Source of the DNA: an uncultured Campylobacterota bacterium | GTDB taxonomy: Bacteria > Campylobacterota > Campylobacteria > Campylobacterales > Sulfurovaceae | Length of the DNA: 64,000 nt | Assembly: GCA_937141405.1 (NCBI GenBank) | Contig: CAKZQQ010000003.1 | Span: forward strand, 62,001-126,000 | Reading direction: 5' to 3' | Part shown: piece after piece, positions 1 to 64,000 of the stretch | Position numbering within the stretch: position 1 is the stretch's first letter | Layout: the number at the start of each line of letters is the position of its first letter | Notes under the pieces: model-generated | What the model was told of the DNA's origin: nothing | What the model saw: the letters and a program-made list of their open reading frames with translations, nothing else | Databases searched by the model: none | Translations under genes and position numbers: made by a program

Positions 1-742
1 AAACTGCCTGTTGTGTTATCCCTAGCACTGTAGCGATCATCTGCTGAGAATATCCTTTTTCATAGGCTTTTACTATCTGCTTATTTCTTTGCTTTATCTC
101 TTTTGTTTTCAACAATTGGTTCTTTAGTTTCTCTATGTCCAACTTCTTTTTTGTATTTGAAGTTTCAACTAGAGCAGATGCTTTTTTCATCTCATCTAGT
201 TGTGAACTATCTACTGTACTATTTAAAAATGCTTTTATTGCTTCTGTATCATTTTTGTAATTTTGTATTATCCATGACTGCTGTAAACATTCAGGTATAT
301 TTTTTCCATTCAAGAAATAGTTATAGGAGCCATAAGGATACTCTGCTATATCTTTTACAATCTTTGCTTTAAGCGGATTTTGTTCTATATATATCATAAG
401 TGTATAGAGGTAAGCTTCATTGGCAACATACCATGATTTAAATCTTCCTTGCCATAGATGTCCTGATCGTTTATATTTTTTATTGAAATAGATGGAGTAG
501 CTCATGCCCAGCTGTTTCATAAATCTTGAGAGGTTTGGTTGCTCTATCTCTACAAGTAAATGATAATGGTTAGACATGAGACAATAATTATGTATAGTAA
601 TGCCATAACTTCTAGCATAGAAGCACATTAACTCTTCAAAACATTCATAATCCTCTGCCTCTTCAAAGACTACTCTTTGTTCTACACCTCTATTGACTAT
701 ATGATAACAACCTACTGCTTCTATACGAGGTTTTCTTGCCAT
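1..742 (-). CDS. REP-associated tyrosine transposase (RAYT, Y1/HUH family), partial at window edge
   Basis: I translated the minus strand from the ATG at 742; the frame is open to base 1, so the C-terminus lies outside the window. It starts MARKPRIEAVGCYHIVNRGV, has the HUH metal motif NHYHLL near residue 66, and the candidate tyrosine in MIYIEQNP. A C-terminal helix-turn-helix-like stretch (EKGYSQQMIATVLGITQQAV) is visible. It is clearly paralogous to the gene at 1689-2456. Family knowledge: these single-strand nucleases act on REP-type hairpins. It is preceded on its own strand by GGGGTCAGGT, as is the paralogue. Confidence 0.88.
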   Translation of the reverse strand, partial: MARKPRIEAVGCYHIVNRGVEQRVVFEEAEDYECFEELMCFYARSYGITIHNYCLMSNHYHLLVEIEQPNLSRFMKQLGMSYSIYFNKKYKRSGHLWQGRFKSWYVANEAYLYTLMIYIEQNPLKAKIVKDIAEYPYGSYNYFLNGKNIPECLQQSWIIQNYKNDTEAIKAFLNSTVDSSQLDEMKKASALVETSNTKKKLDIEKLKNQLLKTKEIKQRNKQIVKAYEKGYSQQMIATVLGITQQAV

Positions 743-1001
743 GAAATATTTCCTTTATTTAAAGTAGTATAGCAAAGAAATACTTTAATTGTAATTGTTA
801 CCTGACCCCTCTAATGCTAATAGACCCCTCTAATACCAAAAATGGAGTCAGGCATGACAGCACCTAAGCCGTTGCCCAATCTTAGATAAGAAGAATCATC
901 TCAAACTCTTAGAGTCGCGTTGTCAAGAGATCAAAGAAGAGCAATAGTTGCGGGGTATCTTTTGATGCCGACAAGAGAGAAGATATTAAAGGAGATCGCT
1001 G
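743..1001. repeat. Non-coding stretch upstream of the RAYT gene with a 12-bp direct repeat
   Basis: The 12-mer GACCCCTCTAAT occurs at 804-815 and again at 823-834. On the transposase strand this reads ATTAGAGGGGTC, and the copy nearest the gene runs into GGGGTCAGGT. The same GGGGTCAGGT lies upstream of the second RAYT gene (2515-2524). This is plausibly part of the REP-like recognition sequence. No gene is visible here apart from the ribosome binding site AAAGGAG near 988-994 of the next ORF. Confidence 0.45.
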
Positions 1002-1241
1002 TTGGTAGGTAGATTTTTAACCGAGGTCGAAAAAAGATATCAAAAGAAATTTCCAAAAGACGGCACACTCCCCTACTACTTTCAAAGTGAAGATAACAGT
1101 TTTGAGAATATGCTTGAAGTAGCAATCAAAAGGAATGGTGCCGTTACAAAACAAGAGATCATAGATATTCTTGGTGGCGAAGATAATTATAAGATGATGA
1201 GAGCGTATCTCATCGAGAATGGATATGCAGATGTCAAATGA
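1002..1241 (+). CDS. Small hypothetical protein (79 aa)
   Basis: The ORF starts at TTG 1002, with AAAGGAG about 7 bases upstream; an in-frame stop at 987-989 rules out a longer form. The product is hydrophilic and mixed-charge, with no signal peptide, membrane segment or motif that I recognise (key stretch VTKQEIIDILGGED). It sits between the two transposase genes, followed by structured non-coding DNA. It may be a remnant of a larger gene or a small accessory protein. The good ribosome binding site favours real expression. Function unknown. Confidence 0.45.
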   Translation: MVGRFLTEVEKRYQKKFPKDGTLPYYFQSEDNSFENMLEVAIKRNGAVTKQEIIDILGGEDNYKMMRAYLIENGYADVK

Positions 1242-1290
1242 TAATCAACTAGTAAATAGAGGGCAAACAAAGACAAAAAGTGGGTAATTA

Positions 1291-1364
1291 GGCTTATGAG
1301 CCCGAGAGACAGACGCTTGCCGATGTCTCTACCATAGCTGGGGAATCGGACAATCTATTCCCAG
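1291..1364. other. Three consecutive hairpins (structured unit 1)
   Basis: Perfect or near-perfect stems lie at 1291-1294/1299-1302 (GGCT/AGCC), 1305-1311/1324-1330 (AGAGACA/TGTCTCT) and 1338-1346/1357-1364 (CTGGGGAAT/ATTCCCAG, one bulge). No ORF covers the area. It is followed by an AT-rich segment that is repeated downstream. This could be a small RNA, a REP-like target of the flanking RAYT proteins, or a transposon end. The strand cannot be decided. Confidence 0.4.
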
Positions 1365-1379
1365 AGGCTGATACAACTA

Positions 1380-1465
1380 TACCACAAAATAAACAAAAAT
1401 TCAAATCAATACAAAAGTCAAAATAAGAAGTTTCAAACTAAGAGGTGCTTCGATATAATTTGTTA
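1380..1465 (+). repeat. AT-rich direct repeat, copy A, carrying a -10 box
   Basis: It starts with a run like ACAAAATAAACAAAAA and ends with TATAAT at 1454-1459 followed by TTGTTA. It aligns with copy B at 1572-1660 along most of its length, with the order of motifs conserved. The TATAAT at the end of each copy suggests promoters pointing to the right; copy A would then transcribe the hairpins at 1479-1553. Function unknown. Confidence 0.45.
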
Positions 1466-1478
1466 GATTTATAAAAAA

Positions 1479-1553
1479 ATAGGTAGGCTCTCCGAGAGCG
1501 ACCTATATCTTCAAAAAGATAGACCTAGAGTCTCTACGCCCGAAAACGACTCT
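1479..1553 (+). ncRNA. Candidate structured RNA (structured unit 2)
   Basis: It lies 20 bases downstream of the TATAAT at 1454-1459. It contains a composite hairpin (ATAGGT 1479-1484 with ACCTAT 1501-1506, enclosing GCTCTC 1487-1492 with GAGAGC 1494-1499) and a second stem AGAGTC 1527-1532 with GACTCT 1548-1553. No ORF of note is present. The RNA assignment is inference from promoter plus structure; the segment could also be DNA recognised by the RAYT proteins. Confidence 0.35.
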
Positions 1554-1571
1554 CGTATGAGTGACATAATT

Positions 1572-1660
1572 GTAACACAAAATAAACAAAAACTCAAATA
1601 AACACATAAATCAAAATAAGAATATTTCAGTAGCTAGGCGAATTTGCTATAATGTGTTAT
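1572..1660 (+). repeat. AT-rich direct repeat, copy B, carrying an extended -10 box
   Basis: Second copy of the segment at 1380-1465, offset by about 193 bases. It ends in TGCTATAAT (1645-1653), a good extended -10. A transcript from it would run antisense into the 3' end of the RAYT gene at 1689. The two copies are imperfect by eye (roughly 70-80 percent), so the duplication is not recent. Confidence 0.45.
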
Positions 1661-1667
1661 GTATGGA

Positions 1668-2524
1668 GGGTCGGGTGATAATGATAACTCACTTACTCCT
1701 CCTCTTCAACACCCCATGCACAGCAGGCTGTGATATGCCCAATACTTTAGCAATACCATGCTGAGAATAACCTTTCTCTATTGCTTTGAGTATCTTCATA
1801 TTTCGCTCTTTTATATCCCCAATGCCATCAAACATCTTGATCAAATCCTTTTCTTTTAACTTAATGTCAATATTCGGTGCATCAACCAAAGAGGATGCAG
1901 TTTTAAGTTCTTGTAGTTGTGCAGTATCAACGATTGAATTCAAAAATGCTTTTATAGCATCTTTATCATCTTTGTAGTTTTGCACTATCCATGAATCTTT
2001 TAAAAATGTAGGTATATTGTCTTCTAAAAAATAGTGACAAGAGCTATATGGATACTCTGCTATATCTTTGACTATCTTTGCTTTAAGAGGATTTTGTTCT
2101 ATATATATCATAAGCGTATAGAGGTATGCTTCATTGACAACATACCACGACTTGAATCTTCCTTGCCATAGATGTCCGCTTCGTTTGTGTTTTTTATTAA
2201 AGTAGATAGCATAATTCATACTCAACTGTCTCATAAACTTTGAGAGGTTCTCTTTTTTTATCTCTATAAGTAGATGATAGTGGTTGCTCATGAGACAATA
2301 ATTATGAAGTGTGATGCCAAAGCTTTTAGTGTATAAGCACAGCAACTCTTTAAAATATTCATAATCCTCTGCTTCTTCAAAGACCACTCTTTGCTCTACA
2401 CCTCTATTGATGATGTGATAATATCCGGGTATCTCTATTCGTGGAAGTCTTGGCATGATAACTCTTTATTGTAATTTTTATAATGATATCATAATAACAT
2501 TAAGTTATCATTATCACCTGACCC
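1668..2524. mobile_element. RAYT gene bounded by a 22-bp inverted repeat
   Basis: Bases 1668-1689 on the plus strand and 2503-2524 on the minus strand match at 21 of 22 positions (GGGTC, then G or A, then GGTGATAATGATAACT). The pair encloses the transposase ORF almost exactly, and the left copy reaches into its stop codon. This looks like the unit mobilised or recognised by the enzyme. Its right end is only 26 bp from the first CRISPR repeat. Confidence 0.6.
1689..2456 (-). CDS. REP-associated tyrosine transposase (RAYT, Y1/HUH family)
   Basis: 255 aa, starting MPRLPRIEIPGYYHIINRGV. The HUH motif NHYHLL is near residue 66 and the candidate nucleophilic tyrosine is in MIYIEQNP near residue 115. 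A C-terminal helix-turn-helix (GYSQHGIAKVLGISQPAVHG) follows at about 228-247. Family knowledge: TnpA_REP enzymes nick single-stranded REP hairpins and are usually domesticated single-copy genes. Here a close paralogue lies 1.7 kb away in the same orientation (1-742). The gene is framed by an inverted repeat and sits next to the CRISPR array. Confidence 0.9.
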   Translation of the reverse strand: MPRLPRIEIPGYYHIINRGVEQRVVFEEAEDYEYFKELLCLYTKSFGITLHNYCLMSNHYHLLIEIKKENLSKFMRQLSMNYAIYFNKKHKRSGHLWQGRFKSWYVVNEAYLYTLMIYIEQNPLKAKIVKDIAEYPYSSCHYFLEDNIPTFLKDSWIVQNYKDDKDAIKAFLNSIVDTAQLQELKTASSLVDAPNIDIKLKEKDLIKMFDGIGDIKERNMKILKAIEKGYSQHGIAKVLGISQPAVHGVLKRRSK

Positions 2525-2550
2525 CTTTTCTTTTCTCAATAATGTCTTTA

Positions 2551-5500
2551 GCTTTAACCTACTCTCAAATCCCCATTTGATATAATTACTTAGTTGGGCG
2601 AGTGGTCATCTTTTTAGCTTTAACCTACTCTCAAATCCCCATTTGATATAATCGCAGATGCTGCTGTAATTGACCCGCTTTTGCTTTAACCTACTCTCAA
2701 ATCCCCATTTGATATAATACTCGAGAACACGCTTATGAAAAGTGACGGGCTTTAACCTACTCTCAAATCCCCATTTGATATAATGCCGGTAGTGCGCGGC
2801 TATTGAATGTCGAGGCTTTAACCTACTCTCAAATCCCCATTTGATATAATAGAAAAAGGAGACAAAGTGAAAGATAAATGCTTTAACCTACTCTCAAATC
2901 CCCATTTGATATAATACACATTAGAATACATAAACAATGTATTTAGCTTTAACCTACTCTCAAATCCCCATTTGATATAATTATATTAATAGCAATTTCA
3001 TTTTTTGTTCTGCTTTAACCTACTCTCAAATCCCCATTTGATATAATAGTTGTATTTGGTACACAGCATTACAGTGGCTTTAACCTACTCTCAAATCCCC
3101 ATTTGATATAATTGTGGATTGGGAGGCTAATAGCAATAAGGGCTTTAACCTACTCTCAAATCCCCATTTGATATAATCTGATCATACATACCATATATCT
3201 TCCCTAGCTTTAACCTACTCTCAAATCCCCATTTGATATAATGTCTTAATTTACTCACTCTCAATAGAAAGAGCTTTAACCTACTCTCAAATCCCCATTT
3301 GATATAATCACAAAAGCTTATAATACAAAAAAACGATTGCTTTAACCTACTCTCAAATCCCCATTTGATATAATAAGGCCGGGATCTTCTTAAGATACCT
3401 ATATGCTTTAACCTACTCTCAAATCCCCATTTGATATAATCACTTGGTGGGTTTATTGGTAGTGTTGTTGGCTTTAACCTACTCTCAAATCCCCATTTGA
3501 TATAATCGAATTAGAATATATCAATAATGTTTTCAGCTTTAACCTACTCTCAAATCCCCATTTGATATAATAAATAATAAATAATATGACGTCTGAATTA
3601 CGCTTTAACCTACTCTCAAATCCCCATTTGATATAATGATATAGACCCTATTTGGCAGTCTCTTGAGCTTTAACCTACTCTCAAATCCCCATTTGATATA
3701 ATACGCGAAAAAGCGTCAAGATGAAATCACAGGCTTTAACCTACTCTCAAATCCCCATTTGATATAATACAGAAAGCTATCTAACAGAACAAGAAGTTGC
3801 TTTAACCTACTCTCAAATCCCCATTTGATATAATCGGGTCATGGTCGCCTAGGTGCATCACGATGCTTTAACCTACTCTCAAATCCCCATTTGATATAAT
3901 TTTTACTTATATCTACAGGAGGATGAGGTGGCTTTAACCTACTCTCAAATCCCCATTTGATATAATTGACCTAGGGTTTAAAGCTGGGTACGAGTGCTTT
4001 AACCTACTCTCAAATCCCCATTTGATATAATCTATGAAAAGTCTTACTTCACAGAGAAAGGGCTTTAACCTACTCTCAAATCCCCATTTGATATAATAGA
4101 AGATATTTTCGCAAGAAAGATTTAACGCTTTAACCTACTCTCAAATCCCCATTTGATATAATTAATATTGATAATCTATATACCATGTTGAGGCTTTAAC
4201 CTACTCTCAAATCCCCATTTGATATAATTAAGCTCTTTTTTAATAACTCCATACTTAGGCTTTAACCTACTCTCAAATCCCCATTTGATATAATAGAACA
4301 AGCAAGCTATAGAACTTTGGTCAGCTTTAACCTACTCTCAAATCCCCATTTGATATAATCTTATGCAACTACACCAGCTAGCTTTAACCTACTCTCAAAT
4401 CCCCATTTGATATAATATTTTGATTTGGATTGTCAAGCTCAAATGCGCTTTAACCTACTCTCAAATCCCCATTTGATATAATATTATATAGAGGGGTTAA
4501 GCACAACCCCAAGCTTTAACCTACTCTCAAATCCCCATTTGATATAATATATATTTTGCGAACTCAAAAGCAACGGCAGCTTTAACCTACTCTCAAATCC
4601 CCATTTGATATAATTGATTTTGCAACAGTCTTATTAGCTCGCGAGCTTTAACCTACTCTCAAATCCCCATTTGATATAATTGTTGTCGTCTGTACCGCCA
4701 CCAGTATCATGCTTTAACCTACTCTCAAATCCCCATTTGATATAATGAGCAAAAAACAGAAGGAAGCAGCACAGCAGCTTTAACCTACTCTCAAATCCCC
4801 ATTTGATATAATCTAGAGTAATGTATATAGACACAGAGACTAGCTTTAACCTACTCTCAAATCCCCATTTGATATAATAAACAAAGCGTTTGAATATCTT
4901 GATGCACTGCTTTAACCTACTCTCAAATCCCCATTTGATATAATAGATAATAGCGTATGAGAGAAAATGGCTCGGCTTTAACCTACTCTCAAATCCCCAT
5001 TTGATATAATCGCAGAGAAAGGTTACAAAGACCAGATGGGCTTTAACCTACTCTCAAATCCCCATTTGATATAATCACCGACCAATGCATAATATTAATC
5101 TGAGTGCTTTAACCTACTCTCAAATCCCCATTTGATATAATTAACATCAAATCTTGTTGTTAATGGATGTAGCTTTAACCTACTCTCAAATCCCCATTTG
5201 ATATAATTTTCTTTTTTAGTCATTGTTGTCTCCTTTGCTTTAACCTACTCTCAAATCCCCATTTGATATAATAACACCTACAGAAGATGTGGAAAAAGAT
5301 AGGCTTTAACCTACTCTCAAATCCCCATTTGATATAATAACATTAGTAAATATAAGCACAGAATATCAGCTTTAACCTACTCTCAAATCCCCATTTGATA
5401 TAATTAAGCTCTTTTTTTATGACTCCGTACTTAGGCTTTAACCTACTCTCAAATCCCCATTTGATATAATCGAAGCGATCTTAATAAACTATAAAAATCG

Positions 5501-5603
5501 GGCTTTAACCTACTCTCAAATCCCCATTTGATATAATTAATTGCTTATCCAAATCGAATATATCTTCGCTTTAACCTACTCTCAAATCCCCATTTGATAT
5601 AAT
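2551..5603 (+). CRISPR. Type II-C-like CRISPR array, 47 repeats, 46 spacers
   Basis: I counted 47 copies of a 36-nt repeat that starts GCTTTAACC and ends CATTTGATATAAT; all look identical by eye, including the first and last. Spacers are 29-30 nt except spacer 28 (4360-4380, 21 nt) and spacer 45 (31 nt). Each repeat ends in TGATATAAT, an extended -10 box, so transcription is expected on the plus strand from inside each repeat, as known for Neisseria and Campylobacter type II-C loci. The array lies on the far side of cas2, and the cas genes run the other way. Two spacer pairs (6 and 15; 26 and 44) are diverged versions of the same coding sequence. Confidence 0.99.
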
Positions 5604-5615
5604 ACGGTTCAAGCA

Positions 5616-5636
5616 AAGTCCCACCCTGTGGGACTT
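5616..5636. terminator. Perfect 9-bp hairpin between the array and cas2
   Basis: AAGTCCCAC and GTGGGACTT flank a 3-base loop. Neither side has a clear T-tract. It lies just downstream of the last repeat, whose -10 box would otherwise drive transcription antisense into cas2, and just after the cas2 stop on the other strand. A bidirectional transcription barrier is a reasonable reading. Confidence 0.5.
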
Positions 5637-5651
5637 ATAGGCAAAAATATT

Positions 5652-6005
5652 TCAAAAAACCATGGTGGTTTGACCTTGTTTGGTTATTTCTTCTTCTGGT
5701 TTTTTTCGATAATTTTCTACAACTACCATATTTTGAAATTGTGCTTCAGTGATTTTAAGCACTCTTATTGATCCGTTCGGCGGTGAAACTTCCTCTATAT
5801 AATGTTCATATTTTTGAGCTACCGCCAGACTACGACAAAATCGAATGTAGATAGAGTATTGCAACATTATAAACCCATAGCTTAAAAGCTTAGATCTAAA
5901 TCTTCTATACACTTTTAAATCTTTTTTAGTCTCTGTTGGCATATCAAACATCACAAATAAAACCATTTTTCTGTACCCACTTAAATTATTATTTATATTT
6001 CTCAT
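5652..6005 (-). CDS. cas2: CRISPR-associated endonuclease Cas2
   Basis: 117 aa, the usual size for type II Cas2. The core VLFVMFDMPTETKKDLKVYRRFRSKLLSYGFIMLQYSIYIRFC matches the ferredoxin-like Cas2 fold, with the conserved aspartate in MFDMPT. The start follows the cas1 stop by one base, so the two are translationally linked. Family knowledge: a Cas2 dimer bridges two Cas1 dimers in the spacer integration complex. It is the last gene of the cas9-cas1-cas2 operon and is followed by a strong hairpin and the array. Confidence 0.95.
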   Translation of the reverse strand: MRNINNNLSGYRKMVLFVMFDMPTETKKDLKVYRRFRSKLLSYGFIMLQYSIYIRFCRSLAVAQKYEHYIEEVSPPNGSIRVLKITEAQFQNMVVVENYRKKPEEEITKQGQTTMVF

Positions 6006-6006
6006 A

Positions 6007-6882
6007 TCATAACTGCATAAACAATTCCAAATTTTCTTTTTTGCCTAAACAGATTGATTGATAAGAGGCAACTAAGCTTTTCATTGCATCTTTTAACAAT
6101 ACCTTTTTACCAAAACCATCTATAACCTGTGTGAAAAGCAAAGATACCAATTCTTGTTTAATCTGCGAGGTTAATTTTGTATTTTTTTTGAAGTTCTGCC
6201 CAACGAACCTATCCACGATTGGTCTAGATGGCTCAAGCAGGTCATCTGCTAAATTAAAAGCGTTCAATTCACTACTGTGCCAAATACCAAAAGCGGGGTT
6301 AAGGCCATAGGCAACTATATAGCGTGCTATTGCGCTTCTAAATATGCTATATCCATAATTGAGTGCACCATTTCTAGCATCAAATTCATCTTGTCTAGCA
6401 AAATCTTTTCCAAACAAAGCTTTAAAATAATAAGATGCCGCAATTGACTCTATATAAGTTTTATCTGCTGATTGCACTTTATTTACCAATGCATATAAAT
6501 ACTCATTGGTATCATGACTACCGAGAACCAAAGCCTGATGATGCACCTTTGTCTTAATTATCTCTTGCCAAAGTCTATTCTTCTTTGGCTTAGAAAGTAC
6601 TAGTTGTGCTTTTTGCACTTTGACGGCACGAGAATTTTTATAAAGTCCTATACTTATGGCAGATGGCATATAAGTTTCATCTACAAATACAACAGAAATA
6701 TTTGCTTTTGCCATATTTGAAAGAAGTGCAGAGGTAATTGTGGTTTGTTGATTTTCTATGATTACTATATCTATATCATCTAAAGATACTGTAGTTTGAG
6801 TAAATTCATTTTTTACACTCATAGAATTATTTTGGTAGCTTAAATATGATCTATTTTTGATAAAAATTTGTTTGAAAGACAT
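6007..6882 (-). CDS. cas1: CRISPR-associated endonuclease Cas1 (type II)
   Basis: I place the start at ATG 6882 (MSFKQIFIKNRSYLSYQNN, 291 aa). An upstream in-frame ATG at 6927 would add 15 residues (MLSRATRF...) that are not Cas1-like and overlap the tracrRNA gene. The integrase core is present: NGALNYGYSIFRSAIARYIV, then GIWHSSELNAFNLADDLLEP with the metal-binding His and Glu. Cas1 joins new spacers to the repeat. It is co-oriented with cas9 and cas2. The tracrRNA terminator ends a few bases before its start codon, so cas1 translation and tracrRNA termination share sequence. Confidence 0.94.
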   Translation of the reverse strand: MSFKQIFIKNRSYLSYQNNSMSVKNEFTQTTVSLDDIDIVIIENQQTTITSALLSNMAKANISVVFVDETYMPSAISIGLYKNSRAVKVQKAQLVLSKPKKNRLWQEIIKTKVHHQALVLGSHDTNEYLYALVNKVQSADKTYIESIAASYYFKALFGKDFARQDEFDARNGALNYGYSIFRSAIARYIVAYGLNPAFGIWHSSELNAFNLADDLLEPSRPIVDRFVGQNFKKNTKLTSQIKQELVSLLFTQVIDGFGKKVLLKDAMKSLVASYQSICLGKKENLELFMQL

Positions 6883-6966
6883 TAAAACGCCCCGATAAGG
6901 AATAAACCTTGTGGCTCGGGACAACACCTTGCTTTAACCAAAGCTATCAAATCCCCATTTGATATA
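6880..6966 (-). ncRNA. tracrRNA
   Basis: The anti-repeat lies at 6931-6966. On the plus strand it shares the first 9 bases of the CRISPR repeat (GCTTTAACC) and a 20-base block TCAAATCCCCATTTGATATA. The middle of the duplex differs (about 7 repeat bases against 9 here), which gives the expected bulge. Read on the minus strand, the anti-repeat is followed by a tail ending in a nested stem-loop (CCCGA 6916-6920 with TCGGG 6891-6895, and AAGG/CCTT inside) and GGGGCGTTTTAAT, a rho-independent terminator. A TATAAT sits 5 bases upstream of the anti-repeat. All parts of a type II tracrRNA gene are visible; length about 85 nt. Confidence 0.92.
6884..6920 (-). terminator. tracrRNA terminator, immediately before cas1
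   Basis: On the minus strand the stem CCCGA...TCGGG with an inner AAGG...CCTT stem is followed by GGCGTTTTAAT. The final T-run ends at the cas1 start codon (6880-6882). The GGGG of the stem is the only purine-rich stretch near the right distance to serve as the cas1 ribosome binding site. Confidence 0.7.
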
Positions 6967-6971
6967 TGAAA

Positions 6972-6977
6972 ATTATA
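6972..6977 (-). promoter_or_regulatory. -10 box of the tracrRNA promoter
   Basis: TATAAT on the minus strand, 5 bases before the anti-repeat block. This places the start of transcription almost exactly at the first base of the anti-repeat. There is no clear -35; Campylobacterota sigma-70 promoters often lack one. The promoter lies in the 73-bp gap after the cas9 stop codon. Confidence 0.65.
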
Positions 6978-7000
6978 ATCACTTAAAGTTGTCATCCCCC

Positions 7001-10000
7001 TTAAGCCTTACTAATATTCCCAAAAAAATCAATATAAATTCTTTGAACTATTGTAGTTTGATTTAAAGTTTTAAAATATCTTTTCTCTAAAGTTTTATTT
7101 ATTCCTTTTAATTCTAACTTATTATTTCCTCCAGATATATTACCTCCGCCGTTAAAGATATAAAAGTCACTTTTATTTTCCTTTGTATCAGTGATTTTTA
7201 CTAAATCATTTTTATACAAAATTAAATCAGCTTTCTTGTCTTTAAGCTCTTTTTGAAACTTTGGATTTATTCTTGTATCAATATCATTAGCAATTGAACT
7301 AAAGTAATTAAATCCAATAGCTTGTCCCCTTTTTTCAGTATTAAAAAGTTCTGTGTTTAATATTGATTCATGCATTTTTATAACAAATGGTTCTTTTGAG
7401 CTTATAGCTTTTTTATAGCTTTCTAAAGTAAGTTTTTCAATTTTATTCTTTTTTCTTTTTGGAAATATAATGGCTCCAGAATCAACATTTGATATTTTAG
7501 TTTTATAAAGATTAAGTGAGCTTACTATCTGACTCTTTTCTTTTTTAGTAGGAAAACTACATTTTAAGCTATCCATAGCTTTTGAAATCGTTTGTTTTTT
7601 TGACTTTAACTCTTGTATTTGATTATCTAGCTCAATATTTTCTTCTTGTTTAGCTTTTGATACCTTTTTCTTTTCATCCAAAGGTTTTATCTCTTTTTCT
7701 ATACTTTTTAGTTCATTTCTCAATCTTAAAAGTTCATCGGCATAAGCTTTTATTGCAGGTATTATTTTTTGTTGCTTTTTAGGGTCTAACCTTTTTTGAA
7801 TAGACTCTACCTCTTTTAAAACTTCATTATCGCTTCTATCCTTATCAAATCCATTGACTTTTTTTATTAGAAGAGATTTATCAATAGCTACTTTTTCCAT
7901 CTCTGCTAATATCTCTTTATTGGTTTTTGGGTCTTTTGTTATATATAGTTTTAGATTGCCGTCTTTAAAACCTTTCATATTTGTTTTTCTTTTATTATAC
8001 GGGCATACATAGAATTTATTTTCTTCATACTTTTTCACTAAACCTTTGAGATATTCAACTATATTAATTCCATCTGTAGAAATAGGTAAATTTGAGCTAA
8101 TTTTTTCCTTTTGAGCTTTTACTTTATATTTATTCTCTTTTTGCTTAAAGTAGCTATGAAGGGTGTTTATAGCAGTATTGTCACATAAAGCTATTGTAAA
8201 AGCATCTAGTGTATGGTGGTAGTTTGTATCCCTATCTTTCTTATCATCTTCATTTTTTGGCATAATTTCACTTATACCCCAGATATATTTTAATTCACTA
8301 ATAGCCTTACCGCTTACGCTAAAAATATGTCGCTCCCCATCTTTATTATGCTCTTTTTGTTTTGGATATAAGTAATGGTTTAAATATTTTGCAACTGTTT
8401 TTGTAGCTGTTCTAGTATCGTTTAAAAAGCTATCCTGCCAATGCTCTTTTTCCATCACACTATTTATAATACATTCGTCACTTAGCCACGCTTTTTTCTT
8501 TTTATCCATAAAAGAGTTTTGTACTCTTCCTTTAAAGTCCTCCCATTGCCCTTTTGAACTTAAATAGCTTATAGGATGCTGGTTTGATTTGTCTTGATTT
8601 GCTTTTTTCTTTACGAGAATTTTATTTTTAAAAGAGTTTATCCATATCACAGACCTTGGAATAAAATGCTCAACTTCTGTTTCATTTTCATCAAAAGCTT
8701 CATCTTTAGTAATTGGTTCACCTGAATATAGACACAAACATCCATCTTTTCCTTGTTCTATAAATAGTTTTGCTCTTTCTATGTTTTTCTTTGATTCTTT
8801 TATATTATTCGCTTTTAAAAACTTTTTAGCATCATCATTTTTCTTTTTATCTTTCTTTTGATTCTCTTTTATTTTTTCCTCTTCTTTTGAGGAGTTAAGC
8901 TCCCTTGCACTCTCTATTCTTATCTCATCAATATGCCCGTATTTTTCAATGAGTTGATTAATAAGTTTTCGTAAAATCGATAAAACTCTTTTTACTTTAG
9001 GAGCGATCATAGGCTGATAAAACAAATGCTCTTTTTTGAAATAAGGTAGCTTTTCTTCAAGCCATTTTATATCATATTCTGTAGGCTCTAAAGGTGGTAA
9101 GTAATCATACTTTGGCATACCTACATATAAACTATCATACCCTAAACTATTTGTTGCTTCATAATATGTTTTATTTTCATTATTCATCACTTCTAATATT
9201 TCATTTATAAATCTTAATGAAAATGACCCAAAACCATCCATTCCCTCTAAAGATGAAATATCCTCTAAAAAATCATTATTCAAATTTATACCGTATTTTT
9301 GAAGTATCTGTGATATATGTTCTTCTCGTGAACTTTTATTTTTAAAATAATAAAGCTCGAGCAATATTTCATTATAAAAACTGTTATCTTTAACTTTAAA
9401 ATCTATACTATATTTATTTAATACCACAAGCATCTTTCTATGCGCTTCTATATTTAGTACTGTTTGACTTACTTTTTCTGGGATATTTAGCTTGAAATCT
9501 TTTTTTAACGGGTTTTTTAAAAGATTTTTTGCAGTGATCTCATTTGCATTTGGTGTATCTATCCAAAATTCTACTACACTTTTAACCTCATCCTTAGATA
9601 AAGATTGAATCTCTCCATTTTTATCAATAATCTCATAGTTATCTATTTTTTGCCTAAGGGTTAATTCTATATTTTTTACATTTGCCAAAGGCACTCTTTT
9701 TTCAGTTCCTTTAGGATTATATTTATGATAAAAAGAACAATAAGCCACCATATCCTCAAAACTTTTTAAGGCTCTTTGATAAAATGGTGTATTTACTCTA
9801 TCTTCGTCTAAAAGTTCATCTATAAAGTTTTGGCACTCCTCTTGCGAATGAAAAATGACTTTATTATCACATTGCAACCGTACGACTTTTTTAAACTCCT
9901 CTTTATGCAAATCTCTATCTAAAGAGTTACTATAATCACTTTTTTTATTTCTTACAGGTACATTTTGAAAAAGCTCTTTTAACTCATCCCTTTTATTAGT

Positions 10001-10501
10001 AAGTACTTTTGATGGCAACTCATAACCATTTTCAAGATACTCTTTTTTATTTTTTGCTACTGCCTCATTTATAGCACCATCGTCATTAGAAGTTGAGAAC
10101 ATATTGTTATATCCTCTATCTGTAAGTATTGAATAAACAGCCAAAATAAACTCCTCTTTAGATAGATTTTGAGAAGTAGCTTTTTGCCTTAGGTCATAAA
10201 CATCCAAAGTTTTAATCTTAAAAGAGTTAAGATAATCTGTAGGGTTTTCAATAAATTTTTTATCAGCTATTTTATATTTGACAAATACTTTTCGTACAAA
10301 CTCTTTTCTTGCACTTTTTCTCTCGTTTATCCGTCTTCCACTTCTAAAATTTCTTCTATCTTCTGCTTTATTTGGCTCAGAAAAAACTATACTATTACTC
10401 GCCAATTCATTAAAACAAATCTGCCCCTCTTTAGTTTCTAGCTCTAACAAAGAAAAACCTATACTGTTTGCGCCCAAATCCAAACCTAGAACTCTTTTCA
10501 T
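7001..10501 (-). CDS. cas9: CRISPR-associated endonuclease Cas9 (type II-C-like, 1166 aa)
   Basis: I choose ATG 10501 (MKRVLGLDLG), which has AAGGGA 5 bases upstream; ATGs at 10504 and 10516 are in frame. RuvC-I has Asp8, the Arg-rich bridge helix is at 49-72, and RuvC-II is IRIESAREL with Glu530. The HNH domain runs from about 540 to 700, with catalytic His612 in VEHFIPRS. RuvC-III is YHHTLDAFTIAL with His763 and Asp766. All nuclease residues are present, so the enzyme should be active. The C-terminal part carries an unusual Lys/Glu-rich, probably coiled-coil stretch at about 915-980. The length lies between compact II-C forms (about 1000 aa) and II-A forms (about 1370 aa). It heads the cas operon. 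Confidence 0.97.
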   Translation of the reverse strand: MKRVLGLDLGANSIGFSLLELETKEGQICFNELASNSIVFSEPNKAEDRRNFRSGRRINERKSARKEFVRKVFVKYKIADKKFIENPTDYLNSFKIKTLDVYDLRQKATSQNLSKEEFILAVYSILTDRGYNNMFSTSNDDGAINEAVAKNKKEYLENGYELPSKVLTNKRDELKELFQNVPVRNKKSDYSNSLDRDLHKEEFKKVVRLQCDNKVIFHSQEECQNFIDELLDEDRVNTPFYQRALKSFEDMVAYCSFYHKYNPKGTEKRVPLANVKNIELTLRQKIDNYEIIDKNGEIQSLSKDEVKSVVEFWIDTPNANEITAKNLLKNPLKKDFKLNIPEKVSQTVLNIEAHRKMLVVLNKYSIDFKVKDNSFYNEILLELYYFKNKSSREEHISQILQKYGINLNNDFLEDISSLEGMDGFGSFSLRFINEILEVMNNENKTYYEATNSLGYDSLYVGMPKYDYLPPLEPTEYDIKWLEEKLPYFKKEHLFYQPMIAPKVKRVLSILRKLINQLIEKYGHIDEIRIESARELNSSKEEEKIKENQKKDKKKNDDAKKFLKANNIKESKKNIERAKLFIEQGKDGCLCLYSGEPITKDEAFDENETEVEHFIPRSVIWINSFKNKILVKKKANQDKSNQHPISYLSSKGQWEDFKGRVQNSFMDKKKKAWLSDECIINSVMEKEHWQDSFLNDTRTATKTVAKYLNHYLYPKQKEHNKDGERHIFSVSGKAISELKYIWGISEIMPKNEDDKKDRDTNYHHTLDAFTIALCDNTAINTLHSYFKQKENKYKVKAQKEKISSNLPISTDGINIVEYLKGLVKKYEENKFYVCPYNKRKTNMKGFKDGNLKLYITKDPKTNKEILAEMEKVAIDKSLLIKKVNGFDKDRSDNEVLKEVESIQKRLDPKKQQKIIPAIKAYADELLRLRNELKSIEKEIKPLDEKKKVSKAKQEENIELDNQIQELKSKKQTISKAMDSLKCSFPTKKEKSQIVSSLNLYKTKISNVDSGAIIFPKRKKNKIEKLTLESYKKAISSKEPFVIKMHESILNTELFNTEKRGQAIGFNYFSSIANDIDTRINPKFQKELKDKKADLILYKNDLVKITDTKENKSDFYIFNGGGNISGGNNKLELKGINKTLEKRYFKTLNQTTIVQRIYIDFFGNISKA

Positions 10502-10564
10502 CATAATCCCTTGCAATTCAATTTATCTATTTTACATAAATCTTTATTATTATTCCCCCTCAAT

Positions 10565-10957
10565 CTACCCAACCTGCCAAACACTGATCCATAACCTCTC
10601 CCAGGCAGGTTGATCGGCATCAAAATAACGCACTTTCGCATCAAGTATGATGCCATTATCTAGAAGCGAAGCGATGATGCGACTATTTTCTTTGGGGACA
10701 TACCCGACCTTTTTATCATAAGCATAGATCGCTACGGCATATTTGTCATAAGCATTTTCATGCTCTCTTTTGAATTGCAATCTCTGATTGTCAATGAAGT
10801 GCATGTCAGAAGCATCATTATATTGGAGCCCGGCGACTTTAATTGTAGTCAACTTAAAGCCTTTACACTCTTTTTGACCTTGGGCTTGCAGAGCAAAAGG
10901 CAACCCTGTCAACAACAGTGTAAATTTGTGTATAAACTTTCTTCTATTTGATATCAT
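10565..10957 (-). CDS. HIRAN-domain protein with a Tat-like signal peptide
   Basis: 130 aa. The N-terminus SNRRKFIHKFTLLLTGLPFALQA resembles a twin-arginine signal (RRKF followed by a hydrophobic stretch). The rest is a compact HIRAN domain: IKVAGLQY, LQFKREHENAYDKYAVAIYA, KVGYVPKENSRIIASLLDNG. Family knowledge: HIRAN domains bind DNA 3' ends in SWI/SNF-type helicases, and stand-alone bacterial copies occur; the role of exported ones is unclear to me. It lies between cas9 and a WYL regulator, all on one strand. No clear ribosome binding site is seen. A CRISPR role is speculative. Confidence 0.75.
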   Translation of the reverse strand: MISNRRKFIHKFTLLLTGLPFALQAQGQKECKGFKLTTIKVAGLQYNDASDMHFIDNQRLQFKREHENAYDKYAVAIYAYDKKVGYVPKENSRIIASLLDNGIILDAKVRYFDADQPAWERLWISVWQVG

Positions 10958-10996
10958 AATGATATATTATCATATGTTAATGGACATATATATGTC

Positions 10997-11902
10997 CTAT
11001 CTTGTTGCTTCCGATGTCTCTTTTATGTAAAGTTGTAAACTCTCTAGAAGCTCCTTTTGCAACCACTTCGGCTCCAATATATGGATGTAGGGCAGCCAGC
11101 TTTTAATCGCGGGCAATATCTCAAGCTTGTGTGTAATCTCACAACTTATCTCTATAGAGCCGTCCATATGTTCATCCTCTATCTTTTGTGATTTGTGTAG
11201 CTTTATATCTTTGAGGTAACGCGCCGCCTCGGGATGTGCGTAGAGTTTTATCGGTATCGGTTCTTGTGAAGAGCTCGACCATACACTTTTAATCTCATCT
11301 GCTTTAGCCATCATAGTGCGAGTAAGTGTTTGCGTTTCCCCTGTAAGTCTTTTAAATGATCTGATATTGGCGAGCAGAAAGGTTTTGATGCCGTCATCCT
11401 TATAGTCTCTTGCTACGAGATACCAACGCGTATTTTCAACATAGAGTTTGATAGGATCAACCCGTCTTTGGGAAGTATCATTCTCCTTTACATAACTAAA
11501 AGAACACTGCTCTTTTTTTGTAATGCATCTGAGTATCTCTTCTCCAAGTTTTTTAGGAAGATTTTTATATTCAAGCGCAAAAGCTATAAGATCTTTTGAG
11601 ATGTTGCTACGCTCTAAACACTCTACCTTGATCTCAACATTATGCGCAAAAGCTGCAAGGAGTGAGTGTCCAAAGTTATCGTCATTCGTATAGAGAGTAT
11701 CCATATCCAAATGCCAAACTCCTTTTTTATTGACAAGGGGGATAGACTCGTGTATGCTCTTCATATCGCGACTGATGGTCTTAGGGTTTACACCATACTC
11801 ACTCGCTATATGCGAACTCCGCAATCTCTCAAAGGCATAGAGTCGCCTTGTTATATCTACTATCCTTGAGATTTGCGCTTGGTTATTTGCTTTATATGCC
11901 AT
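10997..11902 (-). CDS. WYL-domain transcriptional regulator
   Basis: 301 aa. An N-terminal winged helix (ISRIVDITRRLYAFERLRSSHIASEYGVNPKTISRDMKSI, about 10-50) precedes a WYL domain (DPIKLYVENTRWYLVARDYKDDGIKTFLLANIRSFKRL, about 150-190) and a C-terminal extension. Family knowledge: WYL regulators bind nucleic-acid-like ligands and often control defence loci. It sits upstream of the HIRAN gene and cas9 on the same strand. Its start codon lies 5 bases after a TATAAT, so the mRNA may be leaderless. Confidence 0.88.
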   Translation of the reverse strand: MAYKANNQAQISRIVDITRRLYAFERLRSSHIASEYGVNPKTISRDMKSIHESIPLVNKKGVWHLDMDTLYTNDDNFGHSLLAAFAHNVEIKVECLERSNISKDLIAFALEYKNLPKKLGEEILRCITKKEQCSFSYVKENDTSQRRVDPIKLYVENTRWYLVARDYKDDGIKTFLLANIRSFKRLTGETQTLTRTMMAKADEIKSVWSSSSQEPIPIKLYAHPEAARYLKDIKLHKSQKIEDEHMDGSIEISCEITHKLEILPAIKSWLPYIHILEPKWLQKELLESLQLYIKETSEATR

Positions 11903-11907
11903 GTGCC

Positions 11908-11913
11908 ATTATA
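11908..11913 (-). promoter_or_regulatory. -10 box very close to the WYL gene start
   Basis: TATAAT on the minus strand with only 5 bases between it and the ATG at 11902. No ribosome binding site fits between them. Transcription would begin at or next to the start codon. Confidence 0.45.
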
Positions 11914-12047
11914 GCAATATTTATATCGCACGCTATACTCAACTGATAGGTTTGACTTGACCCGAATCAAAAATATTTCATTTTGCCACATATTCCATCA
12001 TACGCAAATATTTATGTTATGTTGATAAAAATATGCTGGGGTAGACT

Positions 12048-12920
12048 ATGAATAGACAAAATATATCGAATACGATTATCTACAATAATGGTGAATTGGA
12101 ATTAAATGTTTCCATAGACAATGAAACTGTTTGGCTCAATAGAAATCAAATATCCGAGCTATTTGGAAGAGATGTTAAAACCATAGGAAAACATATAAAT
12201 AATGTATTTAGTGATGGTGAGCTAGAGAAAGTCTTAACTGTCGCAAATTTTGCGACAGTTCAAAATGAGGGTGGAAGAGCAGTAAAAAGAGATGTTGAAT
12301 ACTATAATCTAGATGTTATCATATCTGTTGGCTACAGAGTAAAATCCCACAATGGAGTGAAGTTTAGGCAATGGGCTACATCTGTACTTAAAAGCTACAT
12401 TGCTGATGGCTATGCTATCAACTCTGAAAAAATTACAAACCAAAGATTTAAAGAGCTTGAAAATAGTGTAAAACTTTTATCTTCAAGAATGGATGACATC
12501 TCAAATCTGATAAAAAATGATTCTGCACAACCTCAGGAGGGTATATTTTTTGATGGGCAAGTATATGATGCGTATGCTTTCATAAATGATTTGATAAAAA
12601 GTGCAAAAAATGAAGTGATTTTAATTGACAACTATGTAGATGATAGTGTCTTTACACTTTTTAGTAAATACTCAAGCCTGAAAGTAATAATTTATACACA
12701 AACTATAACAAAACAACTGAAGCTTGATTATCAAAAATATAAAGTTCAATATACGAATATAAAACTTCGCGAGTTTAAAAATACTCATGATAGATTTATA
12801 ATAATTGACAATAGTAAAATCTATCATATCGGCGCAAGTCTGAAAGATTTAGGCAAAAAATGGTTCGCGTTTTCAAAGTTTGATATGGATGCTCTAGAAA
12901 TTTTAGAAAAATTAAAATAG
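12048..12920 (+). CDS. RhuM-family protein with a C-terminal PLD-like domain
   Basis: 290 aa. The N-terminal half (about 1-130) is RhuM-like: VWLNRNQISELFGRDVKTIGKHINNVF, then YYNLDVIISVGYRVKSHNGVKFRQWATSVLKSYIADGY. The C-terminal half (about 165-285) has VYDAYAFINDLIKSAKNEVILIDNYVDDSVFTLF and HDRFIIIDNSKIYHIGASLKDLGKKWFAF. This is a single HKD-like motif in which the Lys is replaced by Arg. Family knowledge: RhuM proteins are accessory genes of genomic islands with possible DNA-binding function. A nuclease or toxin role for the PLD half is inference. It is a lone gene, divergent from the WYL regulator. Confidence 0.75.
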   Translation: MNRQNISNTIIYNNGELELNVSIDNETVWLNRNQISELFGRDVKTIGKHINNVFSDGELEKVLTVANFATVQNEGGRAVKRDVEYYNLDVIISVGYRVKSHNGVKFRQWATSVLKSYIADGYAINSEKITNQRFKELENSVKLLSSRMDDISNLIKNDSAQPQEGIFFDGQVYDAYAFINDLIKSAKNEVILIDNYVDDSVFTLFSKYSSLKVIIYTQTITKQLKLDYQKYKVQYTNIKLREFKNTHDRFIIIDNSKIYHIGASLKDLGKKWFAFSKFDMDALEILEKLK

Positions 12921-12997
12921 CAATGGAAAATAAAAAACGAAGAAATTCGGAAATTCCAAATTTGCTAAAAACTTTCAAACTATTATAATTTTGATGT

Positions 12998-13037
12998 AAC
13001 TATCTTTATAAATTATAAGGGGGGGGGGAAGATAGTT
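12998..13037. terminator. Hairpin between convergent genes, loop contains a G10 run
   Basis: AACTATCTT (12998-13006) and AAGATAGTT (13029-13037) are perfect complements. The loop holds ten consecutive G residues (13019-13028). It lies between the stop codons of two convergent genes, which fits a bidirectional terminator. Confidence 0.5.
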
Positions 13038-13067
13038 CTCGCTTAAAATTTCTCAACTATTGCTATG

Positions 13068-13829
13068 CTAACGCTTAAACTTAGCAAATAGAGGATGATG
13101 ATCAGAGAGTTTGTGATTTCTTTCTATACTGTACTCGAGAAGTTCAACTCCTCTATAGAAGATAAAATCCAAATGATTTTTCATAAAAGACTTGACCTTA
13201 TCGCTTTTTGAAAACGGGACATGCGTAAAATGGAGCTCTTTCATCTTTGTGTGCAGAAATTTCATCCTACTTTTATTCCACGAGTTGAAATCACCTGCGA
13301 TAATCATCGCTCCATCGTAATCGTCAATTATCTTAATAATCTTATCTATCTCTTTATAGTAGTGTCTATTTTCTCTGAGGTTAATAGCATGAAGATTCAA
13401 GATCAACAAAGGGGAGCCGTCTTTAAAAGAGTGTCTTGTCAAAAGTAGGCTTTTACGAGGACCAAATATCAACTCTTTTCCATGCGAAAGGAAAGATTCG
13501 CTATACATTGTTTTGCATCTCGTTGCCGTTAAAACGCCGTAAAATGTAGATCGTTTTTCTAAATTTGCAGCAGCATTGAATGGTAAATACGGAAGATTTA
13601 GCTCCGTATCGTGTTTAAAATCAGCCTCTTGAAATATAAAGAAATCAACCGGCTTTCGTTTGGAAAACTCTTCGATATAGTTACTAAATGAAAAAGTATC
13701 ATTGTTTTTATGCACATTCCAGCACAGGATGCTAAATTCATCCGAAACAGTATCATCGCACTCTATACGAGAATAGCTATGATGATACATAGACGGTTTG
13801 ATAAGAAGACATTTTAATTCGTTTAACAT
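13068..13829 (-). CDS. Endonuclease/exonuclease/phosphatase (EEP) family protein
   Basis: 253 aa. EEP motifs appear in the expected order: LCWNVHKNND (about 35), FIFQEAD (about 64), GDFNSW (about 180), LDFIFYRG (about 224) and SDHHPLFAKF at the end. These give the metal-binding Asn, Glu and Asp and the catalytic His. There is no signal peptide. The substrate may be DNA, RNA or a phosphoester and cannot be read from the sequence. It is single and convergent with the RhuM gene. Confidence 0.88.
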   Translation of the reverse strand: MLNELKCLLIKPSMYHHSYSRIECDDTVSDEFSILCWNVHKNNDTFSFSNYIEEFSKRKPVDFFIFQEADFKHDTELNLPYLPFNAAANLEKRSTFYGVLTATRCKTMYSESFLSHGKELIFGPRKSLLLTRHSFKDGSPLLILNLHAINLRENRHYYKEIDKIIKIIDDYDGAMIIAGDFNSWNKSRMKFLHTKMKELHFTHVPFSKSDKVKSFMKNHLDFIFYRGVELLEYSIERNHKLSDHHPLFAKFKR

Positions 13830-13924
13830 AAAATATTATAGCGTAAGCACGATATACCTTTTGTCTTTTTTGATCGCAATTAAGACTCTTTTGTTACAAT
13901 GAATGACCAAAGCGAGGAGTTTTT

Positions 13925-15973
13925 ATGTCTTTACAGGACTTTAGAAAGTCGGGCTCAAGTATGCTTATGGCGGTATTTATCCCTGCCGTTATCGTCATAG
14001 GGCTTTTGGTGATAGGAACCATAGCCAATCCAAGTCTAGCAGGCGAAATATTTGCCTCGATGCTCGAGTACATCACCGAAGATTTCGGCTGGTTCTATAT
14101 GCTTTCTGTTGCATTTTTTCTCATCTTTATCATAGCTATTGCTATCTCGCCTTGGGGCAAGACCAAACTCGGGCCTGATCATTCTGAGCCTGAGTACAGT
14201 TTTAGCTCATGGTTTGCTATGCTCTTCTCGGCAGGATACGGCATCGCACTTCTTTTCTTTGGAGTTGCCGAGCCTATCATGCACTATGCCGCTCCACCCG
14301 TTGGCGATCCGCAAACTATAGAGGCAGCCAAACAAGCGATGCAGATATCATTCTTTCATTGGGGTTTTCACATCTGGGGGATATATGGATTAGCGGGGTT
14401 GAGTCTTGCTTACTTTGCATTTAGACATGGCCTACCGCTTTCTATGCGCTCAACACTCTATCCTTTCATTGGCGATAGGATATATGGCTGGCCGGGACAT
14501 ATCGTTGACATCTTTGCTATCTTGGGTACCCTTTTCGGGGTTGCTACGACTTTGGGGCTCTCTGTTGCACAGATCAACGCGGGACTACACTATCTTTGGG
14601 TAGACATCCCGGTAAGCACGACCGTGCAGATACTCCTCATCGTATTTACGACAGCTCTTGCACTCTTTTCCGTAGTAGCAGGGATGGACAAGGGCATCAA
14701 ACGGCTCTCTATTGTCAATATGCTCCTCGCTATTGCTTTGATGACATTTGTTTTTTTAGTAGGGCCGACTATCTTTATCTTAAATACTTTTTTAGAAAAT
14801 ATCGGAAGTTATCTAAGTAATATCGTTGAGCGAACATTTAGCTTGCAAGCCTATAGCGCAAGTGATTGGATGGGGCACTGGACACTCTTTATATTTGGTT
14901 GGACCATCGCATGGGCACCATTTGTGGGACTTTTCATCGCCAAGATCAGTCGAGGCAGAAGCATCAGAGAGTTTGTCTTTGGCGTTATGTTTGTTCCGAC
15001 CCTATTTACCTTTTTATGGTTCTCCGTCTTTGGTGATACGGCGTTGCATATGGTAATGATGGATGGATACAACTCTTTAATTACCGAAGTACAATCCGAT
15101 AAAGCCATAGCACTTTTCAAACTTTTTGAGCACTTGCCTCTAAGCTCTTTTATCTCTTTTATGACGGTTATCTTGATCATCACCTTCTTTGTCACCTCAT
15201 CGGATTCAGCCTCTCTCGTGATTGACTCCTTAGCCTCGGGCGGTGTAGCAAAAACACCGCTTTGGCAAAAAGTCTTTTGGGTGAGCATCGAAGGGGTTGT
15301 CGCCTCCGTCCTTTTGGTTGCCGGTGGGCTTAAGGCTCTACAGAGTGCATCTATAGCAAGTGCTCTTCCTTTTGCGCTCATCATGCTCTTAGCTGCACTT
15401 GGAATGTGGCGCGCTCTCGTGATAGAAAACCATAGAAATACAAGCTTAGAGCAAGATATCAACATAGACATTGCTCCTACTATCGATGATGCGAGGCAAT
15501 GGAAAAATAGACTAACAGAGCTTATCACTTTTCCTCAAAAGGAGGAGGTGAGTGCTTACATAAAACACAATGTCTATAATGGTATGCAAAAAATCAAAAA
15601 AGAACTTAGTAACTCAAGCTGGCACTGTGATGTTGTGTATGATGATGCATCTATTCGCTCGATCATCACTATCTACAAAGATGAAAGTATCAAGTTTATC
15701 TATGAGGTACGTCTCAAAGAGTATACTATGCCCGAATTTGCACTCCTTGATGCCGATAAAGCACAAGAGCACTACTATAATGCCGAAGTTTTTTTACGAA
15801 GAGGTGGACTGCATTATGATCTCTACGGTTTTGAAGAACATACGGTTATCCATGACATCATCAGTCAATTTCAAAGATACCTCCGCTTTATGCATACAAC
15901 TCCCGGAACCCTGCCGTGGGATATGGATGAACATGATGAGATGCTCAACGGTGATCTAGGAACAAATAAATAG
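13925..15973 (+). CDS. BCCT-family transporter (betaine/choline/carnitine type)
   Basis: 682 aa, start ATG with GAGGAG upstream. Twelve hydrophobic segments fit the LeuT-fold BCCT family, including GYGIALLFFGVAEPIMHYAAPP and the family signature region FGWTIAWAPFVGLFIAKISRGRSI. A cytosolic C-terminal tail of about 170 residues follows the last segment, as in BetT-type choline carriers. Likely role: Na+- or H+-coupled uptake of a quaternary ammonium osmoprotectant. The exact substrate is not determined. There is no choline oxidation gene nearby, so direct use as a compatible solute is more likely than catabolism. Confidence 0.92.
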   Translation: MSLQDFRKSGSSMLMAVFIPAVIVIGLLVIGTIANPSLAGEIFASMLEYITEDFGWFYMLSVAFFLIFIIAIAISPWGKTKLGPDHSEPEYSFSSWFAMLFSAGYGIALLFFGVAEPIMHYAAPPVGDPQTIEAAKQAMQISFFHWGFHIWGIYGLAGLSLAYFAFRHGLPLSMRSTLYPFIGDRIYGWPGHIVDIFAILGTLFGVATTLGLSVAQINAGLHYLWVDIPVSTTVQILLIVFTTALALFSVVAGMDKGIKRLSIVNMLLAIALMTFVFLVGPTIFILNTFLENIGSYLSNIVERTFSLQAYSASDWMGHWTLFIFGWTIAWAPFVGLFIAKISRGRSIREFVFGVMFVPTLFTFLWFSVFGDTALHMVMMDGYNSLITEVQSDKAIALFKLFEHLPLSSFISFMTVILIITFFVTSSDSASLVIDSLASGGVAKTPLWQKVFWVSIEGVVASVLLVAGGLKALQSASIASALPFALIMLLAALGMWRALVIENHRNTSLEQDINIDIAPTIDDARQWKNRLTELITFPQKEEVSAYIKHNVYNGMQKIKKELSNSSWHCDVVYDDASIRSIITIYKDESIKFIYEVRLKEYTMPEFALLDADKAQEHYYNAEVFLRRGGLHYDLYGFEEHTVIHDIISQFQRYLRFMHTTPGTLPWDMDEHDEMLNGDLGTNK

Positions 15974-16095
15974 TCTACGCACTACACGGTTTTTTGTACA
16001 AGATTTTTGTCTGTAAGGCTACCTTTACACTATCTCACAATCAAACATATGCTTTTTTTGTGTAAAATAAGTCTAAAAAATAAGAGAAATAACAA

Positions 16096-17655
16096 TTGCT
16101 TCATAAAATCAAAGATGAGATAAGTGAAAATAGAAAATATATATATCTAACTTATATCATAAGTATCTTGACGATGTTGCCTCAGCTTATCGCTTCTTTT
16201 TCCATGAGCAAGCCTGGACATTTTATATTTCTATCCGTTGTACTTGTGATGCTTCTGTTTATCCCGAAATTTAATAAACTGCTATTTTCTCTATTTATCA
16301 TCTATATCAACTTGACAAATATCGTCATCGGACATATTTTTATACACTGGGGTTATACAAATGCAAATATCGGACCAATGATAGAGACCTCTGCCCTATC
16401 TCCTAGATATGAAATCTTAGAATATTTAACAACATATGTTGATTATAGAGATTTATTGCTCATTGTCTATTCTTGCTTGATGCTAGTATTTCTTTATAAA
16501 TTTTTATTTCATTTTAAACACTCTTTCAAAGTTGTAAAATTATTGAGTTTTATAGCTACTGCATTAATTATTCTTGGCGTAGGCTATTGGAATAATCTGC
16601 TCGCCTCCAGAGAACCCTTTAACATACCAAATAAATGTATGAGGATAAATAATCATATCAAAATTTATAATGCCAGAATGCAATATCTTAATAGTTTACA
16701 AGAAGTGGCGGCAACGGATAAAACTTCCATTTATGACAAAATAGTGGTAATTCAAGGAGAATCTGTCAATAAGCACCATATGTCAATATATAACTATGAT
16801 CAAAAGACAACCCCTTTTTTATCTTCTTTAAAATCTAAAGACACTCTCTATATCTTTGATGCTATATCGCCCGCCAATTTAACACGATACTCTCTACCGG
16901 CTCTCCATACTCAAGCAAATGTTCACAATTTCTTTGAGTTATTTTTACATTCAAAGTCGATAATCAGTGATTTTAAAACACACAATTACAAGACATACTG
17001 TATTTCAAATCAAAGCAAAGCCGGTAAAGATGACTCCTACATTGCCTCCATGACACAAGAGGCAGATGTGCACTTTTATTCAAATCTGGATTATGCAAGT
17101 GCAAAACCTGATGAGGTAATGCTTCCATATCTCAATAGTATTAAAAACAACCGAGACAAAGAGCTCTATTTTATTCATCTAATGGGCTCTCACGCTCAAT
17201 ATACAAAAAGATATACCGATAAACATATTTTATTTCAAAATCCAATCAATATAAAAGAGGAATATGACAACACTATCTACTATACAGACTATATCTTACA
17301 AAATATATTCTCATGTTTCATACATAAATTCCAAAATCAAAAAATACTTTTTATTTATGTGTCAGACCATGGAGAGGTAGTAAGCGAAAACAAACATGGA
17401 CATGGTCTTTTTCCGACAAAGGACCAGTATGACGTTCCATTTATCATATATAGCACAATAAAAAATAATCGTATAGATGAACTTTATGAAAAAAACAAAA
17501 GAGGATATTTCAATCTTGAAAATTTAAATTATATGGTCAAATATATAAGCGGTATCAGCGAAGAAAATCGCATATCATATTCGGGCGATGTCCTTGGATT
17601 AGAGCCTAAGAGTATCTTTAATTATGATGATCTCGATTTTTATAAAACAAAATAG
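16096..17655 (+). CDS. Phosphoethanolamine transferase-like inner membrane sulfatase-fold protein
   Basis: 519 aa, starting TTG with a weak AAGAGA upstream. Four to five N-terminal membrane segments (residues 18-190) are followed by a periplasmic alkaline-phosphatase-fold domain: IVVIQGESVNKHHMSIYNYD (metal site), SPANLTRYSLPALHTQ (expected Thr nucleophile), and VSDHGEVVSENKHGHGLFPT (Asp-His and His metal ligands). This order matches EptA/CptA enzymes, which add phosphoethanolamine to lipid A, core sugars or, in Campylobacter, flagellar parts. The target here is unknown. It may confer resistance to cationic peptides. Confidence 0.85.
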   Translation: MLHKIKDEISENRKYIYLTYIISILTMLPQLIASFSMSKPGHFIFLSVVLVMLLFIPKFNKLLFSLFIIYINLTNIVIGHIFIHWGYTNANIGPMIETSALSPRYEILEYLTTYVDYRDLLLIVYSCLMLVFLYKFLFHFKHSFKVVKLLSFIATALIILGVGYWNNLLASREPFNIPNKCMRINNHIKIYNARMQYLNSLQEVAATDKTSIYDKIVVIQGESVNKHHMSIYNYDQKTTPFLSSLKSKDTLYIFDAISPANLTRYSLPALHTQANVHNFFELFLHSKSIISDFKTHNYKTYCISNQSKAGKDDSYIASMTQEADVHFYSNLDYASAKPDEVMLPYLNSIKNNRDKELYFIHLMGSHAQYTKRYTDKHILFQNPINIKEEYDNTIYYTDYILQNIFSCFIHKFQNQKILFIYVSDHGEVVSENKHGHGLFPTKDQYDVPFIIYSTIKNNRIDELYEKNKRGYFNLENLNYMVKYISGISEENRISYSGDVLGLEPKSIFNYDDLDFYKTK

Positions 17656-17674
17656 CCCATTGTCGATGTTAATT

Positions 17675-18277
17675 CTACGCACTACAATCGGTTGTTACTC
17701 GATCGATAATCGTGATATACCATCTGTCGTCTATCTTGGTGATATAAAAGATAAAATCCGAGCTTGTATCGACAACACGAATGCTGTTACTCTCTAAAAA
17801 CTCAATCTTTTTTAAAAGTGCATTATCATAAGTTTGCGCATCATACTTGGTATGAAATGTCACGATAGACGAAATAAGCGGATAACGTAACTCTTTAGAA
17901 TAAAATGTTCCACTTTTTAAAAATACAAAGTCCCCGCAATCAAATTCGACATATTCCTCACGCATCTTTTTCCGGTTATTCTCAACATTAAAGATATCCC
18001 CATACGGCATATGTGGCCAATCTTTACCCTTAAGCGGCAAGGCATCAAGTATCTCAAAATCATCTTGTGCACCTATCCTATAGATATCAAAGATACCGAA
18101 CTCTTTATTAACATATTTCGCATTGATTGCCTTTATGTCGTCTTGGGATGCAAGCCGAAGAATGTCTACTATCACACTCTCTATCTCATCTTTTTGCACA
18201 TTTGGCTCGCAAGATGCAGTACTGCTTAGAGCGATTGATAAGCTCACAGCAAGTATCAGTAATCGTATGTTTTTCAT
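17675..18277 (-). CDS. Exported hypothetical protein
   Basis: 200 aa from ATG 18277 (MKNIRLLILAVSLSIALSSTASC), which has AAAGG 7 bases upstream; a longer in-frame start at 18316 adds residues before the signal peptide and is less likely. The signal peptide ends near SSTASC; a lipoprotein cleavage is possible but the Thr at -3 is atypical. The mature part has no motif I recognise. It lies at the end of a minus-strand group of three secreted proteins. Confidence 0.6.
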   Translation of the reverse strand: MKNIRLLILAVSLSIALSSTASCEPNVQKDEIESVIVDILRLASQDDIKAINAKYVNKEFGIFDIYRIGAQDDFEILDALPLKGKDWPHMPYGDIFNVENNRKKMREEYVEFDCGDFVFLKSGTFYSKELRYPLISSIVTFHTKYDAQTYDNALLKKIEFLESNSIRVVDTSSDFIFYITKIDDRWYITIIDRVTTDCSA

Positions 18278-18299
18278 TGTCAACCTTTGTAAACTTATC

Positions 18300-18884
18300 T
18301 CACTGTTTACAATCATAATTGATGATTACTTTAGCACAACCGGCGATATGGGGTGCTTCTACGGGCTTTTTAGTGTCAATCGTAACATTACAATCATAAT
18401 CAAGCGTGCATAACTTAGAGGTAAGCAGAAAGATTGGGGGTATGCTTGTCTTCTCTTGTGATTTAGTATCTGTTTTGAGCAACCTTACGACATCATCTGT
18501 GATATTGACAAAACGAGTTGAAGTTTGATTTACCTCATCTTGGGTTTGCTCTTCGGGTTGCTCGCTCTTTGACAAAGCAGGAGACAGAGATGCTCCATCT
18601 TGTGAGTTTTGGGTTGTAGATATAAAGGCATCAGGTGCGATCTTGCGAATCACACGCAAATCACGCGCTGCATCGGCAGGTGAAACATAATCACCATAGG
18701 TCAGTACCGTGTATCCCTTGGATGATATATGGGATTTTGGAGTGATGGCATAGGCACTTGCACTTTTGCACATATCATCTACGGTCTCTTGCTGTGTAGC
18801 TGCAAGAAGTTGGATAGTGTACTCGCCTGCAAACACCTTCATAATACCTATGCAACATATGGCAAAAATAGTAAAAAAGCGCAT
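18300..18884 (-). CDS. Exported protein with a SPOR-like repeat unit
   Basis: 194 aa. Signal peptide MRFFTIFAICCIGIMKVFAG. Residues 20-95 (EYTIQLLAATQQETVDDMCKSA...YTVLTYGDYVSPADAARDLRVIRKIAPDAFISTTQ) have the beta-alpha-beta pattern of a SPOR peptidoglycan-binding domain. The following region is low-complexity, and the C-terminus contains four cysteines. It is paralogous to the next gene (18952-19632), with the same EYTIQL start and PDAFxST ending. Envelope binding is inference. Confidence 0.6.
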   Translation of the reverse strand: MRFFTIFAICCIGIMKVFAGEYTIQLLAATQQETVDDMCKSASAYAITPKSHISSKGYTVLTYGDYVSPADAARDLRVIRKIAPDAFISTTQNSQDGASLSPALSKSEQPEEQTQDEVNQTSTRFVNITDDVVRLLKTDTKSQEKTSIPPIFLLTSKLCTLDYDCNVTIDTKKPVEAPHIAGCAKVIINYDCKQ

Positions 18885-18951
18885 CAGATTCCTTCTTTCT
18901 TGGCGTATCTTGTCGATAGCCTTATGATAGACAAATAAGAGTTATACACTT

Positions 18952-19632
18952 TTATTTTGCCTCAACAACCTCTTCTTCTTTTTGCGATTGTCCCGGGATA
19001 GGCGCATCAGGTGTGATATTGATAAGGCGCAATGGCGCTTCTTCCATCTCGGGTTCCATATCCGGATTATCTTCTACCTCTTGGGTTTTTGGTGCAATCT
19101 TCACCTCATCTTTCTTTTTAACTTTAGGCTTCTCTATAACAGCGGGGGCTTCTTTTTTACTGAGGGTTTCTTGTGCTTTTGGTGCCTCTTTTGGGCTAGT
19201 GATTTTTTGCACTTTTTTTACCTCTTTAACCTTTGGCTTATCTTTTGGCTTTGGCGCAGGGGATACTTTTTCTGTCTTTTGTACAACTTGTGTCTTTTTG
19301 ATAGTTTGTACCTTTGGATTCTTTTGCACTTTTTTTACAATCGGTTTTTTAGACACACGAAGCGTAGATACAAATGCATCGGGTACTGCCTTGCGTGTCA
19401 ACGCAATGTCTTTTTTGGCGGCCGCTATAGAGTTATATTTACCGCAAGTAAGCACATTACGTCCCTTGGAGTCAACATAAGAGTGCCAAACAACCTTACA
19501 CGGTGGCACCATCTTCCGTACGGTATCTATAGACCTTTTATCTTTAGAAACAATAAGTTGAATCGTATACTCTTCTGCAGATAAGCAGAGTGTCATACTT
19601 GTCAATAGTATAAAGAGAGAGAAATAACGCAT
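18952..19632 (-). CDS. Exported protein with SPOR-like domain and Lys/Pro-rich tail
   Basis: 226 aa. Signal peptide MRYFSLFILLTSMTLCLSA, then a SPOR-like unit EEYTIQLIVSKDKRSIDTVRKM...GRNVLTCGKYNSIAAAKKDIALTRKAVPDAFVSTLRV (20-95). Residues 96-195 are Lys/Pro/Val-rich with repeated KKVQK and KPKV words, like a periplasm-spanning linker. The end (APLRLINITPDAPIPGQ) resembles RFVNITDDV in its neighbour. This is a tandem duplicate that diverged in the tail. A cell wall association is likely but not proven. Confidence 0.6.
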   Translation of the reverse strand: MRYFSLFILLTSMTLCLSAEEYTIQLIVSKDKRSIDTVRKMVPPCKVVWHSYVDSKGRNVLTCGKYNSIAAAKKDIALTRKAVPDAFVSTLRVSKKPIVKKVQKNPKVQTIKKTQVVQKTEKVSPAPKPKDKPKVKEVKKVQKITSPKEAPKAQETLSKKEAPAVIEKPKVKKKDEVKIAPKTQEVEDNPDMEPEMEEAPLRLINITPDAPIPGQSQKEEEVVEAK

Positions 19633-19797
19633 CTATCTATCCTTTATTTGTAATAATTGTATTATAACTTATAATAGACAAAATCATCATTATATAAAAA
19701 ATAAAAATAACGATGCAGCATAAGTCAGTTAAATGCATTTGTAAATAATAAATATATGCTATCATAACCCTCAATAAACTTCTCTTAAGTGATTACA

Positions 19798-20499
19798 ATG
19801 ATAAATGTACAGAGTCAATTTTGTAAAAATGCCGATGCATATGAGAGCTACAGCATTATCCAAAAAAAGGTTGTTAAAAAACTGCTAGAGAAGATAGTCG
19901 ACAACCCGCAGTGCATCCTTGATATCGGCTGTGGGAGCGGGACTGTTTATAAGTCTATGGCTTGGCATCCAAAAAAATTTGTCGCTATTGATTTTGCCCA
20001 AGGGATGCTCAACATGCATCCAAAAAATGAAAATGTTGAATTGCATATGTCAGATTTTAATCAAAAAGGGTTTTTAAAGAAATTTGCAGATTATCAATTT
20101 GAGAGAATTATCTCCTCATCTGCACTCCAATGGGGAGATGATCTTGATGACATATTTGGGCAAATTAGCCTCTTGGGTGCTCCTGTCTCTTTAGCTATCT
20201 TTACATCAGGCACATTTAAAACTCTACTTAAAACGGCATCGATCCCTCCTTTGCTACGCTCAGCAGATGAGATAATCGCGCTTTCAAAAAGATATTTTAA
20301 TGCCGAGCATGAAGTCTTAGAGTACTCACTTGAATTTGCAAGTGTACGTGATATGTTTCGATATATGAAAAAAAGCGGTGTGGGTGGAGGGAGAAATGTT
20401 TTGGGCATAAAGCAGATGCGAGAGTTGATAAGAAATTATCCACTCAACTATCTAGAGTTTGAAATTGTCTTACTCCAAGAAAAGAATTACGGAGAGTAA
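19798..20499 (+). CDS. BioC-like SAM-dependent methyltransferase
   Basis: 233 aa from ATG 19798 (MINVQSQFCKNADAYESYSIIQK); a GTG at 19789 is in frame. The class I methyltransferase fold is shown by CILDIGCGSGTVYKSM (motif I), VAIDFAQGML (motif II) and ISSSALQWGDDLDDIF. The start (QFCKNADAYESYSIIQKKVVKKLL) and SALQW are typical of BioC, the malonyl-ACP O-methyltransferase of biotin synthesis. It is directly followed (4 bases) by an MBOAT acyltransferase gene, not by biotin genes, so another methyl acceptor is possible. Confidence 0.72.
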   Translation: MINVQSQFCKNADAYESYSIIQKKVVKKLLEKIVDNPQCILDIGCGSGTVYKSMAWHPKKFVAIDFAQGMLNMHPKNENVELHMSDFNQKGFLKKFADYQFERIISSSALQWGDDLDDIFGQISLLGAPVSLAIFTSGTFKTLLKTASIPPLLRSADEIIALSKRYFNAEHEVLEYSLEFASVRDMFRYMKKSGVGGGRNVLGIKQMRELIRNYPLNYLEFEIVLLQEKNYGE

Positions 20500-20503
20500 A
20501 TTT

Positions 20504-21952
20504 TTGCTTTTTAACTCCTATGCATTTATCTTTCTTTTTTTGCCTATAGTTTTTCTTTTATATTTTTATCTAAACCATAAAGGGTTTTCGTCACTCAGTA
20601 AGCTATTTTTACTTTTTTCATCTCTCTTCTTTTATAGCTGGTGGAACATTATTTATCTGCCACTCATACTCTTTTCTATGCTTTTCAACTATACTATCGG
20701 TCTCAAGATAGCAAAAAATGCAACGGAAACATTTATAAAGAAAAAACCGCTTTTGATTTTTGGGCTCGTTGTCAATGTGTCACTGTTAGGATACTTTAAA
20801 TATTATGATTTTTTTATCACCAATACTAATCTCTTGCTTGATACAAACTTCTCATTGATGCATATCGCTTTGCCACTTGCTATCTCTTTTTTTACATTTC
20901 AACAAATCGCCTATCTAAGCGATAGTTATTCAGGTCGTGTTAAAGAAAATAACTTCATGAACTATGCCCTATTTGTGACATTTTTCCCACAACTTATCGC
21001 AGGACCTATCGTTCACCATAAACAGATGATGCCACAGTTTGCTTCGCACGACAGCAAAAATTTAAATTATGAAAATATCGCTAAAGGTATCTTCATCTTT
21101 GCTATAGGCCTCTTTAAAAAAGTAGCTGTTGCAGACACTTTTGCACAATGGTCCAATTATGGATTTGGCACTCCTTATGATCTTAATCTTATAGAGGCGT
21201 GGGTTACGAACCTTTCATTTGGATTTCAGCTCTATTTTGACTTTAGTGGCTATACCGATATGGCAATCGGTATAGCACTACTCTTTAATATTAAGATTCC
21301 TGTTAATTTCAAATCCCCCTATAGAGCCTTAAATATACAGGAGTTTTGGCAGCGTTGGCATATCACTCTATCGCACTTTTTAAGAGACTACATCTATATA
21401 CCTTTAAAGAAAAGAAAAGTTACTTTGCATGCAAATATCTTGTTGACATTTCTCATCAGCGGCATTTGGCATGGTGCGGGGTGGACATTTGTTATCTGGG
21501 GAGTACTACATGGCATGGCACTCGTAATAGCAAATATATGGAAAAAAATTGGCTTCAAAATGAACATCATACTAGCATGGCTGATTACTTTTAATTTCTT
21601 AAACATTACAAGAATTTTTTTTAGAGCAGACAATGTATCAGATGCTCTACATATACTCCACACGATGATTTTTGGTCAAATTGTTTTGCCTGAAAAGATG
21701 GAAAAAAGTCTTAATTTTCTCTCTTCATGCAAAGTTTCTTTTGGAAGATTTCTGCCTCATTTAGGTGCAGATCATAATTCTATCATTGCACTACTACTTG
21801 CATTTATAGTAATACTCTATTTTAAAAACTCTTCAGAGCTTATGAATAATATGACTCCAAACAAAAAAAGCATCTTTTTTACGGTATTGCTACTATTAAT
21901 CTCAATAGCGTATCTGCATAGAGAAATAAAATTCTATTACTTTATCTTTTAA
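20504..21952 (+). CDS. MBOAT-family O-acyltransferase (AlgI-like)
   Basis: 482 aa from TTG 20504 (LLFNSYAFIFLFLPIVFLLYF), with GGAGAG upstream; the extended ORF overlapping the previous gene is rejected. It has about ten membrane segments. Signature stretches are PLAISFFTFQQIAYLSDSY, FVTFFPQLIAGPIVHHKQMMPQ, FQLYFDFSGYTDMAIG, and FWQRWHITLSHFLRDYIYIPLKKR. The catalytic His lies in SGIWHGAGWTFVIWGVLHG. AlgI-type enzymes pass acyl groups across the membrane to an SGNH partner, and the next gene encodes such a partner. The target is probably an exopolysaccharide or another surface glycan. Confidence 0.92.
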   Translation: MLFNSYAFIFLFLPIVFLLYFYLNHKGFSSLSKLFLLFSSLFFYSWWNIIYLPLILFSMLFNYTIGLKIAKNATETFIKKKPLLIFGLVVNVSLLGYFKYYDFFITNTNLLLDTNFSLMHIALPLAISFFTFQQIAYLSDSYSGRVKENNFMNYALFVTFFPQLIAGPIVHHKQMMPQFASHDSKNLNYENIAKGIFIFAIGLFKKVAVADTFAQWSNYGFGTPYDLNLIEAWVTNLSFGFQLYFDFSGYTDMAIGIALLFNIKIPVNFKSPYRALNIQEFWQRWHITLSHFLRDYIYIPLKKRKVTLHANILLTFLISGIWHGAGWTFVIWGVLHGMALVIANIWKKIGFKMNIILAWLITFNFLNITRIFFRADNVSDALHILHTMIFGQIVLPEKMEKSLNFLSSCKVSFGRFLPHLGADHNSIIALLLAFIVILYFKNSSELMNNMTPNKKSIFFTVLLLLISIAYLHREIKFYYFIF

Positions 21953-21961
21953 GGAGCAAAG

Positions 21962-23056
21962 ATGATGACATATCAAGAGTGGATCAAAGCAGTATTTATC
22001 TCTTTTTTTATCGCTTCGGCATCATTGGTGGGGTTTAACTATTGCGTGGATCCAATGCAGCAATATAGAATCAGTAGTTTTTATCCAATATATTTTGAAC
22101 CAACAATGGCAAGATATCTCAATGCAGGTTTAGCTAAAAATTACAACTACAACTCTATAGTACTTGGTACTTCCCATACAGCTAACTTTATCATTTCCGA
22201 AGTAAAAAGCAATCTAGATTTCAATCAAACTATCAAACTCTGCATAAATGGAGGGAGTGCGAAAGAACAAAGCATTATCCTACAAACAGCCATCGAAAAT
22301 AATAAAAATCTAGAGCGTGTATTGTGGGGGGTTGATATCCTCTCTTTTTGGGGACAACCCAAAAGAGAAAAAAGAGGAAAAGGTTCATTTCCTATGTATC
22401 TTTACGACAAAGAAATATTTAATGACTATAAATACCTCTACTCCGCAGACACCTTTATGCACTCTCTTGAGGCACTCTTTTACCCCATTATAAAACCAAA
22501 AAATGATCCATGGTTTAATCTCAACTATATGTACCAATGGCAACACAAGTGCAGAAAACAATTTGTAATTAACCGTGTTTTAAGAATTTACAAGATGGAA
22601 GAGGGGGAATACTCTAACAGAGATAAAAAACAATATTCATTCGCATATCTGAAAAAAAGTTTTGATGAGAATTTTTTAGATACCATAAAAAACAATCCAC
22701 ATATACATTTTAAGATATTTTTTCCTCCTTACTCTCTATTGCATTTTAAAGTACTCGAAGAAAATAAAATCTTTGATGATGTAATTGATTTTAAAAAATA
22801 TCTTCTTAAGCAACTCTCAGTACTTCCAAATGTAACGCTTTATGATTTTCAGATAGCAAACCATATCACCTCAAATTTACACAACTACAAAGATACTGCG
22901 CATTATCATCAAAAGATAAGTAGTTGGATGCTTGAGGAGATGAGCCAAGGCAGATATATAGTTTCTAATAAAAATATCGATGAAAATATTAAAATGTTTA
23001 AAAAGCAGGTTACAAGCTACACTTTTGATACGAAGATAGATACTGCAAAAAAATAA
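21962..23056 (+). CDS. SGNH-like partner of the MBOAT acyltransferase
   Basis: 364 aa. An N-terminal signal anchor (AVFISFFIASASLVGFNYCV, about 10-29) is followed by a periplasmic domain with YNSIVLGTSHTANF (probable nucleophile Ser in GTSH), LCINGGSAKEQ (block II Gly) and HNYKDTAHYHQKISSWML, the likely Asp-His pair. This arrangement matches DltD/AlgJ/AlgX-like proteins that take acyl groups from MBOAT enzymes. It follows that gene by 9 bases with AAGGAG before the ATG. Its stop lies 27 bp from the left end of the mobile element. Confidence 0.75.
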   Translation: MMTYQEWIKAVFISFFIASASLVGFNYCVDPMQQYRISSFYPIYFEPTMARYLNAGLAKNYNYNSIVLGTSHTANFIISEVKSNLDFNQTIKLCINGGSAKEQSIILQTAIENNKNLERVLWGVDILSFWGQPKREKRGKGSFPMYLYDKEIFNDYKYLYSADTFMHSLEALFYPIIKPKNDPWFNLNYMYQWQHKCRKQFVINRVLRIYKMEEGEYSNRDKKQYSFAYLKKSFDENFLDTIKNNPHIHFKIFFPPYSLLHFKVLEENKIFDDVIDFKKYLLKQLSVLPNVTLYDFQIANHITSNLHNYKDTAHYHQKISSWMLEEMSQGRYIVSNKNIDENIKMFKKQVTSYTFDTKIDTAKK

Positions 23057-23083
23057 AAAATATTTTGATTGATTGTTATTGGA

Positions 23084-23104
23084 GCTGGCCGGGAGAGGGG
23101 GATT
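23084..23104. other. attL (partial copy of tRNA-Ser 3' end)
   Basis: 21 bases starting GCTGGCCGGGAGAGG and ending GGATT, identical to 31337-31357. The identity stops exactly after GGATT. It includes the complement of the tRNA CCA end and the acceptor stem. Confidence 0.93.
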
Positions 23105-23242
23105 TAAAAAAATCTTTTATGTCAACTTATTACATTTTATATCACTCCATCTCAAAGCCCTAGAACTAGGCATCTCTTAAGTTTTAAACAGTTATAACTG
23201 CAATATCACTTTACCTCAAATAAGAGCAAAATATGTATTCTT

Positions 23243-23262
23243 TGTGGGGAATGTGTGGGGAA
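23243..23262. repeat. Arm-type repeat, left copy
   Basis: TGTGGGGAATGTGTGGGGAA, itself two copies of TGTGGGGAA separated by TG. The identical 20-mer occurs at 31267-31286 near the other end. The position inside the element, 139 bp from attL, fits integrase arm binding. Confidence 0.6.
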
Positions 23263-23421
23263 GATTTGACAAAATCTTTTGAAAAGAATCTATAAGTTTT
23301 ATTTGGAAGTTAATAACTATCCATGAGGTACAATGCAGAGTTTGCGAAGCAAAAAGCATTGTAGCCCACAAGCGATTAGCGCGTGAGGGTACGGCTTAGA
23401 TCTTTGTAGCAAGGATAACAT

Positions 23422-24528
23422 ATGGCGAAACGAAAACGAACAAGATATGACAATGTATTTTATTTAGATAGCAAAACAAATGGTAAAGATGATAAGACCT
23501 ATTATATAAGGTATAGAGATGAGCACGGCAAACAAAGAGAACTCAAAGTAGGAAAGTTTAGTGAAGGCATAAGAGAAAACTATTGCAATCAAAAGCTTAT
23601 TGAAACTCTAAATAACATTCGCCTAGGAGAACAACCACCCATTATAAAAGCAAGACATAAAAAAGTTCTTTTTACTTTAGATGATTTAGCTAAACAATAC
23701 TTTGCATCAAAACCAGTAGATAATAAAACTACACATAGAACCTATGGAAAATATAACCTACATATTAAACCACTTTTAGGCAATAAAGATATTACTTATA
23801 TCACAAAAAATGATATACTTTCTATTCAATCAAATCTTCTAAGAATTAGAGCGCCTAAAACAATTAATAGCTACATTCAACTTATAAAGTCTATGTTTAT
23901 CTACGCTATAAATGAAGAGTTTTACACTGGTGCTAATCCAACTAAAGGCATACAAGAACTCAAAATAGACAACATAAGAGAACGCTTTTTAACCCTAAGT
24001 GAAATAAAAGAGCTACTTGAAACAATCAAGCCTTATTTTGAGCTTTATATGTTTGTGCTACTCTCACTCTCTACTGGTGGCAGACTTGGTACAGTTATGA
24101 ACATAGAAAAAAAAGATATTGATTTTGAAAACAAAACCATTACACTCAAAGACATTAAAAATGACAGCACTTACAAAGGCTTTTTTGATGATACCTTACT
24201 CCAACTATTAACAGAACACACAAAAGTTCTTAAGTCATATGATAAAGTCATCAACATAAAGGAGAGGACACTTAGGCGAAAGCTAGCTACTATACTCAAT
24301 GAACTCTTTAATGAAGAACTAGATAAAGACGATAGAAAAAACCGTGTAGTGATACATACTTTAAGACACACATTTGCAAGCCAATTAGCCATACAGGGCA
24401 CACCTATTTTTACCATTCAAAAACTACTTAACCATAATGATATCAAACATACTATGCGTTATGCAAAACTAGCGCCTGATAGCGGTAGAGAGATGGTGGA
24501 TTCATTCACAAAGTCTATCTATACATAA
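23422..24528 (+). CDS. int: Tyrosine recombinase/integrase of the mobile element
   Basis: 368 aa, start ATG with AAGGATAAC upstream. An N-terminal arm-binding region is followed by a SAM-like core-binding domain (about 75-165) and the catalytic domain. Catalytic residues are visible: Arg in LSTGGRLGTV, the box II HTLRHTFASQLA, and LNHNDIKHTMRYAKLAP with the final His and nucleophilic Tyr. It lies next to attL, as usual for tRNA-targeting islands. The target is the 3' end of tRNA-Ser(UGA), judged from the att duplication. Confidence 0.95.
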   Translation: MAKRKRTRYDNVFYLDSKTNGKDDKTYYIRYRDEHGKQRELKVGKFSEGIRENYCNQKLIETLNNIRLGEQPPIIKARHKKVLFTLDDLAKQYFASKPVDNKTTHRTYGKYNLHIKPLLGNKDITYITKNDILSIQSNLLRIRAPKTINSYIQLIKSMFIYAINEEFYTGANPTKGIQELKIDNIRERFLTLSEIKELLETIKPYFELYMFVLLSLSTGGRLGTVMNIEKKDIDFENKTITLKDIKNDSTYKGFFDDTLLQLLTEHTKVLKSYDKVINIKERTLRRKLATILNELFNEELDKDDRKNRVVIHTLRHTFASQLAIQGTPIFTIQKLLNHNDIKHTMRYAKLAPDSGREMVDSFTKSIYT

Positions 24529-24741
24529 TTTTGTCTACAAAGTATGATAAAAGTTAACTATGAAGTCACTTAACTTACTATAAGGACTAAACTTATAGTA
24601 AAAACTGTTTATAGCCGTTGAGACCGTTAATAGTAGTTATTTTGAATTAAAAAAAATATGAACACACAGGATATAAAATATGAACACACAGGATATATTT
24701 TGTCTACAAATAGTAGACAGTTTTATACAAAGTGTAGATTA
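24529..24741. other. Repeat-rich non-coding region: hairpin, 22-bp tandem repeat, 13-bp direct repeat
   Basis: A perfect 10-bp inverted repeat TTACTATAAG/CTTATAGTAA lies at 24575-24601. Two perfectly adjacent copies of a 22-bp unit (AAATATGAACACACAGG...) lie at 24654-24675 and 24676-24697. TTTTGTCTACAAA occurs at 24529-24541 and 24698-24710, the second being part of a GTCTAC/GTAGAC dyad. The hairpin can end integrase transcription. The tandem unit has the length of plasmid iterons. The area may be an origin (oriV or oriT) or an operator. Confidence 0.5.
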
Positions 24742-24800
24742 TCAATAGAGATTTAACCAAATAACCATTATCTCAAAATAATTGCTCTTAACTGATACAT

Positions 24801-25040
24801 TTATGCCGTAAGATAGTCCGCTTGAACCAGTTCCCAAGCTTCCCTCTCCTGATAACCGTTCTCCATTAGAGCTATCATCTCGTTGTACATCGTTTTCGCT
24901 TTCGTCTCTTTGAACTCTTGGAGTCTCTTCTCCTTGATGAGATCTCTCGCTAGTTGTTTCTTGTGATCGATCACCCAAGCTCTCACTTTGTCTTCGATCA
25001 CTCTTGTTGTATATCTCTCGGGTTTGGTTTGTGTGGGCAT
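24801..25040 (-). CDS. Small hypothetical protein of the mobile element (79 aa)
   Basis: I choose ATG 25040 (MPTQTKPERYTTRVIEDKVR), with GAGGATAA upstream; a GTG at 25061 is in frame but has no binding site. The product is hydrophilic and helical, with many Lys/Glu/Arg. An overlapping ORF in another frame (24742-24978) looks like a shadow. It is read in the same direction as the next gene upstream (25088-25690). Function unknown; it may be a regulator or an accessory mobilisation factor. Confidence 0.45.
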   Translation of the reverse strand: MPTQTKPERYTTRVIEDKVRAWVIDHKKQLARDLIKEKRLQEFKETKAKTMYNEMIALMENGYQEREAWELVQADYLTA

Positions 25041-25087
25041 TTGTTTTATCCTCTCTTTCACAAGTTATTTGTCAAGCTTATAAGTAT

Positions 25088-25690
25088 TTATTTCAAGCCA
25101 ACGATATTGCCGTGTTTATCCTCAAAATCAAACACCTCTCTAGGTTTATTCAATATTGTATAAGCCTCAATATCCGACACATACATTGCAACATAATAAC
25201 TGAGTGGCTTATCCATTGTTATCTTTTTTTCATAGCTTTTTAAAAGCGCCAACAAAACATTTTTTGCTTCAGACGCATCTAGTCCTGCGTAAAATTTACT
25301 GTTCCGTTCTTGTTCAAGAAAAAGACAATTATCTTCTACACCATTGGCTAAATAACTCTGATAGAGTCCTTCTACATAATCATGTAAGTCAGTAGTTATG
25401 TAAAATGATAGTGTGTTTTCATCAGCATCGTATGTATCTACCCAGTTCTTAATTTTTATCTTAGAGCTATAGATGGCTTGATTTAAGATTGCACTTTTAA
25501 GATTCTCTATTTGTTCGGTTTTACTTTTAAGAAGCTCTAATTTTTTTATTTCACCCGTTTTAAGAAACTCATCCAAATCTTCTTCCGTGAAGTACTTTTC
25601 CAACAAATCAACAATAGGACGATTTTGTTTTTTGTAGTTCCAATATGAGTTTTTTGATACTCCTAAGATTTTTACAATTTGATTTATCAT
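25088..25690 (-). CDS. Hypothetical protein with N-terminal HTH-like segment
   Basis: 200 aa. Residues 1-32 (MINQIVKILGVSKNSYWNYKKQNRPIVDLLEK) look like a helix-turn-helix with a DNA-binding specificity helix. The rest has a charged helical segment and a C-terminal mixed domain (YYVAMYVSDIEAYTILNKPREVFDFEDKHGNI). It is divergent from the excisionase-like gene across a 136-bp region with a palindromic operator candidate. It probably regulates the element. No named family is recognised. Confidence 0.55.
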   Translation of the reverse strand: MINQIVKILGVSKNSYWNYKKQNRPIVDLLEKYFTEEDLDEFLKTGEIKKLELLKSKTEQIENLKSAILNQAIYSSKIKIKNWVDTYDADENTLSFYITTDLHDYVEGLYQSYLANGVEDNCLFLEQERNSKFYAGLDASEAKNVLLALLKSYEKKITMDKPLSYYVAMYVSDIEAYTILNKPREVFDFEDKHGNIVGLK

Positions 25691-25790
25691 GTTATTTCCA
25701 TTAGTTTATTTTGTGTTATTGTACCAAATATATATCAAATACACAAATTTTAAACTATTTTTCATAATTCTTTTGAGATAATACAAAATA

Positions 25791-25804
25791 TGTGTTATAA
25801 CACA
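25791..25804. promoter_or_regulatory. Palindromic operator candidate
   Basis: TGTGTTATAACACA is a perfect 14-bp palindrome in the divergent promoter region between the HTH-like gene and the excisionase-like gene. A related half, TTGTGTTA, lies near 25711. It could bind either product. Confidence 0.45.
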
Positions 25805-25826
25805 ATATATACATAAAGGACATAAT

Positions 25827-26048
25827 ATGAGTTATCAGGATGAGTTAGAAATGATTCAAAAAATCTATCCAAACAAAATAATGCTCTCTAAACAAGATGT
25901 TGCGGACTTAACTTCTCGTAGCCTTGCTTCTGTAAATAGAGACCTCGCCGATGGTACTGGCATACCTTACAAAAAAGTGCGTGGTCGTGTGCTATTTCCA
26001 GTTAAAGAAGTGGCTAAATGGATGAATGAGTTAATTCAAACTAAATAA
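25827..26048 (+). CDS. Excisionase-like winged-helix protein
   Basis: 73 aa, start ATG with AAAGGA upstream. KIMLSKQDVADLTSRSLASVNRDLADGTGIPYKKVRGRVLFPVKEVAKWMNEL matches the MerR-like HTH_17 fold of AlpA/Xis recombination directionality factors. The length is typical. Its stop overlaps the relaxase start by one base (TAATG), so the two are coupled. It likely steers the integrase toward excision and may also act as a transcription factor for the mobilisation operon. Confidence 0.75.
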   Translation: MSYQDELEMIQKIYPNKIMLSKQDVADLTSRSLASVNRDLADGTGIPYKKVRGRVLFPVKEVAKWMNELIQTK

Positions 26049-27442
26049 TGAGTAAAGCAAACTCTGTTCGGATGAGAAGCGGGAAATATAAAATTCCTAC
26101 GGCAAGCAACTTAGCTCACAATTCGGCTATGACGAAAGCTACCTACTGGCTGAATGATGGAAGCGATATTGAGCAAAGTCATAAATACAATGACTTCCAA
26201 AAACTCAATGAAGATTGGAATAGTTGGGCAAAAGAAAACGAAGAAAGATATCTCCAAAGACACAACCGCAAATTACGAAGTGATGGTGCAAGAATTGAAG
26301 AAGGGTTAATTAGTTTTGGAAAAGATGTTGATTTAACCCAAAATGAAATAAAGCAAATTACCAAAGAATACCTAGCAAAATTTGAAAAAGACAATAATAC
26401 TACAGTAAGGCATTGGGCAATCCATACTCATGAGGGTCATAGGGAATTTGACACTGGCGAAGAGAAATTAAATCGCCATGTGCATTTTTTGTACGACAAT
26501 GTAAATAAAGATGGTCTAGCAATAAGACGAAATTTCAAGGAGCCTGACCTCAAACAGATGCAAGATTACATATATGAAATATCAAAAAAATATAACAAAG
26601 ATATTAGAAGAGGTACGCCTGCTGAAATAAGTGGCAAGAAACATCAACACCACAGAGTCTATAGAAATAAAAAAGAGAAAGAACAATTAAAAAACAAGGG
26701 TCAAGAACAATTTGCTAAACAAAAAGATCTTAAAGAAGAAATACAAAAATTAAGAGAGGAGCTGAAAAAACAACAGGCAACACGACAAGACTATGCAAAA
26801 TTAGAGCAATTTAACAAAGAACTCAAAGAACAGCTCAAAATCAAAGAGCTGACTATTGAGAAAATGAAAGAAAGCATAAATAGCTATAAAGAAGCTCAAA
26901 ATTCCCCTAAACTCAATTTAAATAAAAATTCCATAGAAATCACTTCCGAGATCATTTCGGAAGCTAAAAATCGAAATAAGGCGATTTTAGAAGAAAATAT
27001 CGAAAGTAATATGCTTGGTAAAAAGTCTATACCTATTGATAAAGTTAAAGAGATTCAAAACGAGCAAGAGAAAAACATATTTGAAGCAAGTAAAAAAATT
27101 ATCATTATTGCTCATGCGCAAGCAAGAGTTGAGATCAAAAAAGAATATGAGGCAAAAGTAAGTAAATTGCAGGCAATCGCACTACGGCTCGAGCGAGAGA
27201 GAAACATATTAAAAGATCGTCTTAACGAGATATATAGCACTCTCCATGAAAAACTTGGCATGGAGTATTCTAAGTTAGGTGATAACTTTGAAAAGTTCAA
27301 AGACTTTTTTAAAAGGCAGGATAAAAATGTAAATCAACAAGAAAGGAGCAACGAGCAAAATAGAACAGAACAAAGAAAAAAAGCAAAAGAAAGAGCAGAG
27401 GAACAAGCAAACAAGAGCAATCAAATAAGGAGAAATAGATGA
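26048..27442 (+). CDS. MobV/Pre-type relaxase (mobilisation protein)
   Basis: 464 aa. The N-terminal 200 residues hold the relaxase core: VRHWAIHTHEGH (about 117-128) and KLNRHVHFLYDNV with the HxH of the metal site (about 138-150). The early stretch (SVRMRSGKYK...NLAHNSAMTKATYWL) takes the place of the MobV motif I. Residues 220-464 are charged coiled coil ending in an Asn/Gln/Arg-rich tail. The enzyme would nick oriT and pilot the strand. It is first of a three-gene overlapping operon with the basic protein and the coupling ATPase. Confidence 0.82.
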   Translation: MSKANSVRMRSGKYKIPTASNLAHNSAMTKATYWLNDGSDIEQSHKYNDFQKLNEDWNSWAKENEERYLQRHNRKLRSDGARIEEGLISFGKDVDLTQNEIKQITKEYLAKFEKDNNTTVRHWAIHTHEGHREFDTGEEKLNRHVHFLYDNVNKDGLAIRRNFKEPDLKQMQDYIYEISKKYNKDIRRGTPAEISGKKHQHHRVYRNKKEKEQLKNKGQEQFAKQKDLKEEIQKLREELKKQQATRQDYAKLEQFNKELKEQLKIKELTIEKMKESINSYKEAQNSPKLNLNKNSIEITSEIISEAKNRNKAILEENIESNMLGKKSIPIDKVKEIQNEQEKNIFEASKKIIIIAHAQARVEIKKEYEAKVSKLQAIALRLERERNILKDRLNEIYSTLHEKLGMEYSKLGDNFEKFKDFFKRQDKNVNQQERSNEQNRTEQRKKAKERAEEQANKSNQIRRNR

Positions 27443-27768
27443 GAGAAGATCAACAAACAAATCAGATGAGAGAAACTAAAAAAGAAAGAAGATATTACAA
27501 TCGTAAAGACGATGAAAGAAAGAAGCAAGAAGAGAAAGCACGACAACCCCAAGCAGAACAAAACACAGTCAAACATGCAGAAGAGAATAAACAACAACGC
27601 CAAAGTCAAGAAGCGAGTGCGCATCATTTTCGATCGCGAGAACATAGACGAACGCAAAGAGAAAAGGCTCAACGCAGAGCAGAACTAATTAGGAAACATG
27701 AGCAAGAGCGACACAAAGAGCAACTCTCTATTGATCCGACAAAAACGAGAGGAGGCAAAACGAGATGA
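27439..27768 (+). CDS. Small highly charged protein in the mobilisation operon
   Basis: 109 aa, composed almost entirely of Arg, Lys, Glu, Gln and Asn. Its ATG overlaps the relaxase stop by four bases, and its own stop overlaps the next start by four bases (ATGA in both cases), which shows translational coupling. Disordered or coiled-coil structure is likely. It probably acts with the relaxase or the DNA at oriT, but no family is recognised. Confidence 0.6.
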   Translation: MREDQQTNQMRETKKERRYYNRKDDERKKQEEKARQPQAEQNTVKHAEENKQQRQSQEASAHHFRSREHRRTQREKAQRRAELIRKHEQERHKEQLSIDPTKTRGGKTR

Positions 27769-29540
27769 CTACAATAAAAGGAATATTAGCACTACTATTT
27801 TTTCTTGGGATCTTCATTAGCATTGCTGTATTTTTCTCTTGGCTTTACAAGAAGAAAATCAAAAATAAATTACTTAGCATATCTCTCGCACTCTTATCTT
27901 CATTTATTTTTATGTTTATATTTATAATACCCGAGCAAAAGGCAAAAGAGATTGGCAATAGCTTGTTTTATTTGATTTTATTTGGCGGAGTTTTCCCTAT
28001 TCTCTTATGGAATTTAATAAGAGAATTTTTTAAATTTGGGCAATATGGCATCAAATCGGTAAGAGCAAGAGAAGATCTTTCATCATACCCAAATTACAAA
28101 AATCAAAAAGCCGGTTATAGATGGAGTCTTGTACCGGAAATTGAGAAGTTTTCCAAAGGAGATCTCTTTATTGACAGATTTGCACTCTACCCGTTTCGTG
28201 GAGAAAAATGGACTAGCGATAAGCTCTCAAGTATCAAAACAAACATTAATCAAAAACCTATTGACTTTACTAAAACTGTTACAGTATTGGGAGCTATGGG
28301 ATCAGGTAAAACCGAATTTTTTCACTCAATCTTGAAGCAAAACAAATTCGCTCGATCCATCATACACGATGCAAAAGGCGACTTTGTTGAAAAACACTAT
28401 AATACCGAAACAGATTATATCTTCAATCCATATGATAGCAGGGGCTTAAATTGGGATTTATGGGAAGAGATGAGACGAGAAGAGGCACTCATAGAGAACT
28501 TCGTCCACAATCTTTTGAACTCTGCAACTGAAGAGAAGGACTTTTTTACAAGCTCCGCAAAAAAAATAGTTATCGAGATATTTATGCGTGTGCATATCAC
28601 ATATAATAAAAAAACGAGTGCAGAAAAATGGCAACTCCTTATTGATGAAATCGAACAATATGGAGTAAATGGAGCAAACAACGCCACGCAAAGCTCTATA
28701 TATTCCACAATGGAGCTTTTTATCGACACATTTAAGCTCTTTGGCTATCAATCAGCACAAAATCAACCGATTTTTACGATAAATGAGTTTCTAAATTCAA
28801 ATAGTCGGCTCTTTTTGCTCAATAACCCAGCACTTTCTAAAAAGATAACGCCGATCTTTTCAGGATTTTCTGCGATGCTATTCGAACAGCTGTTGGGTAG
28901 AGCTGATACAAAAGAAGATCTTACGCTCCTGCTTTTCGATGAATATCTCTCCTTAAATTTTGATAAAGAGACACGGCTTAAACTGCTTACACAAGTAAGA
29001 TCAAAAGGTGGATGCACTATGCTCGGCATGCAATATCTCCCAATGCACGACAAAGAGCACCAACAACAGCTTGACTCTTCAAGTTATGCAAACTTTATCT
29101 TCAAACTCAATGACAATGAAACAGTCAAACACATAGTCGAGAAATTTGATGAAATCTCTTACAATTTTGCCAAGGGAGGCAAGGGAGGCAATGAAGAACG
29201 CAAAGAGAAATTTCTATCTACAATGCACATTCAATCTATGCCCGAATATCATCATCTATCTATGTATCTAACCGATAAGATTATCTATCTTGGTTATACG
29301 CCTATGATTAAAAATTTAAAGGTTATCAATTCTAACTTTGAAAGACGAAACCTAAAAGATTTTTATGAATATAAATACAAAATTGAGCACGAGGTTACAA
29401 TCAAAGAATACAGCAAAGAAGAGATTGAGCAAATAGACGATGAATACATTGAGTCAGAAGATCCGAACAGGGTACTTGAAAAATATAAAATTAGCGAAAA
29501 AGAGTATCATGCGCAACTCAAAAAATACGACCTTAACTAA
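27765..29540 (+). CDS. VirD4/TraD-like type IV coupling ATPase
   Basis: 591 aa. Two or three N-terminal membrane segments (about 5-85) are followed by the ATPase domain: Walker A VTVLGAMGSGKTEFF (about 170-185), Walker B LTLLLFDEYLSL (about 385), and LLTQVRSKGGCTMLGMQYLP just after it. KFDEISYNF and the C-terminal tail are charged. Such proteins deliver the relaxase-DNA complex to a conjugation channel. No channel genes lie in the element, so it would dock on a helper system. It is last in the coupled mobilisation operon. Confidence 0.88.
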   Translation: MTTIKGILALLFFLGIFISIAVFFSWLYKKKIKNKLLSISLALLSSFIFMFIFIIPEQKAKEIGNSLFYLILFGGVFPILLWNLIREFFKFGQYGIKSVRAREDLSSYPNYKNQKAGYRWSLVPEIEKFSKGDLFIDRFALYPFRGEKWTSDKLSSIKTNINQKPIDFTKTVTVLGAMGSGKTEFFHSILKQNKFARSIIHDAKGDFVEKHYNTETDYIFNPYDSRGLNWDLWEEMRREEALIENFVHNLLNSATEEKDFFTSSAKKIVIEIFMRVHITYNKKTSAEKWQLLIDEIEQYGVNGANNATQSSIYSTMELFIDTFKLFGYQSAQNQPIFTINEFLNSNSRLFLLNNPALSKKITPIFSGFSAMLFEQLLGRADTKEDLTLLLFDEYLSLNFDKETRLKLLTQVRSKGGCTMLGMQYLPMHDKEHQQQLDSSSYANFIFKLNDNETVKHIVEKFDEISYNFAKGGKGGNEERKEKFLSTMHIQSMPEYHHLSMYLTDKIIYLGYTPMIKNLKVINSNFERRNLKDFYEYKYKIEHEVTIKEYSKEEIEQIDDEYIESEDPNRVLEKYKISEKEYHAQLKKYDLN

Positions 29541-29604
29541 AATACTTTTGTGATGGTGCTTGTCGCCAAACAAAACTCACGACTGATAATTGCTTGTCAT
29601 TTAT

Positions 29605-29629
29605 CGCCGAGTGAGTTACTCACTCGGCG
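29605..29629. terminator. Perfect 12-bp palindromic hairpin after the coupling ATPase gene
   Basis: CGCCGAGTGAGT and ACTCACTCGGCG are separated by one base. It lies 65 bp after the stop codon at 29540, so a role in ending the mobilisation operon is likely. There is no T-tract. The dyad could also be a protein binding site. Confidence 0.5.
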
Positions 29630-29731
29630 GTATTGCATACCTCTCGTTCGAAAATCTTACCACAAGGGTTGCGATTTTATGTGAAAAGAGTTATACTTTT
29701 TTACTCTAAAAAGCATGTACTGGAAAACATT

Positions 29732-30487
29732 ATGGGTTCATATAAAAACAATGTTTCATGTGATTTATACATTGGAAGTGGTGCAGGTAGCAAGTTCTTG
29801 AAAGAATTAAATAATGCACAAGAATCCATCAAAATAGTTTCACCATATTTATCTCCAAGCTTTGTTCAAGAACTCATCAAATTACATGAAAAAAATATCT
29901 ATGTTCAATTAGTAACAGAAGATAAAATTGAAGACTTTTACGGTGACTATGAAAGGGTGGCACACAAGCTCATAATTCAATTGCAAAAAGCAAATGAAGA
30001 AAACTTTCAAAAGAAATCTAAACTAGAAAAATACTCTAAAATACTATCTATATTTTCTGTGTTTGTATTAGCATTAACTGGTGGTGCATATTATTACCTA
30101 GAAAAAAAACTTACATTTTTGGCTATACCAATAGTGATGCTCATGTTCATAGTATCATGGTATCTTAAAAAAAGAGCCGAAAAAACTGTGGTATATACCT
30201 ATGATTATCATCAACTCTTCCCTTTCAGAGTCTACAAAAGCAGAAAAGACAACTTCATACATAGCAAAATCTACATTATTGATGATAAAATAGCCTATCT
30301 TGGCTCGCTTAATTTCACATTTTCTGCTTCAAAAACAAACCATGAAACACGGATAAGAACGGAGGACAAAGATGGATTGAAAATCATACTTGAAGCCTTT
30401 AATGATCTAATGAATAATACTGAAAAAAGACACTCAAAAGATATACAAGAGTGGGGTAAAGAATTATATGATGAGCCTATAAATTAA
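29732..30487 (+). CDS. Membrane-anchored phospholipase D-like protein
   Basis: 251 aa from ATG 29732 (MGSYKNNVSCDLYIGSGAG), with GGAA upstream; a TTG at 29633 is in frame but overlaps the hairpin region. A first PLD half (FLKELNNAQESIKIVSPYLSPSFVQELI) is followed by two membrane segments (about 105-145). A single HKD motif, HSKIYIIDDKIAYLGSLNFTFSASKTNHETRI, lies near 195-226. It is the cargo gene of the mobile element. Related proteins serve as nucleases or phospholipases; a defence or exclusion role is possible but unproven. Confidence 0.78.
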   Translation: MGSYKNNVSCDLYIGSGAGSKFLKELNNAQESIKIVSPYLSPSFVQELIKLHEKNIYVQLVTEDKIEDFYGDYERVAHKLIIQLQKANEENFQKKSKLEKYSKILSIFSVFVLALTGGAYYYLEKKLTFLAIPIVMLMFIVSWYLKKRAEKTVVYTYDYHQLFPFRVYKSRKDNFIHSKIYIIDDKIAYLGSLNFTFSASKTNHETRIRTEDKDGLKIILEAFNDLMNNTEKRHSKDIQEWGKELYDEPIN

Positions 30488-30689
30488 CTGTATTCTATAA
30501 TTCGAAAGATATTTTTACAAGAATTTTAAAAAAAATAAATATAGCAATATATCTCATTTTATTTCATAATATATTAACCTATATCACCGCATTTCAACAC
30601 AAAAAATTACCCTATTGACAATTAAGAATTTACTTACTAAACTGCTAATAACTGATTTTTTGTATGTTTTCAATACATAGGAAGAAGTA

Positions 30690-31216
30690 GCAAGTTAAAA
30701 GTGCCACGTTAGGTTAAAGAGCCCTAACACTTTTAACTTACGTTGAAGAAGTATAGCTAAACTAAACTTCAAAATCAACGCCTTATCATTGTCAAGTTCT
30801 ACTTCAGTAAAAATTCCGCAGACAAAACATACACCACCGGTATCTCCGGGGGTTCGAAACTCTAACCTTAAGCTAAGTCATAAGATATTGCTTAGGTATG
30901 AGATAATGGGTAGGAAACTACTCTAGAGTTGATAGCACACAAGCCGTGTTTTCAGCCGAGTGAGCGTGGCACTCTTTTGGGTTATTAACCATGTAATTGC
31001 TTAACACAGATTGAAATGCACCCCATCAAAAAGCCGACTCAAAACCTTCTCAATATTGCGAAAGCTACTCTCTAATCAATCCGCAACACCTGAACTAAGA
31101 GACTTGTAAAAGATAGGAAGTTGTATATCAGCTATCAAAGATATACAATCAAACAGTCATATACTGTTTTAGTTTTGATGCCCTGTTTTTGCTAATAGGG
31201 CTCAAATTATCTCGCG
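30690..31216 (+). ncRNA. Candidate large structured RNA
   Basis: Stems seen in order: AAGTTAAAAGT with ACTTTTAACTT enclosing GTTAGG/CCTAAC (30692-30743); CGTTGA with TCAACG plus GAAG/CTTC; ACCACCGG with CCGGGGGT; TAAGC with GCTTA; GGGTAG with CTACTC capped by a GAAA tetraloop (around 30910); GGTTA/TAACC; TTGTATATC with GATATACAA (around 31125-31152); AAACAGT with ACTGTTT; GCCCT with AGGGC; TCGC with GCGA. The GNRA loop favours the plus strand. I matched it to no known RNA family (not tmRNA, not RNase P). A DNA-level function of the hairpins remains possible. Confidence 0.4.
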
Positions 31217-31266
31217 AAGCGATAAACCAAAGAAAATAGAGCAAAAATATACATAAATCAATATCA

Positions 31267-31286
31267 TGTGGGGAATGTGTGGGGAA
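31267..31286. repeat. Arm-type repeat, right copy
   Basis: Identical 20-mer to 23243-23262, same orientation, 50 bp inside attR. Confidence 0.6.
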
Positions 31287-31336
31287 ACTCTTACTAAAAC
31301 TTGCTCAAATCACGCTATATTAGGAAGTATAAGATT

Positions 31337-31357
31337 GCTGGCCGGGAGAGGGGGATT
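31337..31357. other. attR, within the intact tRNA-Ser gene
   Basis: Right copy of the 21-bp att core. It covers the tRNA CCA end and acceptor stem on the minus strand; the rest of the tRNA continues to the right. Confidence 0.93.
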
Positions 31358-31426
31358 CGAACCCCCGGAGGTGTTACCCTCACCGGTTTTCAAGACCGGC
31401 ACATTCGACCACTCTGACATCTCCCG
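31339..31426 (-). tRNA. tRNA-Ser(UGA)
   Basis: 88 nt with encoded CCA. Acceptor CGGGAGA pairs with TCTCCCG, the anticodon loop is CTTGAAA (anticodon TGA), a long variable arm is present, and the T-loop is GTTCGAATC. It is the integration site of the mobile element and is intact. Confidence 0.95.
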
Positions 31427-31471
31427 ATAGAAGTAGAATCTTATCGAAATAAGATTAAAAAACATTGATAA

Positions 31472-31545
31472 TGGAGGTGCCACCCGGATTTGAACCGGGG
31501 ATAGCAGCTTTGCAGGCTGCGGCCTTACCGCTTGGCGATGGCACC
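31472..31545 (-). tRNA. tRNA-Cys(GCA)
   Basis: 74 nt. Acceptor GGTGCCA pairs with TGGCACC, anticodon loop CTGCAAA, T-loop GTTCAAATC, CCA encoded. Confidence 0.95.
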
Positions 31546-31561
31546 ATATCTAAAAAGACGG

Positions 31562-31649
31562 TGGTGCCCGAGGCCGGACTTGAACCGGCACGGACGCAAT
31601 GTCCGGGGGATTTTAAGTCCCCTGTGTCTACCAATTTCACCACCCGGGC
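31562..31649 (-). tRNA. tRNA-Leu(UAA)
   Basis: 88 nt. Acceptor GCCCGGG pairs with CTCGGGC (one G-T), anticodon loop CTTAAAA, long variable arm, CCA encoded. Confidence 0.95.
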
Positions 31650-31725
31650 ACAATAAATATCGTAAACTTTTATACTCTTCTGAAGCGCTAAATGATCCAG
31701 TGAAGTAAATCGAAAAGTTATTTTA

Positions 31726-31800
31726 TGGAGCGGGCGAAGGGATTCGAACCCTCGACCCTAACCTTGGCAAGGTTATGCTCTACCCCTGAGCTACGCCCGC
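31726..31800 (-). tRNA. tRNA-Gly(GCC)
   Basis: 75 nt. Acceptor GCGGGCG pairs with CGCCCGC, anticodon loop TTGCCAA, T-loop GTTCGAATC, CCA encoded. Confidence 0.95.
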
Positions 31801-31934
31801 AATCCTAAAAATGGAGTGCAATTATACTCAAAAATGCTTTAATTGTAAAGTGATAAATAAATATTGTCAATCACTTTGAAGCCAATCGATTTTTGAGCCA
31901 AGAAGTGATATAATCAAAATAAAAAGGATCGATT

Positions 31935-33623
31935 TTGAGAAGTGACGAGATAAAAAGAGGTGCAATCAGAGCACCCCATAGAAGTCTCCTTCGTGCAACC
32001 GGACTCAAGGATGAAGATTTTGATAAACCATTCATAGGAGTTGCCAACTCATTTACAGAGATAATCCCGGGGCACTTTTTTTTAGATAAAGTAAGCGCTA
32101 TCATCAAAGATGAGATCAAAAAATGTGGTTGTGTGCCTTTTGAATTTAACACCATAGGTGTAGATGACGGGATTGCCATGGGACATGATGGGATGCTCTA
32201 TAGCCTGCCGAGTCGTGAGATCATAGCCAACTCTGTTGAGACGATGATGAACGCACACAAGCTTGATGCGATGATAGCCATTCCAAACTGCGATAAGATC
32301 GTTCCTGGCATGATCATGGGTGCACTTCGTGTCAATGTGCCGACCGTATTTGTAAGCGGGGGGCCTATGACAAAAGGCTACACAAAAGATGGTGTGCCTA
32401 TCGATCTCAACTCAGCCTTTGAGGCAGTCGGTAAATTTGAATCGGGTGAGATTAGCGCAGATGAGCTCAAAGATATAGAGTGTAATGCGTGTCCAAGTGG
32501 AGGGAGCTGTAGCGGTATGTTTACTGCAAACTCTATGAATACACTCAGTGAAGCGATGGGGATAGCGCTTCCCGGTAATGGTACGATCTTGGCACTCACA
32601 AAGGAGCGGGAAGAGCTCTACAGACAAGCAGCAAGAAGAATCTGTGAGATTGCAAAAGATGAGGCACTCAGTGAGAAATTTAGATTTAAAAATATACTCG
32701 ATAAGGCGGCTATCAAAAATGCTTTTGTTGTCGATATGGCGATGGGCGGAAGCTCAAATACAGTGCTACACATGTTAGCAATCGCCAATGAGGCCGGTGT
32801 TGATTTTAAGCTCAAAGACATTAATGAGATAGGCAAAAAAGTAAGCCACATCGCAAAGATATCTCCAAGTCTTAGTACAGTGCATATGGAAGATATCAAT
32901 AGAGCCGGCGGACTCAATGCCGTTATCAAAGAGATTAGCAAGCGTGATGGCGGATTTTTGAGCCTTGATGCTTTAACAATCACAGGTGAAAGCCTAGGAG
33001 AACGGGTAGCAAATGCTGAGATAAAAGATACGCAGATCATCCACACGATAGATAATCCCTACTCAAAAGTGGGTGGGCTTGCAATCCTTTACGGCAACCT
33101 AGCAAGTGAGGGAGCCGTCATCAAAACAGCCGGCATCATAGGCGAGCGTACTTTTAGTGGTACTGTGGTCTGTTTTGATTCACAAGATGAAGCAATTAAG
33201 GGCATCATAGGGGGCAGAGTAAAAGAGGGAAATATGGTTGTTATCCGATATGAGGGTCCAAAAGGTGGTCCGGGCATGCAAGAGATGCTCTCACCAACAT
33301 CGCTTATCATGGGTATGGGACTTGGCGGTAAAGTAGCGCTCTTAACCGATGGTCGCTTTAGTGGTGCAACACGAGGTTTTAGCATCGGGCATTGTAGTCC
33401 GGAGGCAGCTGAAGGTGGTATGATCGGGTTGCTTCAAGACGGTGATGTTGTCGATGTAGATGTAGATACCTATGCAATCAATGTCCGCCTAAGTGATGAA
33501 GAGATAGCAAATAGAAGAGCGAACTTTAAGCCAAAAGTAAAAGAGCTTACTAGTGTATGGCTTAAACAATACAGAGCACTTGTAACAAATGCAAGTAATG
33601 GTGGAATCTTAAGAGGGGAGTAG
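31935..33623 (+). CDS. ilvD: Dihydroxy-acid dehydratase
   Basis: 562 aa, the usual length. It starts TTG, with AAGGA 7 bases upstream. It converts 2,3-dihydroxy-isovalerate and -methylvalerate to the keto acids of valine and isoleucine synthesis. The three Fe-S and metal regions are visible: [31 protein letters not shown] and, late, [23 protein letters not shown]. It lies alone on the plus strand after the tRNA cluster and is convergent with the NlpC/P60 gene (4-base gap). Confidence 0.97.
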
Positions 33624-33627
33624 AAGA

Positions 33628-34443
33628 TTAGAGATATCTTCTAGCACCCTTGTATCTCATTTTATAAAATGGCGACTCCAAGCTTGTAATCGTCACTTTT
33701 TTCTTGGCAGAACTTGCATGGATAAATTTATCGCCACCTATGTAGATGCCGACATGATTGACATATCCTCTTTTATTTTTAGAGGTATCGAAGAAGACAA
33801 GATCACCCGGTTTAAGTGCATATCTTGGCACAGGCACACCTGCTTTTGATTGCTCAATTGATGTACGCGGGATACTGATGCCCTCTTGTTTACAAGTAAA
33901 CATTGTAAATCCGGAACAATCAAAAGTATTAGGCCCTGTCGCTCCCCAAACATATCTTTTACCAAGCTTCTGTTTTGCTAGCGTAGGAATTGCTGCTAAT
34001 TTTGAATTGTTTATAAATACACTTTGTGTACTCCCCGTGACAATCTCTATATCGTCTGACTCCTCAAAGGTGCTCGCATGTGCTATGAGAACACTTTTAA
34101 GTTTTGATTTTTTGTTTGTTTTGGCGACTTCTTTTGGAGTAATTGCGCTAGCAAGCTTTATCGTCCCACTTGAATGGCCCTCTATAGGTTTGTTTACCAC
34201 AACCTTCGGACTCTCTTGCGTTGGAATAATAAGCTTTTGCCCTATCTTAATAGATTTTAAATCTTCTTTTTTTATGCTATTAGCCGCACAAAGTTGATCA
34301 ACCTTTATATCATGTAGTTTTGCAATCTCTGAAAGTGTATCCCCGCTTTTTACTTTATACTCTACCTCTTCGCCCATAAGCAAAGAGCCCCCGAGAGTAA
34401 AAGCAACCAAAAGCGAAAATGCTTTTAATGCTTTTTTATCCAT
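33628..34443 (-). CDS. LysM and NlpC/P60 peptidoglycan endopeptidase
   Basis: 271 aa. Signal peptide about 1-24 (ALKAFSLLVAFTLGGSLLMG), then a LysM motif at 28-74 (EYKVKSGDTLSEIAKLHDIKVDQLCAAN...IKIGQKLIIP). A linker follows, then a C-terminal NlpC/P60 domain. The catalytic Cys is in NTFDCSGFTMF and the His in YVNHVGIYIGGDKFIHASS. It should cut peptide stems of peptidoglycan in the periplasm. It is monocistronic. Confidence 0.92.
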   Translation of the reverse strand: MDKKALKAFSLLVAFTLGGSLLMGEEVEYKVKSGDTLSEIAKLHDIKVDQLCAANSIKKEDLKSIKIGQKLIIPTQESPKVVVNKPIEGHSSGTIKLASAITPKEVAKTNKKSKLKSVLIAHASTFEESDDIEIVTGSTQSVFINNSKLAAIPTLAKQKLGKRYVWGATGPNTFDCSGFTMFTCKQEGISIPRTSIEQSKAGVPVPRYALKPGDLVFFDTSKNKRGYVNHVGIYIGGDKFIHASSAKKKVTITSLESPFYKMRYKGARRYL

Positions 34444-34599
34444 ATTAAATTTCCTCGTTAAATTTCTTTTTTTGTATTTTATATCTTTTTATTTTTTATC
34501 AATACACAACGATTGTAACGAAAAAAGATTAACAAAAAATAAACTTACACTATTCATCACTTTTTTATTGTAAAATAACTTTAAACTTGAGGAGTACTT

Positions 34600-34974
34600 A
34601 TGAGGATAATATTTATAGCATTTTTGATACTTTTTTTTACCGGGTGTGACAAAAAAGAGGAGAAAAAAGAAGCGACTGTAGAGAAAAATGGTGAAGATAG
34701 CTTTGATAGAGAGACTGTTCTTTCCAATATGGGCATAGATATCAAAGGCGATAAAATCACTATTGATAGCAATAAAACTAAAGTCTTTTTAGAGGAGCTT
34801 GGAGAGCGAATCGACCAAGAGATCAACGCAACACAAAAAGAGATTGAAGAGGGGAACTTCACATCTGAGAAAATGGGTATCGAGATTACTAAAGAGAAGG
34901 TCAGTATTGATCTTAATCAAACAAAGAATTTTTTACAAAATATTATTGATCTTATGGAATCACTCACAAAATAG
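34600..34974 (+). CDS. Small putative lipoprotein
   Basis: 124 aa, start ATG with GAGGAGT upstream. Signal peptide MRIIFIAFLILFF and lipobox FTGC give a lipidated Cys16. The mature part is acidic, and helical units repeat (MGIDIKGDKITIDSNKTKVFLEEL and MGIEITKEKVSIDLNQTKNFLQNI), an internal duplication of about 24 residues. No family is recognised. It is convergent with the rplT operon across a perfect hairpin. Confidence 0.75.
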   Translation: MRIIFIAFLILFFTGCDKKEEKKEATVEKNGEDSFDRETVLSNMGIDIKGDKITIDSNKTKVFLEELGERIDQEINATQKEIEEGNFTSEKMGIEITKEKVSIDLNQTKNFLQNIIDLMESLTK

Positions 34975-35003
34975 TAAAAATGGGTGGGGAGATTTGGGGA
35001 GAT

Positions 35004-35028
35004 ATACCAAAGAGTGACTCTTTGGTAT
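35004..35028. terminator. Bidirectional terminator between the lipoprotein gene and rplT
   Basis: ATACCAAAGAG and CTCTTTGGTAT form a perfect 11-bp stem with a TGA loop, placed between two converging stop codons. Confidence 0.75.
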
Positions 35029-35040
35029 AAGAAAATATGC

Positions 35041-35397
35041 CTATTTATTAAGAGCTTTTGTTGAAGCTTCGGCCAATTTTTTAAAGTTTTCCGGCTCATT
35101 CATTGCCATATCTGCAAGTATCTTTCTATCTAACTCTATGTTTGCTAGTTTAAGTCCGTGCATAAATCTTGAATAACTAAGGTCATTCAATCTTGCAGCT
35201 GCGTTGATACGAACAATCCAAAGCTTTCTAAAGTCTCTTTTCTTGTTTCTTCTATCTCTGTACGCATAAACAAGCGATCTCTCAAGTTGCTCTTTTGCTT
35301 TTCTAAAGTGTTTTCTTCTACCGCTGTAGAATCCTCTTGCTTGCTTGAGTAGCTTTTTATGTCTCGCTCTTCTAACTGTTCCTGTTTTTACTCTCAT
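35041..35397 (-). CDS. rplT: 50S ribosomal protein L20
   Basis: 118 aa, the standard length. It starts [57 protein letters not shown], the classic basic N-terminal extension of L20 that binds 23S rRNA, followed by the globular domain with [24 protein letters not shown]. It is the last gene of the thrS-infC-rpmI-rplT cluster and is followed by a strong hairpin. In other bacteria L20 represses the operon; nothing here shows that directly. Confidence 0.98.
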
Positions 35398-35463
35398 GTT
35401 TTTCCTTTACCTTTTCGGTGTCAAGCCTGCTTGCTTGAACTTGCCTCAATATTGAGGGTTTTT

Positions 35464-35655
35464 TTAGTTAATCATCTCTTTGATTTTACTCTCATCCGCA
35501 CTGTTGACATATTTTGGTGAATTCATATGTCTGTGGTGTTTCCCGTCTACTTTTGTCAAGATGTGGCTTCTAAACGCTGTTCCGCGTTTTATCTTACCGC
35601 TCTTTTTGATCTTGAAGCGCTTTACAGCACCTTTTACACTTTTCATTTTAGGCAT
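35464..35655 (-). CDS. rpmI: 50S ribosomal protein L35
   Basis: 63 aa from ATG 35655 (MPKMKSVKGAVKRFKIKKSGKIKRG), with AAGGAGAAA upstream; the longer in-frame form is not L35-like. Typical features include the Lys-rich N-terminus and AFRSHILTKVDGKHHRHM. It lies between infC and rplT. Confidence 0.97.
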   Translation of the reverse strand: MPKMKSVKGAVKRFKIKKSGKIKRGTAFRSHILTKVDGKHHRHMNSPKYVNSADESKIKEMIN

Positions 35656-35804
35656 ATTTTCTCCTTTCGTAAAATAGAAAATGGGACGCAATTATAGCAA
35701 AAGATAATTAAAGTTTCATTTAAAAGCGCAAATGCTCATCGTTCCACATAAAATGCAGAGCCTACAATACCAGATACTAAGATAAATTTAGTATAAAAAT
35801 CTTT

Positions 35805-36347
35805 CTATTTTTTCTTCGGGGTTAGATACATCGTGACATATCTCCCCTCTTGATGCGCATCTTTTTCAAGCACGGCTATATCTTCTAGCATCGGCCATAC
35901 TTTTTTGAGCACATTAGCACCGAGCTCAGGGCTTGCCATCTCGCGACCTTTCAAAAAGACTCGAAGCTTAACATGCTTTTCTTTCTCTAAAAACTCTCTT
36001 GCATGCTTCACTTTGTAAGCTATGTCATTGTCAGCGATCTTGCAAGAAAATTTGATCTCTTTGATGTCGATAATCTTTTGATTTTTTCTTGCCTCTTTCT
36101 TGCGTTTCTCCATCTCATAACGATACTTGCCATAATCCATGATCTTTGCAACCGGCGGTTGCGCATCCGGCGAGATAACCACAAGATCAAGCCCTTGTGA
36201 TTCCGCTAATTTTAGAGCATCATCTTTGCTCATAATTGAAGGTTCACCGGCGCCTTCGCTTACTACTCTTAACTCTTTTGCATATATCTCATCGTTTATC
36301 TGTGTATCGTCTTTCTTCTCTTTTCTGCCTACATTTTGTCTGCTCAA
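35805..36347 (-). CDS. infC: Translation initiation factor IF-3
   Basis: 180 aa. Start TTG 36347 ([21 protein letters not shown]), whose last two bases overlap the thrS stop as TTGA, with AAGGA 6 bases upstream that lies inside thrS. Domain IF3-N spans about 18-85 ([35 protein letters not shown]) and IF3-C about 92-178 ([43 protein letters not shown]). IF-3 checks start codons and is known to repress its own non-ATG start in other bacteria. The TTG here fits that theme. Confidence 0.97.
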
Positions 36348-38158
36348 ATTTTTCCTTCTTCTAGTTGTTGGGTTAATTTTACCATAAATTCATCTTGTGT
36401 TAGATTATACTGCTCTTTGGCTCTTCTATCTCTTATCGCTACCGCTTTACCTTCCACCTCTTCGTCGCCGATTATAACAACATACGGCACTCTCTGTTTC
36501 TCGGCTGTTCTTATCCTTTTGTTGAGACTCTCATTTTTATCATACACCTCACTATCGATACCTCTGATTCTTAAGGTATTTTTTAGCGCATGGGCATATT
36601 CATTGTGTGTCTGAGCAATCGGCACAAATATCACTTGCGTCGGGGCGATAAAGAATGGAAATTCCCCACCGAAATGTTCAGTCAGAATCGCGATGAATCG
36701 CTCAAAAGATCCGAGGATAGCTCTGTGAATCATAACGGGTTGCTTTCTTGTATTATCTTCAGCAACATATTCGACATCAAATCTTTGCGGCAAATTAAAA
36801 TCTACCTGTATCGTTCCACACTGCCATTTCCGCCCTAGAGCATCTGTAATCTTGATGTCAATCTTCGGTCCATAAAATGCGCCACCCCCTTCATCGATAC
36901 CGTAAGGGAGCGAATTTTCATCAAGTGCCTCTTTGAGCGCTGCAGTCGCAACTTCCCATACCGCATCCTCGCCGATAGCTTTTTCCGGCTTTGTTGATAC
37001 CTCCATGGTGTAGTCAAAGTTGAATTGCTTCATCACACTATCAATAAATTCGACAACCTCTAAGACAACGCCTTTTATCTGTTCGGGCGTACAAAATATA
37101 TGCGCGTCATCTTGTGTAAACTCGCGCACTCTTAAAAGTCCGTGAAGCACACCCGATTTTTCATGACGATGGACAACGCCGTATTCATAATATTTGAGCG
37201 GTAACTCTCTGTAGCTTTTGGTGCTGTTTTTAAATATCTGAATATGCCCGATGCAATTCATAGGCTTGATGCCATACTCCTGCTCATCAATCTCGGTGAG
37301 ATACATATTCTCCCCATAACAGGCGTAGTGTCCTGAGGTTCTCCACATATCTGATTTGAGTATCTCCGGACCGCGAACGGGCTCATAGCCTCTTTGTCTA
37401 TGTGCATCATGCAAGATTGCCTCAAGCTTATTTCTAAGCCTTGCTCCTTTTGGCAACCAAAAAGGAAGTCCGGCGCCCGCTTCTTCGTTGAACATAAAAA
37501 GCTCAAGCTCAGTTCCAAGCTTTCTGTGGTCTCTTTTTTTCGCCTCTTCAATCATCGTAACATATGCTTTGAGTGATTCTTTGTCTGCAAATGCTATCCC
37601 ATAAATACGCGTTAACATCTCAGCACTCTCATCTCCGCCAAGATAAGCTCCGGCAACACGCGTGAGTTTAAAGTTATGCAACAAACCCGTATTTGGCACA
37701 TGGGGACCACGACACAAATCCTCAAAAGAGCCCTGCTTGTAAATACCAACATCCTCATCGGTAATCTTACTCAAAACGGCAAGTTTAAGATCATCTTTAG
37801 CAAATTTTTCCAATGCCTCTTTTTTGGTAATCGTGTATTTCTCTATAGGAAACTTCTTCTTGATAAGCTCCTTCATCTTTTTCTCTATCGATTTAAGATC
37901 CTCTTCGCCTATCTTTTGCGGCACTCTAAAATCATAATAGAACCCCTCATCAACAGTAGGACCTACAAAGAATTGTGCATCCCCATAAAGCTCAGTGATA
38001 GCATGCGCCATAAGGTGTGCGCTTGAGTGTCTTATAATCTCAAGAGCTTCGGGCGAATTATCATAATATATCTCTTGAAGATTACTATCATCTACTACAC
38101 TCTGTGTGTCAATGATATTGTTATCGTTATCTAGATAACCTATAATAGTTTTATCCAT
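36344..38158 (-). CDS. thrS: Threonyl-tRNA synthetase (TGS-less form)
   Basis: 604 aa. The editing domain begins almost at once (residue 43, [11 protein letters not shown]; later PHVPNTG and [13 protein letters not shown]), so the N-terminal TGS ubiquitin-like domain of E. coli ThrRS is absent, as in other Campylobacterota. The class II catalytic core has [26 protein letters not shown] (zinc Cys), [28 protein letters not shown], and [10 protein letters not shown]. The anticodon-binding domain forms the end. It heads the operon with infC, rpmI and rplT. Confidence 0.98.
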
Positions 38159-38235
38159 TTATTCTCTTTCGTCTGTTTAAAATCGTGATATTATAACAAA
38201 AAGAGGGCTAAGAACGCTTGATACATAATACTCGA

Positions 38236-38640
38236 TTACTTTTTACACTCTGCACACAATATATCAAAAATGATATCCTGATCGTTGATATGACAGTCAT
38301 ATCTATTTTCTATCTTTTTGATTGTCTCATACATATCTACATTCACATCTATAATCTTGCCACATTCTCGACATAAAAGATGCGAATGTAAACCTTTGGT
38401 AATCTCATATCTGTTTTTTTGTTTCGGGATGGCTATCTCACTCACCATATTACTTTTTTCCATCTCGTTTATATTTCTGTAAACTGCACTTAAAGATATC
38501 GAAGGATTTGTTTTTTTAAGATCTTCAAACACTTCATCGATGGTAGCGTGTCCACGCTCATCAAGACTCTTGAGGATAAAAAGTCTCTGCAAGGAGCTTT
38601 TCATACCGTGTGTTTTTAATAAATTGGCATAATCACGCAT
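38236..38640 (-). CDS. perR: Fur-family peroxide stress regulator (PerR-like)
   Basis: 134 aa. Winged helix 1-80 with RDYANLLKTHGMKSSLQRLFIL and ISLSAVYRNINEMEKSNMVSEI, then the dimer domain HSHLLCRECGKIIDVNV and the C-terminal CAECKK. The two CxxC pairs form the structural zinc site. It is divergent from a peroxiredoxin gene, its expected target. The intergenic space (38641-38787) is very AT-rich and holds TTACAATAGTAATTAA near 38693, a weak PerR-box-like sequence. Assignment to PerR rather than Fur rests on this context. Confidence 0.85.
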   Translation of the reverse strand: MRDYANLLKTHGMKSSLQRLFILKSLDERGHATIDEVFEDLKKTNPSISLSAVYRNINEMEKSNMVSEIAIPKQKNRYEITKGLHSHLLCRECGKIIDVNVDMYETIKKIENRYDCHINDQDIIFDILCAECKK

Positions 38641-38883
38641 CTTGGTCTCCTTATAAAATTTGAGTTATTATAGCATAAATGTGAAAAATTTACAATAGTA
38701 ATTAATTTACATTTAAGTTTATATATGTTAAATTTTCACAAATGTATATTTTTTACATTTATAATTCAATTAAAGGAGTCATTCAAAATGTCTTGTTCAA
38801 ATATACAAACACGAAAAAGTAGCGATACTAAAAATGTTCAAGAAATTGACGACACCCAAACACACAATAAGGAGAAAAAAAAT

Positions 38884-39495
38884 ATGTCAATGGTTTTACA
38901 ACAAATGCCGGAGTTTAAAATGAAAGGGTATGACGCTAAAAGCGCTCATTTTGTAGATATCAATAGTGAAGATTATAGAGGAAATTGGGCAGTGGTATGT
39001 TTCTATCCTGCGGATTTTACTTTCGTTTGTCCGACAGAAATAGCAGCTATGAATGCTCATATGAATATTATCGAAGGGGAACTTGGCGTAAAAGTGCTTG
39101 CAGTTTCAACAGACACACACTTTTCACACAAGAGATTTCATGAAACAGAGCCACTTTTAAAAGATCTTACAATGACCATAGGTGCAGATCCTACCGGCGA
39201 GGTAGCTAGAAAATTTGGTGTTTACATTGAAGAGCAAGGCATTGCACTTCGAGGTCGCTATCTTATCAATCCTGATGGCGTTATCGTTGCAGAGGAAGTA
39301 CAGGCGCCGATGGTAGGAAGAAATGTTAAAGAGTTTATCAGACAAATTAGAGCATGGCAACATGCAACAAAAACCGGTGAAGTTTGCCCTGCAGGCTGGG
39401 ATATCGGGAAAAAAACATTACCGGTAAATACAGATGAAGAAAAAATGACTGGTAGGGTGGGTGATTATATCACGATTGAAGAGATCGTCTCTTAG
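38884..39495 (+). CDS. 2-Cys peroxiredoxin (AhpC/Prx1 type)
   Basis: 203 aa from ATG 38884 (MSMVLQQMPEFKMKGYDA), with AAGGAG upstream. The peroxidatic Cys is in YPADFTFVCPTEIAA and the resolving Cys in GEVCPAGWDIG. An in-frame ATG at 38788 with its own strong AAAGGAGT would add 32 polar residues (MSCSNIQTRKSSDTKNVQE...) not usual for the family. Both starts could be used. The enzyme reduces peroxides with thioredoxin. A strong terminator follows. Confidence 0.93.
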   Translation: MSMVLQQMPEFKMKGYDAKSAHFVDINSEDYRGNWAVVCFYPADFTFVCPTEIAAMNAHMNIIEGELGVKVLAVSTDTHFSHKRFHETEPLLKDLTMTIGADPTGEVARKFGVYIEEQGIALRGRYLINPDGVIVAEEVQAPMVGRNVKEFIRQIRAWQHATKTGEVCPAGWDIGKKTLPVNTDEEKMTGRVGDYITIEEIVS

Positions 39496-39499
39496 AGTA

Positions 39500-39531
39500 A
39501 ATATCTTGGCGGATTTTTCCGTTAAGATATT
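39500..39531 (+). terminator. Terminator after the peroxiredoxin gene
   Basis: AATATCTT pairs with AAGATATT, extended inward by GGCGGA with TCCGTT (G-T pairs), around a TTTT loop. It lies 5 bases after the stop. Confidence 0.7.
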
Positions 39532-39550
39532 ATTGAATAGATTGAAAAAA

Positions 39551-39626
39551 TGGTGATCACGATTGGACTCGAACCAACGACCCCTACCATGTCAAGGTAG
39601 TGCTCTACCAACTGAGCTACGCGATC
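39551..39626 (-). tRNA. tRNA-Val(GAC)
   Basis: 76 nt. Acceptor GATCGCG pairs with CGTGATC (one G-T), anticodon loop TTGACAT, T-loop GTTCGAGTC, CCA encoded. Confidence 0.95.
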
Positions 39627-39630
39627 AAAA

Positions 39631-39904
39631 TTAAGGGCGCCTCTAATAACCCTGGATGCTCTTAACATCTCTAGCTTTTTCTTAGGCTAGGCACTCACTT
39701 GAAGGACTAGCCATAGCTAATTCGAAAGTGAGTAACAACGCATAAGGAAAAGTTGGAGATGCCCACAGGGTAGGCTTTGCAAACGCAATCTTTCACAAGA
39801 TATTTGTTTAACTTAGCTACGGCTAGGTCTTCTCAAATCTCTTGCAAAATCTTACATTTGCAAAGCCCATTATGAGCATCCAGGGTTATTAGAGGTGCCC
39901 TTAA
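39631..39904. mobile_element. MITE-like palindromic element flanked by TTAA
   Basis: The ends at 39635-39661 and 39874-39900 are 27-bp inverted repeats with one mismatch (GGGCGCCTC... against GGGCACCTC...). TTAA lies on both outer sides. There is no ORF. Inside are two further long hairpin arms: CATCTCTAGCTTTTTCTTA near 39670 pairs with a partner near 39755, with only G-U type changes, and GGCTTTGCAAA near 39783 pairs with TTTGCAAAGCC near 39866. Length 266 bp plus flanks. It is non-autonomous; no transposase in the window fits. Confidence 0.75.
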
Positions 39905-39944
39905 GAGTAGAATTATATCAAATCTTTCTTGAATTTTATTAGGT

Positions 39945-39959
39945 GGCCGCGAAGCGGCC
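39945..39959 (-). terminator. Hairpin after the GlsB-like gene
   Basis: GGCCGC and GCGGCC around GAA, directly after the stop codon of the gene at 39963. Confidence 0.6.
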
Positions 39960-39962
39960 GAT

Positions 39963-40214
39963 TTATATTTTTTTGAGTATTTTTACAACCGCAAGAAGTA
40001 CTACTGCACCGAGTGTTGCTGTAACTATTGTCCCTATAAGCCCACCGCTTATAAATCTGCCAAATAGAAAACCTCCGATGAATGAGCCCACAATACCTAT
40101 GATGATATTGCCCAAGAGCCCGAATCCGCCGCCTTTCATAATCTGTCCCGCGAGCCAGCCTGCTACAGCACCTATGGCTAAAAATACCAATATACTAACA
40201 AGTTGCGCATCCAT
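39963..40214 (-). CDS. GlsB/YeaQ/YmgE-family small membrane protein
   Basis: 83 aa with three glycine-rich membrane segments: LVSILVFLAIGAVAGWLAGQIM, GGGFGLLGNIIIGIVGSFIGGFLFGRF, and GLIGTIVTATLGAVVLLAVVKIL. The family is stress-associated and named after transglycosylase-associated proteins, but the biochemical role is not known. AAAGGAG precedes the start. It is monocistronic, with its own hairpin terminator. Confidence 0.9.
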   Translation of the reverse strand: MDAQLVSILVFLAIGAVAGWLAGQIMKGGGFGLLGNIIIGIVGSFIGGFLFGRFISGGLIGTIVTATLGAVVLLAVVKILKKI

Positions 40215-40272
40215 AGTTTCTCCTTTTAAATACTACTATTATAACTTAACGGTAAAAAAGTTACATAAAATT

Positions 40273-40911
40273 TTACTCTTCGCAAACCCACTTTGTCTCC
40301 TTGCAGAGAGTCTCTAGGTATTCATTTGCTTTTGGTTCGCCGGTTTTGAGTGCCTCTTTGAGATAGCTATATGCTTTCAGTCTATCTTGAATGCTTCCGT
40401 CACCCCAACCGTAAATAATGCCCAAATTTAGATTTGCCTTGCTATCACCAAACTCTGAACCTTTGACAAAAAACTCTAAAGCCTTTGGGGTGTTTTTCTT
40501 AAATGTTTTTCCCCCGTTATAATATAAAAGTGCTAGATTCGTACATGCTTTTGCCACCTCATTTTCACACGCTTTCTCATACCATATTTTTGCCTTGGTT
40601 TCAGCGCTTGCATCTGTAGCTGCATCCATATCATAATGTTTAGCAAGATTGTACTGTGAAGGTCCATGGTGAGAGTTTGCAGCTTTATAGTACCACTTCA
40701 TCGCCTCTTTCGCATCTTTTTTAACACCAAAACCAAAATCAAGCATAAGTGCCACATTGAACTGTGCTAGAGTATCACCCTCACTTGCCAATTTGGAGTA
40801 GATCTCATACGCTTGTGTGTACTCTTTTTGATCGTAGAGCTCTTTTGCTTCAGCCAATGTTTCTGCAAAAAGATACCCGCTTGCAATAAGTAAAAATATC
40901 AGAACTCTCAT
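40273..40911 (-). CDS. Sel1-repeat (TPR-like) secreted protein
   Basis: 212 aa. Signal peptide MRVLIFLLIASGYLFA. Five Sel1-like repeats follow, for example AYEIYSKLASEGDTLAQFNVALMLDFGFGVKKDAKEAMKWYYKAANSHHGPSQYNLAKHY and later NLGIIYGWGDGSIQDRLKAYSYLKEAL. Cysteines in the late repeats (CENEVAKACTNLA, CKETKWVC) resemble the disulfide-rich Helicobacter cysteine-rich proteins. A periplasmic scaffold role is likely. It sits just after dapF in the same direction. Confidence 0.85.
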   Translation of the reverse strand: MRVLIFLLIASGYLFAETLAEAKELYDQKEYTQAYEIYSKLASEGDTLAQFNVALMLDFGFGVKKDAKEAMKWYYKAANSHHGPSQYNLAKHYDMDAATDASAETKAKIWYEKACENEVAKACTNLALLYYNGGKTFKKNTPKALEFFVKGSEFGDSKANLNLGIIYGWGDGSIQDRLKAYSYLKEALKTGEPKANEYLETLCKETKWVCEE

Positions 40912-40924
40912 AAACTAAACTCCT

Positions 40925-41674
40925 TTAGATGTATATCTCGGCTACAAAAACTTTTGAAACTCTACCACCCAATTTGTAAACACCTGCTTCGATAGAAACA
41001 TCTATCTCCTCACCGCTTCTTGCTAAAATGCAAACTTTACTCTCCACTTGTTGCTCTTCAAAAGCTCTCACAAATGCAGCTACTATTCCCGTACCACAAG
41101 CGAGTGTTTCATCTTCAACACCTCGCTCATAAGTTCGCACGAGCATATTTTTTCTATCTACGATCTTGACAATGTTGACATTGGCATTGTATTTTTCTCT
41201 CAGCGCTCTCGCTTTTGCTAAGTCAAATTCTTCTATATCTTTACGAAAAACAACTAGATGCGGCACACCACTATCAATAAGCCACCACGATTCACCATCT
41301 TCTATGATCTCTTTGTCTATAATCTTTGGAGTGACCATATTTGAAGTCACATACTCGCCATTGACCTCAGCTTCAATAATCCCGGCACCGGTTAAAAACT
41401 CTGCTTTACCCTCTTTGGATATCCCTTTTTCGCAAGCATAATGCGCTACTGCTCTTGAAGCATTACCACACATAGAAGCATTGCTACCGTCGGCATTATA
41501 AAACTCCCACTCAAAATCATACTCTCCGTGTGGAATCAAAACGACCAGTCCGTCTGCCCCTACACCCGCATGTCTTGCACATAATCTTTTTGCTAATGCC
41601 GAACGTTGCTCTTTTTGTTGGTCATGAAAGATGATAAAATCATTTCCACTTGCATTATATTTTGTAGCTCTCAC
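40925..41674 (-). CDS. dapF: Diaminopimelate epimerase
   Basis: 249 aa. Both catalytic cysteines are present: Cys in SMCGNASRAVAHYA (about 73) and in LACGTGIVAAFV (about 193). The N-terminus MRATKYNASGNDFIIFHD is characteristic. It converts LL- to meso-diaminopimelate for lysine and peptidoglycan. Its start overlaps the coaE stop by four bases, so the two are coupled. Confidence 0.97.
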   Translation of the reverse strand: MRATKYNASGNDFIIFHDQQKEQRSALAKRLCARHAGVGADGLVVLIPHGEYDFEWEFYNADGSNASMCGNASRAVAHYACEKGISKEGKAEFLTGAGIIEAEVNGEYVTSNMVTPKIIDKEIIEDGESWWLIDSGVPHLVVFRKDIEEFDLAKARALREKYNANVNIVKIVDRKNMLVRTYERGVEDETLACGTGIVAAFVRAFEEQQVESKVCILARSGEEIDVSIEAGVYKLGGRVSKVFVAEIYI

Positions 41675-42273
41675 TCTCTATCCTTACAATCACTGAGTAT
41701 CTGATCTTTTACTCTCTCGCACTCACTTTGGAGTTGCTTGAGATCACCGCTATTATCTATCACATAATCCGCAAGGGCTCTTTTTTGCTCTATATCCATC
41801 TGTGACTCTATCCGTCTTAATGCCTCTTTGGCATCAAACCCTTCGCGCCGCATAAGGCGCTCAAGCTGTTGCTCTTTTGTTGCATAAACAACCAATGATC
41901 TTTTAATGTCATAGCGTTTACTCTCAAAGAAAAGAGGTATGTCGATCATATAGGGTATGCCGAGCGCTTCATTTTTCTTTGATTGTGCAACAATTGTATC
42001 ATAAATGATCGGATGGAGTAAATCTTCAAGCTCTCTTTTCTTCTCTTTGTTTGCAAAGATAAGTTTACCCAACATCTTTCGATCAACTTGAGCTTCCTTG
42101 ATATACTCAGCTCCAAAAAGTGATGCAATCGCCTCTTTTTGCTCATCAAGATGTGCATGCGCTATCTTATCGGCATCGATAAACCTGAAGCCATACAAAC
42201 TCAAAAGTGCTGTAGCAGAACTTTTGCCTGTAGCAATGCCTCCTGTAAGTGCGATAGCGTGTTCAAATATCAA
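41671..42273 (-). CDS. coaE: Dephospho-CoA kinase
   Basis: 200 aa. P-loop IALTGGIATGKSSATALL near the N-terminus, then FRFIDADKIAHAHLDE, and LLHPIIYDTIVAQ and IPYMIDIPLFFES in the middle. It carries out the last step of coenzyme A synthesis. It overlaps the genes on both sides by four bases (ATGA), in a speE-like/coaE/dapF operon. Confidence 0.95.
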   Translation of the reverse strand: MIFEHAIALTGGIATGKSSATALLSLYGFRFIDADKIAHAHLDEQKEAIASLFGAEYIKEAQVDRKMLGKLIFANKEKKRELEDLLHPIIYDTIVAQSKKNEALGIPYMIDIPLFFESKRYDIKRSLVVYATKEQQLERLMRREGFDAKEALRRIESQMDIEQKRALADYVIDNSGDLKQLQSECERVKDQILSDCKDRE

Positions 42274-42833
42274 GATTTAATGAGTCCTCTAAACTCTTTT
42301 CGTATCATATTTGGCATTGCAAAAGTAGCAATGGCGATATCTGAGTTATAGTATCTAAATCCCTCGGTGAGATCTGCTCTTTGGAGATTGATATCCGCCG
42401 TTGGATGAAGCATATTAGAAGCAAAGAGCGCAAAACCACAATGTTGTTGGATAAATAGATACGGCATAACTATCCTAAAATACTCCCCCATTGTCTCCAT
42501 CTGTGTTTTTGCTTTTGCCTCTTTATCCACAAAAGAAGATACCACGCTACTTACAACACCTTTAAAGCTCAATACTCTTTTTACAAGCCCCCAAAATACT
42601 CTATCGCTCTCAAAAAGATTTGTTGATACGATGACGATATCGATAGATCCCTCATCAAACTCTTGTAACGATATGAGAGCATCTTTTGCATCAAGCACTT
42701 GAAGCTCACTGTTTTGATGCTTTTTCAGCTCATTCACTATACTCCCATTTTTCCCGATTAAGAGAACTTTTTTTGGTTCCGGATGGACACACATAGGAAT
42801 ATGTGTCAACATCTCATCTTTTATAAAATCCAT
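42270..42833 (-). CDS. Spermidine synthase-like protein, short form
   Basis: 187 aa. KKVLLIGKNGSIVNELKKHQNSELQVLDAKDALISLQEFDEGSIDIVIVSTNL has the Rossmann layout of polyamine aminopropyltransferases, but the glycine-rich loop is weak (IGKNGS). The protein is about 80-100 residues shorter than SpeE of E. coli. The start MDFIKDEMLTHIPMCVHPEP resembles epsilonproteobacterial SpeE annotations. Catalytic competence is uncertain because the usual Asp pair is not clearly conserved. It is first in an operon with coaE and dapF. Confidence 0.68.
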   Translation of the reverse strand: MDFIKDEMLTHIPMCVHPEPKKVLLIGKNGSIVNELKKHQNSELQVLDAKDALISLQEFDEGSIDIVIVSTNLFESDRVFWGLVKRVLSFKGVVSSVVSSFVDKEAKAKTQMETMGEYFRIVMPYLFIQQHCGFALFASNMLHPTADINLQRADLTEGFRYYNSDIAIATFAMPNMIRKEFRGLIKS

Positions 42834-42941
42834 AGTTGCTCCTTAACCAATTCACTTTAGCGATTTTAGCAAAAAAGAAGATAATAAAGTTTAAAAAGAG
42901 TAAAATTATCTCAATTTATTTTCTCAAAAGGAGCATCGAAA

Positions 42942-43559
42942 ATGGACAAAAAAGTACTATTGGACTCTCTTTACTTTAGACATGCATGTAAACTGTTTGA
43001 CAAAAGTAAAAAGATAGCACAAGAGGATATAGATTTCATCCTAGAAGCAGGAAGACTCTCTCCCTCTTCATTTGGTATGGAGCATTGGAGATTTTTAGTG
43101 ATTGAAAATGATGGGCTCAAGCAGATGCTTAAGCCTGTTTGTTGGAATCAAGCACAGATTACTACCTGCAGTCATCTTGTTATTCTTGTAGCCAAACATC
43201 ATGATGTTCAAGATCCCACTTATTATAAAAAGATGTTTCAAAGAAGAGGGTTGAGTGCCGAAATGCTTGAAGGCTATCTAGAAAAATATGCAAATTTTCT
43301 TTCAAATCTTGCATCGCCGAAAGCTTGGTGTGAAAAGCAGTGCTACTTAGCGGCGGCAAATATGATGAGTTATGCGGCTCTCATAGGAGTTGATAGTTGC
43401 CCAATGGAGGGTTTTGAACATGATAGCGTTGAAAAGATACTGGAAATAGATACAACAAAAGAGAGTATCGCACTCATGCTCCCGTTTGGCTATAGAGCCA
43501 AAGAGCAAAGTCAAAAATTTCGACTGGAAGCAGAAGAGCTTGTTACGTATATACGCTAA
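42942..43559 (+). CDS. Nitroreductase-family NAD(P)H oxidoreductase
   Basis: 205 aa, with AAAGGAGC before the ATG. FMN-binding features: FRHACKLFDKSKKIAQEDIDFILEAGRLSPSSFGMEHWRFLVIEN, then CYLAAANMMSYAALIGVDSCPMEGF and IALMLPFGYRAKEQ. It is a flavoprotein of the NfsB/FRase I type; the physiological substrate may be a quinone, flavin or nitro compound. It is convergent with the L,D-transpeptidase gene (3-base gap). Confidence 0.9.
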   Translation: MDKKVLLDSLYFRHACKLFDKSKKIAQEDIDFILEAGRLSPSSFGMEHWRFLVIENDGLKQMLKPVCWNQAQITTCSHLVILVAKHHDVQDPTYYKKMFQRRGLSAEMLEGYLEKYANFLSNLASPKAWCEKQCYLAAANMMSYAALIGVDSCPMEGFEHDSVEKILEIDTTKESIALMLPFGYRAKEQSQKFRLEAEELVTYIR

Positions 43560-43562
43560 ATA

Positions 43563-45203
43563 TTAGCGTACTCTACATGCGAGTTGCAATTTATCATATC
43601 CATAGATATCATTCCTAAATTGCAGCTCTCCACTTGGATTGACCCATGCAGTGAGATAGACAACATCAACGGGGACACTCTTTGCGAGATAGACATTGGT
43701 CTCTTTTGAGCCTTTGAGAATACTTCTTGAACTACCAAGGTTGACATTGCTGTCAACCTCAGAAAATACTCTAAGCATCTCCATTGGCTCAGATAATCTT
43801 ATACAGCCGTGGCTAAATGCTCTCGTATCTCTTTTAAAAAGTCTTTTTGTCGGTGTATCATGCATATAGACAGAAAAGTCATTAGGAAATATAAACTTGA
43901 TCTTCCCCAAAGCATTCCCATATCCGGGAGGCTGAGCAAATCTAAAAGGCACGGTTTTACTATATCTATACTCCTCCCAATCAACTGTTGAAGGATCAAC
44001 AAGAGGTGCATCCTTTGCCCAACTTTTCGTGATGTTTATATTTTGCTTTTTCATCGCGTCAGGATCTTTGAGCATTTTTGGAATAAACTCTTTTTGGATG
44101 ATACTATCAGGAACATTCCAATACGGATTGAGCACTATGTAAGCAACTCTACTTCCAAAAACAGGGGTCGGGTGTCTTTTATTGCCCACGATCACTCGCA
44201 TCTTTTTCTTTACTTGGTCATTTTCCATGAAATAGAGCATAAAATCGGGTATATTGATAACAACATGATATTTCTCATCTCTTTGGTTAAACTGCTTAAT
44301 CCTATCTAGGTTCATCTCTATCTTAACAGCTCTGCTTGCAAGCGACTCATTGAGGGCACTCAACGTCTTAGAGCCTATCACACCGGAACTTGCAAGTCCA
44401 TTATTTTTTTGAAATCTTTTTACTGCTTCAAGGAGGCACTTGTCATAAAGTTTACTACTATTTAACGAACACTCACCAAGTTCATCCGTCGCCGCAAGAC
44501 GCTCTTTTATAAGCGGAATAGCGTTTGATTTCTCTCCCGGTTTGAGGTATTTTTTACCAATGGTAATCTTTTGAAGATGACTATTTTGTGCAGCCTCTTT
44601 GTAAAGTTTTAATTTTTCTGATAATTTGTCATAGTTGTAGCTAAATGCTCTATTTCCAGCCATAGAAGTCTCAAGATTTCCATTGATGATAGCATCTTTA
44701 AGCATATTAGCAGGCGAACCTTTTGCACCATAATTCACCCACTTTGCGTCAATATCATAAGCTCTATTTTTAGCTACAAGTTTTGATTGAAAAAGACTCC
44801 AATCCGTACCTCCGCTACCAAGATAACTAAAATACTGACTATAAAGTGTGCTCATGGCGAGCTCAAGCGCAAGCTTGTCTTTTATACTTCCTCTTGAATA
44901 AACCGCTGAAGCTCTCTTTTTAAGTTGTAAACTCTTATTGTAAAGAGAGGCGGGAATATTATGTCTATTTGCCTCAATGCTCTTTAAAAGTGATGTTGAG
45001 AATGATGAGATTTTATGTTCATGCACCCAAACAGGAATATAATATATATTTTTGTAAAATCTATTGAGATACCCATTGGAATCTTTTTTTACTGTCTGCT
45101 CAATAAGAGAAGATACCTTTTCGTGAAAATCATAATCTGCTGCATTCAAAAAACTCAAGAAGAATATACACAGAAATATAGGCAGTACAATTAACCTCTT
45201 CAT
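43563..45203 (-). CDS. YcbB-type murein L,D-transpeptidase
   Basis: 546 aa. Signal peptide MKRLIVLPIFLCIFFLSFLNA. An N-terminal scaffold of about 200 residues is followed by a peptidoglycan-binding domain (LKPGEKSNAIPLIKERLAATDE...LLEAVKRFQKNNGLASSGVIGSKTLSALNES, about 213-290). A YkuD domain (about 315-485) has the catalytic motif HDTPTKRLFKRDTRAFSHGCIRLSEP (His, Ser-His-Gly-Cys). It makes 3-3 crosslinks or attaches partners to peptidoglycan in the periplasm. It is monocistronic. Confidence 0.95.
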   Translation of the reverse strand: MKRLIVLPIFLCIFFLSFLNAADYDFHEKVSSLIEQTVKKDSNGYLNRFYKNIYYIPVWVHEHKISSFSTSLLKSIEANRHNIPASLYNKSLQLKKRASAVYSRGSIKDKLALELAMSTLYSQYFSYLGSGGTDWSLFQSKLVAKNRAYDIDAKWVNYGAKGSPANMLKDAIINGNLETSMAGNRAFSYNYDKLSEKLKLYKEAAQNSHLQKITIGKKYLKPGEKSNAIPLIKERLAATDELGECSLNSSKLYDKCLLEAVKRFQKNNGLASSGVIGSKTLSALNESLASRAVKIEMNLDRIKQFNQRDEKYHVVINIPDFMLYFMENDQVKKKMRVIVGNKRHPTPVFGSRVAYIVLNPYWNVPDSIIQKEFIPKMLKDPDAMKKQNINITKSWAKDAPLVDPSTVDWEEYRYSKTVPFRFAQPPGYGNALGKIKFIFPNDFSVYMHDTPTKRLFKRDTRAFSHGCIRLSEPMEMLRVFSEVDSNVNLGSSRSILKGSKETNVYLAKSVPVDVVYLTAWVNPSGELQFRNDIYGYDKLQLACRVR

Positions 45204-45274
45204 TCAAACCCCTGTAAAATTTTTAGTAAGTATATCAAAAAAATTGCGATGTAAAATAAAAAGTTACAAAATTT

Positions 45275-45499
45275 TTAAATTTTTTCTACCTCTATAAGCC
45301 TTGCCTCTTTAAACCTCAAGGCTACATAACTCTCTGCTACCTCAATTTCCATCGTGCTCTTTGCTAGTGAATACTCTTTGAGTTTTACGCTCTCTTTTTC
45401 CACAATTCCCATGGAGCTCAATCTATTTTTAAATGCCCCTGAAGCATTTATCTTTTTTATAACTGCCTTATCACCCTTTTTTAATTCACTCAACAACAC
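45275..45499 (-). CDS. feoA: Ferrous iron transport protein FeoA
   Basis: 74 aa SH3-like protein: MLLSELKKGDKAVIKKINASGAFKNRLSSMGIVEKESVKLKEYSLAKSTMEIEVAESYVALRFKEARLIEV. It follows feoB by 9 bases, the reverse of the common feoA-feoB order. It assists FeoB in Fe(II) uptake. Confidence 0.93.
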   Translation of the reverse strand: MLLSELKKGDKAVIKKINASGAFKNRLSSMGIVEKESVKLKEYSLAKSTMEIEVAESYVALRFKEARLIEVEKI

Positions 45500-45508
45500 A
45501 CATACTCC

Positions 45509-47626
45509 TTACAGTATCAAAACAGCCCTATAGACAAGGAAGCTCATTATCCAAGCTGTCGTAGTAGTAAATAGAAATAGGTACCATAGATATTTCCAAC
45601 TTCCCGCCTCCTTAACAAATACCATAGAAGCAGCAAGGCAAGGAAGATAGATCATAACAAAGACTATAAATGAAATCGCTGAAGCAAAAGGTATCTCTGC
45701 TTTTATCTTCTCCATCAACCCCTGATCCTCTTCTGTTACATCTTCACCCAATGAGTAGAGCACCCCCATTGTAGAGACAACTACCTCTTTTGCAGCAAGT
45801 CCTGTTCCTATAGCGACACTCATCTTCCAATCAAAACCGAGTGGACGGAAAAAAGGCTCAAGCACATATCCCGTTTTCCCAAGATAGCTATTTTCTAAAG
45901 ATATCTTTTTAAGCTCATTTTGAAGCTCTATTTGTATCTCCGGGCTAGCAGCATGCTCTATCTGCACTTGATATTGATTTGTCAGTGCCTCATCTTTTGG
46001 ATAATTACTTGCAAACCATACAAGCATCGAAGCAGCCAATATAAAAGTGCCCGCTTTTTTGAGATAGCTTTTTGCCTGCGAATAGACAGTATGCCAAACA
46101 AGCTTCAACGAAGGGAGTCTATACTTTGGCATCTCCATAACAAAGGGCTCATTTTCACCTTTAAAGACAAACATTTTGAGCACCTTCGCAGCAACAAGAC
46201 CAAAGAAAGCGCCGGCAATATAGATAAGAAAGAGAATGCTCCCGGCATTCTCTTGCGAGAAGAACGCGCCCACAAAGAGGACATAAACAGGCAATCTTGC
46301 CCCACAGCTCATAAAACCTATAATAAAAAGTGTTATGAGCCTCTCTCTCTCATTTTTAAGTGTTCTTGCCACCATATACGCAGGCACAGAACATCCAAAT
46401 CCGGTGACCAAAGGAATAAAACTTTTTCCATGCAAACCAAATCTATGAAAAAATCCATCAAGCAAAAACGCAACCCTGCTCATATATCCCGTCGTCTCTA
46501 GAAGCGCAATACCGATAAAGAGTATGATGATATTTGGCAAAAACATAATAACCGCACCGACACCCGGCACAATCCCATCGCCAATGAGCGAGCCCAAAGC
46601 CCCTTCTCCAAAAACACTTTTCGAAGCGACACCTATGGAGGTAAAAAACTCATCTATCATATCAACAGGGATAGCTCCAAGTGTAAATGTCAACTGAAAA
46701 AGTCCCCACATAAAAAAGAGAAAGAGAGGGATACCTAAAAATTTATTGATAAGGATGTTGTCAATCTTTTGCGTAAAATTCTTCGCTCGCATTGATGAGA
46801 TCTCCATCGCCTCCATCTTTGCGCCCTTGGCAAATGCAAAATGCTCATCTCGAAAGATTTGTTCGATATCTTTTGAATCCGAGTGGATATATATATGCTC
46901 TAAAGAAGCGCGAATAAGCGGTAAGAGCTCTATCCAGATCGGCTCATCATGCATCATCTTGTAAGTTTCGCTATCTTCTTTAAGAAGTTTGATTGCTAAG
47001 ATTCTATAAGAGATATCTTTTTTATATTTTTTTTCTTTGAAAAAATCTACAATCTTTGCTATCTCTTCTTCGATATGATCACTATATTTTACTTTAGATG
47101 TATACCCATCATTTTTATATGCAGCAACGATAGCACTCTTGAGCTCGTCTATCCCTGATTTCTCAGAAGCACTTGTTTTTATACAGGTGACCCCCAATAT
47201 CTCTGAGAGAAGCTTTTCGTCGATTTTTATGCCCTCTTTATCTGCCTCATCCATCATATTGAGTGCCACGACAACTTTTTTGCCGCTTTCAAGCAGCTCG
47301 GCAGTAAAAAGGAGGTTTCTCTGTAGATTTGTAGCATCTACTACATTGACAATGAGATCATACTCATCGCTTTGTATAAATTTTTTCGCGACCTTCTCTT
47401 CAATAGTATAATCAGAGAGGGAATAAGCGCCGGGAAGATCGATGATGCTCATCTCATAATCACTACATGATGCTTCATCGCACCACTTAAATGCAACCTC
47501 CGTTTTATCAACAGTTACCCCGGAAAAATTGCCAACCTTCAACCTCGAACTTGAGATTGCATTGATAAGCGAACTCTTGCCGACATTAGGTTGTCCTGCT
47601 AACGCAATAGTCAACTTTTGCACCAC
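45509..47626 (-). CDS. feoB: Ferrous iron transporter FeoB
   Basis: 705 aa. N-terminal G domain with GQPNVGKSSLINA (G1), SGVTVDKTE (G2), DLPGAYSLSDY (G3), NMMDEAD (G4), and a helical GDI region to about 270. The membrane domain has two gate motifs, PNIIILFIGIALLETTGYMSRVAFLLDGF and GFGCSVPAYMVARTL. It starts GTG, with AAGGA upstream. It is the Fe(II) permease of the inner membrane. A Fur-box-like sequence lies 10 bases upstream. Confidence 0.97.
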   Translation of the reverse strand: MVQKLTIALAGQPNVGKSSLINAISSSRLKVGNFSGVTVDKTEVAFKWCDEASCSDYEMSIIDLPGAYSLSDYTIEEKVAKKFIQSDEYDLIVNVVDATNLQRNLLFTAELLESGKKVVVALNMMDEADKEGIKIDEKLLSEILGVTCIKTSASEKSGIDELKSAIVAAYKNDGYTSKVKYSDHIEEEIAKIVDFFKEKKYKKDISYRILAIKLLKEDSETYKMMHDEPIWIELLPLIRASLEHIYIHSDSKDIEQIFRDEHFAFAKGAKMEAMEISSMRAKNFTQKIDNILINKFLGIPLFLFFMWGLFQLTFTLGAIPVDMIDEFFTSIGVASKSVFGEGALGSLIGDGIVPGVGAVIMFLPNIIILFIGIALLETTGYMSRVAFLLDGFFHRFGLHGKSFIPLVTGFGCSVPAYMVARTLKNERERLITLFIIGFMSCGARLPVYVLFVGAFFSQENAGSILFLIYIAGAFFGLVAAKVLKMFVFKGENEPFVMEMPKYRLPSLKLVWHTVYSQAKSYLKKAGTFILAASMLVWFASNYPKDEALTNQYQVQIEHAASPEIQIELQNELKKISLENSYLGKTGYVLEPFFRPLGFDWKMSVAIGTGLAAKEVVVSTMGVLYSLGEDVTEEDQGLMEKIKAEIPFASAISFIVFVMIYLPCLAASMVFVKEAGSWKYLWYLFLFTTTTAWIMSFLVYRAVLIL

Positions 47627-47635
47627 TATCCTTTT

Positions 47636-47654
47636 GATAATAATTATTAATCTT
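47636..47654. promoter_or_regulatory. Fur-box candidate upstream of feoB
   Basis: On the minus strand AAGATTAATAATTATTATC matches 14 of 19 positions of the classical GATAATGATAATCATTATC Fur box. The location just before feoB supports iron control. Confidence 0.45.
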
Positions 47655-47700
47655 GTAAACTAAACCATTTTCTTGCTTAAATTAATCTGATTAGTGCTTA

Positions 47701-48315
47701 TCAGGATATAAAACTTGTACAATCTCTTGTTATATTTATTTTAATCTTATCGTCGTCCATTCTTAGACGATTATCTCCATTGAGGTATGATTTTTTAATC
47801 TTACTTTTAATCTTGGCCTGTTTTTTCTCTTTGACTCCAAAAAGTTTAAAGAATTTTTTTATGCTAACCCACTCTTGCACTACAGCCTCTTTTGGCTTCG
47901 CCTCTATCGCGATGACATCTTCCTTCTTTTTCGCTTCAAGTTTAGCTCTATAGAGCTGTTTCATCTCATAAAAAGCCTCTTTAAGTAGTTCCACTTCACC
48001 CCTAAGCGTACCTGCCATCTGTTCATTACTCTCTTTGAGATCTTCTATCCTCGACTCAAGCGCTTTGATTGTCTCATCTTTAGACTTAAGGAGCTCTGCA
48101 TAATGCTTCTCTACTCCTATGCTCTTCTCACCAACTTGTTGTGGAGCACTCTCTTGTCCCACTACGGCATTTTGCGGTGAGGTGTCGATAACTATAAAAA
48201 GCTGTCCCTCAACCTCTTTTGATTGCAGTGTTCCTCTCTTTATTTTTGCATAAACAGCTTGTCTTGAAATGTTATATTGCTTCGCATATTGTGCGGGCTT
48301 TATCAGTTTACTCAT
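47701..48315 (-). CDS. DUF3972-type protein with N-terminal HTH and coiled coil
   Basis: 204 aa. The N-terminal segment LIKPAQYAKQYNISRQAVYAKIKRGTLQSKEVEGQLFIVIDT is a helix-turn-helix. A coiled coil runs from about 73 to 135 (KHYAELLKSKDETIKALESRIEDLKESNEQMAGTLRGEVELLKEAFYEMKQLYRAKLEAKKKE). The C-terminus is basic and followed by a small hydrophilic end. I associate this layout with the DUF3972 proteins of Campylobacterota; function unknown, possibly DNA-binding. Confidence 0.7.
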   Translation of the reverse strand: MSKLIKPAQYAKQYNISRQAVYAKIKRGTLQSKEVEGQLFIVIDTSPQNAVVGQESAPQQVGEKSIGVEKHYAELLKSKDETIKALESRIEDLKESNEQMAGTLRGEVELLKEAFYEMKQLYRAKLEAKKKEDVIAIEAKPKEAVVQEWVSIKKFFKLFGVKEKKQAKIKSKIKKSYLNGDNRLRMDDDKIKINITRDCTSFIS

Positions 48316-48383
48316 AACATTGTGCCTTTTTTGATTTACAATTTGTAAATGATACCATATTAAGATAAGCTTTTCTTTTGGTA

Positions 48384-49016
48384 TTACTTTTTTGTTCCCT
48401 CTAAGACAGGGACAAAGTAGCAGGTCTCTATAGACTCTGAGGTTATCATAGAGCCTCTTTTGTAAAACCTTGTCAATATCTGCATCGGTCCCTCTTGTAT
48501 GGGTGCGAGCAAGATACCGCCGTCACTTAACTGCTCAAAAAGAGCATCAGGCACCTTGGGTGTTGCTGCAGAAAAGAGTATCCGCTCAAAAGGAGCATAA
48601 TCACTCCAGCCTCTTTGCCCGTCATCAAAACGAGTAAAGATATTGTAAAGCTCGAGTTGACTAAATCTATTTTTAGCGCTCTTAAGCAGAGAGTCTATCC
48701 GTTCTATTGTAAACACTCTTCTGACGATTGAGCTGAGTATGGCAGCTTGATACCCGCTTCCGCACCCTATCTCTAAGACGGTATCAACCCCTTTGAGCTC
48801 CAAATGTTCTGTCATCTTCGCTACAGTAACGGGCGAACTTATCCATTGGCTCTCATGAAGGGGGAGGGCATCAAGTTGATATGCTAAATGCGCAAAAGCA
48901 TCAGGAACAAAAGCTTCTCTATTGATATCGATAAAGGCTTTTTTTGTAGCCTCGCTAAGCACGATATGTTTCTCAATCTCCTGCGTCATCTGCTCTAGCT
49001 TTCTTCTTTTAATCAC
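48384..49016 (-). CDS. pcm: Protein-L-isoaspartate O-methyltransferase
   Basis: 210 aa. SAM site VDTVLEIGCGSGYQAAILSSIVRRVFTIERIDSLL (about 75-110); the substrate-side motif ALPLHESQWISSPVTVAKMTEHL and DGGILLAPIQEG are typical of PCMT. It repairs isoaspartyl residues in aged proteins. Its start overlaps the stop of the upstream hydrolase gene by four bases. Confidence 0.93.
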   Translation of the reverse strand: MIKRRKLEQMTQEIEKHIVLSEATKKAFIDINREAFVPDAFAHLAYQLDALPLHESQWISSPVTVAKMTEHLELKGVDTVLEIGCGSGYQAAILSSIVRRVFTIERIDSLLKSAKNRFSQLELYNIFTRFDDGQRGWSDYAPFERILFSAATPKVPDALFEQLSDGGILLAPIQEGPMQILTRFYKRGSMITSESIETCYFVPVLEGTKK

Positions 49017-49747
49017 CCTTGCTCTCCCATATCAATATACCTTCTCATTTTAATTGTCTCTTTTATATCTATCTCCTTAGCAACATAGGCATCTTCGGTA
49101 TCTCTATACACATCTCCATCAGGAGAGAGAACCATTGATGCTTGCGCTATACTCTTATCGCCACAACTTGAAACCACGACAAAACATTGATTCATAACCG
49201 CTAAAGCTTTTGCTAATATCTCTAGATGGTGGGCTCTAAGCACTCCCCATTTTGCAGGGATGCAAACAACATCAGCACCTTCAATCTTTTTCCAAAGCGT
49301 CTTAAAGCGAAGTTCGAAACACAGAAGGATAGCAAATCGTATACCCTCAACCTCAAATAACGCGATATTCTCTTCGTTTCCACTATCAAAGTGCTTATGC
49401 TCATTGCCAAGCTTGAAAAGTTTTGTCTTCTCTTGTCGATAAACGATTTTGTGCTGATTGATAACGAGAACTTGATTGTAAAACTTCCCCTCTTTTTCTA
49501 CGATAGCAGAAAAGACTACAATGGCATCGTTGATGAGCGAAATCAACTCTTCAATCGCTTTAACGCTCTTTTTTGCCATCAAGCTCATAGCATCATAGTC
49601 AAATCCGCCCAAGTAAACTTCCGGAGCTACAATGAGTCTCTTTTTGTGATTATTTTTTGCGATAATATCTTTTAAATATGCTAGATTTTTATCAAAGTCC
49701 AAGAAATCTTTCTGCAAAGATATGATGCGCAACTCATCAGGAGTCAT
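49013..49747 (-). CDS. Carbon-nitrogen hydrolase (nitrilase superfamily)
   Basis: 244 aa. The Glu-Lys-Cys triad is visible: APEVYLGGFD (Glu), RQEKTKLF (Lys), FAILLCFELRF (Cys). The family hydrolyses nitriles, amides or carbamoyl groups; the substrate cannot be told. It is coupled with pcm, so a role in protein or metabolite damage repair is possible, as for the related Nit proteins. Confidence 0.9.
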   Translation of the reverse strand: MTPDELRIISLQKDFLDFDKNLAYLKDIIAKNNHKKRLIVAPEVYLGGFDYDAMSLMAKKSVKAIEELISLINDAIVVFSAIVEKEGKFYNQVLVINQHKIVYRQEKTKLFKLGNEHKHFDSGNEENIALFEVEGIRFAILLCFELRFKTLWKKIEGADVVCIPAKWGVLRAHHLEILAKALAVMNQCFVVVSSCGDKSIAQASMVLSPDGDVYRDTEDAYVAKEIDIKETIKMRRYIDMGEQG

Positions 49748-49822
49748 ATATATTTAAATTTCCTTTTAAAATATAGATGCATGATTATACAACTTTGGGA
49801 TAGTTTTTAAGTTTAAAGAATT

Positions 49823-49844
49823 TTCCTCCTTGGGGAAGGAGGAA
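49823..49844 (-). terminator. Terminator after nrdA
   Basis: TTCCTCCTT and AAGGAGGAA form a perfect 9-bp stem around GGGG. On the minus strand it is followed by AATTCTTT. It lies in the 251-bp gap between nrdA and the hydrolase gene, where nothing else is visible. Confidence 0.65.
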
Positions 49845-49998
49845 GGCAACCGTTTAAATATATAAAGACTTTGGGGGATGTACGAAAATATAAGTTACCT
49901 TAGAAAGTCGCCAAAACGCATTAAGGGATGCTTGGGGGAACACCCTTTAAACTTTCTAGGTGTATTCTATTTAATTTGCGTGAAGAAATTGTGTAAGA

Positions 49999-52374
49999 TT
50001 ACTGACATCCTACACATTCTAAGCTTCTATCCTCTATGCCTGTCTCCTCTTTTGCGTTTTCCGGTGACTGACTACGGAGATAATAGGTCGATTTGAGCCC
50101 AAACTTCCATGCATCCATATAGATATCATTAAGATATTTACCGCTTGCTTTGTCAAGTGTGATAAATATATTGAGACTTTGCCCTTGATCGATCCATTTT
50201 TGACGAATTGCAGCTGCTCGTATAAGCAGTCTTTGATCAAGCTCATAGCTTGAAACATAGTACTGCCAAGTTTCCGGCGAGAGATTTGGCGCAACGACCG
50301 GTATGAGTCCTGAGAGATTCTCTTCAAACCATTTTCTTTTATAGATAGGCTCTATAGCTTGCGTGGTTCCTGTGAGTATAGATATAGAGCTTGTTGGCGC
50401 TATCGCCATAAGATATCCATTTCGCATCCCATCACTCTTTACCTTCTCTTTGAGTGCAGCCCAATCATGCGTATAACCAAAGAGTCCACCACGATCAACA
50501 AGTTTACACGCATTCTCATTTGCTTTATCGATAGGGAATACCCCTTTTGACCAGTTAGAGCCCTCATAAAGCGGATATGTACCTTTTTCAAGCGCGAGAT
50601 CGCTTGATGACCGGATAGCATAGTATGATACAGACTCCATAATCTCATCTATCTTCGTAAAATGATCATGACTTCCCCACTCTATCTTAGACTCGGCAAG
50701 CATCTGTGCTTCACCCATAACACCAAGTCCGATTGAGCGTGTCTTCTGATTTGTCTTTTTTACTTTGAGTAGCGGATAAAAGTTAAGATCAATCACATTA
50801 TCGAGCATTCTCACGGCAATTGGCACAACTCTTGCTATATCTTCAGGGGTATTGACTCGAGAGAGATTCACGGAGGCAAGGTTACAAACCGCTGTATCGC
50901 CATCTTCCATCTCTTTGTCGGTTACCATAATTGATTTACCGTCTATAGTATCAAGCGCTGTGATTTTCTTGGCAGGTTTTACGATACCGCTATCGACCTT
51001 TACCTCCTCATTCTCCTCATAAACCTTTATTGTTCCATCTTCAAAAGTTACTCTCGTCTTATAGTGGTTTGGATTTGTATTTTGAAATATCTCCGTGCAA
51101 AGATTAGAGCTTCTAATCACTCCTTTGTGGTTGTTTGGATTGACTCTATTTGAAGTATCCTTGAAGCACAAGAAGGGGTTACCTGTCTCAAAATAACTTC
51201 TAAGCACATCTTTCCACAACTTTTTAGCCGAGATAACCTCTTTTGTTATCTCCTCATTCGCTTCTAGCTCAAGATATCTTGCTTCAAATGCCTCGCCATG
51301 CAATTCGGCAAGTTCAGAAACCTCAAATGGATCAAAAAGCGTCCAATTTTCATCAGCTTCTACTCTTTTCATAAAAAGATCATTGATCCAAAGAGCAGGG
51401 AAGAGGTCGTGTGTTCTTCTTCTCTCCTCTCCCGAGTTCTTCTTAAGATCTATAAAATCTCTGATATCTATGTGCCAAGGCTCGACATATACGGCAATCG
51501 CTCCTTTTCTCGTACCCAATTGATCAACAGCAATCGCCACATCATTCGCAATCTTCAGAAATGGAATGATACCACCGGCTGCGTGCTTATGACTATCAAT
51601 ATAAGATCCCATACCTCTTACAAGTGACCAATCCCAGCCTATACCGCCTCCATATTTTGAAAGAAGAGCCATCTCTTTATAGGCATCAAAAATTCCCTCT
51701 ATATTATCAGGTGTTGAACCTATATAGCATGAACTCAACTGGTGTCTCGGAGTTCTAGCATTTGAAAGCGTCGGCGTAGCTGCCATTACCTCAAACTTAC
51801 TCAAAATATCATAGAATTTTTTTGCCCATGTTTGGCAGTCAAACTCATTTTGTGCCAAGAACATAGCAACAGCCATAAAGAGGTGTTGCGGAAGCTCTAT
51901 AGGACTCCCCTTTTTATCTTTAAGAAGATATCTATCATAAAGTGTTCTAATGCCTAGATAGTTAAACTGAAGATCCCTCTCCGGCTTTATATAATCATTA
52001 AGGTCATCAAGATTATATTTGTCCTTAAGCCCAATGACAATACGCCCGTTTTTCTCTCCTTTTTCAAAATACTCTTTGAGATGGTTGTACCCCGTAAAAC
52101 CTGTAACTTTATGGTAGAGGTCGTATAGGAATAGGCGAGAAGCCACGAAAGTCCAGTTTGGTTTGTCAAAGTCAATCTTATCAACGGCAGTTTTTATAAG
52201 TGTCTGCTGAATCTCTTGTGAACTAATCATATCTCTAAAGTGGAGTTTTGCATCAACTTCGAGTTCGCTTTGGCTAATGCCCTCAAGTCCCTCAACTGCC
52301 GCTGCAGTGTACTTTTGAATCTTGGTTACATCCAAAGTCTCAACTCTGCCGTTTCGCTTAACCACTCTAATCAT
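49999..52374 (-). CDS. nrdA: Ribonucleoside-diphosphate reductase, alpha subunit (class Ia)
   Basis: 791 aa. N-terminal ATP cone (IRVVKRNGRVETLDVTKIQKYTAAAVEGL, 1-90). Core motifs are LSSCYIGSTPDN (active-site Cys), YGGGIGWDWSLVRG, the NLCTEIFQ region with the active-site Asn-Cys-Glu, and AVCNLASVNLSR. The C-terminal tail has ECVGCQ, the redox-shuttle cysteines. It reduces ribonucleotides for DNA synthesis. The beta subunit nrdB is not adjacent. A NrdR-box-like sequence lies upstream. Confidence 0.97.
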   Translation of the reverse strand: MIRVVKRNGRVETLDVTKIQKYTAAAVEGLEGISQSELEVDAKLHFRDMISSQEIQQTLIKTAVDKIDFDKPNWTFVASRLFLYDLYHKVTGFTGYNHLKEYFEKGEKNGRIVIGLKDKYNLDDLNDYIKPERDLQFNYLGIRTLYDRYLLKDKKGSPIELPQHLFMAVAMFLAQNEFDCQTWAKKFYDILSKFEVMAATPTLSNARTPRHQLSSCYIGSTPDNIEGIFDAYKEMALLSKYGGGIGWDWSLVRGMGSYIDSHKHAAGGIIPFLKIANDVAIAVDQLGTRKGAIAVYVEPWHIDIRDFIDLKKNSGEERRRTHDLFPALWINDLFMKRVEADENWTLFDPFEVSELAELHGEAFEARYLELEANEEITKEVISAKKLWKDVLRSYFETGNPFLCFKDTSNRVNPNNHKGVIRSSNLCTEIFQNTNPNHYKTRVTFEDGTIKVYEENEEVKVDSGIVKPAKKITALDTIDGKSIMVTDKEMEDGDTAVCNLASVNLSRVNTPEDIARVVPIAVRMLDNVIDLNFYPLLKVKKTNQKTRSIGLGVMGEAQMLAESKIEWGSHDHFTKIDEIMESVSYYAIRSSSDLALEKGTYPLYEGSNWSKGVFPIDKANENACKLVDRGGLFGYTHDWAALKEKVKSDGMRNGYLMAIAPTSSISILTGTTQAIEPIYKRKWFEENLSGLIPVVAPNLSPETWQYYVSSYELDQRLLIRAAAIRQKWIDQGQSLNIFITLDKASGKYLNDIYMDAWKFGLKSTYYLRSQSPENAKEETGIEDRSLECVGCQ

Positions 52375-52426
52375 AATTGGCTCCTATTTTTGAATCTTTT
52401 ATTGCTGGGAGTTAACTTTATTTTGC

Positions 52427-52442
52427 ACACAATATTTAGTAT
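52427..52442. promoter_or_regulatory. NrdR-box-like sequence upstream of nrdA
   Basis: ACACAATATTTAGTAT matches 14 of 16 positions of the NrdR consensus (acaCwAtATaTwGtgt). NrdR boxes usually occur as a pair; I see only one. Confidence 0.3.
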
Positions 52443-52547
52443 AGATTTTACTCAAAATTGGCTTTAAATGATTTGAATAGTTGAAGATTTTTAGCTATTT
52501 TATGTATAAGATTTTATTATAGTATTATGAATGCTTAAGATTGGTCC

Positions 52548-52585
52548 AATTGTTGCGGCAGATGAAGATATCTGTCACAACAATT
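52548..52585 (-). terminator. Hairpin after the outer membrane protein gene
   Basis: AATTGTTG...GGCAGAT and ATCTGTC...CAACAATT form a long stem with one internal mismatch around a short loop, 13 bases after the stop at 52599. There is no clear T-tract. Confidence 0.55.
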
Positions 52586-52598
52586 TATCTACCAAAAG

Positions 52599-53234
52599 TT
52601 AAAAGGTGTAGGTCAAACCTACGGTAATCGCATCCATTTCTCTTGTTGTAGCGAACATTCCTGATGCTTCATCAAAATCACACCATCTTGTATAATCTGC
52701 AAATACGGCAAAATGGCTTGTTATCTCAAAGTTAGCGCCACCACCCCACTGAAAGCCACTTTTATCCCAGTCTTCCATTGTAATACTAGAATAATCCACT
52801 TCTGTTTTACCATATCCCAACAGTCCGTAGATGTTAACTCTTCCTATAGGGTATGTCGGCTTAGCGTAGATTGCTATATTTGTGATATCTGCACTTCTGG
52901 ACGCACCAGTAAGATAACGGACGTCAACATCAGCTCCGTTTGCCATAGTATATCTTCCCTCTATAGCTATATATGAGTTGATTTTATAGCCGGCTTGAAA
53001 CATTATGCCATCAGCATCCATCTCATAACGATACCCCGCTGTGGATGGGTCGCTATTTTCATCACTCCCTTCTACATAACTATAACCCCCACCGATATAA
53101 AATGGGCTCGGCTGAGCTTCTTCAACCTCGATAGGCTCTACAGGTGGCTGCATAATTTCTGATTTTAGCCCTCCGGCAAATGTAATTGTGCTGAGTGACA
53201 ATAGGGCAACTATTGACATTTGTATCTTATTCAT
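52599..53234 (-). CDS. Outer membrane beta-barrel protein
   Basis: 211 aa from ATG 53234 (MNKIQMSIVALLSLSTITFAGG, a signal peptide), with AAGGAGAAG upstream; the longer start is rejected. The mature part shows alternating amphipathic strands: PFYIGGGYSYVEG, GIMFQAGYKINSYIAIEGRYTM, NIAIYAKPTYPIGRVNIYGLLGYGKTEV, GFQWGGGANFEITSHFAVFADYTRW, and it ends AITVGLTYTF with the terminal Phe of outer membrane barrels. About eight strands, of the OmpA/opacity type. Function unknown. Confidence 0.88.
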   Translation of the reverse strand: MNKIQMSIVALLSLSTITFAGGLKSEIMQPPVEPIEVEEAQPSPFYIGGGYSYVEGSDENSDPSTAGYRYEMDADGIMFQAGYKINSYIAIEGRYTMANGADVDVRYLTGASRSADITNIAIYAKPTYPIGRVNIYGLLGYGKTEVDYSSITMEDWDKSGFQWGGGANFEITSHFAVFADYTRWCDFDEASGMFATTREMDAITVGLTYTF

Positions 53235-53391
53235 TATCTTCTCCTTGTTTTTGATCAATATCAATACGTATTATATTGACCATTTGTTTCATATCTGTTC
53301 CGAGATAGATTTTGTGGAGTTAAAAGAAGAAACTAAAAAATAAATCCTTAGAGAAGTTATTTTTTAGTGCGCTATTGTTATTGTTAATCTA

Positions 53392-54723
53392 CTATTTATC
53401 AAATACTCTTTGAAATATCGCGTCAACATTTTTTGTATAATAATGATAATCAAAACAGTCTCTGATCTGTTCTTCAGAGAGTTTTTCTCTGAGCTCTTTA
53501 TCGTCTAGAAGATACTGCAAATAGAGGCTCTCACCTTTTTCGTTGAGTGGTGATTTCCCTTTTTGTATCTCCTCCCAAACTTTCATGGCATTTCTCTGCA
53601 CGATCGCATATGCATCTTCTCGACTCACACCTGCTTTTGGAAGCTCAAGAAGTACTCTTTGTGAAAAAACAAGCCCGCCGGTGAGATTGAGATTTTTCAT
53701 CATATTTTCAGGCATTACGGTAAGGTTTGCTATAACGCTGTTAAACCTATGGAGCATAAAATCAGTCGTGACGAAACTATCTGGAAGCCAAAATCTCTCT
53801 GTAGAGCTGTGGCTGATATCTCGCTCATGCCAAAGTGCAACATTTTCCATAGCAGGCATAGCATATGCTCTAATCATCCTGGCAAGTCCCGTGATGTTCT
53901 CTGTGAGTATCGGATTTCTTTTATGGGGCATTGCCGAACTCCCCTTTTGCCCTTTACCGAAAAACTCTTCGCACTCATAGACTTCCGTTCTTTGCCAGTG
54001 TCTTACCTGAACGGCAAACTTCTCTATAGAACTTGCAAGCAGTGCTAATGTCGTAGCTAAACGGGCATATCTGTCTCTTTGGATTACTTGGTTTGATGCC
54101 GGTGCACTTTGAAGGCCAAGCTCTTTGCAGGCTATCTCTTCAAGCTCAAGAGGGGCATGGGCAAAGTTACCCATCGCACCACTAATCTGTCCCACGGATA
54201 TAACATCCATAGTCTCCTTGAGATTCTTTAAATGTCTTGCCATCTCGTCATACCAAACAGCAAGCACAAGCCCAAAAGTGATAGGCTCTCCATGTATCCC
54301 ATGACTTCTACCGACCATGAGTGTCATTTTGTGTTCTAGTGCTCTTTTTTTAATCGACTCCATCACCATTTCAACATCTTTGATAATCAACTCCAGTGAA
54401 TCTCGCATCTGCAGAGCAACTGCTGTATCTACAGTATCAGAGCTTGTCATTCCATAATGAAACCATCTGCTCTCTTCCCCCAAACTCTCCGCAACCGATC
54501 CGGTAAAAGCAATCAAATCATGTCTAGTAACAGCCTCTATTGCATCGATTCTCTCTACGCTGAAAGATGCATTTTTTATGATCTTTTCGGCATCATCATC
54601 CGGTATAAGTCCGAGTTTATTCCATGCCTTTACAACAGCAAGTTCGACATCAAGCCATGCTTGATATTTTGCCTGCATATTCCACTTATTACTCATCTCT
54701 TCTCTGGCATATCTCTCGACCAT
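53392..54723 (-). CDS. purB: Adenylosuccinate lyase
   Basis: 443 aa. The signature GQKGSSAMPHKRNPILTENI (about 260-280, catalytic Ser loop), MTSSDTVDTAVALQM and GRSHGIHGEPITFG are all present. It acts twice in purine synthesis (SAICAR to AICAR, adenylosuccinate to AMP). Start GTG or ATG near 54723. It is divergent from the pseudouridine synthase gene. Confidence 0.97.
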   Translation of the reverse strand: MVERYAREEMSNKWNMQAKYQAWLDVELAVVKAWNKLGLIPDDDAEKIIKNASFSVERIDAIEAVTRHDLIAFTGSVAESLGEESRWFHYGMTSSDTVDTAVALQMRDSLELIIKDVEMVMESIKKRALEHKMTLMVGRSHGIHGEPITFGLVLAVWYDEMARHLKNLKETMDVISVGQISGAMGNFAHAPLELEEIACKELGLQSAPASNQVIQRDRYARLATTLALLASSIEKFAVQVRHWQRTEVYECEEFFGKGQKGSSAMPHKRNPILTENITGLARMIRAYAMPAMENVALWHERDISHSSTERFWLPDSFVTTDFMLHRFNSVIANLTVMPENMMKNLNLTGGLVFSQRVLLELPKAGVSREDAYAIVQRNAMKVWEEIQKGKSPLNEKGESLYLQYLLDDKELREKLSEEQIRDCFDYHYYTKNVDAIFQRVFDK

Positions 54724-54791
54724 TTTATCCCTTTGCTTTTAGAAAGTTAGTGTATGATTGTAGCCAAATTGTGTTTAAAGGTTTCGAGATT

Positions 54792-55736
54792 ATGCCATTC
54801 GTCAAAAAGAGTTTTCAAGCTTCTTCTCCGACTGCTCTGTTTCTTTTTGTTATGAAAAATCTTGGCATTTCGCAAGGAGAGGCACAACGATTGATCCACA
54901 AAGGAAGAGCACAAAAAGGAGAGAAAATACTCCTAGATAGTGGTGAAAAAATTGAAGGAGAGATTGCACTTACTGTTTTTGAACCAAGCGAATCAAACAG
55001 AGAAGAATTTCACCCGATCTACAAAAATAGAGACTTTATGATCTTCGATAAACCCTCGGGAATCCTTGTGCATCCAAATACACACGAAGCGGGCTATTCG
55101 ATGCTAGATGTCGTTAGATGGCACGGTGGCAGTGGAGCAAATATAGCTCATAGATTGGATAAAGAAACCTCCGGGCTTCTTATAGCAGCGCTCCACAAAA
55201 AAGCTGAGATTGCGCTCAAAAAAGCATTTGAAAATAGGACTGTTCAAAAGGAGTATCTTGCTTGGGCAAGCGGAGAGATGAAAGAGGATTTGAGTGTCAC
55301 AACACGCCTCAAAAAGAGCATTGATTTTTCAGAAGATAAACATAAAGTGCTCATCACACAAGAAGAAGGAAAGCTCTCAACGACAGAGTTTTTTCCTCTT
55401 TTTTATGATAAGGAATTGGATGCAACGCTTGTGAGATGTGTACCGAAAACCGGCCGTATGCATCAGATCAGAGTCCATTTGTTTCACGTGAAACATCATA
55501 TCTTAGGTGACCCTATTTATGGAGTAGATTTCAATGCTGCCAATAGATATCTTGATGGTGTTTTAAGCGAAAAAGAGAGAGCTTATCATACAGGTGCGAA
55601 GCGACTTATGTTACATGCAAGCAAACTTGATTTTAGATTTGAAGATGAATATTTTACATTTGAAAGCGAGGTTGATTTTGCAAAAATGCAATCACTTATC
55701 ACTCCACTCTCACAAAGAGAAGAATCAAAATATTGA
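54792..55736 (+). CDS. RluA-family 23S/tRNA pseudouridine synthase
   Basis: 314 aa from ATG 54792 (MPFVKKSFQASSPTALFLFVMKNLG); a longer ORF antisense to purB is rejected. An S4-like segment (ISQGEAQRLIHKGRAQKGEKILLDSGEKIEGE, about 25-57) precedes the catalytic domain with FDKPSGILVHPN and the catalytic Asp in NIAHRLDKETSGLLI; later KTGRMHQIRVHLFHVKHHILGDPIYG. The RNA target is not known. A perfect parS site lies inside the gene and encodes part of LFHVKHH. Confidence 0.92.
   Translation: MPFVKKSFQASSPTALFLFVMKNLGISQGEAQRLIHKGRAQKGEKILLDSGEKIEGEIALTVFEPSESNREEFHPIYKNRDFMIFDKPSGILVHPNTHEAGYSMLDVVRWHGGSGANIAHRLDKETSGLLIAALHKKAEIALKKAFENRTVQKEYLAWASGEMKEDLSVTTRLKKSIDFSEDKHKVLITQEEGKLSTTEFFPLFYDKELDATLVRCVPKTGRMHQIRVHLFHVKHHILGDPIYGVDFNAANRYLDGVLSEKERAYHTGAKRLMLHASKLDFRFEDEYFTFESEVDFAKMQSLITPLSQREESKY
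55480..55495. promoter_or_regulatory. parS site 1
   Basis: TGTTTCACGTGAAACA, the perfect palindromic ParB-binding consensus, located inside the pseudouridine synthase gene. Confidence 0.9.
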
Positions 55737-55738
55737 GA

Positions 55739-55828
55739 TTAATCTCGTGACTCATAGATAAACCAACCTACTCCTACAACTACAACACAAACGATAATTA
55801 TCAATAAAACAAGATCAACGCCAACCAT
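55739..55828 (-). CDS. 29-aa single-span membrane protein
   Basis: Short ORF with AAGGGA 5 bases upstream of its ATG, starting 16 bases after the rlmN stop. The product begins MVGVDLVLLIIIVCVVVVG and ends GWFIYESRD: one hydrophobic segment with a short charged tail, like many bacterial small membrane proteins. It ends two bases short of the stop of the convergent pseudouridine synthase gene. Function unknown. Confidence 0.6.
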   Translation of the reverse strand: MVGVDLVLLIIIVCVVVVGVGWFIYESRD

Positions 55829-55844
55829 TTTTATCCCTTAAAAT

Positions 55845-56912
55845 TTATATATTTTGCTCTCTAAGTTGTCCGCATGCTGCTGAAATATCAAGCCCTTTAG
55901 ACTCTCTTATAGTACACAAAACTCCCTTTGCTACAAGATACTCTTGAAATGCAATCATAGATGAAGGCTCGGGTCTTTGAAAATCTGTCTCTTCATAAGG
56001 GTTAAAATAGATGAGATTTACCTTCGACTTTATACCACTTAAAAGCTTCACAAGTTTTTTTGCTGCGCCTAAATCGTCATTGATATCTTTGATCATAAGA
56101 TACTCAAACATCACCCTCTTTCTTGAATTGATAGGAAATTTCTTTACAGCTTCCATGATAGAATTTATATTATATGCCTTGTTTATCGGCATCAATTTTT
56201 CTCTCAATGCATCATCAACAGCATGCAGTGATATGGCAAGATTGACCCCAAGATCAAGTTTTCCGAGTTTCTCTATCTTTGTACTGAGTCCGCTTGTTGA
56301 AATCGTCTGCCTATTAGCAGAAATTGCAAAGCCATCAGGATCACTAAATATATTGATAGCTTTAGCAACATTTTGAAGATTATCGAGAGGTTCACCCATC
56401 CCCATATAGACGATATTGACTCTTCTATTTGCATCGATATTATTCTCTTTTTTAATCATAAAAAGTTGCGCCACTATCTCTGCGACACTCAAATCCCTTA
56501 CAAATCCACCCTTTGCCGTCAAGCAAAAAGCGCATCCAACTTTGCATCCAACTTGCGATGAGAGACACACAGTATATCGTTCATGGTGTTTTATAGAGCC
56601 ATCTTCGTGATACTCTTTTTCTTTCATAAGCAAAAGTACCGCTTCGATACTATGTCCATCATGGAGTCTAAAGAGATATTTTATACTCCCATCTATACTC
56701 TTCTGCGTCAAGATGATCTCTAAAGGATTGATAATATATCTGTTAGACAAAGATTCTTGCATCTCTTTTGGGAGATTTTTCATATCTTTAAAATTATCAA
56801 CATACTTATGGTAAACCCACTGCCATATCTGTTTTGCTCTAAAAGAGGGAGCAATCATACTTTGCAGTTCCTCTTTTGTGTAGTCTAAAAGCACCTCTTT
56901 TTTGACACTCAT
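55845..56912 (-). CDS. rlmN: 23S rRNA A2503 / tRNA A37 methyltransferase (radical SAM)
   Basis: 355 aa from ATG 56912, which overlaps the upstream stop as ATGA; a GTG at 56921 is in frame. The radical SAM cluster is [11 protein letters not shown] (CxxxCxxC). The methyl-accepting and resolving Cys is at [10 protein letters not shown] near the end, and [11 protein letters not shown] binds SAM. It makes 2-methyladenosine in 23S rRNA and tRNA. It is in an operon with hisF and the nucleosidase-like gene. Confidence 0.97.
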
Positions 56913-57448
56913 CGAAACCACTCTTTTGCATGCTCACTCATATAATGCTCCAATATCTTCATCGCCTCTTTATGATTATTGAGAAAGTCACTATGTGCAT
57001 TTTCATCACAATAATTCGTCACCACGAAAACTCCTCCTGCGGGAATTCCAAACTCTCTTGCTACTTTGAGAACAGAGTAAAATTCCATATTTTCAACTCC
57101 TATTCCTTTTTCTAAGTAGTGTTTTGAAAGCTTTTTATCTGTAGTGATATAGTTTGATGAATTGACTATTGTTTCACGTGAAACATCATTAGCGCTCGAG
57201 ACAAGATTATCGACCGGAGTATATGCTCCATTTGAAAAAAAACCATTTTCTATATTTGCTGCACTGTTTGAATGGATGATATCAAATACCCTTGCTTCCC
57301 CGTAACTTCCTGCCGTCCCAACAAAGAGTATATACTTTGGCGGATCCATCAAACAAAATCTTGTTAAGTTAATCGCACTTTCAATAAGCCCTATCCCTAT
57401 GGGTAAGGCAAATTCAAAACTCTCACTTTTTCCTGCACAAAAAATCAT
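56909..57448 (-). CDS. Nucleoside phosphorylase/MTA-SAH nucleosidase-like protein, short
   Basis: 179 aa. [12 protein letters not shown] is the conserved nucleoside site and [38 protein letters not shown] the purine and ribose site, with the Met-Glu pair of PNP_UDP_1 proteins. It is some 50 residues shorter than MTAN, lacking the N-terminal catalytic Glu/Arg strand, so activity or specificity may differ. It lies between hisF (1-base gap) and rlmN. A perfect parS site lies within it. Confidence 0.8.
57170..57185. promoter_or_regulatory. parS site 2
   Basis: TGTTTCACGTGAAACA again, 1.69 kb from parS site 1, inside the nucleosidase-like gene. The flanking bases also match (preceded by T, followed by TCAT). 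Confidence 0.9.
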
Positions 57449-57449
57449 C

Positions 57450-58214
57450 TTATATTCTCACAGGGATATCATTCGCCCTAAGATACTTTTTAAGATCACC
57501 GATATCTATCTCTCTAAAGTGAAATATAGAAGCTGCTAACGCTGCGTCTGCATGTCCCAAAGTAAAAGCATCCTTGATATGCTCCATACTCCCGGCACCC
57601 CCACTTGCAATAAGAGGAATATCTACTTCATCTGATATCTTACGGTTAAGCTCATTATCAAAACCTACTTTTGTTCCATCCGCATCCATAGAAGTCACTA
57701 ACAATTCTCCTGCACCTAAATCATAAGCTCTTTTTGCCCAAGTGAGCGCATCGATGCCTGTATCTCTTCTACCTCCATGCGTAAAGATATGCCACACTCC
57801 CGCTCCAACTCTTTTTGCGTCGATAGCCACGACAACACATTGTGAGCCAAACCTTGTGGCAGCCTCACTGATAAACTCCGGTCTATTGATAGCTGCCGAA
57901 TTGATACTTACCTTATCACATCCGACATTTAAAAGCGCATAGATATCATCAAGCTCTCTGATACCTCCACCGACAGTAAGTGGGATGAAAACCTCTTTGG
58001 CAACCTCTTTGACCACATCAACGATTGTTTTTCTCTCTTCGTGACTTGCTCCAATATCCAAAAAGGTAAGTTCGTCTGCCCCCTCTTCATTGTATCTTGC
58101 AGCGACCTCTACAGGGTCCCCTGCATCTCGAAGTCCGACAAAGTTAATCCCTTTCACAACTCTACCTCTATCAACATCTAAACAGGGAATGATTCTCTTT
58201 GCAAAAAAATCCAT
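57450..58214 (-). CDS. hisF: Imidazole glycerol phosphate synthase, cyclase subunit
   Basis: 254 aa from ATG 58214 ([22 protein letters not shown]), with AAAGG upstream. A TIM barrel with the two catalytic aspartates in PCLDVDRG and [14 protein letters not shown], plus LTVGGGIR and [12 protein letters not shown] phosphate sites. It is a histidine synthesis enzyme; its partner hisH is not adjacent. It heads the hisF/nucleosidase/rlmN operon. Confidence 0.97.
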
Positions 58215-58312
58215 ATAAACCTTTGGGGAGTAAAATATGATAAGATTATACAAAAATAAACTCAAAAAAGCTATTTGAGCTTAATTCAAAATAAAATAAG
58301 GTTACTTATAGT

Positions 58313-59131
58313 ATGATAAAAACCGATTTAGCCAAATTTGCCCAAAAGAAGTTTGGCCAAAATTTTTTGAAAGATCAAAGCTATATAGAAAAGATCGTCC
58401 AATCGATGTCCAACGATGATAAAAAAATTGTTGAAATTGGACCTGGATTAGGTGATTTGACCAAAGAGCTTGTGAAAACCAAGCAGGTCATAGCATTCGA
58501 AGTTGACAAGAGGCTGTGCGAACATATCGCCCATACATTTGAAAAAGAGATTAAACAAAAAATCCTCACGCTCAAGTGTGGTGATGTGTTGGCATCATGG
58601 GAAGAGGGAAACCTGCTAGATGAAGAGTATCATCTGGTTGCGAATCTCCCTTACTATATTGCAACTCATATCATCTTAAAAGCATTGAGAGACACAAGGT
58701 GTCAATCAATATTGGTGATGGTGCAAAAAGAGGTAGCGCAAAAATTTTCTGCCAAAGTGCAGCAAAAAGATTTTTCTGCGCTTGGAGTGCTCACAAGCTC
58801 CGTTGCAAAAGCAACGATATGCTTTGAGGTTCCCCCTCATGCTTTTGTACCGCCACCAAAAATCACATCTGCTGTCCTTTTGATAAAAAAAGAGCGTTCA
58901 TTGAACGATATGCGATTTGAAGAGTTCTTGAGATTTGCTTTCGTGCAACCAAGGAAAAAGCTCTCAAACAATCTATCGAAATTGGCTCCAAAAGATGTGG
59001 TGCTTAAAGTATTTGATGAACTTGAGATAAATAGCGATAAGAGGCCTCATGAAATTTCAACTGAGATCTATCATCAACTCTATTACAAACTAAAGGAATA
59101 TATAGATGGAAAACAACCAGAACAACGGTAA
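58313..59131 (+). CDS. rsmA: 16S rRNA (A1518/A1519) dimethyltransferase
   Basis: 272 aa. KKFGQNFLKDQSYIEKIVQSM, then VEIGPGLGDLTKELV (SAM site), VANLPYYIATHI (catalytic motif NLPY) and FVPPPKITSAVLLI. It dimethylates two adenines near the 3' end of 16S rRNA; known from E. coli as KsgA. Its 3' end overlaps the RNase J start by 26 bases. Confidence 0.97.
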   Translation: MIKTDLAKFAQKKFGQNFLKDQSYIEKIVQSMSNDDKKIVEIGPGLGDLTKELVKTKQVIAFEVDKRLCEHIAHTFEKEIKQKILTLKCGDVLASWEEGNLLDEEYHLVANLPYYIATHIILKALRDTRCQSILVMVQKEVAQKFSAKVQQKDFSALGVLTSSVAKATICFEVPPHAFVPPPKITSAVLLIKKERSLNDMRFEEFLRFAFVQPRKKLSNNLSKLAPKDVVLKVFDELEINSDKRPHEISTEIYHQLYYKLKEYIDGKQPEQR

Positions 59132-61103
59132 CAATCAAAATGATGCGAAGCCAAACGAGCCAAAGCCATTTAAAAGAAGACCAAACCCCTACAGAAAACC
59201 AAGAAACAGCAACCCGCAACAACAACAGCAAGGACAAAATCCGGCTAGGGAAAACAGCGGAGAACAACCAAAAAAGAAACCTCAAGATTTTAAAAACAAC
59301 AAGAACAAAAAAAACTTCAACAAACCAAGAAATGCACGAAAAAATACTGCTACCGTAACCGAAGAGATGAATATATCACTTGAAGCAAATAGGGCTGTCC
59401 AAGAGATTAGAATGAATCCATTTAAAAAGATCGATATTAACAATCAATCAAAAGTACGCTTTACACCGCTAGGTGGCCTTGGCGAGATTGGTGGCAACAT
59501 CGCAGTCCTCGAAACCGAAAAGAGTGCAATCATTATCGATGTAGGTATGAGCTTTCCTGATGAGACCATGCACGGTGTTGACATCCTTGTGCCTGACTTC
59601 TCTTATCTACACTCTATCAAAGACAAGATCACAGCTATCGTTATAACGCATGCGCATGAAGACCATATCGGCGCAGTTCCTTATCTCTTTAAAGAGCTAA
59701 AATTCCCGATTTACGGAACTCCACTCGCACTCGCGATGATACAGAGCAAATTTGATGAGCATGGGCTCAAAAATGATAATAGCTATTTTAGATATGTTAC
59801 AAAAAGAGAGCGTTATGAGATGGGAGATTTTAAAGTAGAATGGATGCATATGACCCACTCTATCATCGACTCTAGTTCACTTGCGATTGAAACACCTGCA
59901 GGCACTATCATCCACACGGGAGATTTCAAGATAGATTATACTCCAATCGATGGCTTTGCGCCGGATCTCCATAGACTTGCATATTACGGCGATAAGGGTG
60001 TCTTGTGTCTATTCTCGGACAGTACCAACTCCCACAGCCCCGGATTTACAAAGAGTGAGAGTGTTGTTGGAAAAACATTTGACAATATCTTTATGACAAC
60101 CAAGGGAAGAGTCATCATGTCCACCTTCTCTTCAAATATTCACAGAATCTACCAAGCAATGAATACTGCAACTAAATACAACAGAAAGATATGTGTTATC
60201 GGAAGATCAATGGAAAAAAATGTTGAAGTCACAAGAGCCCTTGGATATGTTGATATCAATGAAAAATATTTTATAGAGCCACATGAGCTAGCCAAATACC
60301 CGGACCATGAGATTCTCGTCGTGACGACAGGCTCTCAAGGAGAGACGATGGCTGCCCTCTTTAGAATGGCAACCGATGAGCATAGACATATAAAACTTAA
60401 GCCTACCGATACTGTCATCATTTCAGCAAAAGCGATTCCGGGCAATGAGGCTTCCGTCTCAAAACTTATGAACCACCTTATCAAAGGCGGTTGTACCGTA
60501 CATTATCAAGATGTTCCGGACATCCATGTCTCAGGACATGCCGCACAAGAGGAGCAAAAACTTATACTCAGACTCATTCAGCCTAAATTCTTCTTACCTG
60601 TTCACGGAGAGTATAATCACATCACAAGACATGCAAAAACTGCTGTTGATTGTGGGGTAGATGAGCGAAATATCGTATTGATGAGTGACGGTGACCAAGT
60701 TGAGATAAGCACTAAATACCTCAAAAAGGTAAAAACAGTAAAAACAGGCAAAATATATATCGACAATCAAAACAATACAGCTATCGCAAATGATGTTGTC
60801 ATCGATAGACAAAAACTTGCGGAAGATGGTATCATAAACATAGTCGCTCAAATATCACAAGCTAACCAAAAAATAGTTGGCAAACCGGTTGTTACAAGTT
60901 ATGGTCTTGTTGCCGATAGAGAGATCAAAAAGTTCACAGGCGATATTTCAGCTATGATTGAAACGATGCTAACCGCTATGAAACCGGAAGCACTCAATGA
61001 TCATAAGGCAATTGAAAATGAGATAAGAAATATGGTCAAAAGACATGTTATTAAAATCAAAAAGAGATACCCGCTTATCATACCGACAATCTTCATAATG
61101 TAA
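59106..61103 (+). CDS. rnj: Ribonuclease J
   Basis: 665 aa. An N-terminal extension of about 110 residues is rich in Asn, Gln, Lys and Pro (a disordered RNA-binding tail, as known for Helicobacter RNase J). The metallo-beta-lactamase domain has VITHAHEDHIGAVPYL (HxHxDH) and IHTGDFKIDY; the beta-CASP part has STFSSNIHRIYQ, GRSMEKNV, and HVSGHAAQEEQKLILRLIQPKFFLPVHGEYNH. It is a 5'-3' exo/endoribonuclease of mRNA decay. It begins inside the end of rsmA. Confidence 0.96.
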   Translation: MENNQNNGNNQNDAKPNEPKPFKRRPNPYRKPRNSNPQQQQQGQNPARENSGEQPKKKPQDFKNNKNKKNFNKPRNARKNTATVTEEMNISLEANRAVQEIRMNPFKKIDINNQSKVRFTPLGGLGEIGGNIAVLETEKSAIIIDVGMSFPDETMHGVDILVPDFSYLHSIKDKITAIVITHAHEDHIGAVPYLFKELKFPIYGTPLALAMIQSKFDEHGLKNDNSYFRYVTKRERYEMGDFKVEWMHMTHSIIDSSSLAIETPAGTIIHTGDFKIDYTPIDGFAPDLHRLAYYGDKGVLCLFSDSTNSHSPGFTKSESVVGKTFDNIFMTTKGRVIMSTFSSNIHRIYQAMNTATKYNRKICVIGRSMEKNVEVTRALGYVDINEKYFIEPHELAKYPDHEILVVTTGSQGETMAALFRMATDEHRHIKLKPTDTVIISAKAIPGNEASVSKLMNHLIKGGCTVHYQDVPDIHVSGHAAQEEQKLILRLIQPKFFLPVHGEYNHITRHAKTAVDCGVDERNIVLMSDGDQVEISTKYLKKVKTVKTGKIYIDNQNNTAIANDVVIDRQKLAEDGIINIVAQISQANQKIVGKPVVTSYGLVADREIKKFTGDISAMIETMLTAMKPEALNDHKAIENEIRNMVKRHVIKIKKRYPLIIPTIFIM

Positions 61104-61115
61104 AAGGAGAGAGAG

Positions 61116-62093
61116 ATGGACCTGCTACAAGCTGCAAAAGAGACGCTTGAGATTGAAGCGCATGCGCTCAATCTCGCAAAAGAGTCTTTAGATGACTCTT
61201 TTTTAGAAGCCATACAGAGCATATATGACACAAAAGGCAAGCTGATCATAACAGGTGTGGGCAAATCCGGTCTTGTTGGAGCAAAGATGGCCGCTACTTT
61301 TGCAAGTACGGGCACGCCCTCCTTTTTCCTCCATCCAACCGAAGCACTCCATGGTGATCTTGGTATGATTGGCAAAGAAGATACACTCCTAGCTATCAGC
61401 TATAGCGGGGAGAGCGAAGAGCTCTCGAAGATACTTCCTCACATCAAAAGAGTAGGCATCACCCTCATCGGTATGAGTGCATCAAAAAACTCTACGCTAG
61501 GGCGACATTCAGATATCTTTATCCCGATCAAGATACACAAAGAAGCCTGTCCTCTTGGAGTTGCGCCTACAACATCAACCACACTTACCATGGCATTAGG
61601 CGATGCCCTTGCTGTTGCTCTTATGTATAAAAGAGATTTCAAGCAAGAAGATTTTGCATCATTTCATCCCGGTGGCTCTTTGGGTAAAAAACTTTTTATA
61701 AAAGTTAAGGATATCATGCAGACAGAGAATCTGCCGATTATTGATGAAAAAGCATCACTTAAAAATGCTATCTTTGTGATGAATGAAGGCAAAATGGGCA
61801 ATGTATTGATAGTCGATGAACAAGAAAAGCTCAAAGCGATTCTTAGCGACGGTGATCTTAGAAGATCTTTGGCTCAAGAGGAATTTGATCTCTCTTTGCC
61901 TGCAATTTTATATGCAACGAAAGACCCTTATAGGCTCACAGACACACAGACATTGGCTAGCAAGGCGCTAGAAGAGATAGAAAACAAAAAGATACAACTA
62001 CTCCCCGTAACAGATAAAGAAGCAAAAGTAATTGGCACACTCCATATCCATGATCTTATCAATGCAGGAATCAAAGGCTCTGTAAAAAAATGA
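61116..62093 (+). CDS. kdsD: Arabinose-5-phosphate isomerase (KpsF/GutQ family)
   Basis: 325 aa, with AAAGGAGAG before the ATG. SIS domain 30-185: GKLIITGVGKSGLVGAKMAATFASTGTPSFFLHPTEALHGDLGMIGKEDTLLAISYSGES. Two CBS units follow (VKDIMQTENLPIIDEKASLKNAIFVM and ATKDPYRLTDTQTLASKALEEIE). It makes arabinose-5-phosphate for the Kdo of lipopolysaccharide. Its stop overlaps the next start by four bases. Confidence 0.95.
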   Translation: MDLLQAAKETLEIEAHALNLAKESLDDSFLEAIQSIYDTKGKLIITGVGKSGLVGAKMAATFASTGTPSFFLHPTEALHGDLGMIGKEDTLLAISYSGESEELSKILPHIKRVGITLIGMSASKNSTLGRHSDIFIPIKIHKEACPLGVAPTTSTTLTMALGDALAVALMYKRDFKQEDFASFHPGGSLGKKLFIKVKDIMQTENLPIIDEKASLKNAIFVMNEGKMGNVLIVDEQEKLKAILSDGDLRRSLAQEEFDLSLPAILYATKDPYRLTDTQTLASKALEEIENKKIQLLPVTDKEAKVIGTLHIHDLINAGIKGSVKK

Positions 62094-62860
62094 GAATTAA
62101 TAAATATATATCTCACAACACAAAATACTCCAGAAGAGAAGCTGATGAACTTATCATGAGCGGTGAGGTGAGAAATAACAAAGAGACGATTAGTGATCTC
62201 TCCTATCAAGTAGAAGACGGCGATAAAATCTCTGTCAAGGGAAGACCTATTGAGAAGAGAAAAGAGGTCACTGTCATCGTTTACAATAAGCCAAAAGGCG
62301 TACTTGTTACAAAAAAAGATGACAGGGGAAGAGCCACGATTTACCATAAGCTCTCCGGAAAATATAGACACTTTATCCCCATTGGCAGGCTTGATTATGC
62401 CTCTGAGGGCCTTTTGATGCTCACCGATACACCAAAAGTAGCTGAAGTGCTCATGGAAAGCAATCTTCCTAGAAGCTACAACATAAAGATAGACAAACCA
62501 CTCACTCCTGCTATGGAGCAGGCAATGCAAGAGGGGTTAGAACTTGAGGATGCTTCAAGTGGCGCGCACGAGAAGAGCAAGATAGTAAGTATGAGTTTTG
62601 CTCCTTTTGAGAAGTATGAGATACGCTCGATAGGAAAAAGTTTTACAAAATTGCGCGTCGTCATCTCTGAGGGAAAAAACAGAGAACTTCGACGATTTTT
62701 TGGTCATTTTGACGCCAAAGTGCTTGACCTTAAAAGGGTGGCCTTTGGCGGTATAGAGCTCAACAACCTTCCAACAAACAAAACAAGATATTTTACTCGA
62801 CAAGAGTATGATGATCTTCACAAATTTCTTAAAGCGCAGGCAAAAGAAAACAAGAGATAA
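62090..62860 (+). CDS. RsuA/RluB-family pseudouridine synthase
   Basis: 256 aa. S4 domain 1-50 (MRINKYISHNTKYSRREADELIMSGEVRNNKE), then NKPKGVLVTKKDD and the catalytic Asp in PIGRLDYASEGLLMLTD. The end has LRVVISEGKNRELRRFFGHFDAKVLDLKRVAFGGIEL. It likely modifies 23S rRNA near position 2605 (RluB-like), but the specificity is not proven. It is coupled to kdsD and followed by rarA. Confidence 0.93.
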   Translation: MRINKYISHNTKYSRREADELIMSGEVRNNKETISDLSYQVEDGDKISVKGRPIEKRKEVTVIVYNKPKGVLVTKKDDRGRATIYHKLSGKYRHFIPIGRLDYASEGLLMLTDTPKVAEVLMESNLPRSYNIKIDKPLTPAMEQAMQEGLELEDASSGAHEKSKIVSMSFAPFEKYEIRSIGKSFTKLRVVISEGKNRELRRFFGHFDAKVLDLKRVAFGGIELNNLPTNKTRYFTRQEYDDLHKFLKAQAKENKR

Positions 62861-62869
62861 GGAGTATCT

Positions 62870-64000
62870 TTGAGTCTTATCGCAAAATATAGACCTCAAA
62901 ACATCGATGATATAGTAGGGCAAGAGAAACTTCTTGGGGAAAAAAGTCCTCTGCGAATTCTTATAGAGAAACAAAAAATGCCCCACTCCTTTTTTTGGGG
63001 TCCTGCAGGATGCGGTAAAACGACACTCGCTAGAGTCATCGCAAAACATCTTGATGCTCCCTTTTATGAGCTTAATGCAACAAGCTTTAAAATTGCAGAG
63101 CTTAGAGAGATACTTCACAGATATACAAATGCTCTACAAAAACCTCTTATATTTATCGATGAAGTGCATAGACTAAGTAAAAATCAACAAGAGACACTCC
63201 TGCCGTTTATGGAAAACTCGCAAGCCATAATACTCGGTGCCTCAACACAAAACCCCTACTACTCACTGACATCTGCCGTACGATCAAGATCCTATCTTTT
63301 TGAATTGCAACCATTAGATAGAGAGGCGATGGAAAGTCTTTTAAAAAAAGTGGGTAAAGCTGAAAAGATCACGTTTGATGATGCTGCAAAGGATTATCTG
63401 ATCGCTTCAAGTTCAGGCGATGCTAGAGCCATGCTCTACCTGCTTGAAAGCGCTAAAGAGGTAGAAAATCCTATAACCTTGGAGAACCTAAGGTCCCTGC
63501 GTCCTACAGCGATGCAAGGAGGAAGTATAGAAGATAGCATACATTATGACCTTGCTTCTGCGCTTATAAAAAGTGTGCGTGGAAGCGATATAGATGCGAG
63601 CCTCTATTACCTTGCTGCGCTTATAGATGGTGGTGAAGAGTCGGCTTTCATAGCAAGAAGGCTTGCGATCTTAGCAAGTGAAGATATCGGCAATGCCAAT
63701 CCTAACGCAGCTATTTTGGCAAGTAGCATATTAAATTCTGTCGAAAAGATAGGCTACCCGGAGGCAAGGATTCTGCTTGCTCAGCTCACAATCTATCTTG
63801 CCTCATGTCCAAAATCAAATAGTGCTTACAAAGCTATCAACGAAGCTCAAAAAGAGATACAAACAAATGGCGTCACCAGTCCGCCACACTATCTCACCGG
63901 AAAATCACCCGAGTATAAATATCCGCATGATTTTGGAGGTTGGGTAAAGCAAGTGTATAAAAAAGGGCAACAAATATTCTATAAAACAGACTCCATTGGC
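62870..64000 (+). CDS. rarA: RarA/MgsA-family AAA+ ATPase, partial at window edge
   Basis: 377 codons are open to the window end. TTG start 62870 (LSLIAKYRPQNIDDIVGQEKLLG), with AAGGAG upstream. Walker A is FFWGPAGCGKTTLARVIAKHL, Walker B IFIDEVHRLSKNQQETLLPFME, sensor 1 GASTQNPYYSL and sensor 2 GDARAMLYLLE; the C-terminal part has SEDIGNANPNAAILAS and AIYLASCPKSNSAYKAI-like text (positions about 63680-63850). It acts at stalled replication forks and binds clamp-loader-type DNA ends. The stop codon is beyond the window. Confidence 0.95.
   Translation, partial: MSLIAKYRPQNIDDIVGQEKLLGEKSPLRILIEKQKMPHSFFWGPAGCGKTTLARVIAKHLDAPFYELNATSFKIAELREILHRYTNALQKPLIFIDEVHRLSKNQQETLLPFMENSQAIILGASTQNPYYSLTSAVRSRSYLFELQPLDREAMESLLKKVGKAEKITFDDAAKDYLIASSSGDARAMLYLLESAKEVENPITLENLRSLRPTAMQGGSIEDSIHYDLASALIKSVRGSDIDASLYYLAALIDGGEESAFIARRLAILASEDIGNANPNAAILASSILNSVEKIGYPEARILLAQLTIYLASCPKSNSAYKAINEAQKEIQTNGVTSPPHYLTGKSPEYKYPHDFGGWVKQVYKKGQQIFYKTDSIG

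What the first reader, a model, noticed from the sequence alone, without database searches (positions are those of the whole stretch)
4229..5434. Spacers 26 and 44 are a second synonymous pair
Spacer 26 (4229-4258) and spacer 44 (5405-5434) are both 30 nt and differ at three positions, again in one codon phase. On the minus strand both read KYGVIKKEL; the differences are TAT/TAC, GTT/GTC and ATT/ATA. Two independent pairs in one array with purely silent changes over the shared frame argue for repeated sampling of the same conserved windows, either through a strong acquisition hot spot (PAM plus sequence) or priming by the older spacer on an escaping target. The pair members are 18 spacers apart, so the events were well separated in time.
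Basis: partly seen in the sequence, partly recalled or inferred. Interest (0 to 1): 0.85.

Follow-up and report, generated by a model that had tools for sequence, protein, structure and literature searches.

The report
CRISPR spacer pair from inovirus replication gene
Two near-identical CRISPR spacers in this vent-type bacterium match, codon for codon, a replication gene of small filamentous viruses; a third silent variant of the same stretch sits in a filamentous prophage of the same genome, so the array sampled one conserved viral site at least twice.

Summary
Spacer 26 (4229-4258) and spacer 44 (5405-5434) differ at 3 of 30 bases; 200 shuffled arrays never gave a pair closer than 9. All three changes are silent in KYGVIKKEL. 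The reading frame is now shown rather than guessed. The same genome carries an integrated inovirus (filamentous-phage) prophage whose rolling-circle Rep gene contains KYGVIKKEL in frame, in a third silent version, 3 and 4 mismatches from spacers 44 and 26. A third spacer, 24, matches the prophage's Zot/pI gene with 6 differences, all silent. The spacers therefore come from relatives of the resident inovirus whose proteins are conserved while their codons drift. In-array mutation is unlikely: all 47 repeats are identical and neighbouring spacers are unrelated. The two spacers have the same ends, as expected if the same PAM was used twice. Priming is not needed and not shown; a true hot spot is possible but not established, because random resampling of an 8-kb genome can also give pairs. 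The CRISPR type (II-C) and inovirus targeting are known, so this is a new instance of a known process, useful for testing silent escape by a resident prophage.

The parts
4229..4258 (+). Spacer 26 (30 nt); antisense of KYGVIKKEL codons of an inovirus Rep gene
5405..5434 (+). Spacer 44 (30 nt); same site and same ends as spacer 26, three silent differences; third spacer from the cas-proximal (younger) end
4098..4126 (+). Spacer 24 (29 nt); antisense of VKSFLRKYL codons of an inovirus Zot/pI gene, 6 silent differences from the resident prophage
4945..4974 (+). Spacer 37; tentative second Rep site (RAIFSHTLLS against RLITSHTLLS); weak
   Evidence: p about 0.011 before correction for 46 spacers
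2916..2945 (+). Spacer 6, first member of the other pair (TLEYINNVF)
   Evidence: target not found
3507..3535 (+). Spacer 15, second member of the other pair (ELEYINNVF)
   Evidence: target not found
2551..5603 (+). CRISPR array, 47 identical 36-nt repeats, 46 spacers; crRNA direction inferred as +
   Evidence: repeat start GCTTTAA and end TATAAT as in known II-C repeats (own knowledge)
5652..6005 (-). cas2
   Evidence: Cas2_II, 9e-37
6007..6927 (-). cas1 (type II; true start probably the ATG near 6882)
6885..6975 (-). candidate tracrRNA: anti-repeat pairing with the repeat, then a terminator-like hairpin
   Evidence: duplex -44.5 kcal/mol; 200 control stretches mean -8.5, lowest -22.2
7001..10516 (-). 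cas9, 1171 aa

Best explanation
A type II-C CRISPR-Cas9 system of a Sulfurovaceae-like bacterium took two spacers, at different times, from the same 30-bp site near the 3' end of the Rep (rolling-circle initiator) gene of two related inoviruses. The protein at this site is conserved, so the two viruses differ there only in silent positions. The cut point is the same because both viruses keep the same PAM-side flank. The host also carries an integrated inovirus of the same group, with a third silent version of the site (two mismatches next to the PAM) and a diverged version of the spacer 24 site. It probably tolerates this prophage because the crRNAs match it too poorly to cut. Shown: the pair, the gene, the frame, the third version, spacer 24. 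Inferred: that the donors were free viruses related to the prophage, that PAM choice fixes the cut point, and that the resident copy escapes cleavage.
For: Third version of the site at G000:C5:259387-259416(-), codons 411-419 of a 455-aa Rep (Phage_GPA, REP_ORF2-G2P). The prophage also has Zot, an M13 pIV-type secretin and an integrase and lies beside tRNA-Met. Spacers 44, 26 and 24 are 3, 4 and 6 mismatches from the prophage, while 450 comparisons with host DNA pieces gave at best 7. All five variable sites of the Rep window and all six in the Zot window are silent, assuming the preceding Ala codon is GCT in the donors. An array in another genus of the family, with a near-identical repeat, has a spacer matching an inovirus secretin (exceeds all 1193 shuffles). 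All 47 repeats are identical. 3' flanks of the three best sites (Rep, Zot, sister secretin) share NNGRANTNTG. II-C arrays grow at the last repeat (PMC12638026, PMC12080349), and decayed repeats lie at the opposite end in sister arrays, so spacer 44 is the younger.
Against: No virus or prophage with an exact match to spacer 26 or 44 was found, so the donors are inferred. The PAM rests on three diverged sites. Only 3 (perhaps 4) of 46 spacers are traced to inoviruses.
Confidence: 0.85

Rival explanations
1. A true acquisition hot spot: the Rep 3' site is taken up far more often than other PAM sites, for sequence or replication reasons.
For: Two of the three firmly traced inovirus spacers hit one site with identical ends. 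The flank C[AT]GG is kept at this site in several other inovirus Rep genes because it is the complement of a conserved Pro-Ala pair.
Against: With about 115-420 candidate sites, 20-30 inovirus spacers would give roughly 0.5-4 pairs by chance. No other array found here has a spacer demonstrably at this site. The resemblance of sister-array spacers L099_12/33 to spacers 26/44 was at background level.
Confidence: 0.3
2. Priming: the older spacer 26, partly matching an escaping virus, promoted acquisition of spacer 44.
For: Spacer 44 is younger and differs from spacer 26 at one position in the seed half and two further out. Type II priming has been reported (PMC8265633).
Against: In that report new spacers spread over kilobases around the old target rather than re-taking it. 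A Cas9 cut inside the site would destroy it as a prespacer. No neighbouring cluster of Rep spacers was found.
Confidence: 0.12
3. Spacer 44 (or 26) arose inside the array by duplication and mutation.
For: Near-identical sequence.
Against: No mutations in 47 repeats (1692 bases). Adjacent spacers are not duplicated. Silent-only change in a real viral frame has no cause inside an array.
Confidence: 0.02
4. The spacers derive from earlier versions of the host's own prophage (self-acquisition), which then drifted.
For: The resident prophage is the closest known relative of both spacers and of spacer 24.
Against: The three spacers would need 3, 4 and 6 later changes, all silent, and spacers 26 and 44 differ from each other, so at least one donor was a different virus. 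Targeting a resident inovirus is reported to be lethal (PMC6813254).
Confidence: 0.1

Closest known systems
Inovirus-targeting CRISPR spacers (Roux et al. 2019, PMC6813254), especially type II-C of Neisseria meningitidis
   Same: Inoviruses are widely targeted; Neisseria meningitidis is an outlier for inovirus spacers; spacers matching a resident inovirus are rare (45 of 1429 genomes).
   Different: Here the resident prophage differs from the spacers by 3-6 silent changes, beyond that study's 0-1 mismatch limit, and two spacers in one array share one cut site.
Type II-C CRISPR-Cas9 (Neisseria/Campylobacter kind)
   Same: cas9-cas1-cas2, candidate tracrRNA, 36-nt repeats ending in a promoter-like TATAAT, cas-proximal growth inferred.
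   Different: Cas9 is only distantly related to the Cas9s with solved structures; the PAM is unknown, tentatively NNGRA.
Type II primed adaptation (Streptococcus mutans, PMC8265633)
   Same: Several spacers against related viruses in one array.

Membership tests
Type II-C CRISPR-Cas | Cas9 with type II Cas1 and Cas2 | tested here: met
Type II-C CRISPR-Cas | No csn2 or cas4 in the operon | tested here: met
   the two genes beyond cas9 match a WYL regulator and PDC-M03B, not Csn2/Cas4; the array follows cas2
Type II-C CRISPR-Cas | tracrRNA pairing with the repeat | tested here: met
   predicted duplex -44.5 kcal/mol; expression not tested
Type II-C CRISPR-Cas | New spacers at the last repeat | tested here: inconclusive
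   decayed repeats at the opposite end in sister arrays; this array has none
Inovirus (filamentous phage) as donor and resident prophage | Zot/pI morphogenesis ATPase | tested here: met
   PF05707 1e-8, phrog_197 1e-23
Inovirus (filamentous phage) as donor and resident prophage | Rolling-circle Rep | tested here: met
   PF05840 1.4e-9, PF23343 1.5e-8
Inovirus (filamentous phage) as donor and resident prophage | Small hydrophobic major coat protein | not tested
   two short candidate membrane proteins (L013:3549-3930), no family hit
Primed adaptation | Higher uptake from a target of a pre-existing spacer | not testable with these tools
   needs an acquisition assay

The most novel reading that the evidence does not exclude
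The silent differences are an escape track: the resident inovirus survives in a host with at least three spacers against its kind because codon changes, two of them in the PAM-proximal seed of both Rep spacers, spare it, while the array shuts out its close relatives. The host's CRISPR memory would then act as a resident-specific superinfection barrier.
Probability: 0.3. Interest if true: 0.55.

Novelty: new member of a known kind. Interest (0 to 1): 0.42.

Why it matters
It ties an unannotated array to a virus group and a gene, gives three natural silent variants of one protospacer (two in the array, one in the host's own prophage), and makes the mismatch tolerance of this II-C Cas9 directly testable. 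It also warns that mapping limits of 0-1 mismatch miss such host-virus links.

Tried and rejected
Exact or degenerate protospacer searches in viral contigs and phage and plasmid records gave no related target; the 80 loci fetched hold no Rep relative. I first thought the sister array L099 hit the same Rep site (note); the similarity was out of register and at background, so it was withdrawn. Spacers 6/15 against the secretin: 8 mismatches, a poor peptide score and an unsuitable flank; not accepted. The viral hits to LEYINNVF are scattered and not convincing. PAM fixed by proline codons: 57 of 194 antisense NNGRA sites in the prophage genes (29%) come from proline codons anyway, so no enrichment can be claimed. 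Integrase-like matches of other arrays (L134_15) are generic.

Full report
Observation. The array at 2551-5603 has 47 identical repeats GCTTTAACCTACTCTCAAATCCCCATTTGATATAAT and 46 spacers, 29-31 nt except spacer 28 (21 nt). Spacers 26 and 44 are at the stated coordinates and differ at positions 14, 17 and 23. Within the array this pair is extreme: 3 mismatches, against a minimum of 9 in 200 shuffles; spacers 6 and 15 are next with 8.

Setting. cas2 (5652-6005), cas1 (6007-6927) and cas9 (7001-10516) lie on the minus strand beside the array. A strong anti-repeat lies between cas9 and cas1, and no csn2 or cas4 was found beside them. This is a type II-C locus. Arrays with near-identical repeats occur in Sulfurovum, Sulfurimonas and Arcobacteraceae assemblies. 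Published work places II-C spacer uptake at the last repeat (PMC12638026, PMC12080349), and decayed repeats in sister arrays lie at the other end. Spacer 44 is therefore probably the younger and spacer 26 the older.

Target. A search of the host's own genome and 98 relatives found one further copy of the site, on contig C5 of the same genome, 2 mismatches from the combined pattern: 3 from spacer 44 and 4 from spacer 26. It lies at codons 411-419 of a 455-aa protein that matches Phage_GPA and REP_ORF2-G2P and carries the HUH-type motif PHFH. The gene is the last of an integrated element with tyrosine integrase, a large Thr/Asp-rich protein in the place of an adsorption protein, Zot/pI, secretin/pIV and Rep, ending against tRNA-Met. 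That is an inovirus prophage. Homologous Rep genes occur in 22 of 175 family genomes, and the C-terminal motif around the spacer site is conserved, e.g. RFGMLKKEL in a same-genus genome.

Silent changes. Spacer 26, spacer 44 and the prophage all encode KYGVIKKEL; the five variable positions are all third codon positions (the Ala codon just outside the peptide is read as GCT in the spacers by inference). Spacer 24, two spacers away from spacer 26, encodes VKSFLRKYL exactly as the prophage Zot gene does, with six differences, all silent. The same 45 spacers against ten 8.5-kb host pieces never gave fewer than 7 mismatches (450 comparisons). In another array, spacer L099_3 matches inovirus secretin genes in frame and exceeds all 1193 shuffles in a profile test.

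Mechanism. Both spacers have the same two ends, so the cut point was the same. The 3' flanks of the three best sites (Rep CTGGATTATG, Zot ACGAACTTTG, sister secretin CAGGAGTTTG) share NNGRANTNTG; a tentative fourth (spacer 37) has GGGAATACGA. NNGRA is offered as a working PAM, not as a result. The prophage has 423 NNGRA sites on both strands, 115 if T is required at position 7. With such numbers a pair is expected once the array holds roughly 15-30 inovirus spacers; how many it holds is unknown. A hot spot is therefore possible but unproven. Priming has no support beyond plausibility. In-array mutation conflicts with 1692 unmutated repeat bases and with the real viral frame.

Resident prophage. 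Relative to the prophage, spacers 26 and 44 both mismatch at the 2nd and 5th base from the PAM side; spacer 24 has six mismatches, one at the 6th base. Targeting of a resident inovirus is reported to be lethal and rare (PMC6813254), so tolerance by mismatch is the likely reason both coexist; this is inference.

Strand. All firmly traced sites (Rep, Zot, sister secretin) are antisense to the gene, so the crRNA would pair with the coding strand, which in known inoviruses is the packaged strand (own knowledge). Type II spacers in general lean slightly the other way (PMC8482600). With three independent sites this is only a lead.

Verdict. Real and well explained: repeated sampling of one conserved inovirus site by a II-C array, with a third silent version in the host's own prophage. 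A new instance of a known process, useful as a test system.

Noticed in passing
window 6885-6975 (-): Candidate tracrRNA with near full-length anti-repeat and terminator-like hairpin between cas9 and cas1.
   Followed up: partly
window 4360-4380: Spacer 28 is only 21 nt long in an array of 29-31-nt spacers.
   Followed up: no
window 5617-5637: Hairpin AAGTCCCACCCTGTGGGACTT just after the last repeat; sister array L101 has a similar inverted repeat at the same place.
   Followed up: partly
window 1-740 and 1689-2456 (-): Two related sequences next to the old end of the array; 1689-2456 matches REP-associated tyrosine transposase below NCBI's cut-off, and 312-611 is 83% identical to 2026-2325.
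   Followed up: no
window 10565-10957 and 10997-11902 (-): A PDC-M03B-like protein and a WYL-domain regulator directly beside cas9.
   Followed up: no
L099, spacers L099_12 and L099_33: A Sulfurovum array with a near-identical repeat also holds a related spacer pair (three substitutions over 29 nt, same 3' end), here not silent in the open frames read; target unknown.
   Followed up: partly
L100 end and L101 start: The two array-bearing contigs of G146 end in the same spacer and repeat, so they are probably one split array.
   Followed up: no
L013:3228-3368 and 3445-3585: A 141-base direct repeat, 88% identical, inside the resident inovirus prophage before the coat-protein region.
   Followed up: no
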